Assembly (NCBI GenBank): GCA_013178305.1
Contig: JABLXB010000001.1
Location: 490,516 to 554,515 of the forward strand
Reading direction: 5' to 3'
DNA length: 64,000 nucleotides
Source: Bacillota bacterium
GTDB taxonomy: Bacteria > Bacillota > Sulfobacillia > JABLXB01
The position numbers were made by a program, and so were the translations under genes. Positions 1 through 64,000 of this stretch are shown piece by piece. The number at the start of each line of letters is the position of its first letter. Within the stretch, counting starts at the first letter, position 1. Below the pieces are notes generated by a model, which saw nothing but the letters and a program-made list of their open reading frames with translations, searched no databases and had not been told where the DNA came from.

Positions 1-630
1 TGCCATTTCGAGCCCGTCGAGCACATCCAGATGGGCATGGTGGCGCCGCTGGTGGTGAGGCCCCTCATCGAAAAAAACCCCGCCTACGCGGGCAGGAAGT
101 TCGCCTACAACGACACAGCCACCGAGTTTGACCGGGAATACCTCGTTTTCCTGACGGAGCTGGACACGGACCCGCACAACCTCGTGGCGAGCGTTCAGAA
201 ATTCGACTGGACCGAATACAAACCCGAGTACTGGCTGCTGAACGGCAGGTCGTACCCGGACACAGTCAAGCCCGACAACGACCCCGCCCTCCCGCAGCAG
301 CCGTACTCCTCGCTGATAACCGCGGTCGAAGGGGAGAGAGTCCTGCTGAGGTTCATCAACCTTGGATTCCAGCAGCACTCGGTACAGATCCTCGGCATTC
401 CCATCCGAGTGGTGGGCCAGGACGCCCAGCGGCTAAGGGGGCTTGGCGGCGAGGACCTGTCCTACTGGAAGAATGCCCTGTACTTCGCCCCCGGGCAAAC
501 GGTTGACGCGATATTCACGGCGCCGGAATCCGGCATCTATCCAATGTACAATCGAGGTTACCATAAAAACACCAATTCGGGCCAGGGGTTCGGCGGGATG
601 GTCACCGAGGTGCGGGTGCTCAGCAGCTAG
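1..630 (+). CDS. Two-domain multicopper-oxidase-like protein, 5' end outside the window
   Basis: The reading frame is open from base 1 to the TAG at 628-630, so the N-terminus lies upstream. The visible part begins in the end of a first cupredoxin domain with CHFEPVEHIQMGM, a Cys-His-x5-His-x4-Met type-1 copper ligand set seen in bacterial multicopper oxidases. A second cupredoxin domain follows (roughly residues 50-209 of the visible part), but its usual histidine motifs are lost: the HxxHxH position reads QHSVQILG and the terminal ligand loop has only an isolated His. It is a clear paralogue of the two genes after it: shared YWLLNGR, PDNDPALP and GGM blocks. The substrate is unknown. An electron-transfer or oxidase subunit is likely; whether it works alone cannot be judged without its start. 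Confidence 0.8.
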   Translation, partial: CHFEPVEHIQMGMVAPLVVRPLIEKNPAYAGRKFAYNDTATEFDREYLVFLTELDTDPHNLVASVQKFDWTEYKPEYWLLNGRSYPDTVKPDNDPALPQQPYSSLITAVEGERVLLRFINLGFQQHSVQILGIPIRVVGQDAQRLRGLGGEDLSYWKNALYFAPGQTVDAIFTAPESGIYPMYNRGYHKNTNSGQGFGGMVTEVRVLSS

Positions 631-710
631 AAAGACGGATGGCGGCAGACCGTCCCGGGCCGGCGCTGGCGCCGACAGCCCTGGATGCCGGCAAGAGGGA
701 GAGATTCGCG

Positions 711-1874
711 ATGGCTACGATAGACCTGTGGGTTAAGGACGGCCATTTCAGTACCCCCGACGGCAACAGCATTTATTTCTGGGGCCTTTCAAAGACGGCC
801 GGCGGTCAGGCCCAGATCCCCGGACCGCATATTGTCGTCAGGCAGGGCGAGACGGTTACGGTCAATCTTACAAACACCCTCAATTCCGAGCCTGTCTCAA
901 TATGCTTCCCCGGCCAGCCACAGGTGACGGTAGGGGGCAACCCCGCCCAGCCCCAGTACGGCCCCGGGGGGAGCCTGCTTTCGTTTACGAACCATGCCCC
1001 ACCGGGCGGAGGAACGGTCTCGTACACGTTCACACCCAACCGCCCGGGGACTTTCGTCTACGAGAGCGGGACCAGCCCACAGACACAAGTACCCCTCGGG
1101 CTCTATGGCGCGCTGGTCGTCCGGCCGGCGGATTACGACCCGGATGTCGCCTCGCGGAAGACGGCATACGGCGCGGGCACAGCGACGGAGTACAACAGGG
1201 AGTACCTTCTGATAACCAACGAGGTCGACCCCGACCTCCACTATGCCGTGGAACAGGGCAGGCCCTATCCAGTCCGCAAATTCAAGCCGCGCTACTGGAC
1301 GCTCAACGGCCGCTGCGCGCCCGACACGATGCTGCCCGACAACGTGCCGTACCTCCCCCACCAGCCATACGGGGCCATGGTCATGGGCGTGCCCGGTGAG
1401 AAGATCCTCATTCGCATGGTTGGCGCCGGCATAGACAATCACCCACTCCATACCCACGGGAACCACACAAGGGTTGTGGGGCTCGATGGGCGGCTCCTGA
1501 GGAACGGCTCCAGGGATCTGTCGTTCAAGCGGTTCACCGTGCTGGTCGAAGCCGGCCAGACCTACGACCAGATCTACCAGTGGTTCGGGCTCGGCTACAC
1601 GCCCGAGAACCCGATCCCGACCACAATGCCAAACCTCAGGAACCTGGGGATCGGGGATGCGGGCTGGACCATGTGGAGTGGGAGCCCGTACCTGGGGGTT
1701 AAGGGCGACATCCCCGTGGGTGTCGTCTCGTTCAACGAGGTCGGAGAATACCATTTAATGCTTCACGCACACGAAGAACACAAGATCACCAACTGGGGCG
1801 AGTTCCCCGGGGGGCTAATGACGATGATAGCCATCTACCCGTCGCTCGGCTCCGGAGTGGGGACGCTGGAGTAG
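711..1874 (+). CDS. Cupredoxin/multicopper-oxidase-like protein with ligands only in domain 2
   Basis: This is a 387-residue protein starting at the ATG behind GAGGGAGAG; a longer reading from 639 has no ribosome site. No signal peptide is visible (MATIDLWVKDG). Domain 1 has lost copper ligands: where the upstream paralogue has Cys-His-x5-His it reads YESGTSPQTQVPLGL, and the usual HxH reads SICFPG. Domain 2 keeps HPLHTHGNH (about residues 244-252) and HAHEEH (about 353-358), but Ala replaces the type-1 Cys. An insertion of about 40 residues lies between these motifs. A normal blue-copper site is therefore impossible in this chain alone, although a type-2/type-3-like cluster could form with a partner. 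It sits 80 bp after gene 1 and 15 bp before gene 3, so one operon is likely. Confidence 0.8.
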   Translation: MATIDLWVKDGHFSTPDGNSIYFWGLSKTAGGQAQIPGPHIVVRQGETVTVNLTNTLNSEPVSICFPGQPQVTVGGNPAQPQYGPGGSLLSFTNHAPPGGGTVSYTFTPNRPGTFVYESGTSPQTQVPLGLYGALVVRPADYDPDVASRKTAYGAGTATEYNREYLLITNEVDPDLHYAVEQGRPYPVRKFKPRYWTLNGRCAPDTMLPDNVPYLPHQPYGAMVMGVPGEKILIRMVGAGIDNHPLHTHGNHTRVVGLDGRLLRNGSRDLSFKRFTVLVEAGQTYDQIYQWFGLGYTPENPIPTTMPNLRNLGIGDAGWTMWSGSPYLGVKGDIPVGVVSFNEVGEYHLMLHAHEEHKITNWGEFPGGLMTMIAIYPSLGSGVGTLE

Positions 1875-1889
1875 AAAGGAGAGACTCAC

Positions 1890-2888
1890 ATGGCTCAGGT
1901 TTTGAGGAGTCTCTGGGTAAAGCAGGGTACCCTCTCCCTGCCAGGGACCAGCGTGCCTTTCTGGGGGTTCGCAACCTCGTTCGCAGGGGCGCCGAGGCTC
2001 CCCGGCCCTGTGATCGAGGCCACCGTCAGGGACACAGTGATCGTGGTGCTGCGAAACTGCAGCATCCTCATTCCGGCATCATTGATATTCCCCGGCCAAC
2101 ACAATGTACGCGCCATGCGTCCGGGATCGGGATGGCGCCGGGCCGCCCCGCAGTACAGCGGCGGAGAGATGATCTCGCTCACTGACTTCCTCGGGCCTGA
2201 CTCAACTGGGAGAATCAGGTACAGGTTCACGGCGACAAGGCCGGGGGTCCACCTGTACGAAAGCGGGACCAACCCCGAAAACCAGGTCCAAATGGGATTG
2301 TACGGAGTGCTGATTGTCCGGCCCATGGGGCACGATATCCCGTACACCCCGAATTACCGAACGGCCTACGGCGCAGGCACCGGCTCGAGGTTCGACGTCG
2401 AACACCTGCTGGTGCTCGGTGAGGTTGACAGCCAAATGCATGCGGCTCTGGGCCAGGGCGGCGGCTACGACACACTCAGATTCGCGCCCGATTACTGGAT
2501 GATCAACGGAAGGTGTTACCCCGACACCATCAAAGCCGACAACGACCCCGCCCTGCCGAGCCAACCGTACGGATCGGCAATCACGGCGAGGGTGGGGCAA
2601 AGACTCTTGCTCCGGCTGGTCAACGCGGGTTTTCTCCCCAATACGATGCACTTCGGGGGGCTCGTAGGCCGGGTCGTGGGGACGGACGGGTTCGCACTCC
2701 GCTCGCGGGACGCGGACGGCACATACGAGAAGGCAGCAGTTACGCTGGGCCCCGGGCAGACCTTCGACGTACTGTTGAGGCCCCAGAATACGGGGGTATA
2801 CTATCTCAGGGCGCGCGAGTACAACCACGTCGTGAATAACGACACGTTCCCGGGCGGGATGATGACCAGGCTGACGGTGACCACCTAG
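1890..2888 (+). CDS. Cupredoxin-fold paralogue with no recognisable copper ligands
   Basis: This 332-residue protein starts at an ATG behind AAAGGAGAG. It has the two cupredoxin-like domains of its neighbours, with matching blocks LYESGTNPENQVQMGL, YWMINGR, DNDPALP and FPGGMM. Every position that holds a copper ligand in a functional multicopper oxidase is substituted: the domain-1 HxH reads SLIFPG, the Cys-His loop reads YESG, the HxxHxH reads NTMHFGG, and the final loop keeps only an isolated His. No signal peptide is visible. It is the third gene of a tandem triplication. A structural subunit of a mixed oligomer, or a spore-coat-type protein, fits but is inference. Confidence 0.75.
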   Translation: MAQVLRSLWVKQGTLSLPGTSVPFWGFATSFAGAPRLPGPVIEATVRDTVIVVLRNCSILIPASLIFPGQHNVRAMRPGSGWRRAAPQYSGGEMISLTDFLGPDSTGRIRYRFTATRPGVHLYESGTNPENQVQMGLYGVLIVRPMGHDIPYTPNYRTAYGAGTGSRFDVEHLLVLGEVDSQMHAALGQGGGYDTLRFAPDYWMINGRCYPDTIKADNDPALPSQPYGSAITARVGQRLLLRLVNAGFLPNTMHFGGLVGRVVGTDGFALRSRDADGTYEKAAVTLGPGQTFDVLLRPQNTGVYYLRAREYNHVVNNDTFPGGMMTRLTVTT

Positions 2889-3098
2889 CAGTGTGGATCC
2901 GCATCCGGCGGTTCATCAGGCGTGACGAAGTCGATAGTGGTCGATTAGGGTGCAGAGTCCCTGGGAACGCCAGTAGGCGGTGTTCGGGGCTTTGTTTAGG
3001 GGGCCGGACGCTATTCGGTGAAATAGCCCAGCCATCCCCGCAGGTACGTATTCTGCTCGGATAGCCCATCTGCGCCGCGATCTGCCGCACCGCTCTCT

Positions 3099-4655
3099 TC
3101 ATTCCCACTCAATCGTCCCCGGCGGCTTCGACGTGATGTCGTAGACTACCCGGTTGATCCCTTTTACCTCGTTGACGATGCGACTCGAAATCCGCTCGAG
3201 CAGGTCGTACGGCAGCCTCACCCAATCGGCGGTCATCCCGTCGTCGCTCGTGACAGCCCTCAGTATCGCCGTGTACGCGTACGTCCTGCCGTCACCCATC
3301 ACTCCCACGCTCTTCATGGACGACAGTACGGCGAAGCTCTGCCAGATCTGCCGGTACAGCCCCGCCTCCCTTATTTCCTCGATGACGATGGCGTCCGCCT
3401 CCCGGAGTATGTCGAGCTTCTCGGTCGTGACCTCGCCGATGATGCGGATCGCCAGACCCGGCCCGGGAAACGGCTGCCTCCACGCTATCTCCTCGGGCAG
3501 CCCGAGCTCGCGCGCGACCTCCCTCACCTCGTCCTTGAACAGGTCGCGTAGAGGCTCCACGATCTTGAGCTTCATCCCGGGAGGCAGTCCTCCCACGTTG
3601 TGGTGGGTTTTTATCACCGCCGCCGTCCTGGTGCCGCTCTCAATGACGTCGGGGTAGAGTGTCCCCTGGATCAGGTAGCGCGCGCCCTCGATCCGTGCGG
3701 CTTCCTCCTCAAATACCCGTATGAACTCGTGGCCGATGATCTTGCGCTTCGACTCCGGGTCGGTGACTCCGCGAAGCCTTTCGAGGAAACGCTCCGCCGC
3801 CTTGACGTGTATCAGGTTGATGTGGAACCGCTCCCGGAAGGTGCGCTCGACCTGTTCGGCTTCGCCCTTCCTGAGCAGCCCGTGGTCGACGAATATGCAG
3901 GTGAGCCGGTCGCCGATGGCCATGTGCGCCAGGACCGCCGCGACCGACGAATCGACCCCGCCGCTCAACGCGCAGATGGCGCGGCCGTCGCTCATCTGCT
4001 CTCCGAGGCGCGGGACCGCGTTGTGAATGAATGACCCCATGTCCCACGTGCCGGAGCACCCGCAGATGCGATACAGGAAGTTCCGGAGGATCTCCCGCCC
4101 GCGATGCGTGTGCACTACCTCGGGGTGGAATTGAACACCGTAAAGCCGCCGGCGCGGGTCGACGATGGCGGCGAACGGCGCATTCCTCGTCCGCCCGAGC
4201 GCGACGAACCCCCCGGGGGCGGTCAGCACGGAGTCGCCGTGGCTCATCCAGCACTGGGTGGGACTCTCGACGCCAGAGAACAGGCCCTCCCTGCCGGGTG
4301 CGTCGCCGAGCACCTCGAGATCCGCCTTGCCGTACTCTCGTTTACCGCTTCTCCTGACGTCGCCGCCGAGCAGGAGGCTCATGAGCTGCATGCCGTAGCA
4401 TATCCCGAGAACCGGGACGCCCAATTCAAATACGGCCGGGTCGCACCTGGGCGAACCCTCGTCGTAAACGCTCGCGGGCCCGCCCGTCAGGATAATCCCC
4501 CGGGGGTTCCTGGACGCGATTTCGGGCGCCGGCGTATCGTTGGGCAGGATCTCGCAGAATACGTGGGCCTCGCGCACCCGGCGCGCTATCAGCTGCCCGT
4601 ATTGGGCGCCAAAGTCCAGGATTACGACGTTTTCGACGGCGGGGTCACTCGACAC
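3099..4655 (-). CDS. guaA: GMP synthase (glutamine-hydrolysing)
   Basis: This 518-residue enzyme converts XMP, ATP and glutamine to GMP. The N-terminal class-I glutamine amidotransferase has the nucleophile motif GICYGMQ (about residue 87) and the His-Glu pair in FHPEV (about 178). The ATP-pyrophosphatase P-loop SGGVDSS is at about 230, and the dimerisation domain ends in the typical KPPGTIEWE. The start is a GTG behind GGGAGGG, 11 bp inside the end of hpt, so the two genes are translationally coupled. With hpt this forms a guanine-nucleotide operon read leftward. Length is normal for the family. Confidence 0.97.
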
Positions 4656-5211
4656 CGGCCTTCCCTCCCGTTGGTGAGTACACTTCCGGCTTCAACACGC
4701 AAATGAACGGCAGCTGCCGGTACTTCTCGTTATAGTCCAGGCCGTATCCGACCACGAACGCGTCCGGAATCTCGAAACCGACGTAGTCGAGGGTGACTGG
4801 GACCTTCCTGCGCGATGGTTTGTCGAGCAGGCAGCACACCTTCAGGCTGGCCGGCTTGCGCGCCTTGAGTGCCTCGCAGAGGTACCTCAGCGTGAGGCCC
4901 GTGTCGACAACGTCCTCGACGATCAGCACGTGCCTGCCTTCGATGCTCTCCTCGAGGTCCTTGGTGATCCTTACCACGCCCGAACTCGACGTAGAGGCAC
5001 CGTAGCTCGAAACCCCCATGAAGTCGAAGGAAGCGAGGCATCTGAGGCTCCTCGCCAGATCCGACAGGAAGATGAACGCGCCTTTCAAGATCCCGACTGC
5101 GATCACCGGTTTTCCGGCATAATCCTCGGAGATCCTTCGCGCCATTTCCGCGACCCGCCTCTGGATGGCGTCCGAGTCGAACAGGATCTCCTCGATGTCG
5201 CCCGAGAACAT
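4645..5211 (-). CDS. hpt: Hypoxanthine(-guanine) phosphoribosyltransferase
   Basis: This 188-residue enzyme salvages hypoxanthine or guanine with PRPP. The PRPP-binding loop [14 protein letters not shown] (about residues 97-110) and the flexible-loop region after GVSSYGAST are clear. The chosen start is the ATG at 5211, with GGAGGG seven bases upstream. The in-frame ATG at 5226 overlaps that ribosome site, and a 245-codon reading would begin upstream of the promoter seen at 5347-5376, so it is excluded. Its end overlaps guaA. The length matches the usual 175-190 residues. Confidence 0.95.
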
Positions 5212-5346
5212 TCCGTTGCCCTCCATACGACCCTTGCTGCCACTCCTGCCGCGTGAGCCGGCACCGGTTTTCCGGCCACCCCTGCGAGAACCGTCGCTTG
5301 CCAAGACAGAGTCACCCCCGGGCGGTATACCGAAACCTATAACCAG

Positions 5347-5376
5347 AGTATCGCAGCGTAGCCGTTCGAGTGTCAA
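5347..5376 (-). promoter_or_regulatory. Sigma-A promoter for hpt-guaA
   Basis: On the minus strand, TTGACA (5376-5371) is followed after 18 bases by GATACT (5352-5347). Both hexamers are close to consensus. Transcription would start near 5340, leaving a leader of about 130 bases before the hpt start at 5211. Confidence 0.75.
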
Positions 5377-5522
5377 GAACACAGGTCAACCCACACGCTC
5401 CGTGTTCGACACCCGCCTCCGACACCAATTGCTTGTACTACGATGGAGGGCTGGTGTAACATTTCCCTGAATAAGGCTGTACTGCCACGTACTGCCAGTC
5501 GAAGGGGGTGTCAGCCCGGTCT

Positions 5523-7250
5523 ATGCTCAAGCGTCACGAACGTATTTCCGAGAGCCGGAGGACCACGCGCACCAGAGTGATGGCGCTCGCCCTCGCCGCG
5601 GCAGCCCTGACCGGCCTCGTCTCCGTGGTTCAGTTCGCGCAAGGCGACGCGTCATCGCAGAATCGCACGTCACTTCCGGCCCGGAACTCGTTCGCGCAGG
5701 AAATGCTGTCGCTGCGGCGGATGGCCATCAACTACGTGACAAACGAGGCGCTTGCCGCGGGCCGGCTTGCGCCCGGCGACCCCGCGCCGGAGCCATACCC
5801 CGGACCCGTCGCTGCGCAGGCTGGGTCCGCGGGCGGCTTCCACACGGAAAGGCGATCTGCCGTGGACCTGGGCGCCGCTATCCTGCGTACCCTGTGCGGG
5901 GTGCGGGCAGGCAACCCGCCGGCCGTTCGAAACGCATGGGCTACGCCTGCTGATTACTGGACCGCATTCGAGCGGGGCTGGGTCGCGCATTTTGCAGCGG
6001 TGGCCTTCGACAACAGCGCGTTCACGAAGGAAGCCGCGAACAGTGCCTTGCGCTGCGTGGCCGCTCACGACTACTGGGCGAGGCGGCTGGAACGTGAGAG
6101 GTCGTCAGGCCCGGGAATGGCGTCGCTGCTTTACCCGCTATGGCACGAGCGCTACGGCTGGGCGTCCACCTTGAGGGCAGTCAGGGGCGGTCTTCCAGGC
6201 CCTTGGCTCTCGTCCGGCCAGTCCCTCCGGCGAGATGGGGACATCGTGCCGGACGGTTCAGAATTCCTGTTGAACGGCGATATGGTGGGCTCGGTCATCT
6301 ACGCCATCGTCACCGATCCGAGGGTTCAAGCCACGTACAGACCGGCCCGGTTCTACGCCGCGTTTCTACCCCCGGGCTCGACTTACAACAAGGATTCGCC
6401 ACCGCCCGCGGAAACGTTCTCGCCGCTGCAGAACGCCTACCTCAAGGTATTCCACGTGCTGGCCAGGTCGGTCAGGCCCGGTTCCATCCGGCAGGGGCCG
6501 TCTCCCCTGATCACGCTGGTATCGGAGTACGCGCGACAGTTCCCGGATGAAGCACCGGCTGTCTACGATGATTTCCTGCGCGCCACGGACGGCCTGACCG
6601 TCGACCCATCGATCGCCGGCTACCTGCCCCCGCGCGGACGGGCCTGGGACGCGTACGAACGGGACCGCCACTCAACCCTCCTGGAGCAGGCGCGGGAAAG
6701 GCTCGTCCGCGGCGAGATCGCGCCTGACGCCTCGGTGAGGTACGCGCCGGAGACAGCCGGCGAGACCGTTACGGCAGAACAACCGGGCGGAGGCCGTATT
6801 CCCTGGGGTGGACCCTATTACAGGCTCAACCAGGTACTCGTTGCGCTGGTGGCGAGGGTAATCCTGTCGCTGACAGCGTGGGGTCTCGCAAAGGCCGCCT
6901 TCTACGCAATCCGCAGGGCCTGGACTACGGACAGCCTCCTGGAACTCGGTGCAACGCGCACACCCGGCCCGATCCGGTCGAGGTTTGGCGCCCTTCTTTG
7001 GGCGACGTCGAGACTCGCCGGAATGGTCAGCCTGAGCCTCGCTCTCATGGTAGTGCTCCCGCCCGTGCCTCCCAGCCTCCGGATGATAATCGGAGTGGTT
7101 GCCGGTGTCGTCGTATGGAGCGTGGCGGGCCTTCCGTGGGTCCTGGTGGCTCCCTTTCCTGGGTATTCGAGGAGTCTGGCGCGAAGGGAAGTCGTATGGT
7201 CCATCGCATCGACGGTGGTGGCCTCAACCGCCCTCTTGCTCGCGATCTAG
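5523..7250 (+). CDS. Unknown membrane protein with large extracytoplasmic domain
   Basis: I do not recognise this 575-residue protein. An N-terminal hydrophobic segment (about residues 21-40) fits an uncleaved signal anchor. It is followed by about 400 mostly polar residues, rich in Trp, Tyr and Pro, without a motif I can name. The C-terminal 140 residues hold four hydrophobic stretches likely to cross the membrane, separated by arginine-rich loops. The start is uncertain: a GTG at 5508 overlaps the GAAGGGGG ribosome site, so the ATG at 5523 is preferred although its spacing is long. It is transcribed away from hpt and followed by a spore-type microprotein, so a role in the spore envelope is possible but unproven. 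Confidence 0.7.
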   Translation: MLKRHERISESRRTTRTRVMALALAAAALTGLVSVVQFAQGDASSQNRTSLPARNSFAQEMLSLRRMAINYVTNEALAAGRLAPGDPAPEPYPGPVAAQAGSAGGFHTERRSAVDLGAAILRTLCGVRAGNPPAVRNAWATPADYWTAFERGWVAHFAAVAFDNSAFTKEAANSALRCVAAHDYWARRLERERSSGPGMASLLYPLWHERYGWASTLRAVRGGLPGPWLSSGQSLRRDGDIVPDGSEFLLNGDMVGSVIYAIVTDPRVQATYRPARFYAAFLPPGSTYNKDSPPPAETFSPLQNAYLKVFHVLARSVRPGSIRQGPSPLITLVSEYARQFPDEAPAVYDDFLRATDGLTVDPSIAGYLPPRGRAWDAYERDRHSTLLEQARERLVRGEIAPDASVRYAPETAGETVTAEQPGGGRIPWGGPYYRLNQVLVALVARVILSLTAWGLAKAAFYAIRRAWTTDSLLELGATRTPGPIRSRFGALLWATSRLAGMVSLSLALMVVLPPVPPSLRMIIGVVAGVVVWSVAGLPWVLVAPFPGYSRSLARREVVWSIASTVVASTALLLAI

Positions 7251-7330
7251 CTGCGCGTTGACGTAACCTCGCAGGTACCGGCTGCATAGCATGTAGCAGC
7301 ACCAAAACCTGTACCCGGGAGGCATGAGCT

Positions 7331-7420
7331 ATGGAGAAATCCAGTGATGGCTGGTTCGGCGGAAACTGGGCCTTCATTCTGTTCCTGGTTCTGATACTGC
7401 TGTTCTTCGGCGACAACTGA
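7331..7420 (+). CDS. YjcZ-like 29-residue membrane microprotein
   Basis: This short gene encodes 29 residues. A perfect GGGAGG lies eight bases before the ATG. The product has a short polar start rich in Gly, Trp and Asn (NW at residues 12-13), then one hydrophobic helix (FILFLVLILLFF) and a short GDN tail. Tiny proteins of this layout belong to the YjcZ-type sporulation family of Bacilli and Clostridia, found in the spore. The family assignment rests on pattern alone. It supports a spore-forming host. Confidence 0.7.
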   Translation: MEKSSDGWFGGNWAFILFLVLILLFFGDN

Positions 7421-7436
7421 CGGTTGTCCGGATGCG

Positions 7437-7459
7437 CGGCCCGGGTCTCCCCCGGGCCG
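7437..7459. terminator. Hairpin between convergent genes
   Basis: CGGCCCGGG and CCCGGGCCG form a 9-bp perfect stem with a 5-base loop, between the microprotein gene and the end of the Moco operon. There is no long T-run on either side, so it may act weakly in both directions. Confidence 0.5.
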
Positions 7460-7469
7460 TTCGCCTTCA

Positions 7470-8006
7470 TCAGTCCCCCAACCTCGCGCAATCCCGCGCC
7501 TGCCCCCTCAGCACCTCCACAGCATGGGGGATCACCGGAAGGATCACCTCCAGGCACTCCTTGACGGCCCTGGGACTGCCGGGCATGTTCACGATGAGAC
7601 ACTGACCGCGTGTGCCCGCCACCTGGCGCGACAGCATCGCGTGCGGGGTCGCCCTCATCCCTGCCTGGCGCATCGCCTCGGCGATACCCGGCACCTCGCG
7701 GTCGATCACGGCGTACGTCGCCTCCGGCGTGTGGTCCCTCGGACTCAGGCCAGTCCCACCGGTCGTCAGGATAACGTCGATGCCCCTGTTGTCCGCCATG
7801 TCGGAGATCTCACGCGCGATGACCTCGGCCTCATCGGCGACGATCACGTAATGGGCGACCACGCCCCGCGCCGCTCCAGCAGGGGGCCCTTCAACCATCT
7901 CGCGTATAACCTGACTCGAAAGGTCCTCGCGGTCGCCCTTCGAGCCCGAGTCGCTCGCAGTCAGAATGCCGTATTTTATGGATTTTCTGGCTGTTGCGTC
8001 GTGCAT
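7470..8006 (-). CDS. moaB: Molybdopterin adenylyltransferase (MoaB/Mog family)
   Basis: This 178-residue protein binds molybdopterin and activates it by adenylylation before metal insertion. It carries the MoaB/Mog signature TTGGTGLSPRDHTPEA (about residues 82-97) and the NMPGSP motif (about 141). The start is the ATG at 8006, four bases after the moaC stop; upstream in-frame ATGs overlap moaC. It is the last gene of the Moco operon. Assignment between MoaB and MogA by sequence alone is not firm. Confidence 0.92.
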   Translation of the reverse strand: MHDATARKSIKYGILTASDSGSKGDREDLSSQVIREMVEGPPAGAARGVVAHYVIVADEAEVIAREISDMADNRGIDVILTTGGTGLSPRDHTPEATYAVIDREVPGIAEAMRQAGMRATPHAMLSRQVAGTRGQCLIVNMPGSPRAVKECLEVILPVIPHAVEVLRGQARDCARLGD

Positions 8007-8010
8007 TGAA

Positions 8011-8532
8011 TCATCCCCGTACGTAAGTCCCGCTCTTCCCGCCGGACTTGAATATGAGCCTGACATCGCCGATGATGATGCCCTTGTCAATGGACTTGCA
8101 CATGTCGTATATAGCGAGGGATGCCACGGACACGGCCGTCAGCGCCTCCATCTCCACCCCGGTACGCCCGATGCTCTCCACCGTAGCCGTGACCTCGACG
8201 ACAGGTCGCCCTTCGCTAAATGAGAATTCGACAGACGCCGAACTGATGGGAACCGGGTGGCATAACGGGATGAGCTCGGGCGTGCGCTTTGCGGCCATTA
8301 TCCCTGCGACCCGCGCCACGGCCAGCACGTCACCCTTGGGGATGTCGCCCTCCCTCAGCCTTTTCAGGGTCTCGGGGGCCATGAGCACCTCGCCGGCGGC
8401 CACGGCTTTCCGTACGGTTTCGGGTTTTCCCCCAACGTCAACCATCACCGCCCTGCCGCGTTCATCGAGATGAGTCAACCCTTTAGAGGCCGTTTCGCCG
8501 GCCTGCCCGCCGGGACCGCGCGCTTCGCTCAC
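8011..8532 (-). CDS. moaC: Cyclic pyranopterin monophosphate synthase
   Basis: MoaC (173 residues) works with MoaA in the first step of molybdenum-cofactor synthesis, forming cyclic pyranopterin monophosphate. The conserved blocks [29 protein letters not shown] and [20 protein letters not shown] are intact; the last includes the catalytic region ending in the DMCK motif. It lies between moaA and moaB in the same direction, with an 18-bp gap after moaA. Length is normal. Confidence 0.97.
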
Positions 8533-8550
8533 GTCACCAAGCCCCCTCTC

Positions 8551-9543
8551 CTATCCACCGATCCTGGACATTAACCGCGCGTCAAGCCCGGCGGCGCATT
8601 CCATCGAATGCTCCAGCGGCTTCATCATCGCGGCTTCCCCGAACAACTCCGCTATCCGCTCATCCGTGCAACCCGCGCGGATCTCCGCCTTGACGTCGAT
8701 CTCGGCGCCGGAGGCGAGACATGGGCTGATCTTGCCCAGCGAGGTAAGCCTCATCCGCGTGCACCTGGAGCAAAAATGCGCGGTCATGGGGGATATGAAG
8801 CCCACCTTCCCCCGGTAGCCTTCGATCCCCAGATAGCTCGCGGGGCCTCTTCCCGCGAGCACCGTCGCGGGCAAGACCCGCCCGCCCGAACCGGATGCGA
8901 CGGCCTCTACCCTCGCCCTGAGCTCGGACGCCGGTATGAATCGCTGGTTGAACCAGGCGTCGTTCCAGCCGACCGGCATGAGCTCGATAAACCTGAGGTG
9001 CACCGGCCGGTTCTTGATGAACTCCAGCATAGCCGGTATTTCGCCGTCGTTGAGACCCCTCAACGGCACGCAGTTCAGCTTGACGGGGGTAAGCCCGTGT
9101 TCGAGCGCCGCGTCGATCCCTCGCAATACCTCCGCCAGGTTCCCCCCGCGGGTGATCGTCGCGAAAGTGGCCGGGTCGAGGCTGTCCAGGCTTATGTTCA
9201 CGCGCTTCAGTCCCGCGGCCTTCAGTACGGGCGCCAGGTCTTCGAGCCCGCTGGCATTCGTGGTCATTGCCAGGTCCTCAAGTCCCCGTATCTCCGCAAG
9301 CCGCGCGACCAGGTCGACTATCCCCCTTCGCATGAGCGGCTCACCGCCTGTGAGCCTCACCGTCTGGACGCCGCACGAGACTCCGGCGCGGACAACCCTG
9401 ACGATCTCCTCGTAGGAAAGGAGGTCGCTGTGGGAAACGAGGGGCGCCCCACCTTCCGGCATGCAGTAAATGCAGCGCATATTGCAGCGGTCGGTGACCG
9501 AGACTCTCAGGTATGTCAGGTTCCTGCCGAATCTATCCCTCAA
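8551..9543 (-). CDS. moaA: GTP 3',8-cyclase (radical SAM)
   Basis: This 330-residue radical SAM enzyme rearranges GTP to a cyclic 8,5'-type intermediate with MoaC. The N-terminal cluster motif is CNMRCIYC (about residues 20-27). The second [4Fe-4S] site is the C-terminal CSRC followed by a third Cys about 14 residues on (SPCL). The preferred start is a TTG at 9543 with GGAGGGG six bases upstream; an in-frame TTG at 9558 would place that ribosome site inside the gene. It overlaps the end of the moeA-PBP fusion by 11 bp. Confidence 0.95.
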   Translation of the reverse strand: MRDRFGRNLTYLRVSVTDRCNMRCIYCMPEGGAPLVSHSDLLSYEEIVRVVRAGVSCGVQTVRLTGGEPLMRRGIVDLVARLAEIRGLEDLAMTTNASGLEDLAPVLKAAGLKRVNISLDSLDPATFATITRGGNLAEVLRGIDAALEHGLTPVKLNCVPLRGLNDGEIPAMLEFIKNRPVHLRFIELMPVGWNDAWFNQRFIPASELRARVEAVASGSGGRVLPATVLAGRGPASYLGIEGYRGKVGFISPMTAHFCSRCTRMRLTSLGKISPCLASGAEIDVKAEIRAGCTDERIAELFGEAAMMKPLEHSMECAAGLDARLMSRIGG

Positions 9544-11524
9544 CGGGTTCCCCTCCAACCACCCTCACGATCCCGGTTTCGCGGGTGTCGTAGCCGCCGA
9601 GCGACTCGACGGCCTTCTTGAACTCCTCTGTCCGCAGGACCTCCAGCATCAACCGGACAGGCGCGGCCTCGAGGTGTTTGGCCGGAATCGCCAGTTCGTA
9701 GCGCTCTTCGCCCACCGGGATGAACTCCAGGTCCAGCGCCCTCGCCGCCGCGAGTATCCCAAGCCCCACGTCAGCCGTCCCGCTCGAGACTGCGGCGGCC
9801 ACTGCCATGTGGGTAAATTCCTCCCACTCGTAGCCGTGGACCGCCACGGGATCGATGCCGGCCAGATTCAGATGATAGTCCAGCAGGAGGCGCGTACCCG
9901 CGCCCCGCTGCCTGTTCACGAACATGACGTCGCCTCGCGCCAGGTCTTCAAAACCCCTGATACATCTGGGGTTGCCCTTTCGCACCATGAAACCCTGTTG
10001 GCGGTGCGCGAGCGTTACCAGGTGCACGCGCGTCCCCGGCAGCATCCGCCTGACGTAGGCCGTGTTGTAGTCCCCCGTGCCGGGGTCGAGAAGGTGTGTC
10101 CCGCACGCGTGGGCTTCCCCGCGACGCAAAGACGTGAGCCCGCCCATGCTGCCCACGTGGGCGGACGAGACGGAGTACCCGGGATGATGCGCCGAGAGCA
10201 TACCACCGAGAACGTCCAGCGCAACGTCATGGCTACCGATTATCACGACGGAGTTGACGATCTCATCCACGGGTCGGAGCAGTTGTACTGGGGCCTCCGA
10301 CCCCTCTTCAAACCCTTCCGAGAACCTGGGGATGCGCATTATGCCGTCGGCGCGGACGAGCGAGGTTATCAGTCCCGCCCCTCTCGCCACCGGCGTTGCG
10401 ACGAGTCTTCCGTCGATGCTGCCGAGCTTGACCCTCACGTACTCGTCGACGCCCGCCTGCGAAGCGGCCCGCCTCGAGAGGACCGCCTTGACCCCGGTGA
10501 CTTGCGGAGCCGGTAATCCCTGGAGCCTGTAGAGCAGCGGCCTCAGGAACATGCAGGCGGTTATGTAGGCGGAAACGGGGTACCCCGGGAGCCCCACCAC
10601 CGGCTTGCCGTGGGAATATCCCAGCACAACCGGTTTACCCGGCTTGATCGCCACCCCGTGAACAACCACGGCGCCGGCCCCGGACACAGCCGCGGAAGTG
10701 AAGTCCTCGCGGCCCGCCGAGGAACCCGCGATTAGCGCAACCACGTCCGCGGAGCACGCGGCGCCGGCGAGCGCGCCGGCAAGCATTGCGGGGTCGTCCG
10801 GGCAAACGGGGAGAACGCGCGCCTCTCCGCCCCACTGTGAAACGAGCGCCGACACGACAGTCGAGTTGTAGTCGGGTATCTGGCCAGGGGCTGGCTCGAC
10901 ACCCGCCGGCACGACTTCGGTTCCCGTGGGCACAACCGCGACGCTGGGTCGCCGCCTTACCGGGACTTCCGAATGCCCGCACGCCAGTAGCGCCCCGAGG
11001 TCTTCCGGCCTCAGCGAACGGCCGGCGGGGAACAGCATCTCGGTGGCGACGATGTCCTCACCGATCTGCCGGACGTGCTGCCATGGCGACGCGGGCTGGA
11101 TCACCTCGACGACCCCCGCGGCCCTGTCCGCATAGTGGACGTCCTCGGCCATGATCACGCAGTCGAATCCGCTGGGGAGCGGGTCGCCGGTGTCCACCTC
11201 CAGCGCGTCCACCCCGAGCCGCAGGCGCCGCGGCGCAGTCTCAGATGCGTCGAAGGTCAGCGCCGCCCGGGTCGCGACGCCGTCCATCGCCGAAGCGACA
11301 AAGTGCGGGGACGACCGGCGCGCATACACTGGAGCGGCGGTTATCCGGCCAAGCGCCTCGCCCACAGGGATCATTTCGGACCCCACGGGCTCGGACCCGG
11401 CGGGCGCGAGTACTCCCGCCTGCTCGAGCGCCGCGAACCAGCGGTCGAGCCCTTCTTCCCACGGGAGCGTGTCCAGGTATATCCTTCTTGAAGCTGAAGT
11501 CATACAAGAGCCCCCAGCATCCAT
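9533..11524 (-). CDS. MoeA fused to a periplasmic-binding-protein-like domain
   Basis: The N-terminal about 410 residues are a complete MoeA, which inserts molybdenum (or tungsten) into adenylylated molybdopterin: SAMDG, ALIAGSSAGREDF and GLPGYPVSAY are visible. Residues 415-660 form a LysR-substrate/periplasmic-binding-like domain, with GSMGGLTSLRRGE and NRQRGAGTRLLLD. This fusion is known in Bacillota and archaea; the extra domain may sense or bind metal oxyanion or pterin, which is inference. The first ATG shares one base with the upstream moeA stop (TGATG); an ATG at 11503 with GGGGG upstream is also possible. Confidence 0.93.
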   Translation of the reverse strand: MDAGGSCMTSASRRIYLDTLPWEEGLDRWFAALEQAGVLAPAGSEPVGSEMIPVGEALGRITAAPVYARRSSPHFVASAMDGVATRAALTFDASETAPRRLRLGVDALEVDTGDPLPSGFDCVIMAEDVHYADRAAGVVEVIQPASPWQHVRQIGEDIVATEMLFPAGRSLRPEDLGALLACGHSEVPVRRRPSVAVVPTGTEVVPAGVEPAPGQIPDYNSTVVSALVSQWGGEARVLPVCPDDPAMLAGALAGAACSADVVALIAGSSAGREDFTSAAVSGAGAVVVHGVAIKPGKPVVLGYSHGKPVVGLPGYPVSAYITACMFLRPLLYRLQGLPAPQVTGVKAVLSRRAASQAGVDEYVRVKLGSIDGRLVATPVARGAGLITSLVRADGIMRIPRFSEGFEEGSEAPVQLLRPVDEIVNSVVIIGSHDVALDVLGGMLSAHHPGYSVSSAHVGSMGGLTSLRRGEAHACGTHLLDPGTGDYNTAYVRRMLPGTRVHLVTLAHRQQGFMVRKGNPRCIRGFEDLARGDVMFVNRQRGAGTRLLLDYHLNLAGIDPVAVHGYEWEEFTHMAVAAAVSSGTADVGLGILAAARALDLEFIPVGEERYELAIPAKHLEAAPVRLMLEVLRTEEFKKAVESLGGYDTRETGIVRVVGGEPVEG

Positions 11525-12765
11525 CAGATAGGGTAGACGTCGACGAAAGCGCCCGCTTCCACGCCACCGGCGTCCAGCGGGATGTGTATCATGGCCTCGG
11601 CCCTCGTCAACGTGGAGATCAGCCCCGACTTCCCCAGCACCGGGTCCACCCAGGCTTCAGCGCCCTCCCGGCGGACGGTGCACCGGACGAATTCGTCCCG
11701 CCCCGGCGCCGACGCGAGGCTCCTCGAACAGCGGGCGCGGAACGGGATCCCGAGGGCGAAACGAACGGGGTCGTCCCCCAGGTCCTCGCCCCCCAGGTGC
11801 CTCAGCAGCGCGCTCACCACCGTCCTGTACGCCACCAGTGCGGACGCCGGATGACCCGGCAGCCCCGCCACGAGCCTATCGCCGATCACGGCGAGTATCG
11901 CCGGTTTCCCGGGCCTCAGCGCGAGGCCGTGAACGACGACGCCCGGCTCACCGAGGGAATCCAGGGTAGCGGCGACCACGTCCCGGACACCCGCCGAACT
12001 CCCACCGCTGATGACGACGGCGTCGAGCTCGAGGGCATCCCTCAGAATGGCCCGCAGCTCGTCCGCGGAATCGGGGGCCACCCCCAGAAACACCGGCGTC
12101 ATACCGTCGCGCTCGATCGATCCCGCAAGCGCGGCCGCGTTGACGTCCCTGATCTGCCCCGGTCCGGGGTCGCGGCAGGGGTCGACAACCTCGTCGCCCG
12201 TCGAGAGCACGCCCACCATGGGGCGCGCGTAGACTCCTACTTCCACGACGCCCAGGCCCTCCAGCGCGCCCAGCTCCTGGGGCCTGAGCCTGTGGCCGTC
12301 GCGTAGAACGACGCTGCCCGCGGCGACGTCCTCGCCGCGCTTGATCACGTTCTCCCCGGGGGAAACGGAATACCCCACGGCGACGTCGCCGTCACCCGGT
12401 TCCTCGCAGTATTCGAGCATCGCCGCGGCGTCGGCACCCGGGGGCAGCGCACCCCCTGTCAGAATCCGCATGGCCGACCCTGCCTCCAGGTTCCTGACAG
12501 GCATCGAACCCATGACAACATCGCCGCACAAGGTCAGGTAGGCCGGCATGCTCTCGCTCGCCCCGAACGTGTCCCTCGCGCGGACCGCGTAACCGTCAAC
12601 CGTGGACCTGTCGAACGGCGGAAGGTCGCCTGCCGCCACGACATCGCAAGACAGCACCCGGCCCAGCGCCCCGCGGGCCGGCACCATCTCCCGGGCGGTG
12701 AATCCGCGCCGCATTAGCGCCCGCACGGACCCGACCGCGTCCCTTATCGTCACGACGTCAAGCAA
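11524..12765 (-). CDS. moeA: Molybdopterin molybdenumtransferase
   Basis: This 413-residue stand-alone MoeA carries STVDGYAVRA (about residues 54-63), VISGGSSAGVRD, the GLPGHPASALVAY substrate loop and a C-terminal beta-barrel domain. It is the first of two MoeA genes in the operon, the second being fused to a binding-protein domain. Two MoeA copies are often explained by separate handling of molybdenum and tungsten, which cannot be decided here. Its stop overlaps the start of the fusion gene by one base. Confidence 0.95.
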   Translation of the reverse strand: MLDVVTIRDAVGSVRALMRRGFTAREMVPARGALGRVLSCDVVAAGDLPPFDRSTVDGYAVRARDTFGASESMPAYLTLCGDVVMGSMPVRNLEAGSAMRILTGGALPPGADAAAMLEYCEEPGDGDVAVGYSVSPGENVIKRGEDVAAGSVVLRDGHRLRPQELGALEGLGVVEVGVYARPMVGVLSTGDEVVDPCRDPGPGQIRDVNAAALAGSIERDGMTPVFLGVAPDSADELRAILRDALELDAVVISGGSSAGVRDVVAATLDSLGEPGVVVHGLALRPGKPAILAVIGDRLVAGLPGHPASALVAYRTVVSALLRHLGGEDLGDDPVRFALGIPFRARCSRSLASAPGRDEFVRCTVRREGAEAWVDPVLGKSGLISTLTRAEAMIHIPLDAGGVEAGAFVDVYPI

Positions 12766-12796
12766 ACCCGCCCAGCGCTCTCCTTTACGGCTTTTC

Positions 12797-12985
12797 TCAG
12801 ATCTCCCTCTTGAAGCAGCCGAGCTGGCAGCCGGTGATCTTCACGCCGAGGGCGTCGGCAGCCTTCCCCACTTCCGAGGGGGAGACCCCCAGCCTCTTGG
12901 CCAGTTCGAGCGCTTCCCGGCACGGCAGTCTCGAGTTGGCGGCCGCACGCTTGACCGCTTCCCGGACCGCGTCACCTGCGTCCAT
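12797..12985 (-). CDS. Small conserved protein leading the Moco operon
   Basis: This 62-residue protein has a helical, winged-helix-like look (EALELAKRLGVSPSEVGKAADAL) and ends in VKITGCQLGCFKREI with a CxxxC pair. I cannot name a characterised family. It is the first gene behind the Moco riboswitch candidate and 31 bp before moeA. The ATG at 12985 has TGGGGTG about ten bases upstream; a GTG at 12994 is an alternative. Position suggests a role in Moco synthesis or its control; metal or cluster binding through the two Cys is speculation. Confidence 0.7.
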   Translation of the reverse strand: MDAGDAVREAVKRAAANSRLPCREALELAKRLGVSPSEVGKAADALGVKITGCQLGCFKREI

Positions 12986-13024
12986 CGAAACCACACCCCA
13001 TTACGATTGAGAAAGTAATCAGAA

Positions 13025-13051
13025 GGCACCCCCTGCCCGGCAGAGGGTGCC
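13025..13051 (-). promoter_or_regulatory. Hairpin between the Moco aptamer and the first gene
   Basis: GGCACCC and GGGTGCC form a 7-bp stem that encloses a second pairing, CTGC with GCAG. On the minus strand it comes directly after the aptamer candidate, and a weak T-rich stretch follows. It probably belongs to the riboswitch expression platform, acting as a terminator or as a partner for an anti-terminator. Confidence 0.5.
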
Positions 13052-13055
13052 AGAA

Positions 13056-13190
13056 CGAACGGCTCCTTTCCGAACATGGGAGGCACAGCGGTTTCCCGCG
13101 CACCCTCGACACCGGCTACACACCGGCGCCTCGGCCGTGGCCCGCGGACGGCGTGATCACCGCCCGTACGGGTCAGCGGCTCGGAGTTCA
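13056..13190 (-). ncRNA. Probable Moco riboswitch
   Basis: The minus-strand leader of the Moco operon is a GC-rich, strongly structured stretch of about 135 bases. It contains, in order, ACTCCGAGCC, GGTGATCACGCCGTCC, GAGGCGCC, GGGAAACCGC, GCCTCCC and CGGAAAGGAGC. As I remember the Moco RNA consensus, the CCGAGCC start, the GGTGA block, the GGAAACC loop and the GCCTCCC...GAAAGGAG end are its conserved parts, in this order. The location, just ahead of moeA/moaA/moaC, is the known context of this riboswitch. The edges are approximate. Confidence 0.75.
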
Positions 13191-13283
13191 ATATGCGCTT
13201 TTGCAGCCTTTACACCGATCATACGACGAAATGTGGCGTCTGTCCAATGCCAACGCGACCGGGGACTCCAGCCGACGTGTCAC

Positions 13284-13976
13284 TTACCGCTCTTCACGTT
13301 CCGGCGGCACGGGTATCACCAGCATGTCGCCGGGGCGTATCACGTACGGGTGCCGTATTCCATTCCACGCAGCCACTTGCCTCCAGTCAAGACCGTGCTT
13401 CGAGGAAATCCCGGCCAGGCACTCGCCCTTTTCCACCTCGTGCATGATGAACTCGGGGACGGGGATCTTGATGCGGTCCCCCGGTTTGAGAGTCACGTCC
13501 GCGGGTAACCCGTTGAGTTTCGCCAGCACGGCTGCCGGGATACCCCACGCCTGCGAGATACTCTCCAGTGTGTCTCCATCCTTGACCTCGTAGCCCGACT
13601 GGCTCCATTCCCAGGCCGCCACGAGAGCCCTGGCAATTCGCATGGTATCCCCGCCCACGACGCCGTCCGGTCTCATGCCGTTCGACGACTGGAACCTTCT
13701 CACCGAACACTCGGTCACCCTGCCAAAGTATCCCGTGGGCTTCACGGTGAACAGCCCGAGCCGGCGCAGCAGTGACTGAAGGTACCAAACGTCCTCTCCC
13801 GCAGCCCCTCGTCGAAGAGGCCTGTATCCAAAATGAGCGGCAATACATACCGGGTTCAGATCAGACACAACCGCGCTCCACGGCGCGATACCCGCCACAA
13901 CAACAAACACTGCCGTCGCGAGTAGCGTGTATACCATCCGGCGCAAAACACCCGCAGCCCGGTTCAAATAAGCCAC
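13284..13976 (-). CDS. Secreted peptidoglycan-binding / double LysM protein
   Basis: This is a 230-residue exported protein. A hydrophobic N-terminal segment (about residues 14-32) acts as signal peptide or anchor. A PG_binding_1 domain (about 55-110, with GEDVWYLQSLLRRLG and GVVGGDTM) is followed by two LysM repeats (about 128-172 and 176-222, each with a GD...I...G pattern). It likely binds cell-wall or spore-cortex peptidoglycan; no catalytic domain is present. The start is a GTG at 13976. It lies upstream of the Moco leader in the same direction but is separated by nearly 300 bp. Confidence 0.88.
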   Translation of the reverse strand: MAYLNRAAGVLRRMVYTLLATAVFVVVAGIAPWSAVVSDLNPVCIAAHFGYRPLRRGAAGEDVWYLQSLLRRLGLFTVKPTGYFGRVTECSVRRFQSSNGMRPDGVVGGDTMRIARALVAAWEWSQSGYEVKDGDTLESISQAWGIPAAVLAKLNGLPADVTLKPGDRIKIPVPEFIMHEVEKGECLAGISSKHGLDWRQVAAWNGIRHPYVIRPGDMLVIPVPPEREER

Positions 13977-14254
13977 CCCCAGCCACCAGGGACTAATTCT
14001 ACCAGTAATTTACAATTCCCTCCTCGGCGGCCCTCTTTTGCCAGACCGTTCCGAAAAGATTGGGGACTCGGGTGCACTGCTGTCCAGCCTGTAGTCTGGT
14101 TCTTGATCGAGACGTAAATGCAACCCGAAATATCCTTAACTTGGCTTCAGCCAACTCGCCCGGACGGGTCAGGGCGTAACGTGGGGCGTTGGACAGAAGG
14201 GAAACCCGGACTGGAAACGAAGTTCACCCGGAGACGGAAGGCAGGTGGGCGAGA

Positions 14255-14683
14255 GTGAAGGAACTGGAGAGCCTGGAGATCGCAAGGGCGGCGATCAGGA
14301 TGGCCACCACGAGGGATCGCGCCCAGGAACTCCAGGTCAAGGAGGAGCTGCGGGCTGAGGGGATCCGGGGGGCCGCCATAGACATCGGCGGCGAGTTCAG
14401 CGTGATCGTCAAGACGGGGATCGAAAGAGCCCTCGTCGCCGCAAAGCGGGAAGGGCTCATCCAGGAAACGCACACCGACGAGGGCGCCGTGGCCGGCGCC
14501 GCGCGAGAAGCGCTGTCACAGGTCGTCCAGAAGGCCTTCGGCCTGAACGTGGGCGGCAAGATCGGTGTCGCGCGTAAGGCCGAACACCTGATAGTAGTCG
14601 CATTTTTCGCCGTGGGCCTGGTGCACCTGAACGAGGTGGCTATAGGCCTCGGGCACCGCGCGATTCCGATGCCGCGTTCCTGA
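14255..14683 (+). CDS. HutP-like RNA-binding family protein
   Basis: This 142-residue protein resembles HutP, the histidine-responsive anti-terminator of Bacillus. The match covers the central GIERALVAAKREGLIQETH and the C-terminal VAIGLGHRAIP blocks. In HutP, histidines in the ETH..H segment and near the C-terminus bind the metal ion and L-histidine; the first and last appear kept, while the middle one reads Gly. The preferred start is the GTG at 14255 with AGGTGGG upstream; a TTG at 14189 gives 164 residues. No hut genes are nearby, so the RNA target and ligand are unknown. Confidence 0.75.
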   Translation: MKELESLEIARAAIRMATTRDRAQELQVKEELRAEGIRGAAIDIGGEFSVIVKTGIERALVAAKREGLIQETHTDEGAVAGAAREALSQVVQKAFGLNVGGKIGVARKAEHLIVVAFFAVGLVHLNEVAIGLGHRAIPMPRS

Positions 14684-14697
14684 GGTTCACCGGCGCG

Positions 14698-16329
14698 TCA
14701 GCGGAGGGCCGGGGCAGCCTTGCCGTCCAGCCACGCTGTGCCGCCTCCAACAACCGTCGCGAGCACCCTGCAACCAGGGATATCTCCCTCTGCAACCGTG
14801 AACAGGTCGGACGACAGGACGACGAAGTCAGCGAGGTAGCCTCGCCTGATCATTCCTTTGCGAGCCTCCGCGTATTCCGCGAACGCCCCGTTGACCGTGT
14901 ACATCCTCACGGCTTCCTCCACCGGGACCTTCTGCCCGGGGACCCATCCACCCGGCGGATAACCCTCGATGCTGGCGCGTGCCACCGCCCCGAATATGCC
15001 TATCATGGGGTCCAGCGGGTCCACCGGCGCATCGGAGCCCGCAGTACAGCATATCCCCGCGTCGACCAGCGACTTGAAAGCGTACATGCGATCCCGCCGT
15101 TCCGGGCCGACCCTCCCGGGCATCCAGTGCACCTCGTGCGGGATGAAGCATGGCTGCAGGTCGGCGACGGCTCCCAGCGACTTCATCCGGGCCACAGAGG
15201 CTGCGTCAGTGAGACCGCAATGCACCACGCGGTCTCTGCGCCCGCCTCGCGCTGAGCCGGCGGTAACGGGCTCGCCGGGCGCGGTCGTAGCCTGTTCGAG
15301 GGCATCCAGCGTCACGTCCAGCGCCCGGTCACCGAGCGCGTGAATCGAGATCTGCCTGCCCTTCCTCGCCGCCGCCGCGGCGAGCCGCGCCAGTTCCCCC
15401 GGCTCGTATACCAGCAGCCCGGTATTCCCCGGGTCGTCAGCGTATGGTTCCCTGACCGCCGCCGTCCTGGGTCCAAACGCCCCGTCAGCCCAGAACTTGA
15501 CCGATCCCATCCTCAGCCAGTCATCACCCGACCCCGTCGGCTCGGTTATGGCCGAGATCTCCTCCATGGTGCTCATGGGTTGATCCATGTAGACCCGTAA
15601 GGGCAGCTCGCCGCCCGTATGAAGGCTGCGATACGCCTCCTCGCAGGAGAAATCTATCGTGTGGACGCTCGTGATGCCCAGCTTGAGCATTTCCAGCATC
15701 GCTCGCTTCAGGGTCTCCCGCTTTGCGCGCTCATCCGGAGCAGGCAGGATGCGCGACACGAGCTGCATTGCCGTCTCGTGCAGGAGCCCTACCGGGACCC
15801 CGCTGTCGTCGCGGACGATTTTCCCGCCAACCGGGTCGGGTGTATTCGCGCCCACCCCCGCCATCTCGAGGGCTAACGAGTTTACGAGGGCGGTGTGGGT
15901 ACATTCACGTATGAGATATGCGGGGTTGCCGGGTATGACGCCGTCAATGTCGGCGGCCACCGGGTCCCGCCTCTCGGCAAACCTCTCCTGGTGCCATCCC
16001 CACCCCAGCACCCACTGCCCGGGGCCCAATTCCGCCGCGCGCTCCCGTAAGCGGGACCTCACCTCTTCGATGGAGCGGCATTTCGACAGGTCAACGCGCT
16101 CGAGGCTCTCCCCCACCCACATCACGTGGGTGTGGCCGTCTATGAACCCGGGGAATACCGGCAACCCGCCCAGGTCGATCTTCTGGGCACCGCGCGATCC
16201 CTGCGCGAGATTAAGGACGTCATCGTTCCCCCCGATCGCCACGAATTCCCCGCTATCTACCGCGAAAGCCTCCGCGACGGGCGTTGCGGGATCCATGGTC
16301 CGTACCAGCGCGTTGTAGTATACTCTCAC
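14698..16329 (-). CDS. YtcJ-type amidohydrolase
   Basis: This 543-residue metal-dependent hydrolase has the amidohydrolase signature FPGFIDGHTHV (about residues 60-70), later metal-binding His residues in SIHALGDRA and VVHCGL, and AGSDAPVDPLDP near the C-terminus. It belongs to the YtcJ / N-substituted-formamide deformylase-like group, whose substrates are diverse, so no substrate is assigned. The start is a GTG at 16329, behind GGGGAGGAGGGG, that overlaps the alr stop by four bases (GTGA). It is co-transcribed with alr. Confidence 0.88.
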   Translation of the reverse strand: MRVYYNALVRTMDPATPVAEAFAVDSGEFVAIGGNDDVLNLAQGSRGAQKIDLGGLPVFPGFIDGHTHVMWVGESLERVDLSKCRSIEEVRSRLRERAAELGPGQWVLGWGWHQERFAERRDPVAADIDGVIPGNPAYLIRECTHTALVNSLALEMAGVGANTPDPVGGKIVRDDSGVPVGLLHETAMQLVSRILPAPDERAKRETLKRAMLEMLKLGITSVHTIDFSCEEAYRSLHTGGELPLRVYMDQPMSTMEEISAITEPTGSGDDWLRMGSVKFWADGAFGPRTAAVREPYADDPGNTGLLVYEPGELARLAAAAARKGRQISIHALGDRALDVTLDALEQATTAPGEPVTAGSARGGRRDRVVHCGLTDAASVARMKSLGAVADLQPCFIPHEVHWMPGRVGPERRDRMYAFKSLVDAGICCTAGSDAPVDPLDPMIGIFGAVARASIEGYPPGGWVPGQKVPVEEAVRMYTVNGAFAEYAEARKGMIRRGYLADFVVLSSDLFTVAEGDIPGCRVLATVVGGGTAWLDGKAAPALR

Positions 16330-17522
16330 TCCGGCCCCTCCTCCCCGCCGGCGCCGGGCCCTGTCCCTGCGCGGCACGTCTGGCCGCCATCCGTCGCCAG
16401 TCCCATCTCCACGGCCAGCTTCCCACGGTACACCCTCGGCACCATGTACGGCACGAGGAATTCAGCCACGCCCACCCCCGCCTTCATGGCCGTGCCGGTC
16501 AGCGTCAGGCTGGAATCACCCTGTCTGCCGCATATCGCGACCTCATCCCACTCCTGCACCCCGGGGATTCCGGTGACATCCACGGCGAACCGGTTCATGC
16601 AAACCGTCCCGATTACCGGAGCAGGCCGGCCGCGGACCAGCACCGCCGCGCGATTCGCCAGCGCCCTGGGGAGTCCCTGGCCGTACCCGAGCCAGACTCC
16701 CGCGATAACGGAGTCAGTCGCGCACGTGTGCGTCGAGCCATAGCTCACGGTCGAGCCCGACCGTACCGCCTTGACGAACTCCACTCGCGCCTTTATAGAC
16801 ATCGACTCTTCTACCCCAACGACGTTTTCGAAGGGAAAAGGCCACATGCCGTGTATGCCGCATCCCGACCTCACCATGTCGAAGAACGCGTCGCGGAATG
16901 AAGCCGTACCGCCGGTGTTGCACGCGTGCCTTATCCCGGGGTCGATTCCCTTGGCCTTCAACGTTTCGAGCACCCCGGTGTATCGCTGCATCTGCGCGCG
17001 GTTCCGCACCATGTCGGCGGAGTCCGCGTTGGCCAAGTGGGTGAAGACCCCGCCAAGCCTGACCTTATCCTGCGATTTGATGAACGCGCACAGGTCCACG
17101 GCTTCGTGGGGCAACACCCCCGTCATCCCCATTCCCGTATCCACATCGACGTGCACGACGGCCTCCCTGCCCATGGCGGACGCGGCCGCTGCGATTACAG
17201 TCACGGCCTCCCTGTCCCACACCGCCTGCGCAAGACTGTGCTTCACGACGTCGCCCACACGTTCGTGGGCGGTCTTGCCGAAGACGAGGATGGGGGCATG
17301 GACCCCCGCCGAACGGAGCGCGATCCCCTCGTCCACGTTCGCCACCGCCAGCCAGTCGGCCCCGCCGGCCAGGGCCGCCCGGGCAACCGGCAGGAGCCCG
17401 TAGCCGTAGGCATCTGACTTGACGACGGCCATGAACTTGATCCCGGCGCCCGCGTGCGCGCGGAGCTTTTCGACATTCCTCGCCACGACGTCGAGGTCTA
17501 TCTCAACCCAGGCCCTCAGCAC
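16326..17522 (-). CDS. alr: Alanine racemase
   Basis: This 398-residue PLP enzyme interconverts L- and D-alanine for peptidoglycan synthesis. The PLP lysine motif AVVKSDAYGYG is at about residues 33-43, and the catalytic tyrosine region SYGSTH is in the C-terminal barrel. GTG at 17522 is the chosen start, with GGGAGGG six bases upstream; a reading from 17570 adds 16 residues without a ribosome site. It is divergent from the phosphate two-component genes. Confidence 0.95.
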   Translation of the reverse strand: MLRAWVEIDLDVVARNVEKLRAHAGAGIKFMAVVKSDAYGYGLLPVARAALAGGADWLAVANVDEGIALRSAGVHAPILVFGKTAHERVGDVVKHSLAQAVWDREAVTVIAAAASAMGREAVVHVDVDTGMGMTGVLPHEAVDLCAFIKSQDKVRLGGVFTHLANADSADMVRNRAQMQRYTGVLETLKAKGIDPGIRHACNTGGTASFRDAFFDMVRSGCGIHGMWPFPFENVVGVEESMSIKARVEFVKAVRSGSTVSYGSTHTCATDSVIAGVWLGYGQGLPRALANRAAVLVRGRPAPVIGTVCMNRFAVDVTGIPGVQEWDEVAICGRQGDSSLTLTGTAMKAGVGVAEFLVPYMVPRVYRGKLAVEMGLATDGGQTCRAGTGPGAGGEEGPE

Positions 17523-17589
17523 CCAAAACCCTCCCACCCGAAGAGGATCCCGTACCAAATTCCGCAGCAAGGTGATGCCTTTCTACGGG

Positions 17590-17619
17590 TTGCAGGAATC
17601 CTCCTTCCCGACGTACAAT
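17590..17619 (+). promoter_or_regulatory. Sigma-A promoter for the two-component pair
   Basis: TTGCAG (17590-17595) and TACAAT (17614-17619) are separated by 18 bases, 26 bases before the GTG/ATG start of the response regulator. Confidence 0.65.
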
Positions 17620-17644
17620 CCTGAGCAGCGGGAGGTCTCAGGTG

Positions 17645-18334
17645 ATGGCCGAGCGTGTGTTGATAGTTGACGACGAGGAGTCCATAGTCAGACTTGTCTC
17701 GTTTAACCTGAAGAAAGAGGGCTACACGGTGCTCGAGGCGCGCGACGGGAGTGACGCCGTGTCGGTGATCGAGGCCGCCAACCCCGACCTCGTCCTGCTG
17801 GACGTGATGCTACCCGAAATGAACGGCCTCGACGTGTTTCGCGCGATCCGCTCGCGCGGGAAGGAGACACCTGTCATCTTCCTTACAGCGAGGGATTCCG
17901 AGATAGACCGCGTACTCGGCCTTGAACTCGGGGCCGACGATTACATTACGAAACCTTTCAGCCCGCGCGAACTCACGGCGCGCGTACGCGCCGTACTCCG
18001 GAGGAGCACGCAGCCGCGCCCGAACTCCAACGTAAGCTACGGGGATCTGATGATAGACCGGGACGCGCGCACGGTCGAGGTTGGGGGCGAGCCCGTCAAC
18101 CTCACCGCCAAGGAATTCGACCTCCTTTCGTTCCTGGCCCAGAATCCCGGCAAGGTGTTCACTCGCGAGACCCTGCTCGACCGCGTTTGGGGGTACGAGT
18201 ACGCAGGCGACACCCGGATCGTCGACGTGCACGTCAGCCACCTCAGGGAGAAAATCGAGGAAGACCCCAAAAGCCCCGCCTTCGTGAAAACCGTACGCGG
18301 CATCGGCTATAAGTTCGGGGAGAAAACGCGTTGA
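17645..18334 (+). CDS. PhoB/PhoP-type response regulator
   Basis: This 229-residue OmpR-family regulator has a receiver domain (about 1-120) with the acidic pair DDEE, phospho-acceptor Asp in LLDVMLPEMNG and the conserved Lys in DDYITKPFS. A winged-helix DNA-binding domain follows (about 132-228), with TRETLLDRVWGYEYAGDTR. ATG at 17645 and the adjacent GTG at 17642 share GGGAGG. It overlaps its kinase gene by four bases and stands directly upstream of pstSCAB-phoU, so it is most likely the phosphate-starvation regulator PhoP/PhoB. Confidence 0.93.
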   Translation: MAERVLIVDDEESIVRLVSFNLKKEGYTVLEARDGSDAVSVIEAANPDLVLLDVMLPEMNGLDVFRAIRSRGKETPVIFLTARDSEIDRVLGLELGADDYITKPFSPRELTARVRAVLRRSTQPRPNSNVSYGDLMIDRDARTVEVGGEPVNLTAKEFDLLSFLAQNPGKVFTRETLLDRVWGYEYAGDTRIVDVHVSHLREKIEEDPKSPAFVKTVRGIGYKFGEKTR

Positions 18335-19749
18335 AAGGCCTCGGTCTCAAGGTTACGACGGCCGTCCTGCTGACCGTCGTCGCGTCCACTCTTGCGGTGG
18401 GCCTGATCATCATCGGCCGTCAGGGATCGGCTTCGGGTGAAGACGCGGCAACAACCCGCCTCATCCTCCTGTTTTCAGTCCTCATTGCAGGCGGAATCGC
18501 GACCGCCGTCGGATCGCGACTGGCATCCGGAATCATCCAGCCCGTCGAACAGATGACAGACGTCGCTCGCTCACTGTCGACAGGTGACTTCTCCCGCTAC
18601 GCTTTCGTGAACAGGGACGACGAACTATCGGCTCTCGGGGAGGCTCTGAACGAGATGTCCGCGAGCGTCCGGCGCATGCTCGAGGCGGCCTCGACCGGGA
18701 AGGGTCACCTCGAGGCAGTGCTGTCAACCATGGAGAGCGGCGTGGTTTTCATCGATAGCCACGGCAGGGTGTCAATGGTCAACACAGCCGCGGTAAAGAT
18801 ATTCAACCTGCAGGACGCGTACCTGGGGCGGCCTCACGTCGAAGTGCTGAGAAACTACCAGATCAGCGCCGAGGTGGACCGCGCGATCACCACCGGTTCC
18901 TCAATGAGGTTAGAAGTAAACGTAATCTACCCCCAGGAAAGGTCGCTCGAGGTTTTCCTCAATCCCCTTGCCGGGGGGCCCAACGGCTCGGGCGTCGTCG
19001 TCGTTTTTCACGACGTAACCGAATTGAAACGCCTCGAGAAAATCCGCAGGGATTTCGTGGCGAACGTGTCTCACGAGCTGAAGACCCCGGTCACCTCCGT
19101 CAAGGGGTTCGCCGAGACTCTGCTGGATGGGGCGATATCCGACCCCGCGACGGCCCGCGAGTTCGTGGAGATCATATTCCGCGAGGCCTCCAGGCTCGAT
19201 ATGCTGGTGAGGGACCTCGTGGACCTGTCGAATCTGGAGTCGGCTCCGGTGCCGATCAAGCCGGTTCCCGATGACCTGAGAGACTCCGTGCAGGCCTCCA
19301 CCAGAAAGGCCGCGCTAAAGGCCGGCCCGGCCGGTGTGAACGTCCGGCTCCGGACCCCGGGCGAGCCCGTAATCTGCCCCATCGACGGTGAGAGGATCGA
19401 GCAGGTGATGGACAACCTGCTCGACAACGCTATCAAGTTCACGCCTCGCGGCGGCGTGGTCGAGGTCTCACTCGAGGTCCAGGGCAACTACGCGGTGGTG
19501 ACAGTCGCCGACACCGGCTGCGGCATCCCCCCGGAGGACCTCCCGCGCATATTCGAGAGGTTTTACACCGTCGACAAGGCGCGCAGCAAGAAGACCGGCG
19601 GCACCGGCCTCGGCCTCTCGATCGTCAAACACACCGTCGACCTGCACGGCGGGCGGGTCCAGGTCGAAAGCGAGTACGGCAAGGGCTCCTCTTTCCACTT
19701 TTCCATCCCGCTGTTCTCCAACCACATGCCCCGCGCCGGGGCCAGCTAG
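18331..19749 (+). CDS. PhoR-type sensor histidine kinase
   Basis: This 472-residue membrane kinase has two N-terminal transmembrane helices (about 7-28 and 43-65) with a very short outer loop, a HAMP region (about 68-120), a PAS domain (about 125-230), HisKA with phospho-acceptor His in NVSHELKTP (about 248), and HATPase_c with DNLLDNAIKF and GTGLGLSIV. The small outer loop fits PhoR, which senses phosphate status through the Pst/PhoU system rather than by direct binding. TTG start overlaps the regulator stop (TTGA). Confidence 0.92.
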   Translation: MKGLGLKVTTAVLLTVVASTLAVGLIIIGRQGSASGEDAATTRLILLFSVLIAGGIATAVGSRLASGIIQPVEQMTDVARSLSTGDFSRYAFVNRDDELSALGEALNEMSASVRRMLEAASTGKGHLEAVLSTMESGVVFIDSHGRVSMVNTAAVKIFNLQDAYLGRPHVEVLRNYQISAEVDRAITTGSSMRLEVNVIYPQERSLEVFLNPLAGGPNGSGVVVVFHDVTELKRLEKIRRDFVANVSHELKTPVTSVKGFAETLLDGAISDPATAREFVEIIFREASRLDMLVRDLVDLSNLESAPVPIKPVPDDLRDSVQASTRKAALKAGPAGVNVRLRTPGEPVICPIDGERIEQVMDNLLDNAIKFTPRGGVVEVSLEVQGNYAVVTVADTGCGIPPEDLPRIFERFYTVDKARSKKTGGTGLGLSIVKHTVDLHGGRVQVESEYGKGSSFHFSIPLFSNHMPRAGAS

Positions 19750-19777
19750 GACCTTCCGCCCGCCGGTCCAGCGCCGA

Positions 19778-19816
19778 TTCACACAATCTTAACACCGCGA
19801 CAATGTCCCTTTCACG
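19778..19816 (+). promoter_or_regulatory. PhoP-type box upstream of pstS
   Basis: TTCACA (19778-19783) and TTAACA (19789-19794) are direct repeats with an 11-base period. TTCACG at 19811-19816 fits the same register two turns on. This matches the Gram-positive PhoP-box pattern of TT(A/C/T)ACA repeats spaced by about five bases. It ends 90 bases before the pstS start. Confidence 0.7.
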
Positions 19817-19906
19817 TTGATCACATAACATCGGACTCGGGACAACGGCCTGCCCGTGGTACCCGGGCCGGACCGGCCTTCCCCATGAGTTCGAGGAGGG
19901 GTCACC

Positions 19907-20746
19907 GTGAGGAATTCAAGCAGGATAGCGCTGGTTCTGGCAGTCGCGCTGGTCCTGAGTCTTGTTTCCGGGTGCGGCCAATCCGCCCAGCCGGCCAAGC
20001 CCGCCGAACCGCCCAGGCCCCAGACAGTAACCGTCACCGTTGCAGGCTCCACTTCCGTCCAGCCCGTCGCAGAGAAACTCGCCGAAGATTTCATGGCGAA
20101 GAACAAGGACGTCAAGATCAACGTCCAGGGCGGCGGTTCATCCGCCGGCGTCAAGGCTGCGCAGACCGCTACGGCCGACATCGGCACGTCGTCGAGGGAA
20201 CTCAAGCCCGAGGAAAAGGGCCTCAAGGAGTTCATCATCGCCAAGGACGGTATCGCAATTATCGTCCATCCGAAGAACAAGCTCGAGAATCTCACGCTCG
20301 ACCAGGTTAAGAAGGTATTCTCCGGCAAGATAACCAACTGGAACGACCTCGGCCAGCCGGCCGGCGCCATCACGGTTGTCATAAGGGAAGAGGGTTCCGG
20401 AACCAGGGGCGCGTTCGAGGAGCTCATCATGAAGGAAGAGAAGTGCACCGACAAGGCGGCAGTCCAAAACTCGACCGGCGCGGTCAGGAGCACGGTCGCT
20501 TCCAACCCGAACGCAATCGGCTACGTTTCACTCGCAGGCGTCGACCAGACGATCAAGGCTCTCAAAATGGAGGGCGTGGAGCCCACCGCCGCCAACATCG
20601 TTGCAGGCACCTACAAGGTCAGCCGCCCGTTCCTGTTCCTGACCAATGAAGACCCCACGGGCGCGGTCAAGCAGTTCATCGAGTTTGCGCTAAGCAGTGA
20701 GGGCCAGGATATCGCGGCGAAGGAACACCTGGTGAAGGTCAAGTAG
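19907..20746 (+). CDS. pstS: Phosphate ABC transporter substrate-binding lipoprotein
   Basis: This 279-residue lipoprotein captures phosphate outside the cell. A signal peptide ends in the lipobox LVSGC (Cys at about 23). The phosphate-binding motifs AGSTSVQP, GGGSSAG, SSREL and EEGSGTRGAFEE are intact. GTG start follows GAGGAGGGG. It is first in the pst operon, behind the Pho box. Confidence 0.95.
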   Translation: MRNSSRIALVLAVALVLSLVSGCGQSAQPAKPAEPPRPQTVTVTVAGSTSVQPVAEKLAEDFMAKNKDVKINVQGGGSSAGVKAAQTATADIGTSSRELKPEEKGLKEFIIAKDGIAIIVHPKNKLENLTLDQVKKVFSGKITNWNDLGQPAGAITVVIREEGSGTRGAFEELIMKEEKCTDKAAVQNSTGAVRSTVASNPNAIGYVSLAGVDQTIKALKMEGVEPTAANIVAGTYKVSRPFLFLTNEDPTGAVKQFIEFALSSEGQDIAAKEHLVKVK

Positions 20747-20781
20747 ACCCTTTGACGTCGCAGTCTGGAGGCCAATTGTGA

Positions 20782-21648
20782 ATGTCCCATGACCCTGCGG
20801 AACAAGTCGTCCGGATAGCGCTTCTCGCGTGCGCCGTAGTATCAATAGCGGGTATCCTCCTGATTGCGGTGTTCATATCTGCTCCGGGCCTGCCCCTGAT
20901 AATGAGGGTCGGGCCCCTCTCATTTCTCTCGGGAACGGTATGGGCGCCGACGTCGGGGAAGTTCGGCATACTACCCATGATCGTGGGCTCCATGGTGGTC
21001 GCGGCAGGCTGCCTGTTCCTCGCGATCCCGTGCGGCATCGCGTGTGCGATCTACCTCGCGGAGTTCGCCCCCGAAGGTTTCGGCAGGGCCGTACGCCTCG
21101 CTCTCGGGGTACTCGCCGGTATCCCATCGGTGGTTTACGGCTTCTACGGCCTCGTCGTCATAGTGCCGATCATCCGGGAGACCTTCGGCGGGTCGGGCTT
21201 GAGCGTGCTCGCTGGGTCGCTGGTCCTCGCGATCATGGTTCTCCCCACCATAGCCACCATCTCCGAGGACGCCATCAAGGCTGTCCCGGACGAGTACCGT
21301 GAGGGTTCGATGGCACTCGGAGCAACGAGGTGGGAGACGGTCTCGCGCGTAATCGTCCCGGCGGCCAGGTCGGGGATAACCGCCTCGATCGTGCTCGGCA
21401 TGGGCCGGGCCATCGGTGAAACCATGGCGCTCATCATGGTCACCGGAAACGCCCCCCGTTTCCCCGCGAAAATCACCGACATGGTGCGCACGTTAACCGG
21501 AAACGTAGCGCTGGAGATGGGCTACGCGGCGGGAGACCACCAGAAGGCCCTGTTAGCCACTGGATTGGTGCTTCTCGTATTCATAATGATTCTCAACTGG
21601 ATCGCGGTGGCGGTCAGCAAGGCGGGGGACCGGCATGAAAAGGCGTAA
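20782..21648 (+). CDS. pstC: Phosphate ABC transporter permease PstC
   Basis: This 288-residue inner-membrane permease has about six hydrophobic helices and the binding-protein-dependent transport loop PDEYREGSMALGATRWETV, which contacts the PstB ATPase. It follows pstS by 35 bp and overlaps pstA by 14 bp. Length and topology are normal for PstC. Confidence 0.94.
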   Translation: MSHDPAEQVVRIALLACAVVSIAGILLIAVFISAPGLPLIMRVGPLSFLSGTVWAPTSGKFGILPMIVGSMVVAAGCLFLAIPCGIACAIYLAEFAPEGFGRAVRLALGVLAGIPSVVYGFYGLVVIVPIIRETFGGSGLSVLAGSLVLAIMVLPTIATISEDAIKAVPDEYREGSMALGATRWETVSRVIVPAARSGITASIVLGMGRAIGETMALIMVTGNAPRFPAKITDMVRTLTGNVALEMGYAAGDHQKALLATGLVLLVFIMILNWIAVAVSKAGDRHEKA

Positions 21649-22462
21649 GACAACCCAGATGGTCATGGTGGGTCTTCTGGCCCTCTCCACGTTCATCATC
21701 TGCGGCGCGCTGGCCGCGATAATGTGGCAGGTATTGTCCAAGGGGATGCCCGTCATATCTGCCGATTTCCTGCTCAAGCCCACGACGAACTCGGGCCGCA
21801 GCGGCGGCATCTTCTCGAGTATCGTTGGGACCTTCTACGTTACGGCGGTCTCGCTGCTGGTGTCGGTCCCCCTTGGGGTCGGCGCGGCAGTATATCTTAC
21901 GGAATACGCCAGCGAAGGCTGGCTCGTGGAATGGATACGCTTCGCCGTCTCGTCGCTGGCGGGAATCCCGTCGATAGTATTTGGACTGTTCGGGTTCACG
22001 TTTTTCGTCATCCAGATGAGGATGGGATGGTCCGTCCTGTCCGGCGGGCTCACGATGGGCTTGATGATACTGCCGTGGCTTGTCCGGATCGCTGAGGAGG
22101 CGATTAAAGCGGTCCCCTGCGAATATCTGGAGGGGAGCCTGGCGCTGGGCGCTCCGCGGTGGAAGGCGGTATTCGGTCTCGTCGTCCCGGCGGCGTACCC
22201 AGGAATCCTCAGCGGCATCCTGCTCGGGATCGGCAGGGCGTTCGGTGAGACGGCGGCGCTCATCCTTACAGCCGGTTCGGCCTACCACACGCCCACATCC
22301 ATATGGCACCCTGCGCGGACGATGGCCGTTCACCTGTACATCCTTTCGAGTGAAGGACTCTCACTTGAAAGGGCGTACGGCACGGCGGCGGTACTGTCGG
22401 CGAGCATACTGGCAATAAACGCCCTGGCCTCGCGGCTCACCAGGGCGATTCGCACGCGGTAA
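21635..22462 (+). CDS. pstA: Phosphate ABC transporter permease PstA
   Basis: This 275-residue permease partners PstC. It has about six membrane helices and the EAA-type loop [19 protein letters not shown], followed by [17 protein letters not shown], typical of PstA. The start lies inside the end of pstC, indicating translational coupling. Confidence 0.94.
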
Positions 22463-22481
22463 GCGATCGGGAGGGTTTCCC

Positions 22482-23255
22482 TTGAGTGTAGGAATCGAAC
22501 CGGGGATCAAAATCGCTACACGCAACCTGGAAGTAGCGTACGGAAGTTTCGTCGCGCTGAAGGATATCAATATGGACATCCCCGAGCGCGCTGTAACTTC
22601 GCTGATCGGGCCGTCCGGTTGCGGGAAGTCGACTTTCCTCAGGACGCTGAACAGGCTCAACGATCTGGTCCCGGTGTGTAAGGTCAGGGGGATCGTGACG
22701 CTGGACGGGAAGGACATCTACAGCGCGCAGACGGACGTCACGCTGCTCAGAAAGCGGGTCGGCATGGTGTTCCAGAAGCCCAACCCGTTCCCCATGTCCA
22801 TATACGACAACGTGGCGTACGGCCCGCGCATTCACGGCGCAACCTCGAGTGATAAACTTGACTCCATCGTGGAGGAAAGCCTGAAGGCGGCCGCGCTCTG
22901 GAACGAGGTCAAGGACAGGCTTCGCCAGAATGCGCTCAGGCTGTCCGGGGGCCAGCAACAAAGGCTGGTGATCGCAAGGGTTCTGGCGATCGAGCCCGAA
23001 GTAATTCTTATGGATGAACCTGCGTCGGCCCTCGACCCCATCTCAACGGGCAAGATCGAAGATCTCATCGGTGAACTCAAAAGTAGATATACGGTTATCA
23101 TCGTAACTCATAACATGCAACAGGCCGGACGAATCTCGGATTTCACGTCGTTCTTCCTTAACGGTGAGATGATAGAGATGGGCCCGACGAGGAGTGTGTT
23201 CACAAACCCGAGGGACCGGCGCACAGAGGATTACATTACGGGCAGGTTCGGCTAA
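22482..23255 (+). CDS. pstB: Phosphate ABC transporter ATP-binding protein
   Basis: This 257-residue ATPase energises phosphate import. The Walker [11 protein letters not shown]-loop [11 protein letters not shown], signature LSGGQQQRL and Walker B VILMDEP are all present, and [11 protein letters not shown] is typical of PstB. TTG at 22482 is the start, with GGGAGG upstream. It lies 19 bp after pstA. Confidence 0.96.
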
Positions 23256-23281
23256 GGACCGCCTCGGGGGAGGCAGAGCGT

Positions 23282-23938
23282 ATGCCACGCACGACCTTCG
23301 AACTGGAACTCGAGAACCTCCAGAATGACCTGCTGCGGATGGGGACCCTGGTGGAGCAGGCGATCCATGACGCGGTCAAGTCTCTGGCCGAGAAGAACCT
23401 CGAGCTTGCCGAGAAGGTAGTCCGTGAAGACGACATCGCCGACAAGCTCCAGATGGACATCGAGAACAGGTGTCTGGCCCTTCTTGCGCTGCAGCAGCCC
23501 ATTGCGAGGGACCTGCGGACCATCGGCACCGCCATGAAGATAGTCACGGACCTCGAGCGTATGGCCGATCATGCCGTGGACATCGCCAAGGTTACCATCC
23601 GGATATACGACCAGCCCCTGATCAAGCCGCTGATCGACATCCCAAGGATGGCGCAGATCACCAAGACGATGGTGAGACAGTCGCTCAACGCATACGTGAA
23701 CCGCGACGTCGAGCTGTCGCGGCAGCTGGCGGAAGCTGACCACGAGGTAGACCACCTGTACGGCCAGGTGTTCCGCGAGCTCCTCGTTTACATGATGGAG
23801 GACCCGCGAACGATCAATCAGGCGACGTACCTGCTGTTCGTGGCGCAGTACCTGGAGCGAATCGCCGACCACACGACGAACGTCGGAGAATGGGTCGTGT
23901 ACATGGTAACCGGCGAGCGGGTGGACCTGAACAGGTAA
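23282..23938 (+). CDS. phoU: Phosphate-signalling protein PhoU
   Basis: This 218-residue helical protein consists of two three-helix PhoU repeats with E/D-rich metal-binding motifs: DLERMADHAVDIAK (about 99-112) and LERIADHTTNVGEW (about 190-203). It links transporter activity to the histidine kinase. It is last in the pst operon, with a terminator 75 bp downstream. Confidence 0.95.
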   Translation: MPRTTFELELENLQNDLLRMGTLVEQAIHDAVKSLAEKNLELAEKVVREDDIADKLQMDIENRCLALLALQQPIARDLRTIGTAMKIVTDLERMADHAVDIAKVTIRIYDQPLIKPLIDIPRMAQITKTMVRQSLNAYVNRDVELSRQLAEADHEVDHLYGQVFRELLVYMMEDPRTINQATYLLFVAQYLERIADHTTNVGEWVVYMVTGERVDLNR

Positions 23939-24011
23939 ACCCGGTAGCGTCCGCGCCCCGACGGCGCAGGCCTGGGCCCGGCGAACGCCCGAAGCCGCAC
24001 AGCAATCGCGT

Positions 24012-24040
24012 GCGCCCGCACCCGCGGGCGCTTTCGTTTT
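24012..24040 (+). terminator. Terminator of the pst-phoU operon
   Basis: GCGCCCGC and GCGGGCGC form an 8-bp perfect stem with a 4-base loop, followed by TTTCGTTTT. Confidence 0.8.
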
Positions 24041-24043
24041 CCG

Positions 24044-24073
24044 TTAACAGACTCCGCTGCAGATTCATATATT
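24044..24073 (+). promoter_or_regulatory. Sigma-A promoter for the 24.1-kb gene
   Basis: TTAACA (24044-24049), an 18-base spacer and TATATT (24068-24073) lie about 46 bases before the start codon. Confidence 0.6.
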
Positions 24074-24118
24074 GTCTAGGGAGCACAAACCATCGCAGGC
24101 AAACGCGGAGGGAGTCTT

Positions 24119-24694
24119 ATGTATAGCGTGGTGCCCGAAATCATGAGGTGCGGTCCCTACCCCTGTCCACCCGCCTACCCGCCCGTGTACCCGCCGGCGT
24201 ATCCACCGGCGTTCCCGGTCCAGGCAATAGGGTGCGCCCTCCAGGAAATCGAGTTCTGGTCGGAGATAGAGAGGCAACACACAGTGGCGTTGAGGGTCCT
24301 GGTGCCGACGCTCGACGAGCCGACCGCGAACGAACTGGCGCGTCTCGAGGGCGAGTACGCGGACATCGGTGCCAGGGCGCGGATCTTGAGGGAAGGCTGG
24401 TGCACCTACGGGACGATTGACCCGGTGGTCGGGGAACTGGGGATGCTCGTGAACCGTTCGATGGCCGCTAACACCCGGCTCATCGAGCTCCTGGCTACCA
24501 TAGCCCAGGCGAACCCCGAGAACGCCGCAGTGCAGCTCCTCGCCGCGCACTTCACATCCGAGACCCGGTATTACCAGAGGACCCTCGAGCAGATAGGCGG
24601 TATGCTCTACCCCGGGATGGCGCCCGGGATGCCCCCCGCCATGGGGCCAGGCATCATGCCCGGCTTCCCGCCCGGGATGCCGCCAACGGGCTGA
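24119..24694 (+). CDS. Proline-rich helical protein, possibly DUF2935-like
   Basis: This 191-residue protein begins with a PPAYPPVYPPAYPP-type repeat (about residues 14-32). A helical core (about 36-165) starts EIEFWSEIERQHT and has few motifs beyond charged heptads. The tail is Pro/Gly/Met-rich, with PGM repeats (about 166-191). EFW...H at the core start recalls DUF2935 helical bundles, but I cannot confirm it. Low-complexity Pro/Gly/Met ends are common in spore-coat and exosporium proteins. GGAGGGAG precedes the ATG. Own promoter and terminator make it a single-gene transcript. Confidence 0.75.
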   Translation: MYSVVPEIMRCGPYPCPPAYPPVYPPAYPPAFPVQAIGCALQEIEFWSEIERQHTVALRVLVPTLDEPTANELARLEGEYADIGARARILREGWCTYGTIDPVVGELGMLVNRSMAANTRLIELLATIAQANPENAAVQLLAAHFTSETRYYQRTLEQIGGMLYPGMAPGMPPAMGPGIMPGFPPGMPPTG

Positions 24695-24710
24695 CCGCCG
24701 TCACACGAGC

Positions 24711-24754
24711 ACGGCCCCCGCGGGCGCACGCCGGCGCCGGCAGGGGCCGTTTTT
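24711..24754 (+). terminator. Rho-independent terminator
   Basis: ACGGCCCC pairs with GGGGCCGT around a 24-base GC-rich loop, and TTTTT follows directly. Confidence 0.8.
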
Positions 24755-24801
24755 CGTCTCTGGCGTCCCGCCGCGCTGGCCGTTGACAGATCGCGGCGGC
24801 C

Positions 24802-24829
24802 GGCAACTACTTGCCGGCAACTACTTGCC
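24802..24829. repeat. 14-bp tandem duplication at the crt 3' end
   Basis: The unit GGCAACTACTTGCC occurs twice, head to tail, across the stop codon of the crotonase gene. It looks like a recent slippage duplication without effect on the protein. Confidence 0.7.
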
Positions 24830-25597
24830 CGTGAACACCGGTTTCCTCTTTTCGAGGAACGCCTTCATGCCTTCCTTCTGATCGGCGGTGGCGAAGCACT
24901 CGCCGAACACCTCAGCCTCGAACGCCCCGCCCGTGTGTATGCCGGTCGCGAGGCCCTTGTTGATGGCGACCTTGGAGAGCTGGACTGCTACGGGCGCGCG
25001 CGACGCGATCCTCGCGGCGAGCTCCTTCGCCCTGGCCATCAGATCGGCCGCTGGCACTACGGTGTTGACCAGGCCGATCTTCTCGGCGGTAGCGGCGTCA
25101 ATGATGTCGCCCGTGAATATCATCTGTTTTGCCCACGACGGGCCGACCACGCGCGGAAGCCGCTGACTGCCGGCGTAGCCCGGCGTAATCCCGAGGGTCA
25201 CTTCGGGCTGGCCGAGCTTCGCCCTATCCGAGGCGATCCTGATGTCGCAGGCGAGCGCGAGCTCGCAGCCGCCTCCCAGCGCGAAGCCGTTGACCGCCGC
25301 GATGACCGGATGCGGGAGTTCCTCGATCTTCATGAACACCTTCTGCCCCAGAAGGGCCCAATCACGCCCCTCGGCTACAGACATCGGCTGCATGACCCCG
25401 ATGTCCGCCCCAGCCACGAACGCCTTCTCGCCGGCACCGGTGATTATAAGCGCCTTAACCTCCTTGTCCTGCGCGACCTGGTCGAGCGCGGCCGAGAGCT
25501 CCTCCAGCACCTGCTTGTTCAGGGCGTTCAGGGCCGGCTGGCGGTCTATAGTCAGGATGCCAACTCCGCCTTCCTTTTCCAGCTTGATGAACTCCAT
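24821..25597 (-). CDS. crt: Enoyl-CoA hydratase / crotonase
   Basis: This 258-residue crotonase-fold enzyme hydrates short-chain enoyl-CoA, probably crotonyl-CoA. The oxyanion-hole motif FVAGADIGVM (about 60-69), the GGG(C)ELALACD loop with the first catalytic Glu (about 110-120), and PEVTLGITPGYAG with the second (about 131) are intact. It lies 22 bp after hbd in the same direction, so the pair interconverts acetoacetyl-CoA, 3-hydroxybutyryl-CoA and crotonyl-CoA. Confidence 0.9.
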   Translation of the reverse strand: MEFIKLEKEGGVGILTIDRQPALNALNKQVLEELSAALDQVAQDKEVKALIITGAGEKAFVAGADIGVMQPMSVAEGRDWALLGQKVFMKIEELPHPVIAAVNGFALGGGCELALACDIRIASDRAKLGQPEVTLGITPGYAGSQRLPRVVGPSWAKQMIFTGDIIDAATAEKIGLVNTVVPAADLMARAKELAARIASRAPVAVQLSKVAINKGLATGIHTGGAFEAEVFGECFATADQKEGMKAFLEKRKPVFTGK

Positions 25598-25619
25598 ATC
25601 CCCGCCTCCCCCGCAAGGC

Positions 25620-26471
25620 TCACTGATAGGTGAAGAATCCCCTGCCGGTCTTCCGCCCGAGGTAGCCAGCCTTCACCATCTTCCTCAGCAGCGGGCACGG
25701 CCTGTACTTCGGGTCGCCGTATCCTTCGTGAAGCACCTCCAGGATCGAGAGGCACGTATCGAGTCCGATGAGGTCGGCGAGCGCCAGGGGTCCGATGGGG
25801 TGGTTCATGCCGAGCTTCATCACGGTGTCGATGTCCCCGGCCGAAGCGACGCCCTCCATCAGGCAATAGAACGCCTCGTTCAGCATCGGGAACAGCATCC
25901 TGTTGCCCGCGAATCCCGGGAAGTCCTGCACTGCGACGGGGGTCTTCCCCATCTTGATCGCGGCCGCTTTGACGGTCTCAAACGTGTCGTCCGTGGTGGC
26001 GAGCCCGCGGATGACCTCCACGAGCTGCATGACTGGCACCGGGTTGAAAAAATGCATCCCGATGAACTTGTCCGGCCTCTTGCTCGCGGTAGCCAGCTCC
26101 GTAATCGATATCGAGGACGTGTTGCTGGCGAGTATCGTGTTAGCGCCCACCAGCTTGTGGAGGCAGCCGAACAGCTCCTTTTTCACCTCGATGTTCTCCA
26201 CTACGGCCTCGATCACGAGATCGGCGTCGCCGGCGTCGTCGAGGCGGATCGCAGGTTTGATCCGCGCCATCGCGGCGTCCTTGTCGGCCTGCCCGATCTT
26301 CCCCTTCTCCACCGAGCGGCCAAGGTTCTTGTCGATCCCCTTCAGGCCTCTATCGACGAACTGCTGGGACACGTCGTTCAACGACACCTCGAACCCTGAC
26401 TGCGCCGCCACCTGGGCTATACCCGAGCCCATCTGGCCGGCCCCCACCACGAAGACCTTACGGACCTCCAT
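25620..26471 (-). CDS. hbd: 3-hydroxybutyryl-CoA dehydrogenase
   Basis: This 283-residue NAD(P)-dependent enzyme interconverts acetoacetyl-CoA and 3-hydroxybutyryl-CoA. The Rossmann motif [10 protein letters not shown] (about 11-20), the catalytic region [12 protein letters not shown] with HFFNPVPVM (His about 139), and [16 protein letters not shown] are conserved. AGGAAGGGGG precedes the ATG. With crt it forms a two-gene operon for butyrate-type fermentation or short-chain beta-oxidation. No acyl-CoA dehydrogenase or thiolase is adjacent. Confidence 0.93.
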
Positions 26472-26609
26472 ACACGTCCCCCTTCCTCATACTACCGCCC
26501 CGGCGCCACAGGCGCTCGGGGCCGCTATCTCCAGTCACACACTCCCCGGGGAATACTACGACTTTGCCCGCCCGTTTCCTCCCATTCGGGGTGCCGGAAC
26601 ATGGTCATA

Positions 26610-26627
26610 GTGCCGGATTTCCGGCAC
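26610..26627. promoter_or_regulatory. 18-bp palindrome, candidate activator site
   Basis: GTGCCGGA-TT-TCCGGCAC is a perfect inverted repeat. A half-site copy (GTGCCGGA) lies 20 bases upstream at 26591. It sits 63-80 bases upstream of the sigma-54 promoter, where enhancer-binding proteins usually bind. Confidence 0.55.
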
Positions 26628-26689
26628 GTTCTCGCGCGGTCCGGACCGCCGGATTGCCTGCGAATAGTGGCTTTGCGCCGCGCCGGCGA

Positions 26690-26705
26690 TGGCATGGAAC
26701 ATGCA
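26690..26705 (+). promoter_or_regulatory. Sigma-54 (RpoN) promoter
   Basis: TGGCATG-GAAC-ATGCA matches the -24/-12 consensus TGGCACG-N4-TTGCA, with GG and GC exactly 12 bases apart and one mismatch in each half. It lies 75 bases before the aminotransferase start. Confidence 0.65.
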
Positions 26706-26779
26706 ATAGTGAATGAAGGTCGCTTGTGTCACTCGTTTGCACGCGTTCCGGTCTATTAGTGCAGCAGGGAGGGTGAAAC

Positions 26780-28123
26780 ATGGGCAAATGGATTAATCTC
26801 AAGACGCAGATCCCCGGCCCCAAGTCCCAGGCGTGGGTCGAGAGAAAAGGCAAGGCGGTGTGCGAGGCCTTTTCGCTGAACGTGCCCATAATGATAGACA
26901 GGGCCCATGGGGCGATCCTCACAGACATCGACGGAAACCAGTTCATCGACCTGACAGGAGGCATCGGGTGCCTGAATGTGGGCCATTGCCAGCCCGAAGT
27001 CGTCGAAGCGGTCAAGGAGCAGGTGAGCAGGTTCTTCCACACCGACTTCACCGTAGTGCCGTACCCGTCGTTCATTGAGCTGGCGGAGAAGATCTGCAAG
27101 CTGGTACCCGGCGACTACCCCAAGAAGGCCACGTTCTTCAACTCGGGGGCCGAGGCAGTCGAGAACGCCTGCAAGATCGCAAAATACTATACCGGCCGGC
27201 ACGCGTTCGTGGCGTTCGAGGGCGCGTTCCACGGCAGGACGCTCATGGCGATGTCCCTGACCAGCAAGATCATGCCCTACAAGCACGGGATGGGACCGTT
27301 CGCTCCCGAAGTCTACCGCATACCGTTCGCCTATTGCTATCGCTGCCCGGTCAACCTGGAGTATCCCTCCTGCGACATCGCATGCGCCAAGGCGCTCGAG
27401 CGGGCGTTCGTGACGATGGTGGATCCGGCGACTACCGCGGCCGTAGTCGGCGAGCCCGTGCTGGGTGAGGGTGGGTTCGTGGTGCCGCCGAAGGAGTTCT
27501 ACCAGAGGATACGCGAAACATGCAACAAGCACGGCGTACTGCTGATCCTCGATGAGGTTCAAACGGGCATCGGCCGGACCGGCAAGGTGTTCGCTCACGA
27601 GCACTACGGCATCACGGCAGACCTCGTGACGATAGCGAAATCCATGGCCGGCGGCGTCCCCATCAGCGGAGTGATCGGTCGCGCCGAAGTGATGGATGCT
27701 CCGCACGACAGCGCGATCGGCGGCACGTACGTTGGCAACCCGATCGGTTGCGTGGCAGCGCTCAAGGTGCTGGACGTCATCGAGAAGCTCGACCTCTGCG
27801 GCAGCTCGTTGAGGCAGGGGAAGATCATATCCGACAGGTTCAACCAGTGGAAGAAGGACTTCAAGGTCGTCGGCGACGTCAGGGGCCTCGGCGCCATGGT
27901 CGGCGTCGAGTTCGTCCGCGACAGGAAGACCAAGGAACCGGCCCCGAAGGAAACCGCCGCTATCAAGGATCTCGCGTTCAAGAACGGCGTCCTGGTGCTG
28001 AAGGCCGGCGTGTACGGCAACGTGCTCAGGATGCTGGCGCCGCTCGTAATCACCGACGAGCAGCTCAACGAGGCGCTCGACGTGATGGAGAGAGCGGTGG
28101 CGGAGGTCAACTCGAAGATGTAA
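26780..28123 (+). CDS. gabT: 4-aminobutyrate-type class-III aminotransferase
   Basis: This 447-residue PLP aminotransferase fits GABA or another omega-amino acid as donor. It shows FFNSGAEAVENACKIAK (about 115-131), AFHGRT, the PLP-contact EVQTGIGRTG (about 257-266) and the Schiff-base lysine in TIAKSMAGG (about 287). GGGAGGG precedes the ATG. It is divergent from hbd-crt, and the sigma-54 promoter implies induction by an enhancer-binding activator not encoded here. GabT is the best fit; other class-III aminotransferases are possible. Confidence 0.85.
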   Translation: MGKWINLKTQIPGPKSQAWVERKGKAVCEAFSLNVPIMIDRAHGAILTDIDGNQFIDLTGGIGCLNVGHCQPEVVEAVKEQVSRFFHTDFTVVPYPSFIELAEKICKLVPGDYPKKATFFNSGAEAVENACKIAKYYTGRHAFVAFEGAFHGRTLMAMSLTSKIMPYKHGMGPFAPEVYRIPFAYCYRCPVNLEYPSCDIACAKALERAFVTMVDPATTAAVVGEPVLGEGGFVVPPKEFYQRIRETCNKHGVLLILDEVQTGIGRTGKVFAHEHYGITADLVTIAKSMAGGVPISGVIGRAEVMDAPHDSAIGGTYVGNPIGCVAALKVLDVIEKLDLCGSSLRQGKIISDRFNQWKKDFKVVGDVRGLGAMVGVEFVRDRKTKEPAPKETAAIKDLAFKNGVLVLKAGVYGNVLRMLAPLVITDEQLNEALDVMERAVAEVNSKM

Positions 28124-28156
28124 TCAACAACGCCCCCGTGTTCCGGTTCGGTAACG

Positions 28157-28194
28157 GAGGGGCCCTGCTCCCGCTTGGAGAGCAAGGGCCCCTC
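28157..28194. terminator. Hairpin between convergent gabT and chemoreceptor genes
   Basis: GAGGGGCCC and GGGCCCCTC form a 9-bp stem, with a further TGCTC/GAGCA-like pairing inside. Only a short T stretch follows, so it is probably bidirectional. Confidence 0.6.
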
Positions 28195-28267
28195 TGAATT
28201 TGAACCGCGTTCGACCGGCGCCAGTCGTGCAGTCGCAGGATTCCCGCAACTGTCCCCGCCGGCGCGG

Positions 28268-30124
28268 CTAGATCCTGAACTTGGCCACCATCGCTTGCAT
28301 CTCCTGCGCCATCTTGGCCAGCGACTGCGCGGAACTGGCCATCTCCTCCGAAGAGGCACCGAGCTCCTCGCTGGAGGCGGATATCTCTTCGGCTCCGGCC
28401 GCATTGGACTGGGCAGCACGGCCGATTGACTGAACCAGGTCCTCCACCTGCCGCGCTGAAGCTGTGACTTCCTCAGTCGCCGCTGTGCTTTCTTCCGACG
28501 TGGAGGCTATCTGGTCCATGGCGGTCGTAACCTCGCTGCTGTTCGACGAGATCTGCGTTATGGCGCTGGCGATGGATCTCACGTTCTCGTCCGTGGAGAG
28601 CGCCAGGTCGAGTATCTCCTTCATCGTCTCGCTTGACTTTACTCCGAGCTCGACGCCCTTCTCCACAGCCCTGACGCCATCATCGATCGCCGTGACACTC
28701 TTCTGAGTGCCGGCCTGGATCTCCGAGATCAGCTGGGCGATCTCCTTGGTCGACCTGGCGGACCTCTCCGCGAGTTTCCGGACTTCGTCCGCAACAACGG
28801 CAAACCCCTTGCCGTGTTCCCCGGCGCGAGCGGCCTCGATGGCGGCGTTCAGCGCCAGCAGGTTGGTTTGCCCGGCGATGTCCTCGATGACCCCGACTAT
28901 CTCACCGATTTTTTCAGAACGGGAAGCCAGCTCCTGGATGGATTCGTTGATCTTGTTTGCGACGTCGCCGATCAGCTTGATGCCTTCGACGGTCTGGTCA
29001 ACGGCTTCCTTGCCCGAGGTCGCGCCTTCCCTGGTTCTCTCGGACGTCTGAGACAGAGACTCGGCCGCTCGAGACAACTCCTGGATCGCCGCGGCAATCT
29101 CCTTGACCGAATCGAGGGTCTGGTGTGTGATCCTGGCCTGATCCTGGGCGCCCGAAGCGATCTGGGTCAACGCGTCGCGCAGCCCCTTCATTGCGTTCCC
29201 TGTCTCGGTGACCTCCTTGGCCTGGTTCTCGGCACCCCTGGCGGCGTCCTGGGCCGCTTTGGCCACCTGCTGGATCGCGCTGGACGACTGCTCAGCGGTT
29301 GCAGCCATCTCCTGGCTGCTCGCCGAGACGTCGCCGGACAGCCTGGTCACGTGGGATATCATGTTCCGCAGCGACTCGATCATCTGCGCGAAGGCGTTGC
29401 GCAGGTCCTCGACCTCATCCTTGCTCTTGACCTGGGGTACCTCTACCTGCAGGTCGCCAGCCGCCACCCTGACAGCGAGGTCGGAGATCCGCCCGATGGG
29501 CTTGCTTATGCTCGTCACGACGAGGCTCCCGACAACGATCGCGAGTATACCCGCGATCACGCCGGTGAGCAGTGCGGTCTGTGTGACCGATTTGGACAGG
29601 CCCTGGAATTCGTCGAGGTAGCTTCCCGCGCTCACGATCCAGTCCCATTTCTTGAATTCCTTGAACGCGGTCACCTTGTCGCGCGCTTTCGTCTCGCCCA
29701 GCTCGCGGTTGATCCACGAGTAGCGAACCCACCCCGTACGCTGGCGGAGCATTTCCTTGACGAAATCCTCGTTCGAAATGTCCTTTCCCTCAGATGCGGG
29801 ATGCATCACCAGTTGACCTTTGGAGCTTATGGCGTAGAAATAGCCCGTGCTCCCCACTTTCCTGGTTTTCAAGATTTCCTTCACCCTCTTCTGGGCGGCC
29901 GCGAGGGTGATGTCGCCCTGGTCGACCTGGTCGGCCTCCGCCTCGATCAGCGCGAGAGCCATCTCGATCTGGTTTGTAAGGTCCTTCTGGATCATGGTAT
30001 AGAGCTCCCTGTCCACGGACCTCAACGAGAGGTACCCCATGACAATCATGGGAGTCACGCAGAACAGGATCAGCAGGCCGACAAGCTTCAAACTAAGTGA
30101 CACTCTGCGTCGTTTCGCTTTCAT
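28268..30124 (-). CDS. Methyl-accepting chemotaxis protein with Cache sensor
   Basis: This 618-residue receptor has transmembrane helix 1 (about 12-32), a Cache-type ligand domain (about 35-185, with [16 protein letters not shown]), transmembrane helix 2 (about 188-212), a HAMP domain (about 212-265) and a long signalling coiled coil. The tip motif is [20 protein letters not shown] followed by [20 protein letters not shown]. It feeds the CheA/CheW complex encoded at 34.8-37.3 kb. The ligand is unknown; Cache domains often bind small organic acids or amino acids. No sigma-28 promoter was seen. Confidence 0.93.
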
Positions 30125-30512
30125 TGACTTTCCCCCCCAGGGTATTAGACTACTGCCGACTGCTATGGCCTATCGCCACATCGTGACTGTTGAGTTTGGC
30201 GGCTCGCACGACTGGCTCGGATGGTGTGATGATGACGGTATTTTCCCTGTTCAACCCTCCTTTCGATATCCACTGACGCTCGACACTACCTGCTGGCTTC
30301 CGGGATCAGCCCCATGAGTCTTGCTCTCATCTCGAGACGCAAGATCGCCCGTTGCGATGGCTCTGGGCTGTTCAAAGGCGGGATTGTGTAGCCCAAGGCG
30401 GGTACCCCTTCGGGGGCTAAAGCCCACCATCCAGATACATCGTGGAGTATTGACGTAATGTGAAGTATTCTGACTTACGTAAATTGTGGGGAGCCACGCG
30501 TTTCCATGAATG

Positions 30513-30551
30513 AAAAAAGCCCGTGTAGGCGTCGAAATCCCATCCACGGGC
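30513..30551 (-). terminator. Second minus-strand terminator downstream of guaB
   Basis: On the minus strand, GCCCGTG pairs with CACGGGC around a 19-base loop and is followed by TTTTTT. It lies about 190 bases after the guaB stop and about 90 bases after the first terminator. Confidence 0.75.
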
Positions 30552-30638
30552 CACTTCGATGTTCTCGGCCTGCGCCCCACTCAGACAGGTCCTGTCTTTC
30601 ATACATTTCTTCAACGCAGAGCTCGTCTCGCGGACCAG

Positions 30639-30680
30639 AAAAACGGCAAGGGCGCTTCCGCCACCGTGCGAAGCGCCCTT
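30639..30680 (-). terminator. guaB terminator
   Basis: AAGGGCGCTTC and GAAGCGCCCTT form a perfect 11-bp stem. On the minus strand GCCG and TTTTT follow. It is 60 bases after the guaB stop. Confidence 0.85.
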
Positions 30681-30740
30681 CATAGGGTTGTCACCGGTTT
30701 CGCGTCCAGCCTCGCTGCGTACTACCAGCGTGATTGCGCA

Positions 30741-32216
<1,476 letters not shown>

Positions 32217-32237
32217 TTACGCCGGACTGTTTGTCAC

Positions 32238-32266
32238 AGTATAGCACGCTCAAAGCGGGGGTTCAA
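32238..32266 (-). promoter_or_regulatory. Sigma-A promoter for guaB
   Basis: On the minus strand TTGAAC (32266-32261), a 17-base spacer and TATACT (32243-32238) lie about 34 bases before the guaB start. Confidence 0.75.
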
Positions 32267-32341
32267 CACGCGCTCCTGCAGGACAGATGCGCCACGGCGC
32301 GAATTACTACCTCCATTGCATTCATGGGAGGTCATCTATCA

Positions 32342-33223
32342 GTGAACATGCTGACTCCAGTCGAAATCGCTCGGGCGGCGTCCGCCACCGGTCTGAAGAA
32401 ATCCCAACTCCCGCCCGCGAAAATGCTCACACTCGCGGTACTGGCGGGAGCATACATAGCCCTGGCGGGAGATCTCGCTACTGTGGTTTCTGACGACATG
32501 GGCAAGTACTTCGGGTATGGGTTCTCGCAGTTCATCACGGGGGTGGTGTTCACTGTTGGACTGGCGCTGGTGATAGTGGCCGGCGCGGAGCTGTTCACCG
32601 GCAACAACATGATGCTCACAGTGGCGGCGCTGGACGGCAAGGCACCGTGGCCGGGGGTCCTGAAAGCATGGCTGGTCGTCTACGCCGGGAACTTCGCAGG
32701 TTCACTCCTGGTGGCGTGGCTCGTCGTGCAGAGCGGGCAGTGGGCCGCCAACAACTATCTAGTCGGAGCGAAAGCAGTCGCGTGGGCCAACGCGAAAGTC
32801 AGCCTCAGCTGGCAGGCCGCATTTATCCGGGGGATCCTGTGCAACTGGATGGTCTGCCTGGCCATATGGTTGTCACTGGCCGCAGACGACGTGGTCAACA
32901 AGATTGCCGCACTATTTCTGCCCATAATGGGCTTCGTCGCGTGCGGGTTCGAGCACAGCGTCGCAAACATGTACTTCATACCAGTGGGTATCGTCCTCTC
33001 CCAGGTCCCCGAGGTCGTTGCGGCTTCGGGGCTCGCGGGAAAGATCGACAACCTGAACTGGGTTTCGATGTTCACGCGGAATCTCATCCCTGTCACGCTG
33101 GGCAACATCGTCGGCGGGGCCGCCCTGGTGGGCGGGGTCTACTGGTTCGCGTACCTGAAGGGCTCATCGACCCAGGCGGCGGCGCCCGCAGCGACCTCGA
33201 TCTCCAAGCCCGCGAACCGTTGA
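32342..33223 (+). CDS. Formate/nitrite transporter family channel
   Basis: This 293-residue FNT-family membrane protein has six hydrophobic helices, the AELFTGNNMM loop after helix 2 (about 84-93), GILCNWMVCLAIW and CGFEHSVANMYFIP, all characteristic of FocA/NirC/FdhC proteins. It moves small monovalent anions such as formate or nitrite. GTG at 32342 is the start, nine bases after GGGAGGT; longer readings lack a ribosome site. It is divergent from guaB. Substrate cannot be fixed; no formate dehydrogenase is adjacent, though the Moco genes suggest one exists. Confidence 0.9.
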   Translation: MNMLTPVEIARAASATGLKKSQLPPAKMLTLAVLAGAYIALAGDLATVVSDDMGKYFGYGFSQFITGVVFTVGLALVIVAGAELFTGNNMMLTVAALDGKAPWPGVLKAWLVVYAGNFAGSLLVAWLVVQSGQWAANNYLVGAKAVAWANAKVSLSWQAAFIRGILCNWMVCLAIWLSLAADDVVNKIAALFLPIMGFVACGFEHSVANMYFIPVGIVLSQVPEVVAASGLAGKIDNLNWVSMFTRNLIPVTLGNIVGGAALVGGVYWFAYLKGSSTQAAAPAATSISKPANR

Positions 33224-33247
33224 GCGCGTCACCAGAATCCACAGCCG

Positions 33248-33274
33248 GAAGGCCCGGGTTACGCCCGGGTCTTC
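33248..33274. terminator. Bidirectional hairpin between convergent genes
   Basis: GAAGGCCCGGG pairs with CCCGGGTCTTC (11 bp including one G-U) around five bases. It overlaps the stop codon of the CCA gene and lies 25 bases after the transporter stop. Confidence 0.55.
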
Positions 33275-34662
33275 AAGTTCCTCATCAATTCTCTAAGCCT
33301 CTCCCTGTCATTGAGCGATGGGTCGTCCATGACGCGGTCGAGGAGCTCCTGCAGCACCTCACCCACCGCCGGCCCCGGGCCTATCCCCAGTACCTCCATC
33401 ACGTCGTGGCCGTCCACGGCGAGGTCGCTCCCCTTGACCGCCTGACCCGCCTCAAATATCTGGCGGACCCTGCTCTCCATCTGGAGAACGACACGCTCGC
33501 CGTATTGACGCATGGCGGCGGCGCAGGCGCTCCCACGGCCGGCCGGCAGAACGGCTCGCGCCCCAAAAGCAGAGGCCACGGCGTCCGCTCTCCTCAGCTC
33601 TATCAGGTCGAACACGTTGGCGGCGCCGGCGCGGGCTATCAGCCTTCTGATGGCCGCATCGGTCACCGTGGCGCTGTAGAAGAACATGTGCTCCCTGACC
33701 AGGGTTCTTACCTTCTCGCGGACCGCTCTGGGATACCGGAGTCCCTCGAGGATGCGGTCCGCCATCTCGGCCCCCGTCTTCTCGTGGCCGTAGAAGTGTC
33801 CGGACCCCGATTCGTCCAGGGTCAGGGTGTGAGGCTTGGCGATATCGTGCAGCAGCGCCGCCAGCCGGAGCAAGAGTTCGGGTTTCACCAGGCACACAAC
33901 GCAGATGGCGTGCTCGTCCAGTGTGTCCCCAGTTGGTGAGCCGGTGGGGTAACCTACCGAGCGTGCGAATGCCGGGATGACCTGGTCCATGAGCCCGAGA
34001 TCTATCATCTGGGCGAGTGCCCTGGCGACATGCGGCCCGAGAAGGAGCCGTGAAAGCTCATCCCGCACGCGTTCCCGTGACACGCGCCCCAGCAGGTGGG
34101 CATTGATGGAGATGGCCGTCCGCGTACGGCCATCGATAGTCCACCCGTTCTCCGACACGAAGCGGACCGCGCGCATCATCCGGAGGGCGTCTTCGGCGAA
34201 ACGCTCCCGGGGGTCGCCCACCGCCCGTAGCAGGCCCTTGCGCATGTCCTTGACCCCGCCGAACGGGTCGACGATTGACAGCCCCGGCCACTCCAGCGCG
34301 AATGCGTTAACCGTGAAGTCCCTTCGCGACAAATCCTCGTTGATGTCACTGATGAAGGTCACCGAATCAGGGCGCCTGCGATCGCTGTACGACGCTTCCG
34401 ACCGCAACGTGGTGAACTCCACGACGACACCGTCCCGTTCGAGCCCTATAGTCCCGTGCTTCTCGCCCTTGTCGATGAGGTCAAGGTCGCCGAACACCCG
34501 CTTTACCTCCGCGGGCGTCGCCAGCGTCGCTACATCCCAGTCACTAGCGGCCGTTCCATCCAGGACCGCCCTCGCGGCGCCACCAACTATGTAGCAGGCG
34601 TAGCCCGCCCCCGTGAGCCTGTCGAGCAGGGAAACCACGAACGGGTCTAGCCTGGTGTTCAC
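33259..34662 (-). CDS. cca: CCA tRNA nucleotidyltransferase / polyA polymerase family
   Basis: This 467-residue class-II nucleotidyltransferase adds or repairs the tRNA 3' CCA end. The catalytic pair is in SDWDVAT (about 40-46), after GGAARAVLDG. RRDFTVNAFA and the nucleotide-recognition EDALRMMRAVRF are intact. An HD domain follows (LAALLHDIAKP, about 268-278, with a later HEKT His). Length fits the HD-containing form. It is read leftward, divergent from cheW. Some organisms split the CCA activity between two enzymes, which cannot be excluded. Confidence 0.92.
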   Translation of the reverse strand: MNTRLDPFVVSLLDRLTGAGYACYIVGGAARAVLDGTAASDWDVATLATPAEVKRVFGDLDLIDKGEKHGTIGLERDGVVVEFTTLRSEASYSDRRRPDSVTFISDINEDLSRRDFTVNAFALEWPGLSIVDPFGGVKDMRKGLLRAVGDPRERFAEDALRMMRAVRFVSENGWTIDGRTRTAISINAHLLGRVSRERVRDELSRLLLGPHVARALAQMIDLGLMDQVIPAFARSVGYPTGSPTGDTLDEHAICVVCLVKPELLLRLAALLHDIAKPHTLTLDESGSGHFYGHEKTGAEMADRILEGLRYPRAVREKVRTLVREHMFFYSATVTDAAIRRLIARAGAANVFDLIELRRADAVASAFGARAVLPAGRGSACAAAMRQYGERVVLQMESRVRQIFEAGQAVKGSDLAVDGHDVMEVLGIGPGPAVGEVLQELLDRVMDDPSLNDRERLRELMRNLKTRA

Positions 34663-34764
34663 CGCCGAATCCCTCCTATCACTGCTCTAATCTTTTGCCT
34701 CTACGTCCCGATATTAACAATTGGACAGTTTGTTCGCTAGTTTTTCCTTTTGGGGGGACTTGAA

Positions 34765-35241
34765 ATGGCAGAAGAGGTCAGGAAGACGATCGAAGAGCAC
34801 CAGCTCGTGGTGTTCGGGCTCGCAGGAGAGCTGTACGGCGTCGACATAGCGGCCGTCCGCGAAATCATCACCATGCAGCACATAACCAGGGTCCCACGGA
34901 CGCCGGACTTTGTTGAGGGGATCATCAACCTGCGCGGCAAGGTTATTCCCGTCATCGACCTTCGCAAGAGGTTCCATCTGGGATTAAGTCAGGAAGACAA
35001 GGAGACGAGGATCGTGGTCGTCGAGATCCAGGCTAACACCATCGGAATGGTCGTCGACAGCGTCTCCGAGGTCCTCAGGATCTCCAGCGACGTCATCGAG
35101 CCCCCGTCCCCCGTAATCGTCGGGATCGACGCCGAGTACATAAGCTCCGTCGCCAAGGTAGAGGAACGCCTTATTATCTTGCTCGACCTGGAGAAGGTGC
35201 TAAACAAGCAGGAGCAGATGGAGCTGAAGGCGGTCAGCTGA
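34765..35241 (+). CDS. cheW: Chemotaxis coupling protein CheW
   Basis: This 158-residue adaptor links receptors to CheA. It is a single CheW domain with the typical GIINLRGKVIPVIDLRKR (about 52-69) and GMVVDSVSEVLRI. ATG at 34765 is seven bases after GGGGGG. It is first gene of the operon cheW-A-C-D-Y-B-R-X. Confidence 0.95.
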   Translation: MAEEVRKTIEEHQLVVFGLAGELYGVDIAAVREIITMQHITRVPRTPDFVEGIINLRGKVIPVIDLRKRFHLGLSQEDKETRIVVVEIQANTIGMVVDSVSEVLRISSDVIEPPSPVIVGIDAEYISSVAKVEERLIILLDLEKVLNKQEQMELKAVS

Positions 35242-35280
35242 AGCGACGGTCCGGATGACTCGAAAGTGGGGTGAACCATT

Positions 35281-37290
35281 TTGCCCGCCGGTCTCACCGA
35301 CGATCTCAAGCTATTTCTCGCGGAAATGACCGAGCTATTGGAGGTTATGGAAGACGGGCTTCTAAAGCTCGAGAAGGCGCCCGATCCGGACGTCGTAGCC
35401 GAGACATTCAGGGCCGCGCATACCCTGAAAGGCTCCTCGGCGACCATAGGTTTCTCGGGTATGGCGCAGGTCACACACGCCATGGAGGACCTGCTCGATA
35501 CGTGGCGCGACGGCGCCATGCCCACCAGCGACCAGAGGGATCTGTTGTTCGACGGTCTCGACTGGCTCAACGAAGCCAAAAAGAAGCTGGAAGATGGGGG
35601 CGCTTGTCCCGAGGGTGACAACCTCGTGGCGAGGATACGAGGGGTAGACGGCTACGGTAACGGCAAGGCTCAAGACGATCGCGTTTCACACGGACCGGCC
35701 GGTAATGCGGCGCAGCTCACGGCGAGCGTGCCATGGTCCACCGTTCAGAACGAGCTGGCGGAGGCTGTCACGCGGGGGTACCGCGCGTTCCAGGTTCACA
35801 TCGAATTCGACCAGGCGGCCGTCATGCCGTCGGTAAGGGCATTCCAGGTGTGTTCACTCCTCGAAGACATGGGCAAGGTCCCGTGGTCCGACCCGTCGCC
35901 GGAGCAGATCGAGAGGGACGAAGCCGGCGCAACGCTTGACGTTATAGTGCTTACGGACAGGGACGCCGACGAAATCACCAGGGCGATCCATTCGGTTACC
36001 GACGTTGTCAACGCCGGCGTCACCGAGCTGAAAATCCAGGCGAAGGCGGCCCCCGCGCAGCCCAAGGCGGGCGGCAGGGTTCTGGGGTCGAGCGTCCGGC
36101 TCGACGTGGAAGTGCTGGACACACTCATGAACCTCATTGGCGAGCTCATCGTCGACCGCACGCGCCTCGCCCAGGTGACGGGCAAGATCCAGGAAGCCAC
36201 GGACCTTGAGGAATTCGAGAGAAACCTGAACGGGATTTCGGCGCACATTGCGCGGATCAGCACGCAGCTGCAGGAGGGCATCATGCGGGCGCGCCTGGTC
36301 CCGCTGCAGAACCTGGTGAGGAAGTACCCGAGGCTCGTGAGGGACCTCGCGTCCTCGTTCAAGAAAGAGGTCAACTTCGAGATCCAGGGGGAGCAGACGG
36401 AGCTCGACCGTTCGGTGATCGAGGCCATCGACGACCCGCTGATCCACATCCTGAGGAACGCCGTGGACCACGGGATCGAAACTCCGGGCGAGCGCTCGAG
36501 GGCGGGTAAGCCGAAAACCGGCACCGTCCGGCTGATCGCCGCTCACCACGAGAACCAGGTGGTCATCACCATCACTGACGATGGCAAGGGGATCGACCCC
36601 GAGAGCCTCCGCACAGCCGCGGTGAGAAAGGGTTTCATGACCGAGGAAACGGCCAGGCGCCTCAACGACGAGCAGGCACTGGAACTGATATTCCTCCCGG
36701 GTTTCAGCACGAAGGAGCGCGTGAGCGAGGTCTCGGGCCGTGGCGTCGGCATGGACGTTGTCCGCACGAATCTCAAGAAGATAAACGGCACGGTAGACAT
36801 CAAGTCGCGGCCGGGCGGCGGCACAACGTTCATACTCCGGTTGCCGCTGACTCTCGCAATTATCCAGGCCTTGCTCGTGAGGGCCGGGAAGAACGTCTAC
36901 AGCATACCGCTTTCAATGGTCTCTGAAGCAGTGAAGGTCGAACCGTCCAATATGAGCACGGTCCACGGGAAGCCCGTTATACGCGTCAGGGACAGGATCT
37001 TCCCGCTCGTGGACCTGGACGGCCTGTTCTTCAACGGAGGCTCGTTCGGGAGGGACTATGCCGTCATAACCGTTGACTATGGCGTCCAGATTGCGATCGC
37101 AGTCGACAGCCTGCTGGGCCAGCAGGAAATCGTCGTGAAGAACCTGGGGAAGTTCTTCGGGGGAGTCAAGGGAATATCAGGGGCGACTATCCTGGGCGAC
37201 GGAAGCCTCGCGCTCATAGTGGACGTATCGCGGCTCGTCATGTCTCACGCCGACGAAAACGTCGAGATGTACAGGGAGGCTGCCAGCTGA
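35281..37290 (+). CDS. cheA: Chemotaxis histidine kinase CheA
   Basis: This 669-residue kinase controls CheY and CheB. The P1 HPt domain has the phospho-acceptor His in AAHTLKGSSATIG (about 42). A P2-like CheY-binding region follows (about 150-255), then P3 dimerisation (about 270-340), the P4 ATPase (HILRNAVDHGIE, DDGKGID, GRGVGMDVVRTNL) and the P5 CheW-like domain. TTG start is six bases after a GGGGTGA site. Its stop shares one base with cheC. Confidence 0.95.
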   Translation: MPAGLTDDLKLFLAEMTELLEVMEDGLLKLEKAPDPDVVAETFRAAHTLKGSSATIGFSGMAQVTHAMEDLLDTWRDGAMPTSDQRDLLFDGLDWLNEAKKKLEDGGACPEGDNLVARIRGVDGYGNGKAQDDRVSHGPAGNAAQLTASVPWSTVQNELAEAVTRGYRAFQVHIEFDQAAVMPSVRAFQVCSLLEDMGKVPWSDPSPEQIERDEAGATLDVIVLTDRDADEITRAIHSVTDVVNAGVTELKIQAKAAPAQPKAGGRVLGSSVRLDVEVLDTLMNLIGELIVDRTRLAQVTGKIQEATDLEEFERNLNGISAHIARISTQLQEGIMRARLVPLQNLVRKYPRLVRDLASSFKKEVNFEIQGEQTELDRSVIEAIDDPLIHILRNAVDHGIETPGERSRAGKPKTGTVRLIAAHHENQVVITITDDGKGIDPESLRTAAVRKGFMTEETARRLNDEQALELIFLPGFSTKERVSEVSGRGVGMDVVRTNLKKINGTVDIKSRPGGGTTFILRLPLTLAIIQALLVRAGKNVYSIPLSMVSEAVKVEPSNMSTVHGKPVIRVRDRIFPLVDLDGLFFNGGSFGRDYAVITVDYGVQIAIAVDSLLGQQEIVVKNLGKFFGGVKGISGATILGDGSLALIVDVSRLVMSHADENVEMYREAAS

Positions 37291-37877
37291 TGCGCCGCGC
37301 AAAGACCGGAAACATCCTGTACAAGGCAATAGCGGGGGGTATCGGTGAGGCCAGGCAGGTCATTGAGTTGATGGTCTCGGTGAAGGTATCCACCTCTTCG
37401 GATCTGCGGCCGGTGGATATCAGCAAGATCCCCTCCCTGATGGGGCCGCTGGACCGGACCGTCGTCGCCACATACTCGCGCGTCGCAGGCGATATCGACG
37501 GGCACCTCGCGTTCCTCTACGAACCGGGGGCCGCCGAGACGCTCGCTGCGCTGGTAACCGGCCAGGACAGGCCGGATCCTGAGCTCGGAGCGTCCGCACT
37601 GTGCGAGGTCAGTAACGTAGCGGGCTCAAGGATCTTGAACTTCCTGTCGGATGCTTCGGGTCTCCGGATCCTGCCTACTCCGCCAATACTGGTATCCGAC
37701 ATGGCGGGGGCTATCCTGCAATCGGTGCTGTACGACCTGGCACCGTTCGGCAATGAGGCGATGGTTCTCAAGACGGACATCCGCCTTCAGGAGCGGGGCG
37801 TCATGGGAATGATGGTGCTGATTCCCTCCAAGGACAGCCTTGCGCGATTGCTGGACGGACTTGGGAGGCAGCAATGA
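37290..37877 (+). CDS. cheC: CheC-family CheY-P phosphatase
   Basis: This 195-residue CheC-family protein removes phosphate from CheY and pairs with CheD, the next gene. One ExxN active-site helix is clear, in SALCEVSNVAGSRIL (about 101-115). The second site found in Bacillus CheC is not recognisable, so it may have a single site, as CheX does. It overlaps cheD by four bases, which supports the CheC/CheD pairing. Confidence 0.82.
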   Translation: MRRAKTGNILYKAIAGGIGEARQVIELMVSVKVSTSSDLRPVDISKIPSLMGPLDRTVVATYSRVAGDIDGHLAFLYEPGAAETLAALVTGQDRPDPELGASALCEVSNVAGSRILNFLSDASGLRILPTPPILVSDMAGAILQSVLYDLAPFGNEAMVLKTDIRLQERGVMGMMVLIPSKDSLARLLDGLGRQQ

Positions 37878-38359
37878 ACCCAAACGTGATCCCGGTTTTG
37901 ATCGGCAGTATTGAATTCAGCAAACATCCGGATTCGGTGCTGGTCACCTACTCGCTGGGGTCGTGTATCGGCCTCACAGCGTACGACCCCGTTACCAGGG
38001 TTGGGGGCATGGCGCACATCATGCTTCCGGACGGAAGGGTCGCCCCGGGCGAGGAGGGCAAGTATGCCACCAGCTGCGTCCCCGCCCTTATTGAGGGAAT
38101 GGTTAAGCACGGCGCCGCGAGGAGCCGGATCATCGTCAAGATGGCGGGGGGCGCCAAGATCCTGGCGCTGCTCGAGGTCTCGAACGGCACCAACATCGGG
38201 AAGCAGAACCAGCTGGCAGTGCTGCAGGCTATCGAGAAGTCCGGCTTGAAGATAGCCGGCTCCGACTGCGGAGGGGATTTCGGGCGCACATTGCGCCTGT
38301 TCGTGAATTCGGGCGTAGTTGAGGTCGCCACCGCAACCAGGGGCGCCTGGACTATCTGA
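37874..38359 (+). CDS. cheD: Chemoreceptor glutamine deamidase CheD
   Basis: This 161-residue enzyme deamidates receptor glutamines and binds CheC in the Gram-positive adaptation loop. The catalytic Cys is in LGSCIGL (about 36) and the His in GGMAHIMLP (about 53). The central GGAKIL motif is present. ATG overlaps the cheC stop by four bases (ATGA). Confidence 0.94.
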   Translation: MNPNVIPVLIGSIEFSKHPDSVLVTYSLGSCIGLTAYDPVTRVGGMAHIMLPDGRVAPGEEGKYATSCVPALIEGMVKHGAARSRIIVKMAGGAKILALLEVSNGTNIGKQNQLAVLQAIEKSGLKIAGSDCGGDFGRTLRLFVNSGVVEVATATRGAWTI

Positions 38360-38388
38360 GATTGGGAGCGTGGGAGCGTGGGAGAGAC

Positions 38389-38754
38389 ATGCCGAAAATA
38401 CTTGTGGTAGACGATGCAATCTACGTCAGGTCGAAGAGCATGAAGCTGCTGGCCGAGAACGGTTTTGAGGTGGAGGAAGCCGCCAACGGGGCCGAAGCGG
38501 TCGACAAGTACAACGAGATCAAGCCCGACCTGGTCTTGATGGACATCACGATGCCGGTCATGGACGGCATCACCGCGGTGAAGGAGATAAAGAAGAATGA
38601 TCCCAACGCAAAGGTGATCATGTGCACCGCGCTGGGCCAGCAGTCAATGGTCATCGAGGCGATCAAGGCGGGCGCCAAGGATTTCATCGTCAAGCCTTAT
38701 CAGACAGACCGCGTCCTGGCCACCGTTAGAAAGCTGGTCCAGGCGGCAGGGTGA
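38389..38754 (+). CDS. cheY: Chemotaxis response regulator CheY
   Basis: This 121-residue single receiver domain has acidic DD in VVDDA, phospho-acceptor Asp in LVLMDITMPVMDG (about 54) and Lys in FIVKPYQ (about 105). It binds the flagellar switch. The start is ATG at 38389, behind a short repeat (GGGAGCGT twice, then GGGAGAGAC) that supplies several possible ribosome sites. Confidence 0.93.
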   Translation: MPKILVVDDAIYVRSKSMKLLAENGFEVEEAANGAEAVDKYNEIKPDLVLMDITMPVMDGITAVKEIKKNDPNAKVIMCTALGQQSMVIEAIKAGAKDFIVKPYQTDRVLATVRKLVQAAG

Positions 38755-38759
38755 GCCAA

Positions 38760-39821
38760 ATGGCCCCCAAAGTCAGGGTACTTGTTGTAGACGACTCCGC
38801 ATTCATGAGGCGGGTGGTCTCCGATATTCTCCAGTCGGACAACCGGCTGGAGGTGATCAGCACCGCCCGCGACGGGCTCGACGCGATCGAGAAGATCAAG
38901 GGCCTGAAGCCCGACGTCGTCACTCTCGACATCGAGATGCCAAGGTTGAACGGTATCGAGGCGCTCGAGCGGATCATGGCGGAATGCCCGACGCGAGTCG
39001 TGATGGTGTCGAGCCTGACGCAGCGCCACGCGAGGGAAACCATAAGGGCGCTATCGCTGGGCGCGGTGGATTTCGTCCCTAAACCGTCGAGCGGGCTGTT
39101 CCCCGACATGAGTTCCCTCAAGGACGAACTGGTCTCGAAGGTGTGGGCCAGCGCCAGAGCGAGGTTAAGGCCAGTGTACAGGCCGCCCGAGACAAGACCG
39201 GTGAGGAAGATAGCGCCAGAGAAAACGCAGGCGGCGCGGGCAGTGGTAGTAGTCGGATCGTCCACGGGTGGGCCGTCGGCGCTCCAGGATGTTATGAAGA
39301 GTCTTCCGGCGGGGCTTCCGGCGGGCGTCCTCGTGGTGCAGCACATGCCGGCGGGTTTCACGAGGTCACTCGCCGAAAGGCTGAACCATCTGTCGCACCT
39401 GGAAGTGGTCGAGGCGTCGGGCGGCGAGCAGATAGTCGAGGGCCGCGCCATCATGGCCCCGGGCGGGTTTCACATGACGTTTGACCGCGACCTGCAGGTG
39501 TCGCTTACGACGGACCCGCCGAGACACGGCGTGCGACCGGCGGTGGACGTGACTATGGAAGCTGCGGCAGCGGTATTCGGTCCCAACTGCGTAGGGGTCG
39601 TGCTGACGGGGATGGGCTTCGACGGCTCCAAGGGGTGCTCCGCCATCAAGTCCCGGGCGGGCACGGTAATCGCGGAACACGAGTCCACGTGCGTAGTATA
39701 CGGTATGCCGCGCGCGGTGATCGAGATGGGATACGCCGACAGGGTGTGCCCTATTGGTGAAATAGCGGACGCGATAAAGGAAGCAGTAGACGGACTGTGC
39801 ACGAGGCGGTGTAGCGCATGA
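38760..39821 (+). CDS. cheB: Chemoreceptor glutamate methylesterase CheB
   Basis: This 353-residue protein has an N-terminal receiver (VVDDSAFMRR; Asp in LDIEMPRLNG) and a C-terminal methylesterase with the catalytic Ser in GSSTGGP (about 165), the His in VQHMP (about 191) and the Asp in LTGMGFDG. ATG at 38760 is five bases after AGGGTGA; a GTG at 38751 that overlaps cheY is the alternative. It removes methyl groups added by CheR, the next gene. Confidence 0.95.
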   Translation: MAPKVRVLVVDDSAFMRRVVSDILQSDNRLEVISTARDGLDAIEKIKGLKPDVVTLDIEMPRLNGIEALERIMAECPTRVVMVSSLTQRHARETIRALSLGAVDFVPKPSSGLFPDMSSLKDELVSKVWASARARLRPVYRPPETRPVRKIAPEKTQAARAVVVVGSSTGGPSALQDVMKSLPAGLPAGVLVVQHMPAGFTRSLAERLNHLSHLEVVEASGGEQIVEGRAIMAPGGFHMTFDRDLQVSLTTDPPRHGVRPAVDVTMEAAAAVFGPNCVGVVLTGMGFDGSKGCSAIKSRAGTVIAEHESTCVVYGMPRAVIEMGYADRVCPIGEIADAIKEAVDGLCTRRCSA

Positions 39822-40594
39822 TTTTGGAGGATACATCGTACTCACTCCTGAGAAAACGGGTCCTCGACGTTACGGGGATAGACATAGCCTGCTACAAACC
39901 GCAACAGATGGAACGCAGACTGAAAGCGTTGCTCGACAGGTCGAAGGTCGAGGACTACTACGCTTACGCCAGGATGATCGAGCACGATCCGGAAAAGGCC
40001 CGCGAACTCTGGGACTTCATTACGATCAACGTATCGGAGTTCTTCCGTAACCCCGACCGCTACAAGGACCTGAAGGAGAAGATCATACCCAGCGTATCGA
40101 CCGGGCGGCCGCTGAGGATCTGGAGCGCGGGCTGCGCCAACGGCGCCGAACCGTATTCCCTGGCCATACTCCTGCACGAGACGGGCAACCCGGGCCACAC
40201 GGTGCTGGCGACCGACATCGACCGGAAGACGCTCACCAGGGCCCAGGCCGCGCTGTACGACCAGAACGACCTCAAGAACGTGGGGCCGGCCCGTATACAG
40301 TACTTCGAGGCGAGGGACGGAAAATACGCAGTGTCGAACACGATCAAGAAATACGTGACGTTCCAGTACCACGACCTCCTCGGGAACCACTACCCCGAGG
40401 GGATGGACATAATCGTCTGCCGCAACGTGGTCATCTACTTCACCGAAGAAGCAAAGGAGAGGGTATTCAGGGGGTTCTGCAAGTCGTTGAAGCCTGGCGG
40501 GGTACTTTTCGTCGGGGAGACAGAGACACTGTTCAATCCCAAGATTATCGGGTTTGAACCGGTACTGCCATTTTTCTACAGGCGAGCAGGTTGA
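39818..40594 (+). CDS. cheR: Chemoreceptor methyltransferase CheR
   Basis: This 258-residue SAM-dependent enzyme methylates receptor glutamates. The N-terminal helical domain ends at ITINVSEFFRNPD (about 68-80). The SAM-binding IWSAGCANGAEPYS and the later DIIVCRNVVIYF are typical. ATG overlaps the cheB stop (ATGA). Confidence 0.96.
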   Translation: MILEDTSYSLLRKRVLDVTGIDIACYKPQQMERRLKALLDRSKVEDYYAYARMIEHDPEKARELWDFITINVSEFFRNPDRYKDLKEKIIPSVSTGRPLRIWSAGCANGAEPYSLAILLHETGNPGHTVLATDIDRKTLTRAQAALYDQNDLKNVGPARIQYFEARDGKYAVSNTIKKYVTFQYHDLLGNHYPEGMDIIVCRNVVIYFTEEAKERVFRGFCKSLKPGGVLFVGETETLFNPKIIGFEPVLPFFYRRAG

Positions 40595-40652
40595 CTGACG
40601 TACGTGAGTATATCTTTGAGCATGCTATCAGTCCTTGGGGGGGGACGGGCAA

Positions 40653-41195
40653 ATGAGTTGTGCTGTACAGCAGTATGTTGACGCCAGTGTGAGGGCGGTC
40701 ACCGCCATCATCAAAGGGGGGACCGGGGTGATTAAGGCAGCGTTTGTCAACCCGTTTATCCAGGCCGGTTCGCAGGTGCTGACCCAGGAGCTGAACCTGG
40801 CGGTGCAAAGGGGCGAACTGAATCTCGAGCAGTCGAAGGCTACGTCCTCAGACGTAACCATAATGCTGGGAGTCACAGGCGACGCCTGCGGCATCGTACT
40901 CTACGGGATGTCCGAACAGACTGCGAAAGGCATAGTGGGAGTCATGGTGGACGACCGCGTGCCGATATTCGACGAGATGGCCGAGAGCGCGCTCGCCGAA
41001 CTGGGCAATCTCATAACAGGTATGGCCAGCATAAGCCTGGAGAAAGAGGGATACATCTGCCGCCTCACGCCGCCCATCGTGATCAGCGGGCGCGGCGTGA
41101 TTATCTCGACCGTGGACATCAACCGGATAGTAGTCCCCCTGATGACGACGAAAGGGCAGATCGACATCAGCCTCTGCCTGAGGTCGGAGAGGTAG
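40653..41195 (+). CDS. cheX: CheX-like CheY-P phosphatase
   Basis: This 180-residue protein has the CheX/CheC fold with one ExxN motif in ESALAELGNLITGMAS (about 110-125). The preceding VTIMLGVTGDACGIVLYGM fits CheX. ATG at 40653 lies behind a long G-run (GGGGGGGGACGGG). It ends the che operon and gives a second CheY-P phosphatase beside CheC. Confidence 0.85.
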   Translation: MSCAVQQYVDASVRAVTAIIKGGTGVIKAAFVNPFIQAGSQVLTQELNLAVQRGELNLEQSKATSSDVTIMLGVTGDACGIVLYGMSEQTAKGIVGVMVDDRVPIFDEMAESALAELGNLITGMASISLEKEGYICRLTPPIVISGRGVIISTVDINRIVVPLMTTKGQIDISLCLRSER

Positions 41196-41244
41196 CGCGG
41201 GTTGGCGCGGCGCCCGGCCACGGAAGGCGGGGCGCTGCGCCGCT

Positions 41245-41751
41245 TTACTTACCCAAGTAGGCCTGTGCGAGTTCCCAGTAATCGTTGGCGTGCGCGATCA
41301 AGCCATTAGCCTCGCTGTCGCTCAGCTGCCGGACTACCCTGGCGGGCACGCCGAGGACCATACTCCGCGGCGGGATCTTCGTCCCCGGCGCCACTACTGC
41401 GCCGGCGCCGATGATACACTCCTCACCGATCTCCGCGCCGCCAAGGATGACCGAGCCCATGCCCACTATCGTCCTGCTACCGACGGTGCAGCTATGAAGC
41501 ATCGCCAGGTGCCCGATCGTGACGTCATCCCCTATGCGCGACGGATAATCCGGGTCGACATGGATCACGGCATTCTCCTGTACGCTGGTCCCCTCGCCTA
41601 TCGTAATCGAGCTGATGTCGCCCCGGAGGACAGCGCCGTACCAGATGCTGCACCTTGGGCCGATTGAGACGTCACCGACCACCACCGCCGTCTCCGTGAC
41701 CAGCGACGGTTGCGTGATCCTCGGGCTCTTCCCTTTGAACGAACCGAGCAT
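41245..41751 (-). CDS. Gamma-carbonic-anhydrase-like hexapeptide protein
   Basis: This 168-residue left-handed beta-helix protein is trimeric in its family. The metal-binding His residues fit ENAVIHVD (about 65-71), GHLAMLHSC (about 83-91) and the turns between, with the family's VGMGSVILGGAEI. Members act as carbonic anhydrases or as YrdA-type proteins of unknown substrate. ATG at 41751 has GGAGGG seven bases upstream; the in-frame GTG at 41766 overlaps that site. It precedes no obvious partner. Confidence 0.85.
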   Translation of the reverse strand: MLGSFKGKSPRITQPSLVTETAVVVGDVSIGPRCSIWYGAVLRGDISSITIGEGTSVQENAVIHVDPDYPSRIGDDVTIGHLAMLHSCTVGSRTIVGMGSVILGGAEIGEECIIGAGAVVAPGTKIPPRSMVLGVPARVVRQLSDSEANGLIAHANDYWELAQAYLGK

Positions 41752-41809
41752 GCGGTTTCCCTCCACGTTCGTACGCCGGGTTTGTATACCGGTTCTGAAC
41801 CGGTCCTAT

Positions 41810-42832
41810 CTACAGTACCATGGGGCCGGACAGGGTCTTCTCGAGCAATCGCACGCACGCCTCCACGTCCCGGAGGTCCACCATCTCGACGGGCGTGTGC
41901 ACGTACCGGGTCGGGATTGAAATCACCCCGGACGGCACGCCCTCCCGAGTGGTGTGTATCGGTCCGGCGTCGGTCCCACCCCGCTCGAGCACCTCCATCT
42001 GGTAGGGTATCGAGTGCGCAGTGGCGGTCGAGACGAGAAGTCGCCTGACGCCGGGGTGCGCGACCAGGCGCGAGTCCTTGACCTTGATGGCCGCGCCCTT
42101 GCCCAGGGAGACGTTCATGTGATCCGATTTCGGGGTATCGCCCGTCCGCGTCACGTCCACGGCGATGGCGACGTCGGGGTATATCCCGAAGGCGGAGGTC
42201 GTGGCGCCCCTGGTGCCCACCTCTTCCTGCACGGTGAACACGAAGTAGGCGTCGTGCGGTACGCTCTTCAGCCTGCGCATCACCTCGACCACCACCGCGC
42301 AACCCACGCGGTCGTCCGCGGCCTTCGTGATTATCCTGTCGCCGTTTTCCTCCATCTTCCGGTCGAATACCGCCATGTCGCCGATCGATGCTCGCTGGGA
42401 TGCCTCTTTCTCGGAAGACGCGCCCACGTCGATGAACATCCTGTCGATCTTGAGCTCGCTCATCTTGTCCAGCTTCTCCATCCACACGGCGCCGGTAGCG
42501 CTGTTGGCGAACACCACGCGCTGGCCGAGGATGGTGAACGGGTCGACCCCACCGACAGGGGCGAACCGGAGGAAGCCCTTCTCATCGATGTGTGTCACGA
42601 TCAAGCCGATCTCGTCCATGTGCGCGGCGACCATCACCTTGGACGCGGCGCCGGCTGCGGCCTTATCAGCCGCCGCGGGACCGGCCTTCTTGAACGCGAT
42701 GAGGTTACCCAGCGCGTCCACGCTGATAGAATCACAGTATCCCCGGATCATCGATACGATGACGTCGCGTACGCGCTCCTCGTTTCCCGACGGGCCATAC
42801 GCTTCGACCAGCTTCTTGATCGTGTCCTTCAT
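41810..42832 (-). CDS. M42-family aminopeptidase (third of three in operon)
   Basis: This 340-residue member of the M42/TET peptidase family has the metal His in VAAHMDEIGL (about 71-80), the bridging Asp in ADDRVGCAVV (about 180), the catalytic Glu pair in VQEEVGTRGA (about 211-220), the Asp in AVDVTR and the last His in RYVHTPVEM. TET enzymes form dodecamers that trim short peptides in the cytoplasm; some M42 members are endoglucanase-like. Overlap with the next gene is four bases (ATGA). Confidence 0.9.
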   Translation of the reverse strand: MKDTIKKLVEAYGPSGNEERVRDVIVSMIRGYCDSISVDALGNLIAFKKAGPAAADKAAAGAASKVMVAAHMDEIGLIVTHIDEKGFLRFAPVGGVDPFTILGQRVVFANSATGAVWMEKLDKMSELKIDRMFIDVGASSEKEASQRASIGDMAVFDRKMEENGDRIITKAADDRVGCAVVVEVMRRLKSVPHDAYFVFTVQEEVGTRGATTSAFGIYPDVAIAVDVTRTGDTPKSDHMNVSLGKGAAIKVKDSRLVAHPGVRRLLVSTATAHSIPYQMEVLERGGTDAGPIHTTREGVPSGVISIPTRYVHTPVEMVDLRDVEACVRLLEKTLSGPMVL

Positions 42833-43869
42833 GGGCGAAACCCCTCCCCGACACTCACCAGAAATGCGTCCACGAGCCTGATGGCATTCTCGAAGTCATC
42901 GAGGCTCATGATGCATGACGGAGAATGGATATAGCGGCACGGTACCGAAACAGAGGCAGTCGGCACGCCGGTCCTCGACAGGTGGATCCGGCCCGCGTCA
43001 TTACCGCCGAGTGTGATGCGCTTGAACTGGTACGGGATGTTGTTCTCCGTGGCTACCTCGACCATCTGCCTGAGCATCGTCTTGCTGGCGATGGATGTCC
43101 CGTCCATGATGCTGAGGGCGGGGCCGCCGCCAAGGCGCGTGGCCTGGAGGTGGTCGTCCGTCCCTGGCGTGTCCGAGCAGATCGTGCCTTCGAGCACGAC
43201 TGCCATGTCCGGCTGCACGGCCCACGCCGACACCGCCGCTCCGCGCAGGCCTACCTCCTCCTGGACGGTGAAGACCGCGACCACGGAGAACGGGTAATCC
43301 CTGCCAAGGATTTGCGCCAGCACCGCGCACCCGGCCCTGTCGTCGAGCGCCTTGGCCCTGACCGTCCTGCCGCCAAGCTGCCTGAAACCGCCGGCGAACG
43401 AGGCGTAATCTCCAGGCCGCACCTTTTTCTCGGCGTCCTCGCGGCTCCTCGCGCCGATGTCTATGAAGAGATTGTCGGACTTCAAAATTTTCTCCCGCTC
43501 GTCGCTCTCCTGCAGGTGCAGCGGTTTGAGACCGATGACGCCGCGAATCCTGTTGCGTCCCACCAGGACCTCCTTGCACGGAAGCACCCTGTCGTCGATG
43601 CCCCCGACCTTCTGGAATCTGAGCAGGCCCTCCTTTTCGATGAAACTCACGATGAGACCGACCTCGTCCATGTGGGCCGCCAGCATGACGAGCGGTCGAG
43701 CGAGCTCGCCGCGCGGGGTCTCTCCAGGATTCTTGCGGGCTATCAGGTTGCCGAGGACGTCGCATTCCACGTCCGCCCCGGCCTTCGAGGCCTCGTCACG
43801 CAGGATGCGGCGCACCTCGTCTTCGTTGCCGCTTACGCCTGCGGCCTGGGTCAGCCTTTCTAATAGCAC
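42829..43869 (-). CDS. M42-family aminopeptidase (second of three)
   Basis: This 346-residue M42 peptidase has LAAHMDEVGL (about 70-79), LDDRAGCAVL (about 180), VQEEVGLRGA (about 211) and RYIHSPSC (about 321). The segment that normally reads as an Asp-containing metal ligand is VVLEGTICSDTPG, the Glu variant seen in CelM/FrvX-like members, which points to a substrate preference different from its neighbours. Its start overlaps the first M42 gene by 10 bases. Confidence 0.9.
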   Translation of the reverse strand: MLLERLTQAAGVSGNEDEVRRILRDEASKAGADVECDVLGNLIARKNPGETPRGELARPLVMLAAHMDEVGLIVSFIEKEGLLRFQKVGGIDDRVLPCKEVLVGRNRIRGVIGLKPLHLQESDEREKILKSDNLFIDIGARSREDAEKKVRPGDYASFAGGFRQLGGRTVRAKALDDRAGCAVLAQILGRDYPFSVVAVFTVQEEVGLRGAAVSAWAVQPDMAVVLEGTICSDTPGTDDHLQATRLGGGPALSIMDGTSIASKTMLRQMVEVATENNIPYQFKRITLGGNDAGRIHLSRTGVPTASVSVPCRYIHSPSCIMSLDDFENAIRLVDAFLVSVGEGFRP

Positions 43870-44918
43870 CGCAATCCCTCCACAAACGCGCGATCGAGGT
43901 CCGCTGCGAACTGGGCGGCCAGCCTGCCCGCCTCCTGTATGTCGCGCAGTGACAGCACCTCGACAGGCGTGTGCATGTACCTGAGCGGGATGGAGATTAC
44001 TCCCGTCGCCACGCCGGAGCGCGTCACCTGTATTGCCCAGGCGTCAGTCCCCGAGGACCCACCTGACACCTCAGTCTGCGCCGGTATGCCGTTACGCCTG
44101 GCCACCTCGTCGAGGCGCGCCAGGACCTTTGGATGGACGTTCGGGCCGGCCGACAGGACGGGGCCCTTGTCCAGCCTCGAAGTGAGGTACTCCGGGATCC
44201 CCGGCATGTCGCCGTGCGTAACGTCTATGGCGATGCCCACGTCCGGAGATATGCAGAACGTGGAACAGGCCGCCCCGCGCATCCCGGTCTCCTCCTGCAC
44301 GGTTGCGACGATGTAGACGTCGGCGGAGTGCCGCAGCCGCGACAGGCAGTCGAGGCATTCGTACAGCACCGCGACCCCGGCCCTGTCGTCGAAGGACTTC
44401 CCGACGACGAAATCGCCCAGTGGCGAGAACGCCGACTCAAAGCTCACCATGTCACCGACCTGTACGTTCTCGCGGACCTGTTCCTCTGCGAGGCCGGCGT
44501 CCACATACAGTTCGTCCATTTTGAATGCGGCGTTCCGTTCCTCTGGGGGCACTGTGTGCGGGGGTTTCGAACCGACCACGCCGGGGATGCTCGCCCTCCC
44601 GTGAATCAGGACCTCCATGCCCGGCAGGACCCTCGGATCAACCCCGCCCATGCCGGCGAAACGCAGGAACCCGCCGTCCTCGATCTTCGTCACGACCAGC
44701 CCGATCTGGTCGCTGTGGGCGGCGAACATCACCTTCGGCCTCGGGCCCGGCCCGTCACCCGGTTTGAACGCGATGCAGCTGCCAAGCCTGTCAATCCTGA
44801 CGTCCGCGGCCAGGGGCCCGAATGCCTCGGCGACAATGCGCGAAACCTCCGACTCATGGCCGGGCAATCCCGTCGCTCTCGAGAGGCGACCCAGGAAGTC
44901 AAGGGTATCCAATCGCAT
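43860..44918 (-). CDS. M42-family aminopeptidase (first of three)
   Basis: This 352-residue M42 peptidase has FAAHSDQIGLVV (about 66-77; Ser-Asp-Gln where the others have Met-Asp-Glu), FDDRAGVAVL (about 178), VQEETGMRGA (about 208), IDVTHGDMPG and RYMHTPVEV. It lies six bases after the radical SAM gene and overlaps the next peptidase. Three differing paralogues in one operon may build homo- or hetero-dodecamers with different residue preferences. Confidence 0.9.
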   Translation of the reverse strand: MRLDTLDFLGRLSRATGLPGHESEVSRIVAEAFGPLAADVRIDRLGSCIAFKPGDGPGPRPKVMFAAHSDQIGLVVTKIEDGGFLRFAGMGGVDPRVLPGMEVLIHGRASIPGVVGSKPPHTVPPEERNAAFKMDELYVDAGLAEEQVRENVQVGDMVSFESAFSPLGDFVVGKSFDDRAGVAVLYECLDCLSRLRHSADVYIVATVQEETGMRGAACSTFCISPDVGIAIDVTHGDMPGIPEYLTSRLDKGPVLSAGPNVHPKVLARLDEVARRNGIPAQTEVSGGSSGTDAWAIQVTRSGVATGVISIPLRYMHTPVEVLSLRDIQEAGRLAAQFAADLDRAFVEGLRCY

Positions 44919-44924
44919 TCCTCC

Positions 44925-46307
44925 TCAGACCACCGCCACCGGGACTCCAGTGGCCTGTTCGATGTCCATGTACGACCGGCCGGCCAGGTCCTTGCCCCTG
45001 TCGTCGAACGGGGCCGCCGGTACTACGACAACCGCGGCGGCTCCCCCGTGAGCCAGGTGCTGCCGGACGGACGAGATGATGTCTTCCACTGTAAGCAGGC
45101 CGGCACAGGCGATGTTGCCGCCGAAGAACTCGTTCCGCGCAACGATGACGCGGGCGTCGGGCATCGAGGCCCGCAGCGCCAGCCTCACCGGCGTCTCTCC
45201 GAGTACTGAGGTGACGAAAAGCGGTCGCGCCGCGTCAGTCCGGCAGGTCGTGCGACTGAGCGTGGACGCGCCTGCGCGCCTGACGGCGTCAAGCGCGTCC
45301 CTGACCTGGCTTGTCTCAATGTCATGCAGCATTACCACGCCGGGCGGCGTGCGAGGTATCTTCTCCAGCAGTACCTCGAGGTCCCGCCCATCCCGCGCCA
45401 GCTTTACGACGGGGTCCCCCGCGTTCTTCATCAAGTCGAACGCGTGGTACCTGCTCTCCGGGCCGGTCCCGTCAACCTCGAGGATGACGTCGCCGCGCTT
45501 CATTCCCGCTCGCGCCGCGGCGCTGTTGCGGATCACACCCTCCACGCGCGGGACGAGGTCAGTCACCCGCGGCGGCTCCACCGTCACCGGCATGTCCACC
45601 GCGCCGGCGGATCCGTTCCGGACGGCCGCCACCGCACGCTCGACGAGAGCGCGCATCTCCCCGCCAGACAGGGTGTCCCCCACGTATCGCCTGGTATACC
45701 CTGGCATCATCACGCGGGCGGTGAGCGCCCCGCACCCCCTAAGGAATTCGATGGTGCGACGCAGGCTGTGGACGGCCTCGCCGGCGGCCACGACGCTGCC
45801 GTGGAACCGCACTCCGCATTCGCTGAGCAGTTCGACTCCCCGTATGGCGCGCTCCGGAGCACGATCGCCCATAATCCGGCTCCGGACGTCAAGATCCACC
45901 ACGTTCAGCGACACAGTGACCTCAACGTCGCCGAGGCGAGATAGCATGCGGGCGGTTTCCCTGTCGAGAAGCGTTCCGTTTGTCGTGATCCGGATGGGCG
46001 TCCCGGGGTATCTCCCGCGCACGAGTTCGACTATCCCCGCAAACGCGGGATGGGTCATGGGCTCGCCCTCGCATATACGGGTGGCGGATTCTCCAATCAC
46101 GATCTTCTCCGCGCCGGCCAGCTGATCGAGAGACCGGGCTATCTCAGTCACTTCCCTCGGGGGGATGCCGATTACCTCAACCCCCGGCGGGTTGAACCGG
46201 TTGCTGCAGAACACGCAGTCCAGGTTGCACTGCGATGTAATCGGGAGCACACCCGCTCTGTGGGACGCGTACAGCACCCCGGTGAGCCTGCCCCAGTCGG
46301 GGATCAC
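44925..46307 (-). CDS. Radical SAM protein with internal PDZ domain
   Basis: This 460-residue protein has the radical SAM motif CNLDCVFC (about 24-31), followed by SNRFNPPG and IGESATRI. After the radical SAM barrel (to about 250) comes a PDZ domain (about 270-340; GMKRGDVILEVDG) and a C-terminal Cys-containing segment (about 345-460; VTSVLGETP, NIACAGLLTVEDI). The last part recalls DUF512, usually found as PDZ-radical SAM-DUF512; here the order differs. GTG start overlaps the PAP2 stop (GTGA) with GGAGGG upstream. Reaction unknown. Confidence 0.85.
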   Translation of the reverse strand: MIPDWGRLTGVLYASHRAGVLPITSQCNLDCVFCSNRFNPPGVEVIGIPPREVTEIARSLDQLAGAEKIVIGESATRICEGEPMTHPAFAGIVELVRGRYPGTPIRITTNGTLLDRETARMLSRLGDVEVTVSLNVVDLDVRSRIMGDRAPERAIRGVELLSECGVRFHGSVVAAGEAVHSLRRTIEFLRGCGALTARVMMPGYTRRYVGDTLSGGEMRALVERAVAAVRNGSAGAVDMPVTVEPPRVTDLVPRVEGVIRNSAAARAGMKRGDVILEVDGTGPESRYHAFDLMKNAGDPVVKLARDGRDLEVLLEKIPRTPPGVVMLHDIETSQVRDALDAVRRAGASTLSRTTCRTDAARPLFVTSVLGETPVRLALRASMPDARVIVARNEFFGGNIACAGLLTVEDIISSVRQHLAHGGAAAVVVVPAAPFDDRGKDLAGRSYMDIEQATGVPVAVV

Positions 46308-47176
46308 GACGCCGCACCCTCCGGCGCAGCCAATCCCACGAGAACGAACACCCAGGGGACCAGAAGCGTCGCCGAGAGCCCCGTGGTGGCGTACCGGAGC
46401 CACACCCAGGACGGCGTCGCGGGCGCGACGAGCTCGATGATACCGCCGACGGCAAGCACACAACCGAGGCCCAGCGCCACCCTCGCAGCCTGCGTCCGCA
46501 GTCCGGCGGGTCTCCGGAAGCCGCACAGCGCGGGCTCGACGGCGCCGCCAAGCGCGAACCCCAGGAAAAACCCCGAAGACTTCATGACGGATTCATCGAC
46601 GGGGCCGGTGAGCATGAGGGCCGGGAGTACCAAAGCCGCGATAACGAGGACCGGCCTCGTGACGCGGCGCCCACTCCGGTCCAGCCACCGGAACGACGCC
46701 ACGGCGGCGATTGCCACCGCGATGCCGAGCGCGCCTCCACCCACGACGTCTTCAAGATAATGGACCCCCAGGTACATACGAGAAGCGCCCACCAGCACTG
46801 TCGCCACCGCCGCGGCCGCGGCCATGAAACGCCGCCTGAACAGGCCGGCGAGCATCCACCACAGGGTCGCAGTCCCCTGCGTGTGGCCGCTTGGAAACCC
46901 GTACCCCTCGGCGCCCAATACTACGTACGGTCGCGCGGCCCCCGCGCCGCCGGAGTGCGGCGCCGGCCTCGGCAGTTTGAAAACCAGCTTCAGCACGGAA
47001 TTGAGCCACATCGAGAGAAGGAACACAACGCCCAGCCTGAGACCTGCAACCCTGTCGTTGCACCAGTAAACCGCGAGCACAACCGCGGTCAGGAAAACCT
47101 CGCTGCCGGCCAGCGTCACCGCGATGAAGAACAGGTCCACGGGCGAAACCACAAAGGACAGCATCTCAGTCCCCAT
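46304..47176 (-). CDS. PAP2-family membrane phosphatase
   Basis: This 290-residue membrane protein carries the three phosphatidate-phosphatase motifs KLPRP (about 68-72), PSGHTQG (about 95-101) and SRMYLGVHYLEDV (about 132-144), with eight or so hydrophobic helices. It probably dephosphorylates an undecaprenyl- or phosphatidyl-type lipid phosphate at the outer face. Overlap with the radical SAM gene downstream is four bases; it overlaps the acyltransferase upstream by 11. Confidence 0.88.
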   Translation of the reverse strand: MGTEMLSFVVSPVDLFFIAVTLAGSEVFLTAVVLAVYWCNDRVAGLRLGVVFLLSMWLNSVLKLVFKLPRPAPHSGGAGAARPYVVLGAEGYGFPSGHTQGTATLWWMLAGLFRRRFMAAAAAVATVLVGASRMYLGVHYLEDVVGGGALGIAVAIAAVASFRWLDRSGRRVTRPVLVIAALVLPALMLTGPVDESVMKSSGFFLGFALGGAVEPALCGFRRPAGLRTQAARVALGLGCVLAVGGIIELVAPATPSWVWLRYATTGLSATLLVPWVFVLVGLAAPEGAAS

Positions 47177-47705
47177 CCTGCTGCCCTCCTCCCGGGCTTA
47201 TCTTAGATCGAACGATCTCGCGGGCCGGCACACCGCCCACGAACGCGCCGGCCGGAACATCGCCGGCAACGAGCGCCATGGCGCCGACGGCGGCGCCGTC
47301 TCCAATCCGGACTCCGGCCAGTACCGTCGCATTGGCGCCGATCATGACATCCCTTCCTATGATGACCTCTCCGGTGCGAAGCGCGTGCGGCAGGAACTCG
47401 TGGGCGAGTATCGTCGCATTGTAGCCAATGACCGTGTTATCCCCAATGCTGATCAATTCGGGGAAAAAGAAATCCATCATAGCCATTGCCGCCACCGAAA
47501 CGCGCGCGCTGACCTTCATCCCGGTTACGCGATACAGGACGCACTTCCACGACGGGAATGGGATGTACCTGCACAGCCACATCACCAGGAAGTTGCGGAA
47601 TACCTTCCAGGCAGGGACTATCGCGTGCCAGCGGTGCATCGGGTTAGGTCCATCGAATTCACGGGTGTAGAGTCGCCTCAATCCTATGCCGTTCTCCTTT
47701 TTCAT
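47166..47705 (-). CDS. Hexapeptide-repeat acyltransferase
   Basis: This 179-residue protein has a left-handed beta-helix made of hexapeptide repeats (about 85-165; ISIGDNTVIGYNATI, IGRDVMIGANATVLAG) and a family-typical NTVIGYNATILAHEF. Residues 30-60 are hydrophobic and Trp-rich, suggesting membrane contact. It resembles Maa/NodL-type O-acetyltransferases but the acceptor is unknown. It leads the run acyltransferase - PAP2 - radical SAM - three M42 peptidases, all overlapping or within a few bases. Confidence 0.8.
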   Translation of the reverse strand: MKKENGIGLRRLYTREFDGPNPMHRWHAIVPAWKVFRNFLVMWLCRYIPFPSWKCVLYRVTGMKVSARVSVAAMAMMDFFFPELISIGDNTVIGYNATILAHEFLPHALRTGEVIIGRDVMIGANATVLAGVRIGDGAAVGAMALVAGDVPAGAFVGGVPAREIVRSKISPGGGQQDGD

Positions 47706-47908
47706 TAGACAAATCTCCGAAAGGTTCCTGAGCCATCGACGGGCACCGGCGTAGAGCCTGGACTCGCGTTATGTCACGCTCGGGTCCGCCGGGTCCCCAG
47801 GCATTCGCCGAAATCTGGCCGAGTGTGGTGGCTACCCGCTGTCTCTGCCTGTCTTCGCCCTGAATCTCACTGCAGCTGCCCTGATCTCACAGAATCTACC
47901 CAGTCTCG

Positions 47909-47970
47909 CCGGACGCGTGCGCCACAGCACGTGTCACAGCCCAACATGTGCTCTGGGAGCACGCGTCCGG
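47909..47970. repeat. 62-bp nested inverted repeat
   Basis: The outer arms CCGGACGCGTGC (47909-47920) and GCACGCGTCCGG (47959-47970) are perfect 12-bp complements. Inside, AGCACGTGT (47926-47934) and ACATGTGCT (47944-47952) pair with one mismatch. No T-run follows, so it is not a standard terminator; a cruciform, a protein-binding site or a stable RNA hairpin are possible. Confidence 0.75.
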
Positions 47971-48124
47971 TCGGGATCCATGCCGTACGGCAGCAGACAG
48001 CAATAAAGATCACATTCCGTCAATACGGCGCCGCGGCAGCGGGTCCCGGCACGCGGTAATAGCTCCGGCCCGCACGAATATAGATGTGCCTGTAACAACG
48101 TGACGACAACGCCGCAAGGCCGGA

Positions 48125-48153
48125 TATCCACCTAATCCACAGGGTTATCCACA
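48125..48153 (+). promoter_or_regulatory. Cluster of DnaA-box-like sites
   Basis: TTATCCACA (48145-48153) is a perfect DnaA-box consensus. TAATCCACA (48133-48141) differs by one base, and TATCCACC (48125-48132) is a weaker match, all on the same strand in 29 bases. dnaA, dnaN and rpmH are absent, so this is unlikely to be the replication origin; a DnaA-titration or transcription-control site is possible. Confidence 0.5.
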
Positions 48154-48211
48154 GGGGAAGGGTGGCTCCAGCAGCGTTTTTATGCTTCAACCACCGAATT
48201 CACAGGCTGTT

Positions 48212-49258
48212 CTAAGTCCGCCCTGTTGATACCACCGCGTCACAACCAGGCCGCCTGGAAAATGGCAGGTCGGCCTCGGCATTGAGGTCGAACCCCGACC
48301 TCTCCCCCGCACTGAGCCTGTAGTAGCCTGCCGCAGCGATCATGGCGGCGTTGTCCGTGCACAGCGCGAGGGGCGGTATGGTTACATCGAGACCCAGCCG
48401 CGAGCCGGCCTCCGCCAAACGGCGCCGGAGCGCACTGTTGGCGGCAACTCCGCCGGCAAGCGCGACCCTGCGTATACCTCTCCCCCCGGCGAGCGCCACC
48501 GCCTTCTCAACCAGGACTTCCGCAACCGCTTCCTGGAATTCGGCGGCCAGGTCTTCGAGGCTCCACCGCTCGTTGCCCAGCCTTTCCATCGCCAGCACCA
48601 CAGCGGTCTTTATGCCGCTGAACGAGAAATCGAACGAGTCCTCCTCGAGGAAGGCGCGGGGAAGCCGAACGCGGCCGGGGGTTCCGCCCCCGGCCAATCC
48701 GTCAATGAGCGGACCCCCCGGGTAGCCCAGCCCCATTACCCTGGCGACCTTGTCGAACGCCTCTCCGGCAGCGTCGTCCCTGGTCCTCCCCACGATATCC
48801 ATGTCCCCGTGTCCGTGCACGACCACGAGGTCAGTGTGCCCACCCGATGCTATCAGGCACACAAACGGGAATTCGGGCCGGGTCTCGCCCAGCCAGTTCG
48901 CGTATACGTGTCCCTCGAGGTGGTTTACGCCGATCAGCGGGAGTCCCTTTGCGTAAGCCACCGCCTTGGCGAACGCCACGCCCACCAGCAACGCCCCGGC
49001 CAGCCCGGGGCCGTTCGTGACGGCTACCCCATCAATCCCGTCCAGTTTCACGCCCGCCGCTTCGAGCGCCTCGTGGACCACGGGGAGAATCATCTCGACG
49101 TGCCTGCGGGAAGCGATCTCGGGAACAACACCGCCGTACTTGCAGTGGATGTCTATCTGAGAGGATACGACATTACTCAGCACCGTCGAGCCGCCGGCCA
49201 CGACGGCCGCCGAGGTCTCGTCGCAGCTTGTCTCGATCCCCAGGACCTTGAACGCCAA
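48212..49258 (-). CDS. tsaD: tRNA N6-threonylcarbamoyladenosine transferase subunit
   Basis: This 348-residue TsaD/Gcp/Kae1 protein makes t6A37 in ANN-reading tRNAs together with TsaB and TsaE, both encoded at 51.8-53.2 kb. ETSCDETS at the N-terminus, the metal-binding NHLEGH (about 111-116), ASGGHTDLV and the C-terminal GGVAANSALRRR are intact. Length is normal. It is separated from tsaB-tsaE by a secreted-protein gene on the other strand. Confidence 0.96.
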   Translation of the reverse strand: MAFKVLGIETSCDETSAAVVAGGSTVLSNVVSSQIDIHCKYGGVVPEIASRRHVEMILPVVHEALEAAGVKLDGIDGVAVTNGPGLAGALLVGVAFAKAVAYAKGLPLIGVNHLEGHVYANWLGETRPEFPFVCLIASGGHTDLVVVHGHGDMDIVGRTRDDAAGEAFDKVARVMGLGYPGGPLIDGLAGGGTPGRVRLPRAFLEEDSFDFSFSGIKTAVVLAMERLGNERWSLEDLAAEFQEAVAEVLVEKAVALAGGRGIRRVALAGGVAANSALRRRLAEAGSRLGLDVTIPPLALCTDNAAMIAAAGYYRLSAGERSGFDLNAEADLPFSRRPGCDAVVSTGRT

Positions 49259-49492
49259 CAGATCCGCCCCTTTTCAGAACGTATCTTCTGTTCTGCAGGA
49301 GGTCGCGTATTCCTCCGCCGCGTTACCAGAAACTACATGGGACACGAGGGAACCTTGCGCTGTGGGGTTCGTCTCAGGGATATGGTACACTTATGTTAAC
49401 CATGGAGTCGCGTCAGAGACCGCCGGCTATACAGCATATGCTGGCATATAGATTACCGGCCCGCGCGACGACCAGGGAGAGGAGGATACGTT

Positions 49493-50686
49493 ATGTCTAG
49501 CTCTGCAGGGACGAGGAGGTTTGCGGCGCTGGCGCTGGTGGCCACGCTTCTGGTTTCGGGAATCGCGGCTGCGGCGGCCCCGGCGGCGCTGGCCGCGGAG
49601 GCTACGACCTCCGCCGGCACAGCCAGCGTCACACGGGACGGGATGAGAATGCTCCCGTTCAGGAAGGTTATGCAGGAGGCGGGCGCTTCCGTCTGGTTTG
49701 ACAGTGCGGCCCAGGAGTTCTACGTCGAAATAGACGGCCTGGACATCACGCTTCCGGTATACGGCGGATACGCCGTGGTGGATGGCCAGACGGTGAAGCT
49801 CAGTAGAGCGCCCGTGGTAGTGCAGGGAGTCGCGTACATCCCCGAAGATTTCATCGAGGGTGTCCTTTCCGGCGACTACGCGGGCTGGCGATGGAACGAC
49901 CGCTGGTACGACAGGTGGTTTGGCCGCAAGCGCGTGGTGGCGCTCGACCCGGGCCACACGTGGACTCAGTCGAAGGACGGTCTGCAGTTCAAGCTCACAT
50001 ACAAAAATGGGAGCCCCGAGCGAATCGGGCTCATGGTGAAGAACGCGACTTCCGAGGACAAGACGCTCACGTTCCCGTCGGGGAAGACCCACGAGATCGT
50101 CATCCTGCGCTACGGGCAGAAGGTATGGGGTTCCGCGGACGGCAAGTTCTACACCCAGGCCGTCCAGAATGTCGTGCTCAAGGCGGGCGAAACGAAGACA
50201 TACTGGTCGGACATACCGCGGCTGGCCTCGGGCGCGTATTCCGTCAGGGGGTACCTCACGGCCGTATCGTCAAGCAAACCGGTGGTCAGGGCCAATCTGT
50301 CTGTGAAGTATACCGGGTACGGGCGTGCCCCAACGTGGTATGATCCGCTCGAGTACACCCTGAGCTTCAGGCAGAAGTCGCTGTTCGGCGCCAACCCGCC
50401 GAGCCTGATGCTGACCGTCAAGAATCCGACGAACGATGAGGTCATCTTCCCTGACACGCACACCTACGCGTTCGTGATCTGGGGGACTGATGGCTCGGTC
50501 ACGCGGAAGGAGCTCCCCGCGATGTCCAGGAGCGAGTTCGTGCAGAAGATGGCGGCGGGCGCCCTGCAGCAGCACTTCATCTACCTGAAGGGCCTCCCGG
50601 CGGGCGAGTACTACGCCGAGGGTTACGTGAAGGAAGGCGGAGAGGTAATTCGTACAATCGGAGGTATTCGGTTTACCATCCGGTAA
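49493..50686 (+). CDS. Secreted protein: copper-amine-oxidase-N-like and BsuPI-like domains
   Basis: This 397-residue exported protein has a clear signal peptide (about 1-35, ending in ALAA). Residues 38-125 resemble the copper-amine-oxidase N-terminal (stalk) domain common in Clostridia (MLPFRKVMQEAGASVWFD). Two BsuPI-like beta domains follow (about 160-270 and 285-397), each with V-K-N-x-T...F-P and a later W-G element. BsuPI is an intracellular protease inhibitor in Bacillus; in secreted proteins the fold is likely structural. AGGAGG precedes the ATG. Function unknown. Confidence 0.75.
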   Translation: MSSSAGTRRFAALALVATLLVSGIAAAAAPAALAAEATTSAGTASVTRDGMRMLPFRKVMQEAGASVWFDSAAQEFYVEIDGLDITLPVYGGYAVVDGQTVKLSRAPVVVQGVAYIPEDFIEGVLSGDYAGWRWNDRWYDRWFGRKRVVALDPGHTWTQSKDGLQFKLTYKNGSPERIGLMVKNATSEDKTLTFPSGKTHEIVILRYGQKVWGSADGKFYTQAVQNVVLKAGETKTYWSDIPRLASGAYSVRGYLTAVSSSKPVVRANLSVKYTGYGRAPTWYDPLEYTLSFRQKSLFGANPPSLMLTVKNPTNDEVIFPDTHTYAFVIWGTDGSVTRKELPAMSRSEFVQKMAAGALQQHFIYLKGLPAGEYYAEGYVKEGGEVIRTIGGIRFTIR

Positions 50687-50718
50687 GGCGGATCGGCTGC
50701 TAAACTAGCGAAGAACAG

Positions 50719-51324
50719 TCAGCCGGGGGTCGAGTAGGTCCCCGGCTCTTCTCCTGTTGCCATCAAGGAAGCAACCTTGCGGTTGCATGAAAGCACCTGC
50801 TCGTCAACAACCTCGATTCCGTTGCGCTTGAGCAACGCGGCGGTCACCCCGTCGAGCAGGGGCGCCCGCTCTTCGCCTTCGAGAAGGTCGCGCGCGACGC
50901 CGCAGGACGGGCTGCCGCATTTGAGCACGGCGGAGCGACATCCGGCGAGGCGTGCCACGCGGAGGGCTTCCTCCGCCCCCCGTACGAACTGCGGAGTCAC
51001 GTCTTGACCGTCGCTGGTCAGCACGCGGGCGCGCCCATCCAGCACGTCGCCCCCGTCGCCGCCCTCGATGGCCGCGGGTGGCCTTGGCGTGGGTAGTCCG
51101 CCGAGCTGTTCCGGGCAGACCAGCACGAGGCGGCCCGATTGAAGCAGGCGTTCGAGCAGGGGCGTATAGGAGGGGCCGGCCTTGTTCTCGCCGTCGTATC
51201 TGCAGCGGACCCCCAGGAGACACGCGCTGCACAGGATGGGGCCTGCTTGCCGGCCTCCCCGGCAGTTCAGCAAATGACCGGGGCTCGGGCGGCTGCCGCT
51301 ACGGGGCGAGACCTGATCGTTCAT
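50719..51324 (-). CDS. DUF523 family protein
   Basis: This 201-residue protein shows the DUF523 pattern: CSACLLGVRCRYDG (about 30-43), CPEQLGGLPTPRPP (about 74-87) and LKCGSPSCG (about 137-145), with conserved cysteines that suggest cluster or metal binding. No function is established for the family. ATG at 51324 overlaps the rimI stop by four bases (ATGA). Confidence 0.85.
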   Translation of the reverse strand: MNDQVSPRSGSRPSPGHLLNCRGGRQAGPILCSACLLGVRCRYDGENKAGPSYTPLLERLLQSGRLVLVCPEQLGGLPTPRPPAAIEGGDGGDVLDGRARVLTSDGQDVTPQFVRGAEEALRVARLAGCRSAVLKCGSPSCGVARDLLEGEERAPLLDGVTAALLKRNGIEVVDEQVLSCNRKVASLMATGEEPGTYSTPG

Positions 51325-51824
51325 CGCCCGACCCCGAACCACGGGACTCTGTACCAGGGGTTCTTCTGCTTGCAGAGGTCGTCCTTCCACATGATGATCG
51401 CGTCTTCCTTGAGGTCGGAGTAATACCCTTTACGTATACCCTTGGCGACGAAACCCATCTGCTCGTAAAGGCTTTGAGCGGCGCTGTTGGACTTGCGCAC
51501 CTCGAGGGTCATCCTGGTGGCGCTACGAGACCTCGCGCGCTCCATCAGGTCGACCAGGACGCGCTTGCCGATGCCGAGCCGCCGGTACTCGGGGTGTACC
51601 GCGATGTTCGTGACGTGGGCCTCGTCCAGGATGACCCACATCCCGCCGTAACCCACTATAACGCCGTCGAGCCTGGCTACGATGTAGTGAGCGTAGATGT
51701 TCTGGGTCAACTCGGACCAGAAGGCGCGGCGCGACCAGGGTGTGGGAAACGAGTGCACCTCGATCTCGAGCACTGCGTCCAGGTCCGCGAGCTGCATCTC
51801 GCTGACCTCGATCCGGTTTTTCAA
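51321..51824 (-). CDS. rimI: Ribosomal protein S18 N-alanine acetyltransferase-like
   Basis: This 167-residue GNAT acetyltransferase has the acetyl-CoA motif VHPEYRRLGIGKRVL (about 79-93) and the RimI-type block EVRKSNSAAQSLYEQMGF. RimI acetylates the N-terminus of ribosomal protein S18 and is usually next to tsaB, as here. TTG at 51824 overlaps the tsaB stop (TTGA) with AGAAGG upstream; the upstream frame lies within tsaB and is not used. Confidence 0.9.
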   Translation of the reverse strand: MKNRIEVSEMQLADLDAVLEIEVHSFPTPWSRRAFWSELTQNIYAHYIVARLDGVIVGYGGMWVILDEAHVTNIAVHPEYRRLGIGKRVLVDLMERARSRSATRMTLEVRKSNSAAQSLYEQMGFVAKGIRKGYYSDLKEDAIIMWKDDLCKQKNPWYRVPWFGVGR

Positions 51825-52522
51825 CAATTCGCCTTCTTCTGCCTGGATTCCCACTTCAGTTCGGCCTCCGACAGGCGGAGATAAGCCGGACGGAGTTCGA
51901 GCGGTGAGACCGTTCTTCCCGCATCCAGCAACCGGACAGCCATCTCGCATACCGTTGAAGCCCTTGGAAGCCGCCTGTTCTCGGGGGCGAAAACCGCCCT
52001 CGGCCCCAGCACGTCTGCCAGGATGGCCGAACACATGCCGGCGGCATCTCCCAGTATCAACACACTACCTTTAGTATTCTCGAATAACGGCGCGAGTGAA
52101 TCAACCGCAAAGCAGCCAGCCTGCTTTACGGGGTCGCCGGTCAGGCCGTCGTAGAGCGCGCCGTAAACCTCTCCCTTCCTCGCGGTGAGGAGACTGCAGA
52201 TGTGACCCGGCCACGGGATGGCCGACAGCGCGAGCGCGTCGAGCGTCGGGACCGGCACGGCGGGTTTGTCCCAGCCGAAAGCGAGGCCTTTCGCCGTGCT
52301 GACGCCTATCCGCAACCCGGTGAACGAGCCCGGTCCGGTCGACACCGCTACCGTGGAGAGGTCCGCGGGGAATGCGCCGGTGTCCTTGAATACCGCGTCC
52401 ACCAGGGTCATCAGCTTGACCGAGTGCGCCTGTTTGATATACAGGGTGTGCTCGGCGAGCAGCCTCCCCGCAAACAGCGCGACGCTGCAGGCGACGGTGC
52501 TTGTCTCGATCCCCAGGATCAA
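51821..52522 (-). CDS. tsaB: tRNA t6A biosynthesis protein TsaB
   Basis: This 233-residue TsaD paralogue lacks the metal site and binds TsaD and TsaE. It carries IETSTVACSVAL at the start, the STGPGSFTGLRIGVSTAKGL segment (about 61-80) and DARKGEVYGALYD-like ARKGEVYGALYD (about 114-125). It overlaps tsaE upstream by four bases and rimI downstream by four. Confidence 0.94.
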   Translation of the reverse strand: MILGIETSTVACSVALFAGRLLAEHTLYIKQAHSVKLMTLVDAVFKDTGAFPADLSTVAVSTGPGSFTGLRIGVSTAKGLAFGWDKPAVPVPTLDALALSAIPWPGHICSLLTARKGEVYGALYDGLTGDPVKQAGCFAVDSLAPLFENTKGSVLILGDAAGMCSAILADVLGPRAVFAPENRRLPRASTVCEMAVRLLDAGRTVSPLELRPAYLRLSEAELKWESRQKKANC

Positions 52523-53169
52523 CCCGCGTCGCCTCCTTCAGTCGTCCCACTGGCCGGCTCCGGCGCGGGACTCTTCGACGGCTGCGGCGCAGCCGGCGCC
52601 GCCTTTCGCCCGGTCGTGCCCGCGGTTGACAGCCCCCGCACGAGGCCACAGTGCGCCTCTCCTCGCGCCGTCATCGTGATGTGCCTCGTGTTAGCCGGGG
52701 CCTCCTCGCGACCCACACGCTCTATGACTACGTCGAGCCGTTCGCTCGGCATGAACCGCTCGACCCTGTCCGCCCATTCCACGATGACGACAGCCTCGTC
52801 GAGCATCTCGTGAAACCCCAGGTCCTCTATTTCGGCAGGGTTATCCAGTCTGTACACGTCGAGATGGTGTACGGTCATCCTCCCGCGGTAGGTATGGACG
52901 AGGGTAAACGAGGGGCTGGTGACGTGCCCCTTGACCCCGAGCCCACCGGCCAGCCCGCGGGCGAATAGCGTTTTGCCAGCCCCGAGCTGCCCGCTGAGGC
53001 CGATGACTGCAGGAAACCGTATGGCTTCGCCGATTCTGCCCGCAAGGGCGAGGGTCTCATCCGGCGAGTTCGTCAGGAACTCGCTTCTGTTCCCTGCCGG
53101 GCGAGCCGCCGCCGGCCGGCCTGCTACCGTTTCGATCACCACCTGCGCCAGAGTCGCGTCGTGGCGCAT
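52519..53169 (-). CDS. tsaE: tRNA t6A biosynthesis ATPase TsaE
   Basis: This 216-residue P-loop ATPase drives the t6A complex. The Walker A motif GQLGAGKTLFARGL is at about 60-73, the family TSPSFTLVHTY at about 81-91, and HLDVYRL and VIVEWADR follow. About 60 extra C-terminal residues are rich in Pro, Ala and Ser. The start is uncertain: ATG at 53169 gives about 20 residues before the common SPDETLALA start, and no strong ribosome site is seen. Confidence 0.9.
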   Translation of the reverse strand: MRHDATLAQVVIETVAGRPAAARPAGNRSEFLTNSPDETLALAGRIGEAIRFPAVIGLSGQLGAGKTLFARGLAGGLGVKGHVTSPSFTLVHTYRGRMTVHHLDVYRLDNPAEIEDLGFHEMLDEAVVIVEWADRVERFMPSERLDVVIERVGREEAPANTRHITMTARGEAHCGLVRGLSTAGTTGRKAAPAAPQPSKSPAPEPASGTTEGGDAG

Positions 53170-53194
53170 CTGTAATATAACCAGCAGCGGGAGG

Positions 53195-53956
53195 TCATGC
53201 TCCACCCGCCGCGCCCGGGACCGAATCGTATTCGGATCTGACCTTCTTGAAATCCTCCCACACCGGCTTCTTCTTGGTCTCATCCCTCAGGAGAGCAGCT
53301 GGATGGAAGGTGGGTAATATCCTGATACCTCCGCGGTCGAACCACGTCCCTCGCGAGGCGGTGATCCGCGCGGACCTGTCCACCAGAGTCTGGGTGGCCA
53401 GGGCGCCGAGGCACACGATTATCCGGGGGTGTATTATCCTGATTTGTGCGCGCAGGTTGGGCAGGCACCTCGCCGCCTCCTGCGGGGTGGGGAGCCTGTT
53501 GCCAGGCGGCCTGCATTTAACTATGTTGGCTATGTATACCTCTTCGCGGGCAAAACCGGCCGCCGCCAGGATCTTATCGAGGAGCTTGCCCGCTGGGCCA
53601 ACGAATGGGCGGCCCATCTCGTCCTCGACGGCCCCCGGACCCTCGCCGACCAGCATGAGGGTTGCCTTTGGGGTGCCCTCCCCGAACACGACCCCACGGC
53701 AGCCGTCGCGCAGCTCGCACCTCCGGCATTTCAGGACGTGCCTCGCAAGGTCGTCGAGGTTGTCGATGCCAGCGTAGTCGTTTTCGGGACCGGGTGCGAT
53801 CACCGCCGGCGGCCGGTCGACGAGCGACCCCTGGGCCGGCGAGTACCCGGCCGGCTGGAGCGGCACCTGGGTCGTCTGCGTCGACGTGGACCGAGCCCCG
53901 GTGGGCGCCACCAGCGTTTCGAACAGCGTGCCCTGAGTCAGGCGTGCAGCGGGCAT
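53195..53956 (-). CDS. Uracil-DNA glycosylase, family 4 (iron-sulfur)
   Basis: This 253-residue enzyme removes uracil from DNA. The uracil-binding motif GEGPGAVEDEMGRPFVGPAG (about 102-121) and the late FHPAALLRD are typical of family 4. Cys residues in CRRCELRDGC, IVKCRPP and AARCLPN would hold the [4Fe-4S] cluster. The first about 65 residues are a Pro/Gln-rich extension not needed for the fold. ATG at 53956 has GGTGGG upstream; a TTG at 53989 is possible. It leads the run toward tsaE. Confidence 0.93.
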   Translation of the reverse strand: MPAARLTQGTLFETLVAPTGARSTSTQTTQVPLQPAGYSPAQGSLVDRPPAVIAPGPENDYAGIDNLDDLARHVLKCRRCELRDGCRGVVFGEGTPKATLMLVGEGPGAVEDEMGRPFVGPAGKLLDKILAAAGFAREEVYIANIVKCRPPGNRLPTPQEAARCLPNLRAQIRIIHPRIIVCLGALATQTLVDRSARITASRGTWFDRGGIRILPTFHPAALLRDETKKKPVWEDFKKVRSEYDSVPGAAGGA

Positions 53957-54040
53957 CCTGGAAATCCCACCCCCATCAAGCCTGCTCAACCATTCAAGGC
54001 AGGGACGTGCTTCTCCTGCCGGCGCAGGAGCGCGCGGGAC

Positions 54041-55075
54041 TCACGAACGACGTTCCAAAGTGAAGCACGCCTCGACGAAGCCGACTGTCTCGCCCCGATG
54101 GTTCACGACAGGCGGGCGTTTGAGCCCCCCGAGACGCGCGAGATCGGCTGGTGGCAGCGCCCCGAGCTGCTCGAGCGCGCTCAGCAGCGCGGGTCCCAGA
54201 GCACGCGAATTCCCATCCTCCACCTTGAACGCGAATCCGAAACCACTATCCCTCGTTGCGGCGCAGTAGACTCCGTCGGCCCCTTCCTTCCCGATCAGCC
54301 GGCCACCTGCGCCCCGCATGAGGTCGGTGCACAGTCGCCCGGTCCCACCGACCATGTCGGGGTTGGTCACCATCGCCTCGACGAGGCGGGCCGCGGCGGC
54401 GGCCCGGCCCGGCCGGTCTGGAGGCAGCGCGTCCCACGTGACGAGCCTCGCGTAGGCCAGGGCCATGCTGTTGAGTGGCAGGCCGAACACGCATACCCCG
54501 CAACCGTCCACGCCGACGACGATCCGCTCCTCGGGGTATCCCGACACCTCCGCGACGATCGTCTTCATCATCCGCTGCACGGGATGGTCCGGCTTCCAGT
54601 AACCGTCGAGGGGGAGTCCCAGGTGCACGCAAAGCGCCAGCATCCCCGCGTGTTTTCCCGAGCAGTTGTTGTACAGGGGGGTCGCGGGCCTGCCTTCACG
54701 GATGAGTCGCACAGTCTGGGACCTGCATATCGGCGGGTGGACCCCGCAGGCGAGGTAGTCCTCGCAGAGCCCGGCTTTCGCCAGGATGCCGGCTACGACT
54801 TCGACGTGGAAGTCCTCACCGCTATGCGAGCCGCACATCACCGCAAGCTCGCGGGGGCTGAAACCGAAGCGTTCCGCGGCGCCGGATTCGATGACGGCAA
54901 GCGCCTGCAAGGGCTTGGCTGACGAGCGCATGTACGTCACTTTCGACGGATCACCCACGGAAGCGACCAGCCGGCTGGCGGCGTCCACCACCGCAATGTC
55001 TCCCCGGTGCAAGCATTCGACCAGGTCTCCCCTTGTGACCCGGCAGATAACAGGTGATACAGGATACTGGGTCAC
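54041..55075 (-). CDS. L-asparaginase II family protein
   Basis: This 344-residue protein fits the Asparaginase_II family (thermolabile Rhizobium-type asparaginase). Conserved blocks include MRSSAKPLQALAVIESGA (about 49-66), MCGSHSGEDFHV (about 80-91), NNCSGKHAGMLALCVHLGLP (about 137-156) and VDGCGVCVFGLPLNSMALAY. It would hydrolyse asparagine to aspartate and ammonia. No partner gene is coupled; it lies 43 bp after the TrmB-like regulator gene in the same direction, with no terminator between. Confidence 0.9.
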   Translation of the reverse strand: MTQYPVSPVICRVTRGDLVECLHRGDIAVVDAASRLVASVGDPSKVTYMRSSAKPLQALAVIESGAAERFGFSPRELAVMCGSHSGEDFHVEVVAGILAKAGLCEDYLACGVHPPICRSQTVRLIREGRPATPLYNNCSGKHAGMLALCVHLGLPLDGYWKPDHPVQRMMKTIVAEVSGYPEERIVVGVDGCGVCVFGLPLNSMALAYARLVTWDALPPDRPGRAAAAARLVEAMVTNPDMVGGTGRLCTDLMRGAGGRLIGKEGADGVYCAATRDSGFGFAFKVEDGNSRALGPALLSALEQLGALPPADLARLGGLKRPPVVNHRGETVGFVEACFTLERRS

Positions 55076-55117
55076 GATACCATCTCCCCCGCCGGCCGCC
55101 CCCGGGAACGGATGTCC

Positions 55118-55960
55118 CTACTTCAGCAATCCCAGTTTGGCAGCAACGCTGACTCCCGGTGGGCCGAATCTGAAGCGGTTGCGAAGATGGATGAGATTAG
55201 GCCCGAAACTGGCTTCCAGCAGGGGGCGGTGTTCTTTCAACATCTCCATGATGTACAGGTCGTGCTTTATAACCTCGGTAATCGGCATGGCCAGGCCTGG
55301 ATGCATCGTCCACGCCGCGCGGCTATCATCCCCCAGTGATACGATTCCAGCGACGATTTCCCTATCGTCGGCGCTCAAGACAACCCAACGCCCCCCGTAC
55401 TCGTCCGTGATTTCCTCGCCGAGGTCGTGTGGGTAGACCTGTGCAAAGCTGAATTCTATGTTTCCATAGCCTACGATCAGGATTTCAACGCCGTTTCTTG
55501 ACGCCTCGCGCAGGTCTTCCTCTATTTCTTCGGCATCCTCTTTCCATATTTCGAGCAGTATTCGCCCTTTTGCCTTCCTTATGACCTCCTTGACACGGTT
55601 GAAGATGTCGTGATACCCGGTGATGTTCCAGATGTTTCCCCTGCCCATAGCGTCGCAGGCATATCGTTCAAGTGCCTCGTCCGCCGCCTTCAGTATCGCT
55701 TCAGTCCTGAGCCGCCTTCGGGCGATCAGTTCCTTGGGGGGTAACGGAGCATAGAGACTGGGATTGCCGTGGCTCATTATGACTTCTCCGCGCTGTACCA
55801 GCGAACCCAACACCTCATAAATCTTGGACCTCGGCACCCCCGAATTCAGGGCGACAGCATATCCCGAAATGGGAGATTTCTCAAGTAGAGCCAGGTATGC
55901 CTTGGCCTCATACTCCGTCAAGTCCAAGTCCTGCAGGATCTCTATCATGTTGGATTTCAC
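55118..55960 (-). CDS. TrmB-family transcriptional regulator
   Basis: This 280-residue regulator has an N-terminal winged helix (about 5-80; LTEYEAKAYLALLE, SGVPRSKIYEVLGSL) and a C-terminal effector domain of TrmB/PLD-like type (about 100-245; GYHDIFNRVKEVIRKAKGRI, EILIVGYG). GTG at 55960 is preceded by GGGGGAGA. Base composition is lower in GC than the neighbourhood. It is divergent from a frameshifted EamA exporter; the 9-bp inverted repeat between them is a likely operator. TrmB members usually sense sugars or metabolites; the ligand is unknown. Confidence 0.85.
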   Translation of the reverse strand: MKSNMIEILQDLDLTEYEAKAYLALLEKSPISGYAVALNSGVPRSKIYEVLGSLVQRGEVIMSHGNPSLYAPLPPKELIARRRLRTEAILKAADEALERYACDAMGRGNIWNITGYHDIFNRVKEVIRKAKGRILLEIWKEDAEEIEEDLREASRNGVEILIVGYGNIEFSFAQVYPHDLGEEITDEYGGRWVVLSADDREIVAGIVSLGDDSRAAWTMHPGLAMPITEVIKHDLYIMEMLKEHRPLLEASFGPNLIHLRNRFRFGPPGVSVAAKLGLLK

Positions 55961-56007
55961 ACGCGCTCTCCCCCCTGGAACACCCCTCACACCAGTCACT
56001 TCATTCA

Positions 56008-56037
56008 AGTATACCATCAGGCACTTGACGCAACCAA
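56008..56037 (-). promoter_or_regulatory. Promoter for the TrmB-like regulator
   Basis: On the minus strand TTGGTT (56037-56032), an 18-base spacer and TATACT (56013-56008) lie about 48 bases before the GTG start. Confidence 0.6.
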
Positions 56038-56054
56038 CATCTGCACATTACACT
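56025..56054 (+). promoter_or_regulatory. Promoter for the EamA gene
   Basis: TTGACG (56025-56030), an 18-base spacer and TACACT (56049-56054) overlap the divergent regulator promoter. Confidence 0.6.
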
Positions 56055-56068
56055 AGACAGTATCCAGA

Positions 56069-56092
56069 TAGTAGCTACATTATTAGCTACTA
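56069..56092. promoter_or_regulatory. 9-bp inverted repeat, candidate operator
   Basis: TAGTAGCTA and TAGCTACTA are perfect complements separated by CATTAT. The site covers the likely transcription start of the EamA gene, so a bound repressor would block it. The divergent TrmB-like protein is the obvious candidate. Confidence 0.65.
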
Positions 56093-56121
56093 GACGTCAA
56101 TTGCTGGAGGGTGGCCCAGAA

Positions 56122-57055
56122 ATGGATGCTGGAACCATAACACGCGGAGAACCGGTGAAAGCGGCAAGACCCCAGCAGGACATATCGTACATACTCGCCG
56201 GGACGCTCGCCGTACTGATATGGAGTACGTCATTTGTCGCAACCAAGATGGCATACAGGTCATTTCCACCCTTGACGCTCGGGGCAGCGCGTTTTGTCAT
56301 CGCTTCCCTGGTCCTGGGAACCATCCTCCTGGCGCAGGGAGCGTCCAGAAAACCCACCCCCAGGGACGCAGGCCTGATTTCGGTCAGCGGGGTGCTGGGG
56401 ATCACGGTGTATTTCGCCCTGGAAAACACCGGCGTAAGGCTGACGACGGCGTCTAACGCCGCCCTCATCATTGCCTCTTATCCTGCCATAACCTCCCTTT
56501 TCGAGTTGCTGCTCTACCGGACCAGAGTATCGTGGATGAAGATGCTTGGTATCTCAATGGCCCTGTTTGGGGTCTACCGGCTATCTCACAGCCAGCAGGG
56601 GGGCGGCGGAGAGCAGCAATTAATGGGTAACCTCCTGTTGATCGCGGCGGGTATAGTCTGGACACTCTACAACTTCGTGACTCGCAGGGTGGTAAGGGGC
56701 TATCCGATGATTACCGTATCATTCTACCAGACGGTCGCCGGAACGCTCACCTTCATTCCGCTGGCCTTGACCGAGAGGGCGAGCTGGCAAGTCCCAACCA
56801 TTGAGGCATCTCTGATCCTCCTGTACCTGGGGGTATTCTGCTCTGTCGCAGCCTTCCTGCTATACAACTACGGGCTTCGCGGGTTGTCTGAGCTCCGCCG
56901 TTACCCTGATGAACCTCGTACCCGTATTCGGGGTCCTGTTCTCGGTACTGCTCCTCCATGAAGCGGTACGAGTCGACCAGTTGATGGCCGGGGCGGTCGT
57001 CATTGCCGGAGTCATCCTGAGCATCCGGCAAGCGGACACATCAGACGCACGATGA
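56122..57055 (+). pseudogene. EamA/DMT-type exporter with a frameshift
   Basis: The frame starts at ATG 56122 (GGAGGG upstream) and encodes about 10 membrane helices of an EamA/RhaT-type drug-metabolite exporter, with GITVYFALENTGVRLTTASN. Near 56880-56900, after LLYNYGLRGLS, the frame is lost and stops at 56961. The family's C-terminal block (MNLVPVFGVLFSVLLLHEA, then AGAVVIAGVILSI) continues in the +1 frame to a TGA at 57053-57055. One extra base repairs the gene. It may be a real pseudogene, a sequencing error or, less likely, a programmed shift. Confidence 0.8.
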
Positions 57056-57072
57056 GGTTGAGTAGAGCAACA

Positions 57073-57128
57073 GCGGGCGCCAGGCCTCCTCGCAAACGTC
57101 GCGGCGACTGACGGGAGTTGGCGCCCGC
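57073..57128. terminator. Inverted repeat between EamA gene and rsgA
   Basis: GCGGGCGCCA and TGGCGCCCGC form a 10-bp perfect stem around 36 bases, located between two convergent genes. No T-run follows, so it may end transcripts from both sides only weakly. Confidence 0.45.
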
Positions 57129-57136
57129 ACGTCATC

Positions 57137-58207
57137 TCAGTGCTTCTTCAGTCTCTTCACCGCCTTGCTCAAGGCCTTGCGCCGCCTCTTGTCCGCGAGG
57201 TAGGAGTCGATATTCTCCTTCCGGTTCAAGAAGGCCACCTCCCTGCGAAGCCTCAGGTAGCTTTCGTACCTGCCGGGATCCAGCGTGCCAGCTTCCACTG
57301 CCTGCTTCACGGCGCATCCGGGTTCCGATTCGTGCCGGCAATCCGAGAATCTGCAGCCGCGGGCCAGTGTCGCTACGTCCTCGAACGCGTCGTCCAATCC
57401 GTCGTCCGACGCCCAGAGCTGGAGCTCCCTCAGCCCGGGGCTGTCAACGAGCAGGGCCCCCGACGGCAGGCGAATCAACCTGCTGTAGGATGTTGTATGC
57501 CTGCCACGGCTGTCATCCTTCCGCACCTCTCCGGTGGCCTGGACGTTCGCCCCGAGCAAGCGGTTTGCCAGGGTCGATTTTCCCGCCCCCGAGGACCCGA
57601 GAAGCGCCACGGTTCTGCCCGGAGCGAGATGAACGCCGAGGCCTGAAAGGCCGTCGCCGGTGATGTTGCTCACCACGTGGACAGGGACTCCCGGCGCGAT
57701 TGATTCGACCGCGGCGGTCCGCGCGGTGAGTGTCGCTACATCACAGAGGTCCGCCTTGGAAAGCACGACCACGGGTGACGCCCCGCTCTCCCATATCAGC
57801 ACCAGGTAGCGTTCAAGGCGTCTCACGTTGAAGTCGCGGTCGAGCGCCATGACTATAAACACGGCGTCTATGTTGGCCGCTATGACCTGTTCCCCGGTGT
57901 GCCCTGGGCCGGGCTGCTTCCTGGAGAACTTGCTTCGCCTGGGCAGGACGGCATGGATCATGGCCGGTCCCGCCCCTGACTCACGGGTGAACGCAACCCA
58001 GTCGCCGGTTACCGGAAGATCAGTCCCCGAGTCCGCAAGGTGCCGGAACCTGCCCGATAGCAACGCCCGTACCTCCCCCGCCTCGCTGAGCAACAGGTAA
58101 GAATCCCTGAACTCCGCTGAGATCCTTCCAGGGGTGTAGCCAGGCACAGCATATTCGCTGAACTGGGACTCGAGACCGGAGTCCCATCCAATGTCTTGAA
58201 GACGCAA
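57137..58207 (-). CDS. rsgA: Small-ribosomal-subunit biogenesis GTPase RsgA
   Basis: This 356-residue circularly permuted GTPase matures the 30S subunit. An OB-fold lies at about 30-105; the permuted motifs follow, with G4 SKAD (about 149-152), G1 GSSGAGKST (about 203-211) and G3 DSPGLREL (about 255). The zinc knuckle shows CRFSDCRHESEPGC (about 286-299). A basic helical C-terminus ends in KKH. Length and order are normal. Confidence 0.95.
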   Translation of the reverse strand: MRLQDIGWDSGLESQFSEYAVPGYTPGRISAEFRDSYLLLSEAGEVRALLSGRFRHLADSGTDLPVTGDWVAFTRESGAGPAMIHAVLPRRSKFSRKQPGPGHTGEQVIAANIDAVFIVMALDRDFNVRRLERYLVLIWESGASPVVVLSKADLCDVATLTARTAAVESIAPGVPVHVVSNITGDGLSGLGVHLAPGRTVALLGSSGAGKSTLANRLLGANVQATGEVRKDDSRGRHTTSYSRLIRLPSGALLVDSPGLRELQLWASDDGLDDAFEDVATLARGCRFSDCRHESEPGCAVKQAVEAGTLDPGRYESYLRLRREVAFLNRKENIDSYLADKRRRKALSKAVKRLKKH

Positions 58208-58396
58208 GCGGATTCCCCCTCGACTTGATGGTCGCAGGGAAATCCCCGTAATGAGGCAACACGGCGCGAGGATGTGCGGCGCCGTCCGCGAAATGCGAGG
58301 AAACCCGCGACCTTAATCTTCTTTTCTTCGACCCCCGACCTTCACCGACTCCAACACAGTTCAACACCCCTTCCTGTAATTGAACGCCTTTTCCGG

Positions 58397-59125
58397 TCAA
58401 TCCCGGCCGCCGCGGCACGCCTCGATGAAGTGTGAGAACAACCTCACCGAGTCTTCGCCGGGGTACAGGTCCTCCGGATGCCATTGAACCGCGACCACGA
58501 ACCTGTGGGACCTGCTCTCAACCGCCTCTATAATAACACCGTCGCAGGCCATCGCGGTAACCTCCAGCCCCGTGGCAACATCCTTGATGGCCTGATGGTG
58601 ACGGGAATTGACGCGGGCATTGCTTTTCCCAAGTATACGTTCGATAGCCGTCCCGGGACTGATCGTTACCTCGTGGAGCCCCCAGCCGCGCGGGGTTCGC
58701 CTGAGCCGGTGCTCGCCCGCGCGGGGTTCCTGCGACGGGATGTCCTGGATCAGGGACCCTCCGGCCGCGACGTTCAGCAGCTGCAGCCCACGGCAAATGC
58801 CCAATATGGGCTTGTCCACTGCGAGGAACGAGCGCGCCAGCGCAATCTCCATCTCGTCCCGTTCGACCGAGATCCCGTAGACGCCGGGGACCGGGTCTTC
58901 ACCGAAGTACCGCGGGTCGATGTCTGCGCCGCCGGTCAGAAGCAACCCGTCGAGCTCGCGCGCAAGCGCATCCGCGGTGGCTCCGTAATCGGATTCGACC
59001 GCGGGAACGAGCAGGGGAACAGCGTCCAGTCTGACGAGCGGCTCGACGTAGTTGCGGCGGACGTGGATGCGCCCGTCCTGAGCGCAATCACTCGTCACGC
59101 CGATGACCGGCGATGACTTGACCAT
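58397..59125 (-). CDS. PuuD-like glutamine-amidotransferase-fold hydrolase
   Basis: This 242-residue peptidase-C26 protein has the nucleophile motif GICRGLQLLN (Cys about 110), LLTGGADIDPRYF (about 63-75), and the catalytic His in VQWHPED (about 217). It resembles gamma-glutamyl-GABA hydrolase PuuD. A GABA aminotransferase is elsewhere in the window, but the two are not linked. ATG at 59125 shares one base with the preceding gene's stop (TGATG). Confidence 0.87.
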   Translation of the reverse strand: MVKSSPVIGVTSDCAQDGRIHVRRNYVEPLVRLDAVPLLVPAVESDYGATADALARELDGLLLTGGADIDPRYFGEDPVPGVYGISVERDEMEIALARSFLAVDKPILGICRGLQLLNVAAGGSLIQDIPSQEPRAGEHRLRRTPRGWGLHEVTISPGTAIERILGKSNARVNSRHHQAIKDVATGLEVTAMACDGVIIEAVESRSHRFVVAVQWHPEDLYPGEDSVRLFSHFIEACRGGRD

Positions 59126-60102
59126 CAGAACCACTCGCTGTAGGCGAACAGGCCAGGGGCGCCGCCCGTGTGAAGGAAGACCACCGTCTCACCGCTCCGG
59201 ACGAGCCCCCGTTTCACGTGTCCGGCGAGTCCCGCGAGCGTCTTGCCGGTGTAAACCGGGTCCAGGATCAGCCCTTCGGTCTCGGCGGCCAGTCTTATCG
59301 CTTTGATGCACTCCGGACTCGGTATGCCATAACCCGGGCCAACGTAATCGTCGTCAACGTGGACGTCGTCTTCCGTGACTGAAACCGGGAGCCCGGCCAG
59401 CCGCGCCGCTTCCTCCGCCTTTCTGACGATCCTCTGAATGAGGTCCGGCTCGCGGCGCCCGACGCTGATGCCCCACACGGCAACTTGCGGGGCGAACACC
59501 TTCATTCCAAGCAAGAGGCCGGCAAGCGTGCCACCCGAACCTCCCGACGTGTACACTCTATCCGGCGCAATTCCAGCCGCTATCGACTGGTCAACGATCT
59601 CCATGGCGGCCAGGACGTACCCGATCGAACCGAGGGCAGACGAGCCACCCAGGGGGATTATGTACGGTCTCGCTCCGCCGGCCCGCAACCGTTCGGCCAC
59701 CCGCGCCATCTCCGCATCGAGGTCGGCGTCCTCAGGAACGAACGAAACCTCGGCTCCGAGGAGCTCGTCGAGAAGCAGGTTCCCCTGGCGCTCGGACGGC
59801 TTCTTGCCTTCCAGTACAAGAACGGGTCTCATGCCGAGCTTCCTCGCAGCGGCGGCGGTCATCCTCGCATGATTCGACTGCGGCCCGCCCGTGGTGATCA
59901 CGGTATCGGCTCCCTGCTTTACCGCGTCCGCCATGAGGAACTCGAGCTTCCTCGCCTTATTCCCGCCCAGCGCAAGGCCGGTGTTATCGTCTCTCTTCAC
60001 GAAAAGCCGGATGCCCCCTAGAGCCTCGCCGAGTCGCGGAGCCTCTTCGAGCGGAGTGGGCAGTGTAGCCAGCCTTACCCGGGGGATCTCGCCTATCTGC
60101 AC
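59125..60102 (-). CDS. D-cysteine desulfhydrase / ACC-deaminase-like PLP enzyme
   Basis: This 325-residue fold-type-II PLP enzyme shows VKRDDNTGLALGGNKARKLE (about 35-54, PLP Lys in GGNKARK), TTGGPQSNHARMTAAAA and SGGSGGTLAGLLLG. It belongs to the D-cysteine desulfhydrase (DcyD) / 1-aminocyclopropane-1-carboxylate deaminase group. The two activities differ by a few residues, so DcyD-type activity is only the likelier call. It is coupled to the downstream PuuD-like gene and lies two bases after endoA. Confidence 0.88.
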   Translation of the reverse strand: MQIGEIPRVRLATLPTPLEEAPRLGEALGGIRLFVKRDDNTGLALGGNKARKLEFLMADAVKQGADTVITTGGPQSNHARMTAAAARKLGMRPVLVLEGKKPSERQGNLLLDELLGAEVSFVPEDADLDAEMARVAERLRAGGARPYIIPLGGSSALGSIGYVLAAMEIVDQSIAAGIAPDRVYTSGGSGGTLAGLLLGMKVFAPQVAVWGISVGRREPDLIQRIVRKAEEAARLAGLPVSVTEDDVHVDDDYVGPGYGIPSPECIKAIRLAAETEGLILDPVYTGKTLAGLAGHVKRGLVRSGETVVFLHTGGAPGLFAYSEWF

Positions 60103-60104
60103 GG

Positions 60105-60455
60105 TCAGACCTCCTTAAGCCCTATACTTATGGCAAGCGCTTCATTCAGCCTCGCCATCAAATCCTCCTCGAGGTGCGACACCTTCTCCTTGAGCCGGCG
60201 CCTGTCGATGGTCCTGAGCTGCTCGGCGAGCACTACGGAATCCCGCTCGAGACCCGAAATGGCTGCTGGAAGCTCGACGTGAGTCGGCAGCCTGGCCTTG
60301 TCTATCTGGGAGGTTATCGCAGCGACGATGACCGTCGGGCTGTAACGGTTTCCGATGTCATTCTGGATGACTATTACCGGCCGGACTCCGCCCTGTTCCG
60401 ACCCTACAACGGGACTCAGATCGGCGTAGAACACGTCGCCTCTCCTGATGTTCAC
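60105..60455 (-). CDS. EndoA/MazF-family endoribonuclease toxin
   Basis: This 116-residue type-II toxin cuts single-stranded [22 protein letters not shown] (about 4-22) and RPVIVIQND (about 25-33) are the MazF signature, with a conserved Arg and Thr in the ITSQIDK segment. It follows its antitoxin with a four-base overlap (ATGA). The order acpS - nnr - antitoxin - toxin is the standard Bacillota arrangement. Confidence 0.95.
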
Positions 60456-60709
60456 TCATCCCGACCTCCGGGTTCCCCATGGTCGTAGCCCATCCCGAGT
60501 TCGGCCCAGCCGAGGTTTATCTGGGCCATCTCTATGTATCCCCTGCGCATGGACTCCCGGGTCTCACGCCTCTTTCGCTCTTCGATGTAGGCCCTGACCG
60601 CGCAGCGGATCACCTCGCTCCGGTTGCCCTTCTCGACGGCGGCGATCCCGTCCACTTCCTGTAGCAAGCCCGCCGGAACGCTGATCATTATCCGCCTGGA
60701 CCTGGCCAT
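60452..60709 (-). CDS. EndoAI-type ribbon-helix-helix antitoxin
   Basis: This 85-residue protein begins with a ribbon-helix-helix DNA-binding domain ([39 protein letters not shown]), which represses its own operon. The C-terminal segment (about 50-85; [16 protein letters not shown]) would block the toxin. ATG at 60709 has GGGAGGGT upstream; a longer reading to 60766 has no ribosome site. Confidence 0.93.
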
Positions 60710-60801
60710 TGATGACCCTCCCGCCTTCGATCCTGGGGCCCGCACACCTCTGGAGCGTGTTTCCACCGCTGGAGCCGGTGTGCATCACTGGAGCCAGTCT
60801 G

Positions 60802-62583
60802 CTATCTTGAATTATATCTACGTTGAACCAGGGCAGCAATATCCAAACGCGCCAGGTATATATCATTTGTGCCTGTTGAGTGATATATGACACACGAGTC
60901 GTCGTCCATACGACAGGTTATTGCACGTGCGGTAGGAAGGTTCCTTAACACGTCGCCCGCCAGTATCCCTGCCTCACCCGCCTGGTCGGCAGCGATGTCC
61001 CCTGCGAGACCGTGGAGGAACACGCCCGCGGCGGCGGCCTCGAATGGCGGGAGTCCCTGCGCTATCAGCGCCGCGATCGCCCCCGTGAGGACGTCCCCCA
61101 TCCCGCCCGTCGCCATGCCGGGGTTCCCCGTGAGGTTGATGAATACACGGCCATCCGGAGAGGCGATCACCGTGCGGGCGCCTTTCAGCACCACCACCGC
61201 GCCGGATGCCCGCGCGAACTCCGTCGCCACACCCAACCTGTCCCGCTGCACCTCGGCCGTGCTGATGCCCGCCAGCCTGGCCATTTCACCCGGGTGGGGC
61301 GTAATTACGGTCGGCCATTGCCTCACCTCGAGGTCTCGCCGCCCGCCCAGGCAGTTCAGCGCGTCGGCGTCGAGGACCAGGGGGATTTCGATCGTAGAAA
61401 GCAACTTGCTGGTCAGCGCGCGGGTCTCGGCGGTAACCGAAATGCCCGGCCCGTACGCCAGCACGCTTGCGTCCCGGCAGAATTCGACGATAGGTCCGGC
61501 CGCAGCCCTGCTCAACGTCACTCTGCCTGGTCCCGCAGCCGCGGTCTCGACCGGCTCGCGCTCCTCGACCGGCTCGGCCGCCTCCGGTAGCGCCAGTTTC
61601 ATCGCCTCGGTGAGCTTTGCCTCCATGACCGGCGCCAGCGATTCCGGCACCCCCGCGGTCACGAGGCCCGCCCCCGCGCGGCATGCCGCCCCAGCGGCCA
61701 GTGCCGCGGCCCCTGTCATGCCGCTGGACCCTGCAACAACCAGCACGCGGCCGTAGGCCCCCTTGTGCGAGTCCCTCTTGCGTGCTCCGAGCCACGACGC
61801 AACCACTGCGGGTTCGACCGTCTCCACCCGGACCCCCAGGGCCGGTCCGCCGCCGGGTATACCTATGTCCCCCACGAGTACTTCGCCGGCGTAATCCGCA
61901 CCGGGGAAGATGACGAGGCCCGCCTTGGGGTATCCGAACGTAACAGTGACGTCGGCCTTCACGCAGGGCCCAGACGCCTGGCCGGTAGTCGAATCGAGTC
62001 CCGAAGGAACGTCCACCGCCAGCACACGGGGGTCGCCTCGCCCGCCTCGCCGGCCGGTATGGCCGGAGGCCCGCGCCGCGTTGATCGCCCCTATGGCGGA
62101 CGCCACGGGCTCGCGCGGTTCCCCTGAGAATCCCGTTCCCAGGAGGGCGTCGATCAGCAGGTCGAAGCCCGCGAGCTCGCGGGATAGAGTCGCGGCAGTC
62201 TCCTCCGGCGACGAAAGGTCGACCAGTCTGAGCAGGGCACCTCCCGGTCCGGTCGCGGGGTGAGCCTGCTCGAGCACCCTGGTCAGGGCCTGGAGGTTCG
62301 TGAGCGCGTCGCCCTTGATGCCGTCGCTGCCCCCGACAACGTACACCGTAACCCGGCAGCCGTGGTTGGACAGGTGGCGCGCTACCACGAAGCCGTCCCC
62401 GCCGTTGTTGCCCTTGCCGCACAACACGGCCACCCGCGTACCGCGAAGGCCGCCCAGCATGGCGGCCGTGGCGGACACGACACACCTCCCGGCGTTCTCC
62501 ATCAACACAGGGCCGGGGACTCCCACCTGGTTTATCGCCCAGGAATCGATGTCCCTCATCTGGGCGGCCGTCACTAGCTTCAC
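60802..62583 (-). CDS. nnr: Bifunctional NAD(P)HX epimerase / dehydratase
   Basis: This 593-residue fusion repairs hydrated NAD(P)H. The N-terminal YjeF epimerase (about 1-225) has MENAGR, CGKGNNGGDGFV and DALLGTG. The C-terminal ribokinase-like dehydratase (about 260-555) has VLVVAGSSGMTGAA, ITPHPGEMARL, GNPGMATGGMGDVLTG. About 35 extra C-terminal residues lack a known domain. It sits between acpS and the EndoAI/EndoA pair. Confidence 0.95.
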   Translation of the reverse strand: MKLVTAAQMRDIDSWAINQVGVPGPVLMENAGRCVVSATAAMLGGLRGTRVAVLCGKGNNGGDGFVVARHLSNHGCRVTVYVVGGSDGIKGDALTNLQALTRVLEQAHPATGPGGALLRLVDLSSPEETAATLSRELAGFDLLIDALLGTGFSGEPREPVASAIGAINAARASGHTGRRGGRGDPRVLAVDVPSGLDSTTGQASGPCVKADVTVTFGYPKAGLVIFPGADYAGEVLVGDIGIPGGGPALGVRVETVEPAVVASWLGARKRDSHKGAYGRVLVVAGSSGMTGAAALAAGAACRAGAGLVTAGVPESLAPVMEAKLTEAMKLALPEAAEPVEEREPVETAAAGPGRVTLSRAAAGPIVEFCRDASVLAYGPGISVTAETRALTSKLLSTIEIPLVLDADALNCLGGRRDLEVRQWPTVITPHPGEMARLAGISTAEVQRDRLGVATEFARASGAVVVLKGARTVIASPDGRVFINLTGNPGMATGGMGDVLTGAIAALIAQGLPPFEAAAAGVFLHGLAGDIAADQAGEAGILAGDVLRNLPTARAITCRMDDDSCVIYHSTGTNDIYLARLDIAALVQRRYNSR

Positions 62584-62586
62584 GCT

Positions 62587-63021
62587 CTATTCCCCCTGTG
62601 CCAGAGCCACCGCTACCGCGATGGTGCGCTCGTGCGTTATACTTACCTGAACTTCGCTTACACCCAGACTCCTGGCCACCTCCATCGCGCCGCCAGCGAG
62701 CTCGACCCGGATGGGTCCGCCGCCGCTGCGAAGGACCGCGATGTCCTTCCAGGCCACCCTGGATATGCCGCAGCCGAGCGCCTTGGCCACGGCCTCCTTG
62801 GCCGCGAACCTGGCGGCTATCCTCGCCGCAATGTCCGCACCGCCGGCCCGTCCACCCGCATCAAGCCCGAGATCCTCCATTTCGCGATCGCTCAGGATCC
62901 TTTTCAGGAACCGCCGGCCGCGTCTCGCGAGGGTCTCGCGCATGCGCCCGACGTCCACGGCGTCGATTCCCAAACCCTTGACTTTCAGGGGGATGCACCT
63001 CCCGCACTGCGATAGTTCCAT
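62587..63021 (-). CDS. acpS: Holo-acyl-carrier-protein synthase
   Basis: This 144-residue enzyme transfers 4'-phosphopantetheine to ACP. The metal-binding GLGIDAVDVGRM (Asp) and the FAAKEAVAKALG helix (Glu) are conserved, and VSITHERTIAVAVAL ends the fold. Mature family members have about 120-130 residues, so the true start may be later than the ATG at 63021; a GGGAGG lies further in, without a good start codon behind it. The stop is three bases before nnr. Confidence 0.9.
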   Translation of the reverse strand: MELSQCGRCIPLKVKGLGIDAVDVGRMRETLARRGRRFLKRILSDREMEDLGLDAGGRAGGADIAARIAARFAAKEAVAKALGCGISRVAWKDIAVLRSGGGPIRVELAGGAMEVARSLGVSEVQVSITHERTIAVAVALAQGE

Positions 63022-63214
63022 CGCACACCGTATAATCCTGCCATTTCCCGGCCCTGGGCAGCCGTCCCGCCGCTGCAACTTACCCGCCGGGAGGCCCCCG
63101 TCCCCTCCACGGCCGGGCTTCTTCCTGCAGGTTAGTCTTTCCACGTTGTCCACTACCGGAGGTGCGGGTTATGATTGAGGCGGTATTCCGTTGCCACAAG
63201 GCGGTGCGTTCTTA

Positions 63215-64000
63215 GTGGGCGAATGGGTACAGCCCTATGACCCTGCGGGGTCGTTCTACATCTCCGTGCTGGCGGCGGCGGCGCCGCTCGCCCTGCTGTT
63301 GACGATGATCGTGGTGCTCAGGATCAAGAGCTACATCGCGGGCGGGATAACGCTGGCCGTCACGTGCGCCGAGGCGACACTTCTCTGGCGCATGCCGGCG
63401 GTCAAGGCGGCGGGCTCGGTCACGCTGGGCGCGGCGTTCGCCCTGTTCCCCATAGCCTACATAGTCGTTGGATCGCTGTTCCTGTATAACCTGGCGGTCC
63501 AGACGGGAAGGTTCACCGAAATAAGGCGCTCCCTGGAGGCGGTGTCGCGCGACCGAAGGATACAGGCGATACTCGTGGGGTATTGCTTCGCGGCATTTCT
63601 GGACAGCACCACCGGGTTCCTCACACCCGTCACGATCACCGCGTCGATCCTCGCAGGCCTGGGCTTCCCGCCAGTCGAGGCAGCCCGTCTCGGTCTACTC
63701 GGTGCGAGTATGCCGTCGGCGTTTGGCGCGATGGGCTTGTCGATCGTCGTCCTGTCCCAGGTGAGTGGCCTCTCGATGGACGCGATCAGCATTATGTCGG
63801 GGAGGCAAATGCCGTTCCTGTCGCTCGCGATGCCGTTCGTGCTGCTCGCCCGCATGGCGGGAATGACCCCACGGATCCTGGCGAGAGTGTTGCCGCACGC
63901 CCTGGCGACAGGCGCCACCTACGCGTTTGTCCTTTTCGCCTTCTCGAATTACATCAGTCACTACTCCGCCGCGCTCGCAGCGGCGGTGTGCGGGCTGGTG
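63215..64000 (+). CDS. L-lactate permease family transporter, 3' end outside the window
   Basis: The frame from GTG 63215 (or ATG 63224) stays open to the window edge, giving 262 codons of a longer membrane protein with many hydrophobic helices. The segment DRRIQAILVGYCFAAFLDST, followed by TGFLTPVTITASILAGLGFP, matches the LctP family, where the usual FLEGAAGFGTPVA is replaced by a Ser/Thr variant. Family members import L-lactate or glycolate with protons and have about 500-560 residues. The ribosome site is weak. Confidence 0.82.
   Translation, partial: MGEWVQPYDPAGSFYISVLAAAAPLALLLTMIVVLRIKSYIAGGITLAVTCAEATLLWRMPAVKAAGSVTLGAAFALFPIAYIVVGSLFLYNLAVQTGRFTEIRRSLEAVSRDRRIQAILVGYCFAAFLDSTTGFLTPVTITASILAGLGFPPVEAARLGLLGASMPSAFGAMGLSIVVLSQVSGLSMDAISIMSGRQMPFLSLAMPFVLLARMAGMTPRILARVLPHALATGATYAFVLFAFSNYISHYSAALAAAVCGLV

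Follow-up and report, generated by a model that had tools for sequence, protein, structure and literature searches.

The window analysed here is a stretch of 64,000 nucleotides (G000:C1:490516-554515), and the DNA upstream of it was read as locus L006. Four genes follow one another on one strand with short gaps, in the order large gene, P1, P2 and P3. The large gene (L006:10902-15422, same strand as P1-P3) encodes a protein of 1506 aa with SdrD_B, CarboxypepD_reg, TIG and beta-helix-like regions. P1 is a two-domain cupredoxin of 334 aa (L006:15442-16446; N-terminus MAEVKKRFGATDG). Its start lies 375 nt 5' of the window, and its C-terminal 209 codons occupy positions 1..630 (+; ORF, Pfam). P2, a two-domain cupredoxin of 387 aa, was placed at 711..1874 (+) in an ORF that is open from 639; its start is likely the ATG at 711 of the conserved MATIDLWVKDG, and not 639. 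P3 (1890..2888, +) is a two-domain cupredoxin paralogue of 332 aa without a copper-ligand set, as judged by its ORF, Pfam and the ligand alignment. The preliminary description had placed the three ORFs in the same way, all on the + strand (P1 1-630, P2 639/711-1874, P3 1890-2888). Cu-oxidase families of Pfam matched P1, P2 and P3 (Cu-oxidase_2/3 in P1). The feature of two tandem cupredoxin domains with the multicopper oxidase (MCO) fold is met, as indicated by these matches and, for the P2 part, by VIA alignments to 2zwn and 3g5w with Z of 30.

Division of the copper ligands

In two-domain oxidases, adjacent protomers supply the trinuclear His residues, one through its domain 1 and the other through its domain 2, and type C denotes those with the type-1 copper in domain 1 (PMC13151041). 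A phmmer comparison aligned the motifs of P1 and P2 with the segments that hold the ligands in two such oxidases, 3g5w and 2zwn. We take 3g5w (Nitrosomonas europaea blue copper oxidase) and 2zwn (metagenomic laccase) to be type C, partly from their sequences. As found in the alignment, domain 1 of P1 carries a full type-C copper set, HTIHWHG plus HCHFEPVEHIQMGM, and its ligand columns read H,H,H,H,C,H,H,M, which is complete. The second motif besides HTIHWHG in this domain is YHCHFEPVEHIQMGM. The motif (H)CHFEPVEHIQMGM lies at 1..39 (+) and is conserved in 53 of 54 cassettes; it provides the type-1 ligands Cys (1-3), His (22-24) and Met (37-39) and a trinuclear His (4-6), all on the + strand. 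The remaining trinuclear His residues of P1, together with HTIHWHG, are encoded just 5' of the window start.

In the ligand-column alignment, trinuclear His residues were absent from domain 2 of P1, domain 1 of P2 had no ligands, and P3 had neither copper-ligand set. Domain 2 of P2 has all four trinuclear His residues, in NHPLHTHG and LHAHEEH. In the sequence and ligand tables, these correspond to HPLHTHG at 1440..1460 (+; His at 1449-1451 and 1455-1457) and to the HAH of HAHEEH at 1764..1772 (+; His at 1764-1766 and 1770-1772). The type-1 Cys position of P2 is Ala in the window and Ser in most relatives. No chain at the locus has a complete MCO ligand set (ligand table), and P1 domain 1 together with P2 domain 2 makes up exactly the eight His and the Cys/His/His/Met of a type-C oxidase. 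The division of ligands among P1, P2 and P3 is certain. The preliminary description had claimed this split from the truncated P1; the upstream sequence of the gene added HTIHWHG, the rest of the domain-1 ligand set, and with the complete P1 the claim was not only confirmed but became stronger.

Distribution, history and neighbourhood of the cassette

A search with the P2 alignment, using one genome per species, gave 28 loci in Bacillota, Actinomycetota and one Acidobacteriota. The Bacillota included Desulfallas, Desulfotomaculum, Peptococcaceae, Thermincola, Ca. Fermentithermobacillaceae and others, and the Actinomycetota included Nocardioides, Kribbella, Terrabacter, Phycicoccus and others. 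The gene order P1-P2-P3 was found in 28 of the 28 loci, with a frameshifted P3 in L068. With the window (29) and two sets of 12 and 13 from further genome searches, 54 cassettes were scored. Domain 1 of P1 had all eight ligands in 53 of these 54; the exception was L062, a short metagenome contig, where P1 has Leu at one trinuclear position. The type-1 ligands H, C, H and M were present in domain 1 of P1 in all 54 and absent from P2 and P3. All four trinuclear His residues were observed in domain 2 of P2 in 53 of 53 readable cassettes, L105 being cut by a contig end. In the scored cassettes, the trinuclear His columns of P1 domain 2 were empty, and P2 domain 1 and P3 had at most one stray His. 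Of the eight trinuclear His residues, P1 domain 1 thus has four and P2 domain 2 the other four, with no set in P3, and every complete cassette consists of three separate ORFs. P2 was present in 18 of 398 Bacillota genomes, and P1 and P3 were also present in 18 of the 18 (P1 of G123 lies on a separate contig). The preliminary description had proposed to look elsewhere for this gene trio and its ligand losses; they exist in 54 cassettes of three phyla, and the random variation of ligands between homologous clusters that the description named as a refutation was not seen. Because the ligand pattern recurs in 54 cassettes, it is not due to chance.

Several related loci were also observed. Some Actinomycetota carry two divergent whole cassettes with the same ligand division in one genome: L102 (G445, the same genome as L051, Kribbella) and L103 with L104 (G656). 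A separate single-gene relative of about 500 aa with both ligand sets intact was found in two genomes that also carry the cassette, G028 and G046 (L039:5601-7148 and L040:5529-7145), and it shows the form of an undivided relative. A two-gene relative with the same complementary split lies at L121:5840-7881 (-) in the acidobacteriote G1080. The ligands of one gene are restricted to the domain-1 set (HSIHLHG, YHCHIDTALHMERGM) and those of its partner to the domain-2 His residues (MHYHG, LHTH). No third cupredoxin was found near the pair, which is possibly a second, two-subunit version. In Kribbella, a CopC/CopD fusion gene for copper handling (L059:11752-13572; Pfam, one Actinomycetota locus) lies 3' of the cassette, separated from it by a gene of 158 aa without a Pfam match. 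Genes resembling this downstream pair also follow the cassette in L060.

In a tree made with the ligand columns removed, P1, P2 and P3 each formed one clade (SH-aLRT 99, 86 and 83), and P2 and P3 were sister clades. Each paralogue clade had the same main split, between Bacillota and Actinomycetota/Acidobacteriota rows. The tree was made quickly, and some of its branches are long. The single clades and the common phylum split suggest, most simply, that the division arose once, before the copies of those lineages parted, and that it was inherited or transferred as a unit. The dN/dS values of P1, P2 and P3 were 0.05-0.28 in seven close pairs, which indicates purifying selection, also on P3, so that none of the three is a pseudogene family. 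P3 is the fastest-diverging paralogue. In the analysis of per-domain conservation, P1 domain 1 was the most conserved domain in three of four comparisons, the exception being the Acidobacteriota comparison, and P2 domain 2 was not consistently the most conserved and not the highest across phyla. Apparent frameshifts were noted in P1 of G046 (L037:9664-10740) and in P3 of G060 (L038:7600-8725).

Three broken cassettes were found. In G102, P2 is wholly missing, and P1 and P3 are still full-length. The ligand columns of this P1 are H-Y-E-H-C-Y-H-M, so that three of the four trinuclear His residues are lost and all four type-1 ligands are kept. The fetched G102 locus also has no large gene, and the change in P1 may therefore be just general decay. 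G102 is a single P2-less case, and it is the sole genome of its order and class in the genome set. In G419, P1 and P2 were lost together and P3 was kept; in G224, fragments of P1 and P3 remain in broken frames. Apart from the broken G224 locus, no cassette keeps the trinuclear half of P1 without P2, and no cassette with P2 and without P1 was found among those scored. Such joint keeping and loss of the two halves would be predicted for a shared site.

The large gene is also linked to the cassette. Of 50 loci tested, 46 have a homologue beside the cassette, which encodes a beta-rich protein of 1500-1800 aa of surface type; G102 is one of the four exceptions, and the other three lie at or close to the end of a contig. 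In some Acidobacteriota, the large SdrD/beta-helix protein forms fusions with members of the cassette: with P1, in frame, in one genome (L108:5857-12726, -), and with P3 in six cassettes (L115-L120), where P3 forms the N-terminus of proteins of 2500-3600 aa that match the large protein. These fusions argue for a single physical complex that includes the large protein, P1 and P3.

Structure models and known multicopper oxidases

In L046, P1, P2 and P3 are in one frame, so the natural read-throughs were folded as a single chain using AlphaFold. The P1-P2-P3 read-through gave pLDDT 52 and pTM 0.36 with 10 sequences, too low for use, and the P1-P2 read-through gave pLDDT 80 and pTM 0.82 with 40 sequences. 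The VIA alignment of the P1-P2 model covered only the P2 half, which matched 2zwn with Z 30.7 (2.5 Å, 280 residues) and 3g5w with Z 30.2. The best full-length matches of this model were ceruloplasmin, factors V and VIII and Mnx (TM 0.5-0.61, 7-9 Å; Foldseek). Factor VIII A1-A2 alone (4bdv_A) matched equally well, and P2 therefore appears to follow P1 in the ceruloplasmin manner. A trinuclear interface of the kind proposed requires the opposite neighbour order, P2 then P1, and the fused model, which does not decide on the interface, is a real but weak point against it. The 27-residue linker and training bias both favour the sequential P1-P2 order in a fused model.

A segment specific to P2 (GLGYTPENPIP...SGSPYLGVKGDIP...NE; 1584..1745, +) is absent from P1 and P3 and has many invariant residues and the conserved sequence SGSPYLGxKGDIP. 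It was modelled with low confidence in P1-P2 (residues 649-698), which could be expected if a partner surface is missing. We infer that this segment is a candidate interface or partner-binding loop.

We compared the cassette with known oxidases. It shares the fold, the ligand motifs and the position of the type-1 copper in domain 1 with the type-C two-domain oxidases 3g5w and 2zwn. However, known type-C oxidases are homotrimers with all ligands in one polypeptide and three sites per trimer, whereas the ligands of the cassette are spread over different gene products, which predicts one site per trimer. Six-domain MCOs have been described as products of a triplicated two-domain ancestor in which redundant sites were then lost, the survivor lying between domains 1 and 6 or between domains 2 and 3, with the latter in bacterial and algal proteins (PMC3600357). 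Like ceruloplasmin and the six-domain MCOs, including MnxG, the cassette has six cupredoxin domains in total, with one trinuclear site kept and two equivalents lost as far as its residues tell, although formation of the site has not been shown. When read as P2-P1-P3, it would put the site between domains 2 and 3, the same as in the bacterial and algal proteins. In contrast to the six-domain MCOs, it consists of three separate chains, and the feature of a six-domain single chain is not met. Bacterial six-domain proteins have type-1 copper in domain 2 (PMC3600357), whereas the single type-1 site of the cassette is on the P1 side of the interface.

MnxG has been described as the only characterised MCO that requires accessory proteins, and MnxE and MnxF have no known homologues (PMC5622069). 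The Mnx complex (MnxE3F3G) is also an MCO that needs several gene products, but MnxG alone carries the oxidase, whereas the accessory chains of the cassette are paralogues with active-site ligands. By analogy, the cassette would work like a type-C oxidase or ceruloplasmin, yet it is a member of neither as defined, because the full ligand set is found in no single chain and six domains are never joined in one. Descriptions of a heteromeric, ligand-split or heterotrimeric MCO were not found in the open-access literature, which was only partially covered, and this is weak evidence.

The putative heteromeric oxidase and its alternatives

The recurrence of this division of parts across dozens of unrelated bacteria makes it most likely that the enzyme functions solely as an assembly of the different proteins. 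On these grounds we consider it quite probable that P1, P2 and P3 are subunits of one obligately heteromeric MCO with one shared trinuclear site; this rests on sequence, and there is no direct evidence of assembly or activity, both of which are inferred. The preliminary description had proposed a hetero-oligomer that needs different subunits, an idea that the 54 cassettes and the deletion in G102 support well at the level of sequence and that has not been shown structurally. The ancestor would have been a two-domain oxidase of type C, normally active as a homotrimer in which a trinuclear site lies wherever domain 1 and domain 2 of neighbours meet. After gene triplication, P1 alone may have retained the domain-1 ligands and the type-1 copper, and P2 alone the domain-2 half of the trinuclear site. 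The present complex would be a 1:1:1 ring, P2-P1-P3, with one trinuclear site formed by four His residues of P1 domain 1 and four of P2 domain 2. These would be H83, H85, H125 and H127 of P1 and H247, H249, H352 and H354 of P2. This shared site would adjoin the type-1 copper of P1, and P3 would fill the third place. Electrons from the substrate are predicted to enter at the type-1 copper of P1, and O2 would be reduced at the shared site. Phenols, Fe(II), Mn(II) and Cu(I) are the usual candidates for MCO substrates. The large beta-rich protein encoded just upstream may scaffold the complex on a surface, which in endospore-forming Bacillota would probably be the spore surface.

The location of the complex is likewise an inference. 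Inspection by eye of the proteins of Bacillota cassettes revealed no apparent signal peptide in any of them. The preliminary description had noted the lack of signal peptides in P2 and P3; this holds, but it does not distinguish them from P1, since P1 in this genome has none either. In the Actinomycetota and Acidobacteriota inspected by eye, P1 often has a twin-arginine-like N-terminus and P2 and P3 have Sec-like ones, and these export-like N-termini suggest that the complex is extracytoplasmic there. The suggestion of a spore-coat location thus remains plausible for Bacillota, but not for the Actinomycetota and Acidobacteriota versions with their apparent export signals. SpoIVA is encoded in G000, which is therefore probably an endospore former. 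SigK-like sites (AC-N15-17-CATANNNTA, one -10 mismatch allowed) precede the large gene in 8 of 15 loci of the Bacillota set, where shuffles gave 1.9, and the strict CATANNNTA lies upstream of this gene in 5 loci, with 0.9 in shuffles. The motif was chosen only after the sequences had been inspected, and the window's own genome has no such site. Loci with SigK-like sites or strict -10 matches were L043, L044, L046, L048, L049, L095, L099 and L101. Overall, a position on the spore surface in Bacillota is only slightly favoured.

The stoichiometry of the complex is also inferred, and we favour the 1:1:1 ring including P3 with some reservation. P1 and P2 may instead assemble in another ratio (e.g. 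P1:P2:P2 or P1:P1:P2), with P3 being part of the scaffold and not of the catalytic ring. The rapid divergence of P3, its persistence without P1 and P2 in G419, its fusion to the large protein in L115-L120, and the two-gene split in G1080 (L121), where a third cupredoxin is not nearby, would all fit such an arrangement. However, P3 stands beside P1 and P2 in nearly every cassette under purifying selection, and its retained two-domain fold and its sister relationship to P2 suit a place in the ring. Moreover, the large protein is also fused to P1 (L108), so the fusion is not specific to P3. We regard another stoichiometry as unlikely, though it cannot be set aside.

It is less likely still that the proteins have separate functions without a shared site. 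P1 could then be a blue (type-1) carrier of electrons or resemble nitrite reductase as a type-1/type-2 enzyme, and P2 could bind copper or act in a chaperone-like way. This reading would fit the full type-1 site that P1 has by itself, a weak match to Cu nitrite reductase among the profile hits of P1, the survival of P1 in G102 with the type-1 site only, and the fused model, which does not bring both half-sites to one interface. Against it, in 53 cassettes P1 keeps its four domain-1 trinuclear His residues, both HCH flanks among them, and P2 keeps the four complementary ones, and the only intact cassette with one half missing is G102, where the P1 half was also lost. Relaxed, degenerate paralogues that lost ligands at random and are complementary by accident can practically be dismissed: frameshifted members (P1 of G046, P3 of G060) and a few broken cassettes (G102, G224, G419) exist, but the pattern is identical in three phyla, the clades have single origins and dN/dS is 0.05-0.28, so that random decay or pseudogenes are ruled out by conservation and dN/dS.

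The favoured reading as a whole, an obligate heterotrimer (P2-P1-P3) found in three phyla, with a single trinuclear site, a ligand-free third subunit, a giant surface scaffold and an association with spores in Bacillota, seems to us reasonably likely. In the usual scheme of MCO evolution, six-domain, ceruloplasmin-like chains arose when a two-domain homotrimer was triplicated and fused, and sites that had become redundant were lost (PMC3600357). If our reading is true, an unfused heteromer that has already shed the redundant sites would exemplify this intermediate logic in nature and be a living unfused counterpart of ceruloplasmin, an "unfused ceruloplasmin". It would also be a rare enzyme whose active site is built from halves on paralogous subunits, with a built-in control, as there would be no oxidase activity before all partners meet. 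The cassette would then represent an oxidase family, present in three phyla, whose genes are readily mistaken for those of three copper proteins that are unrelated or degenerate.
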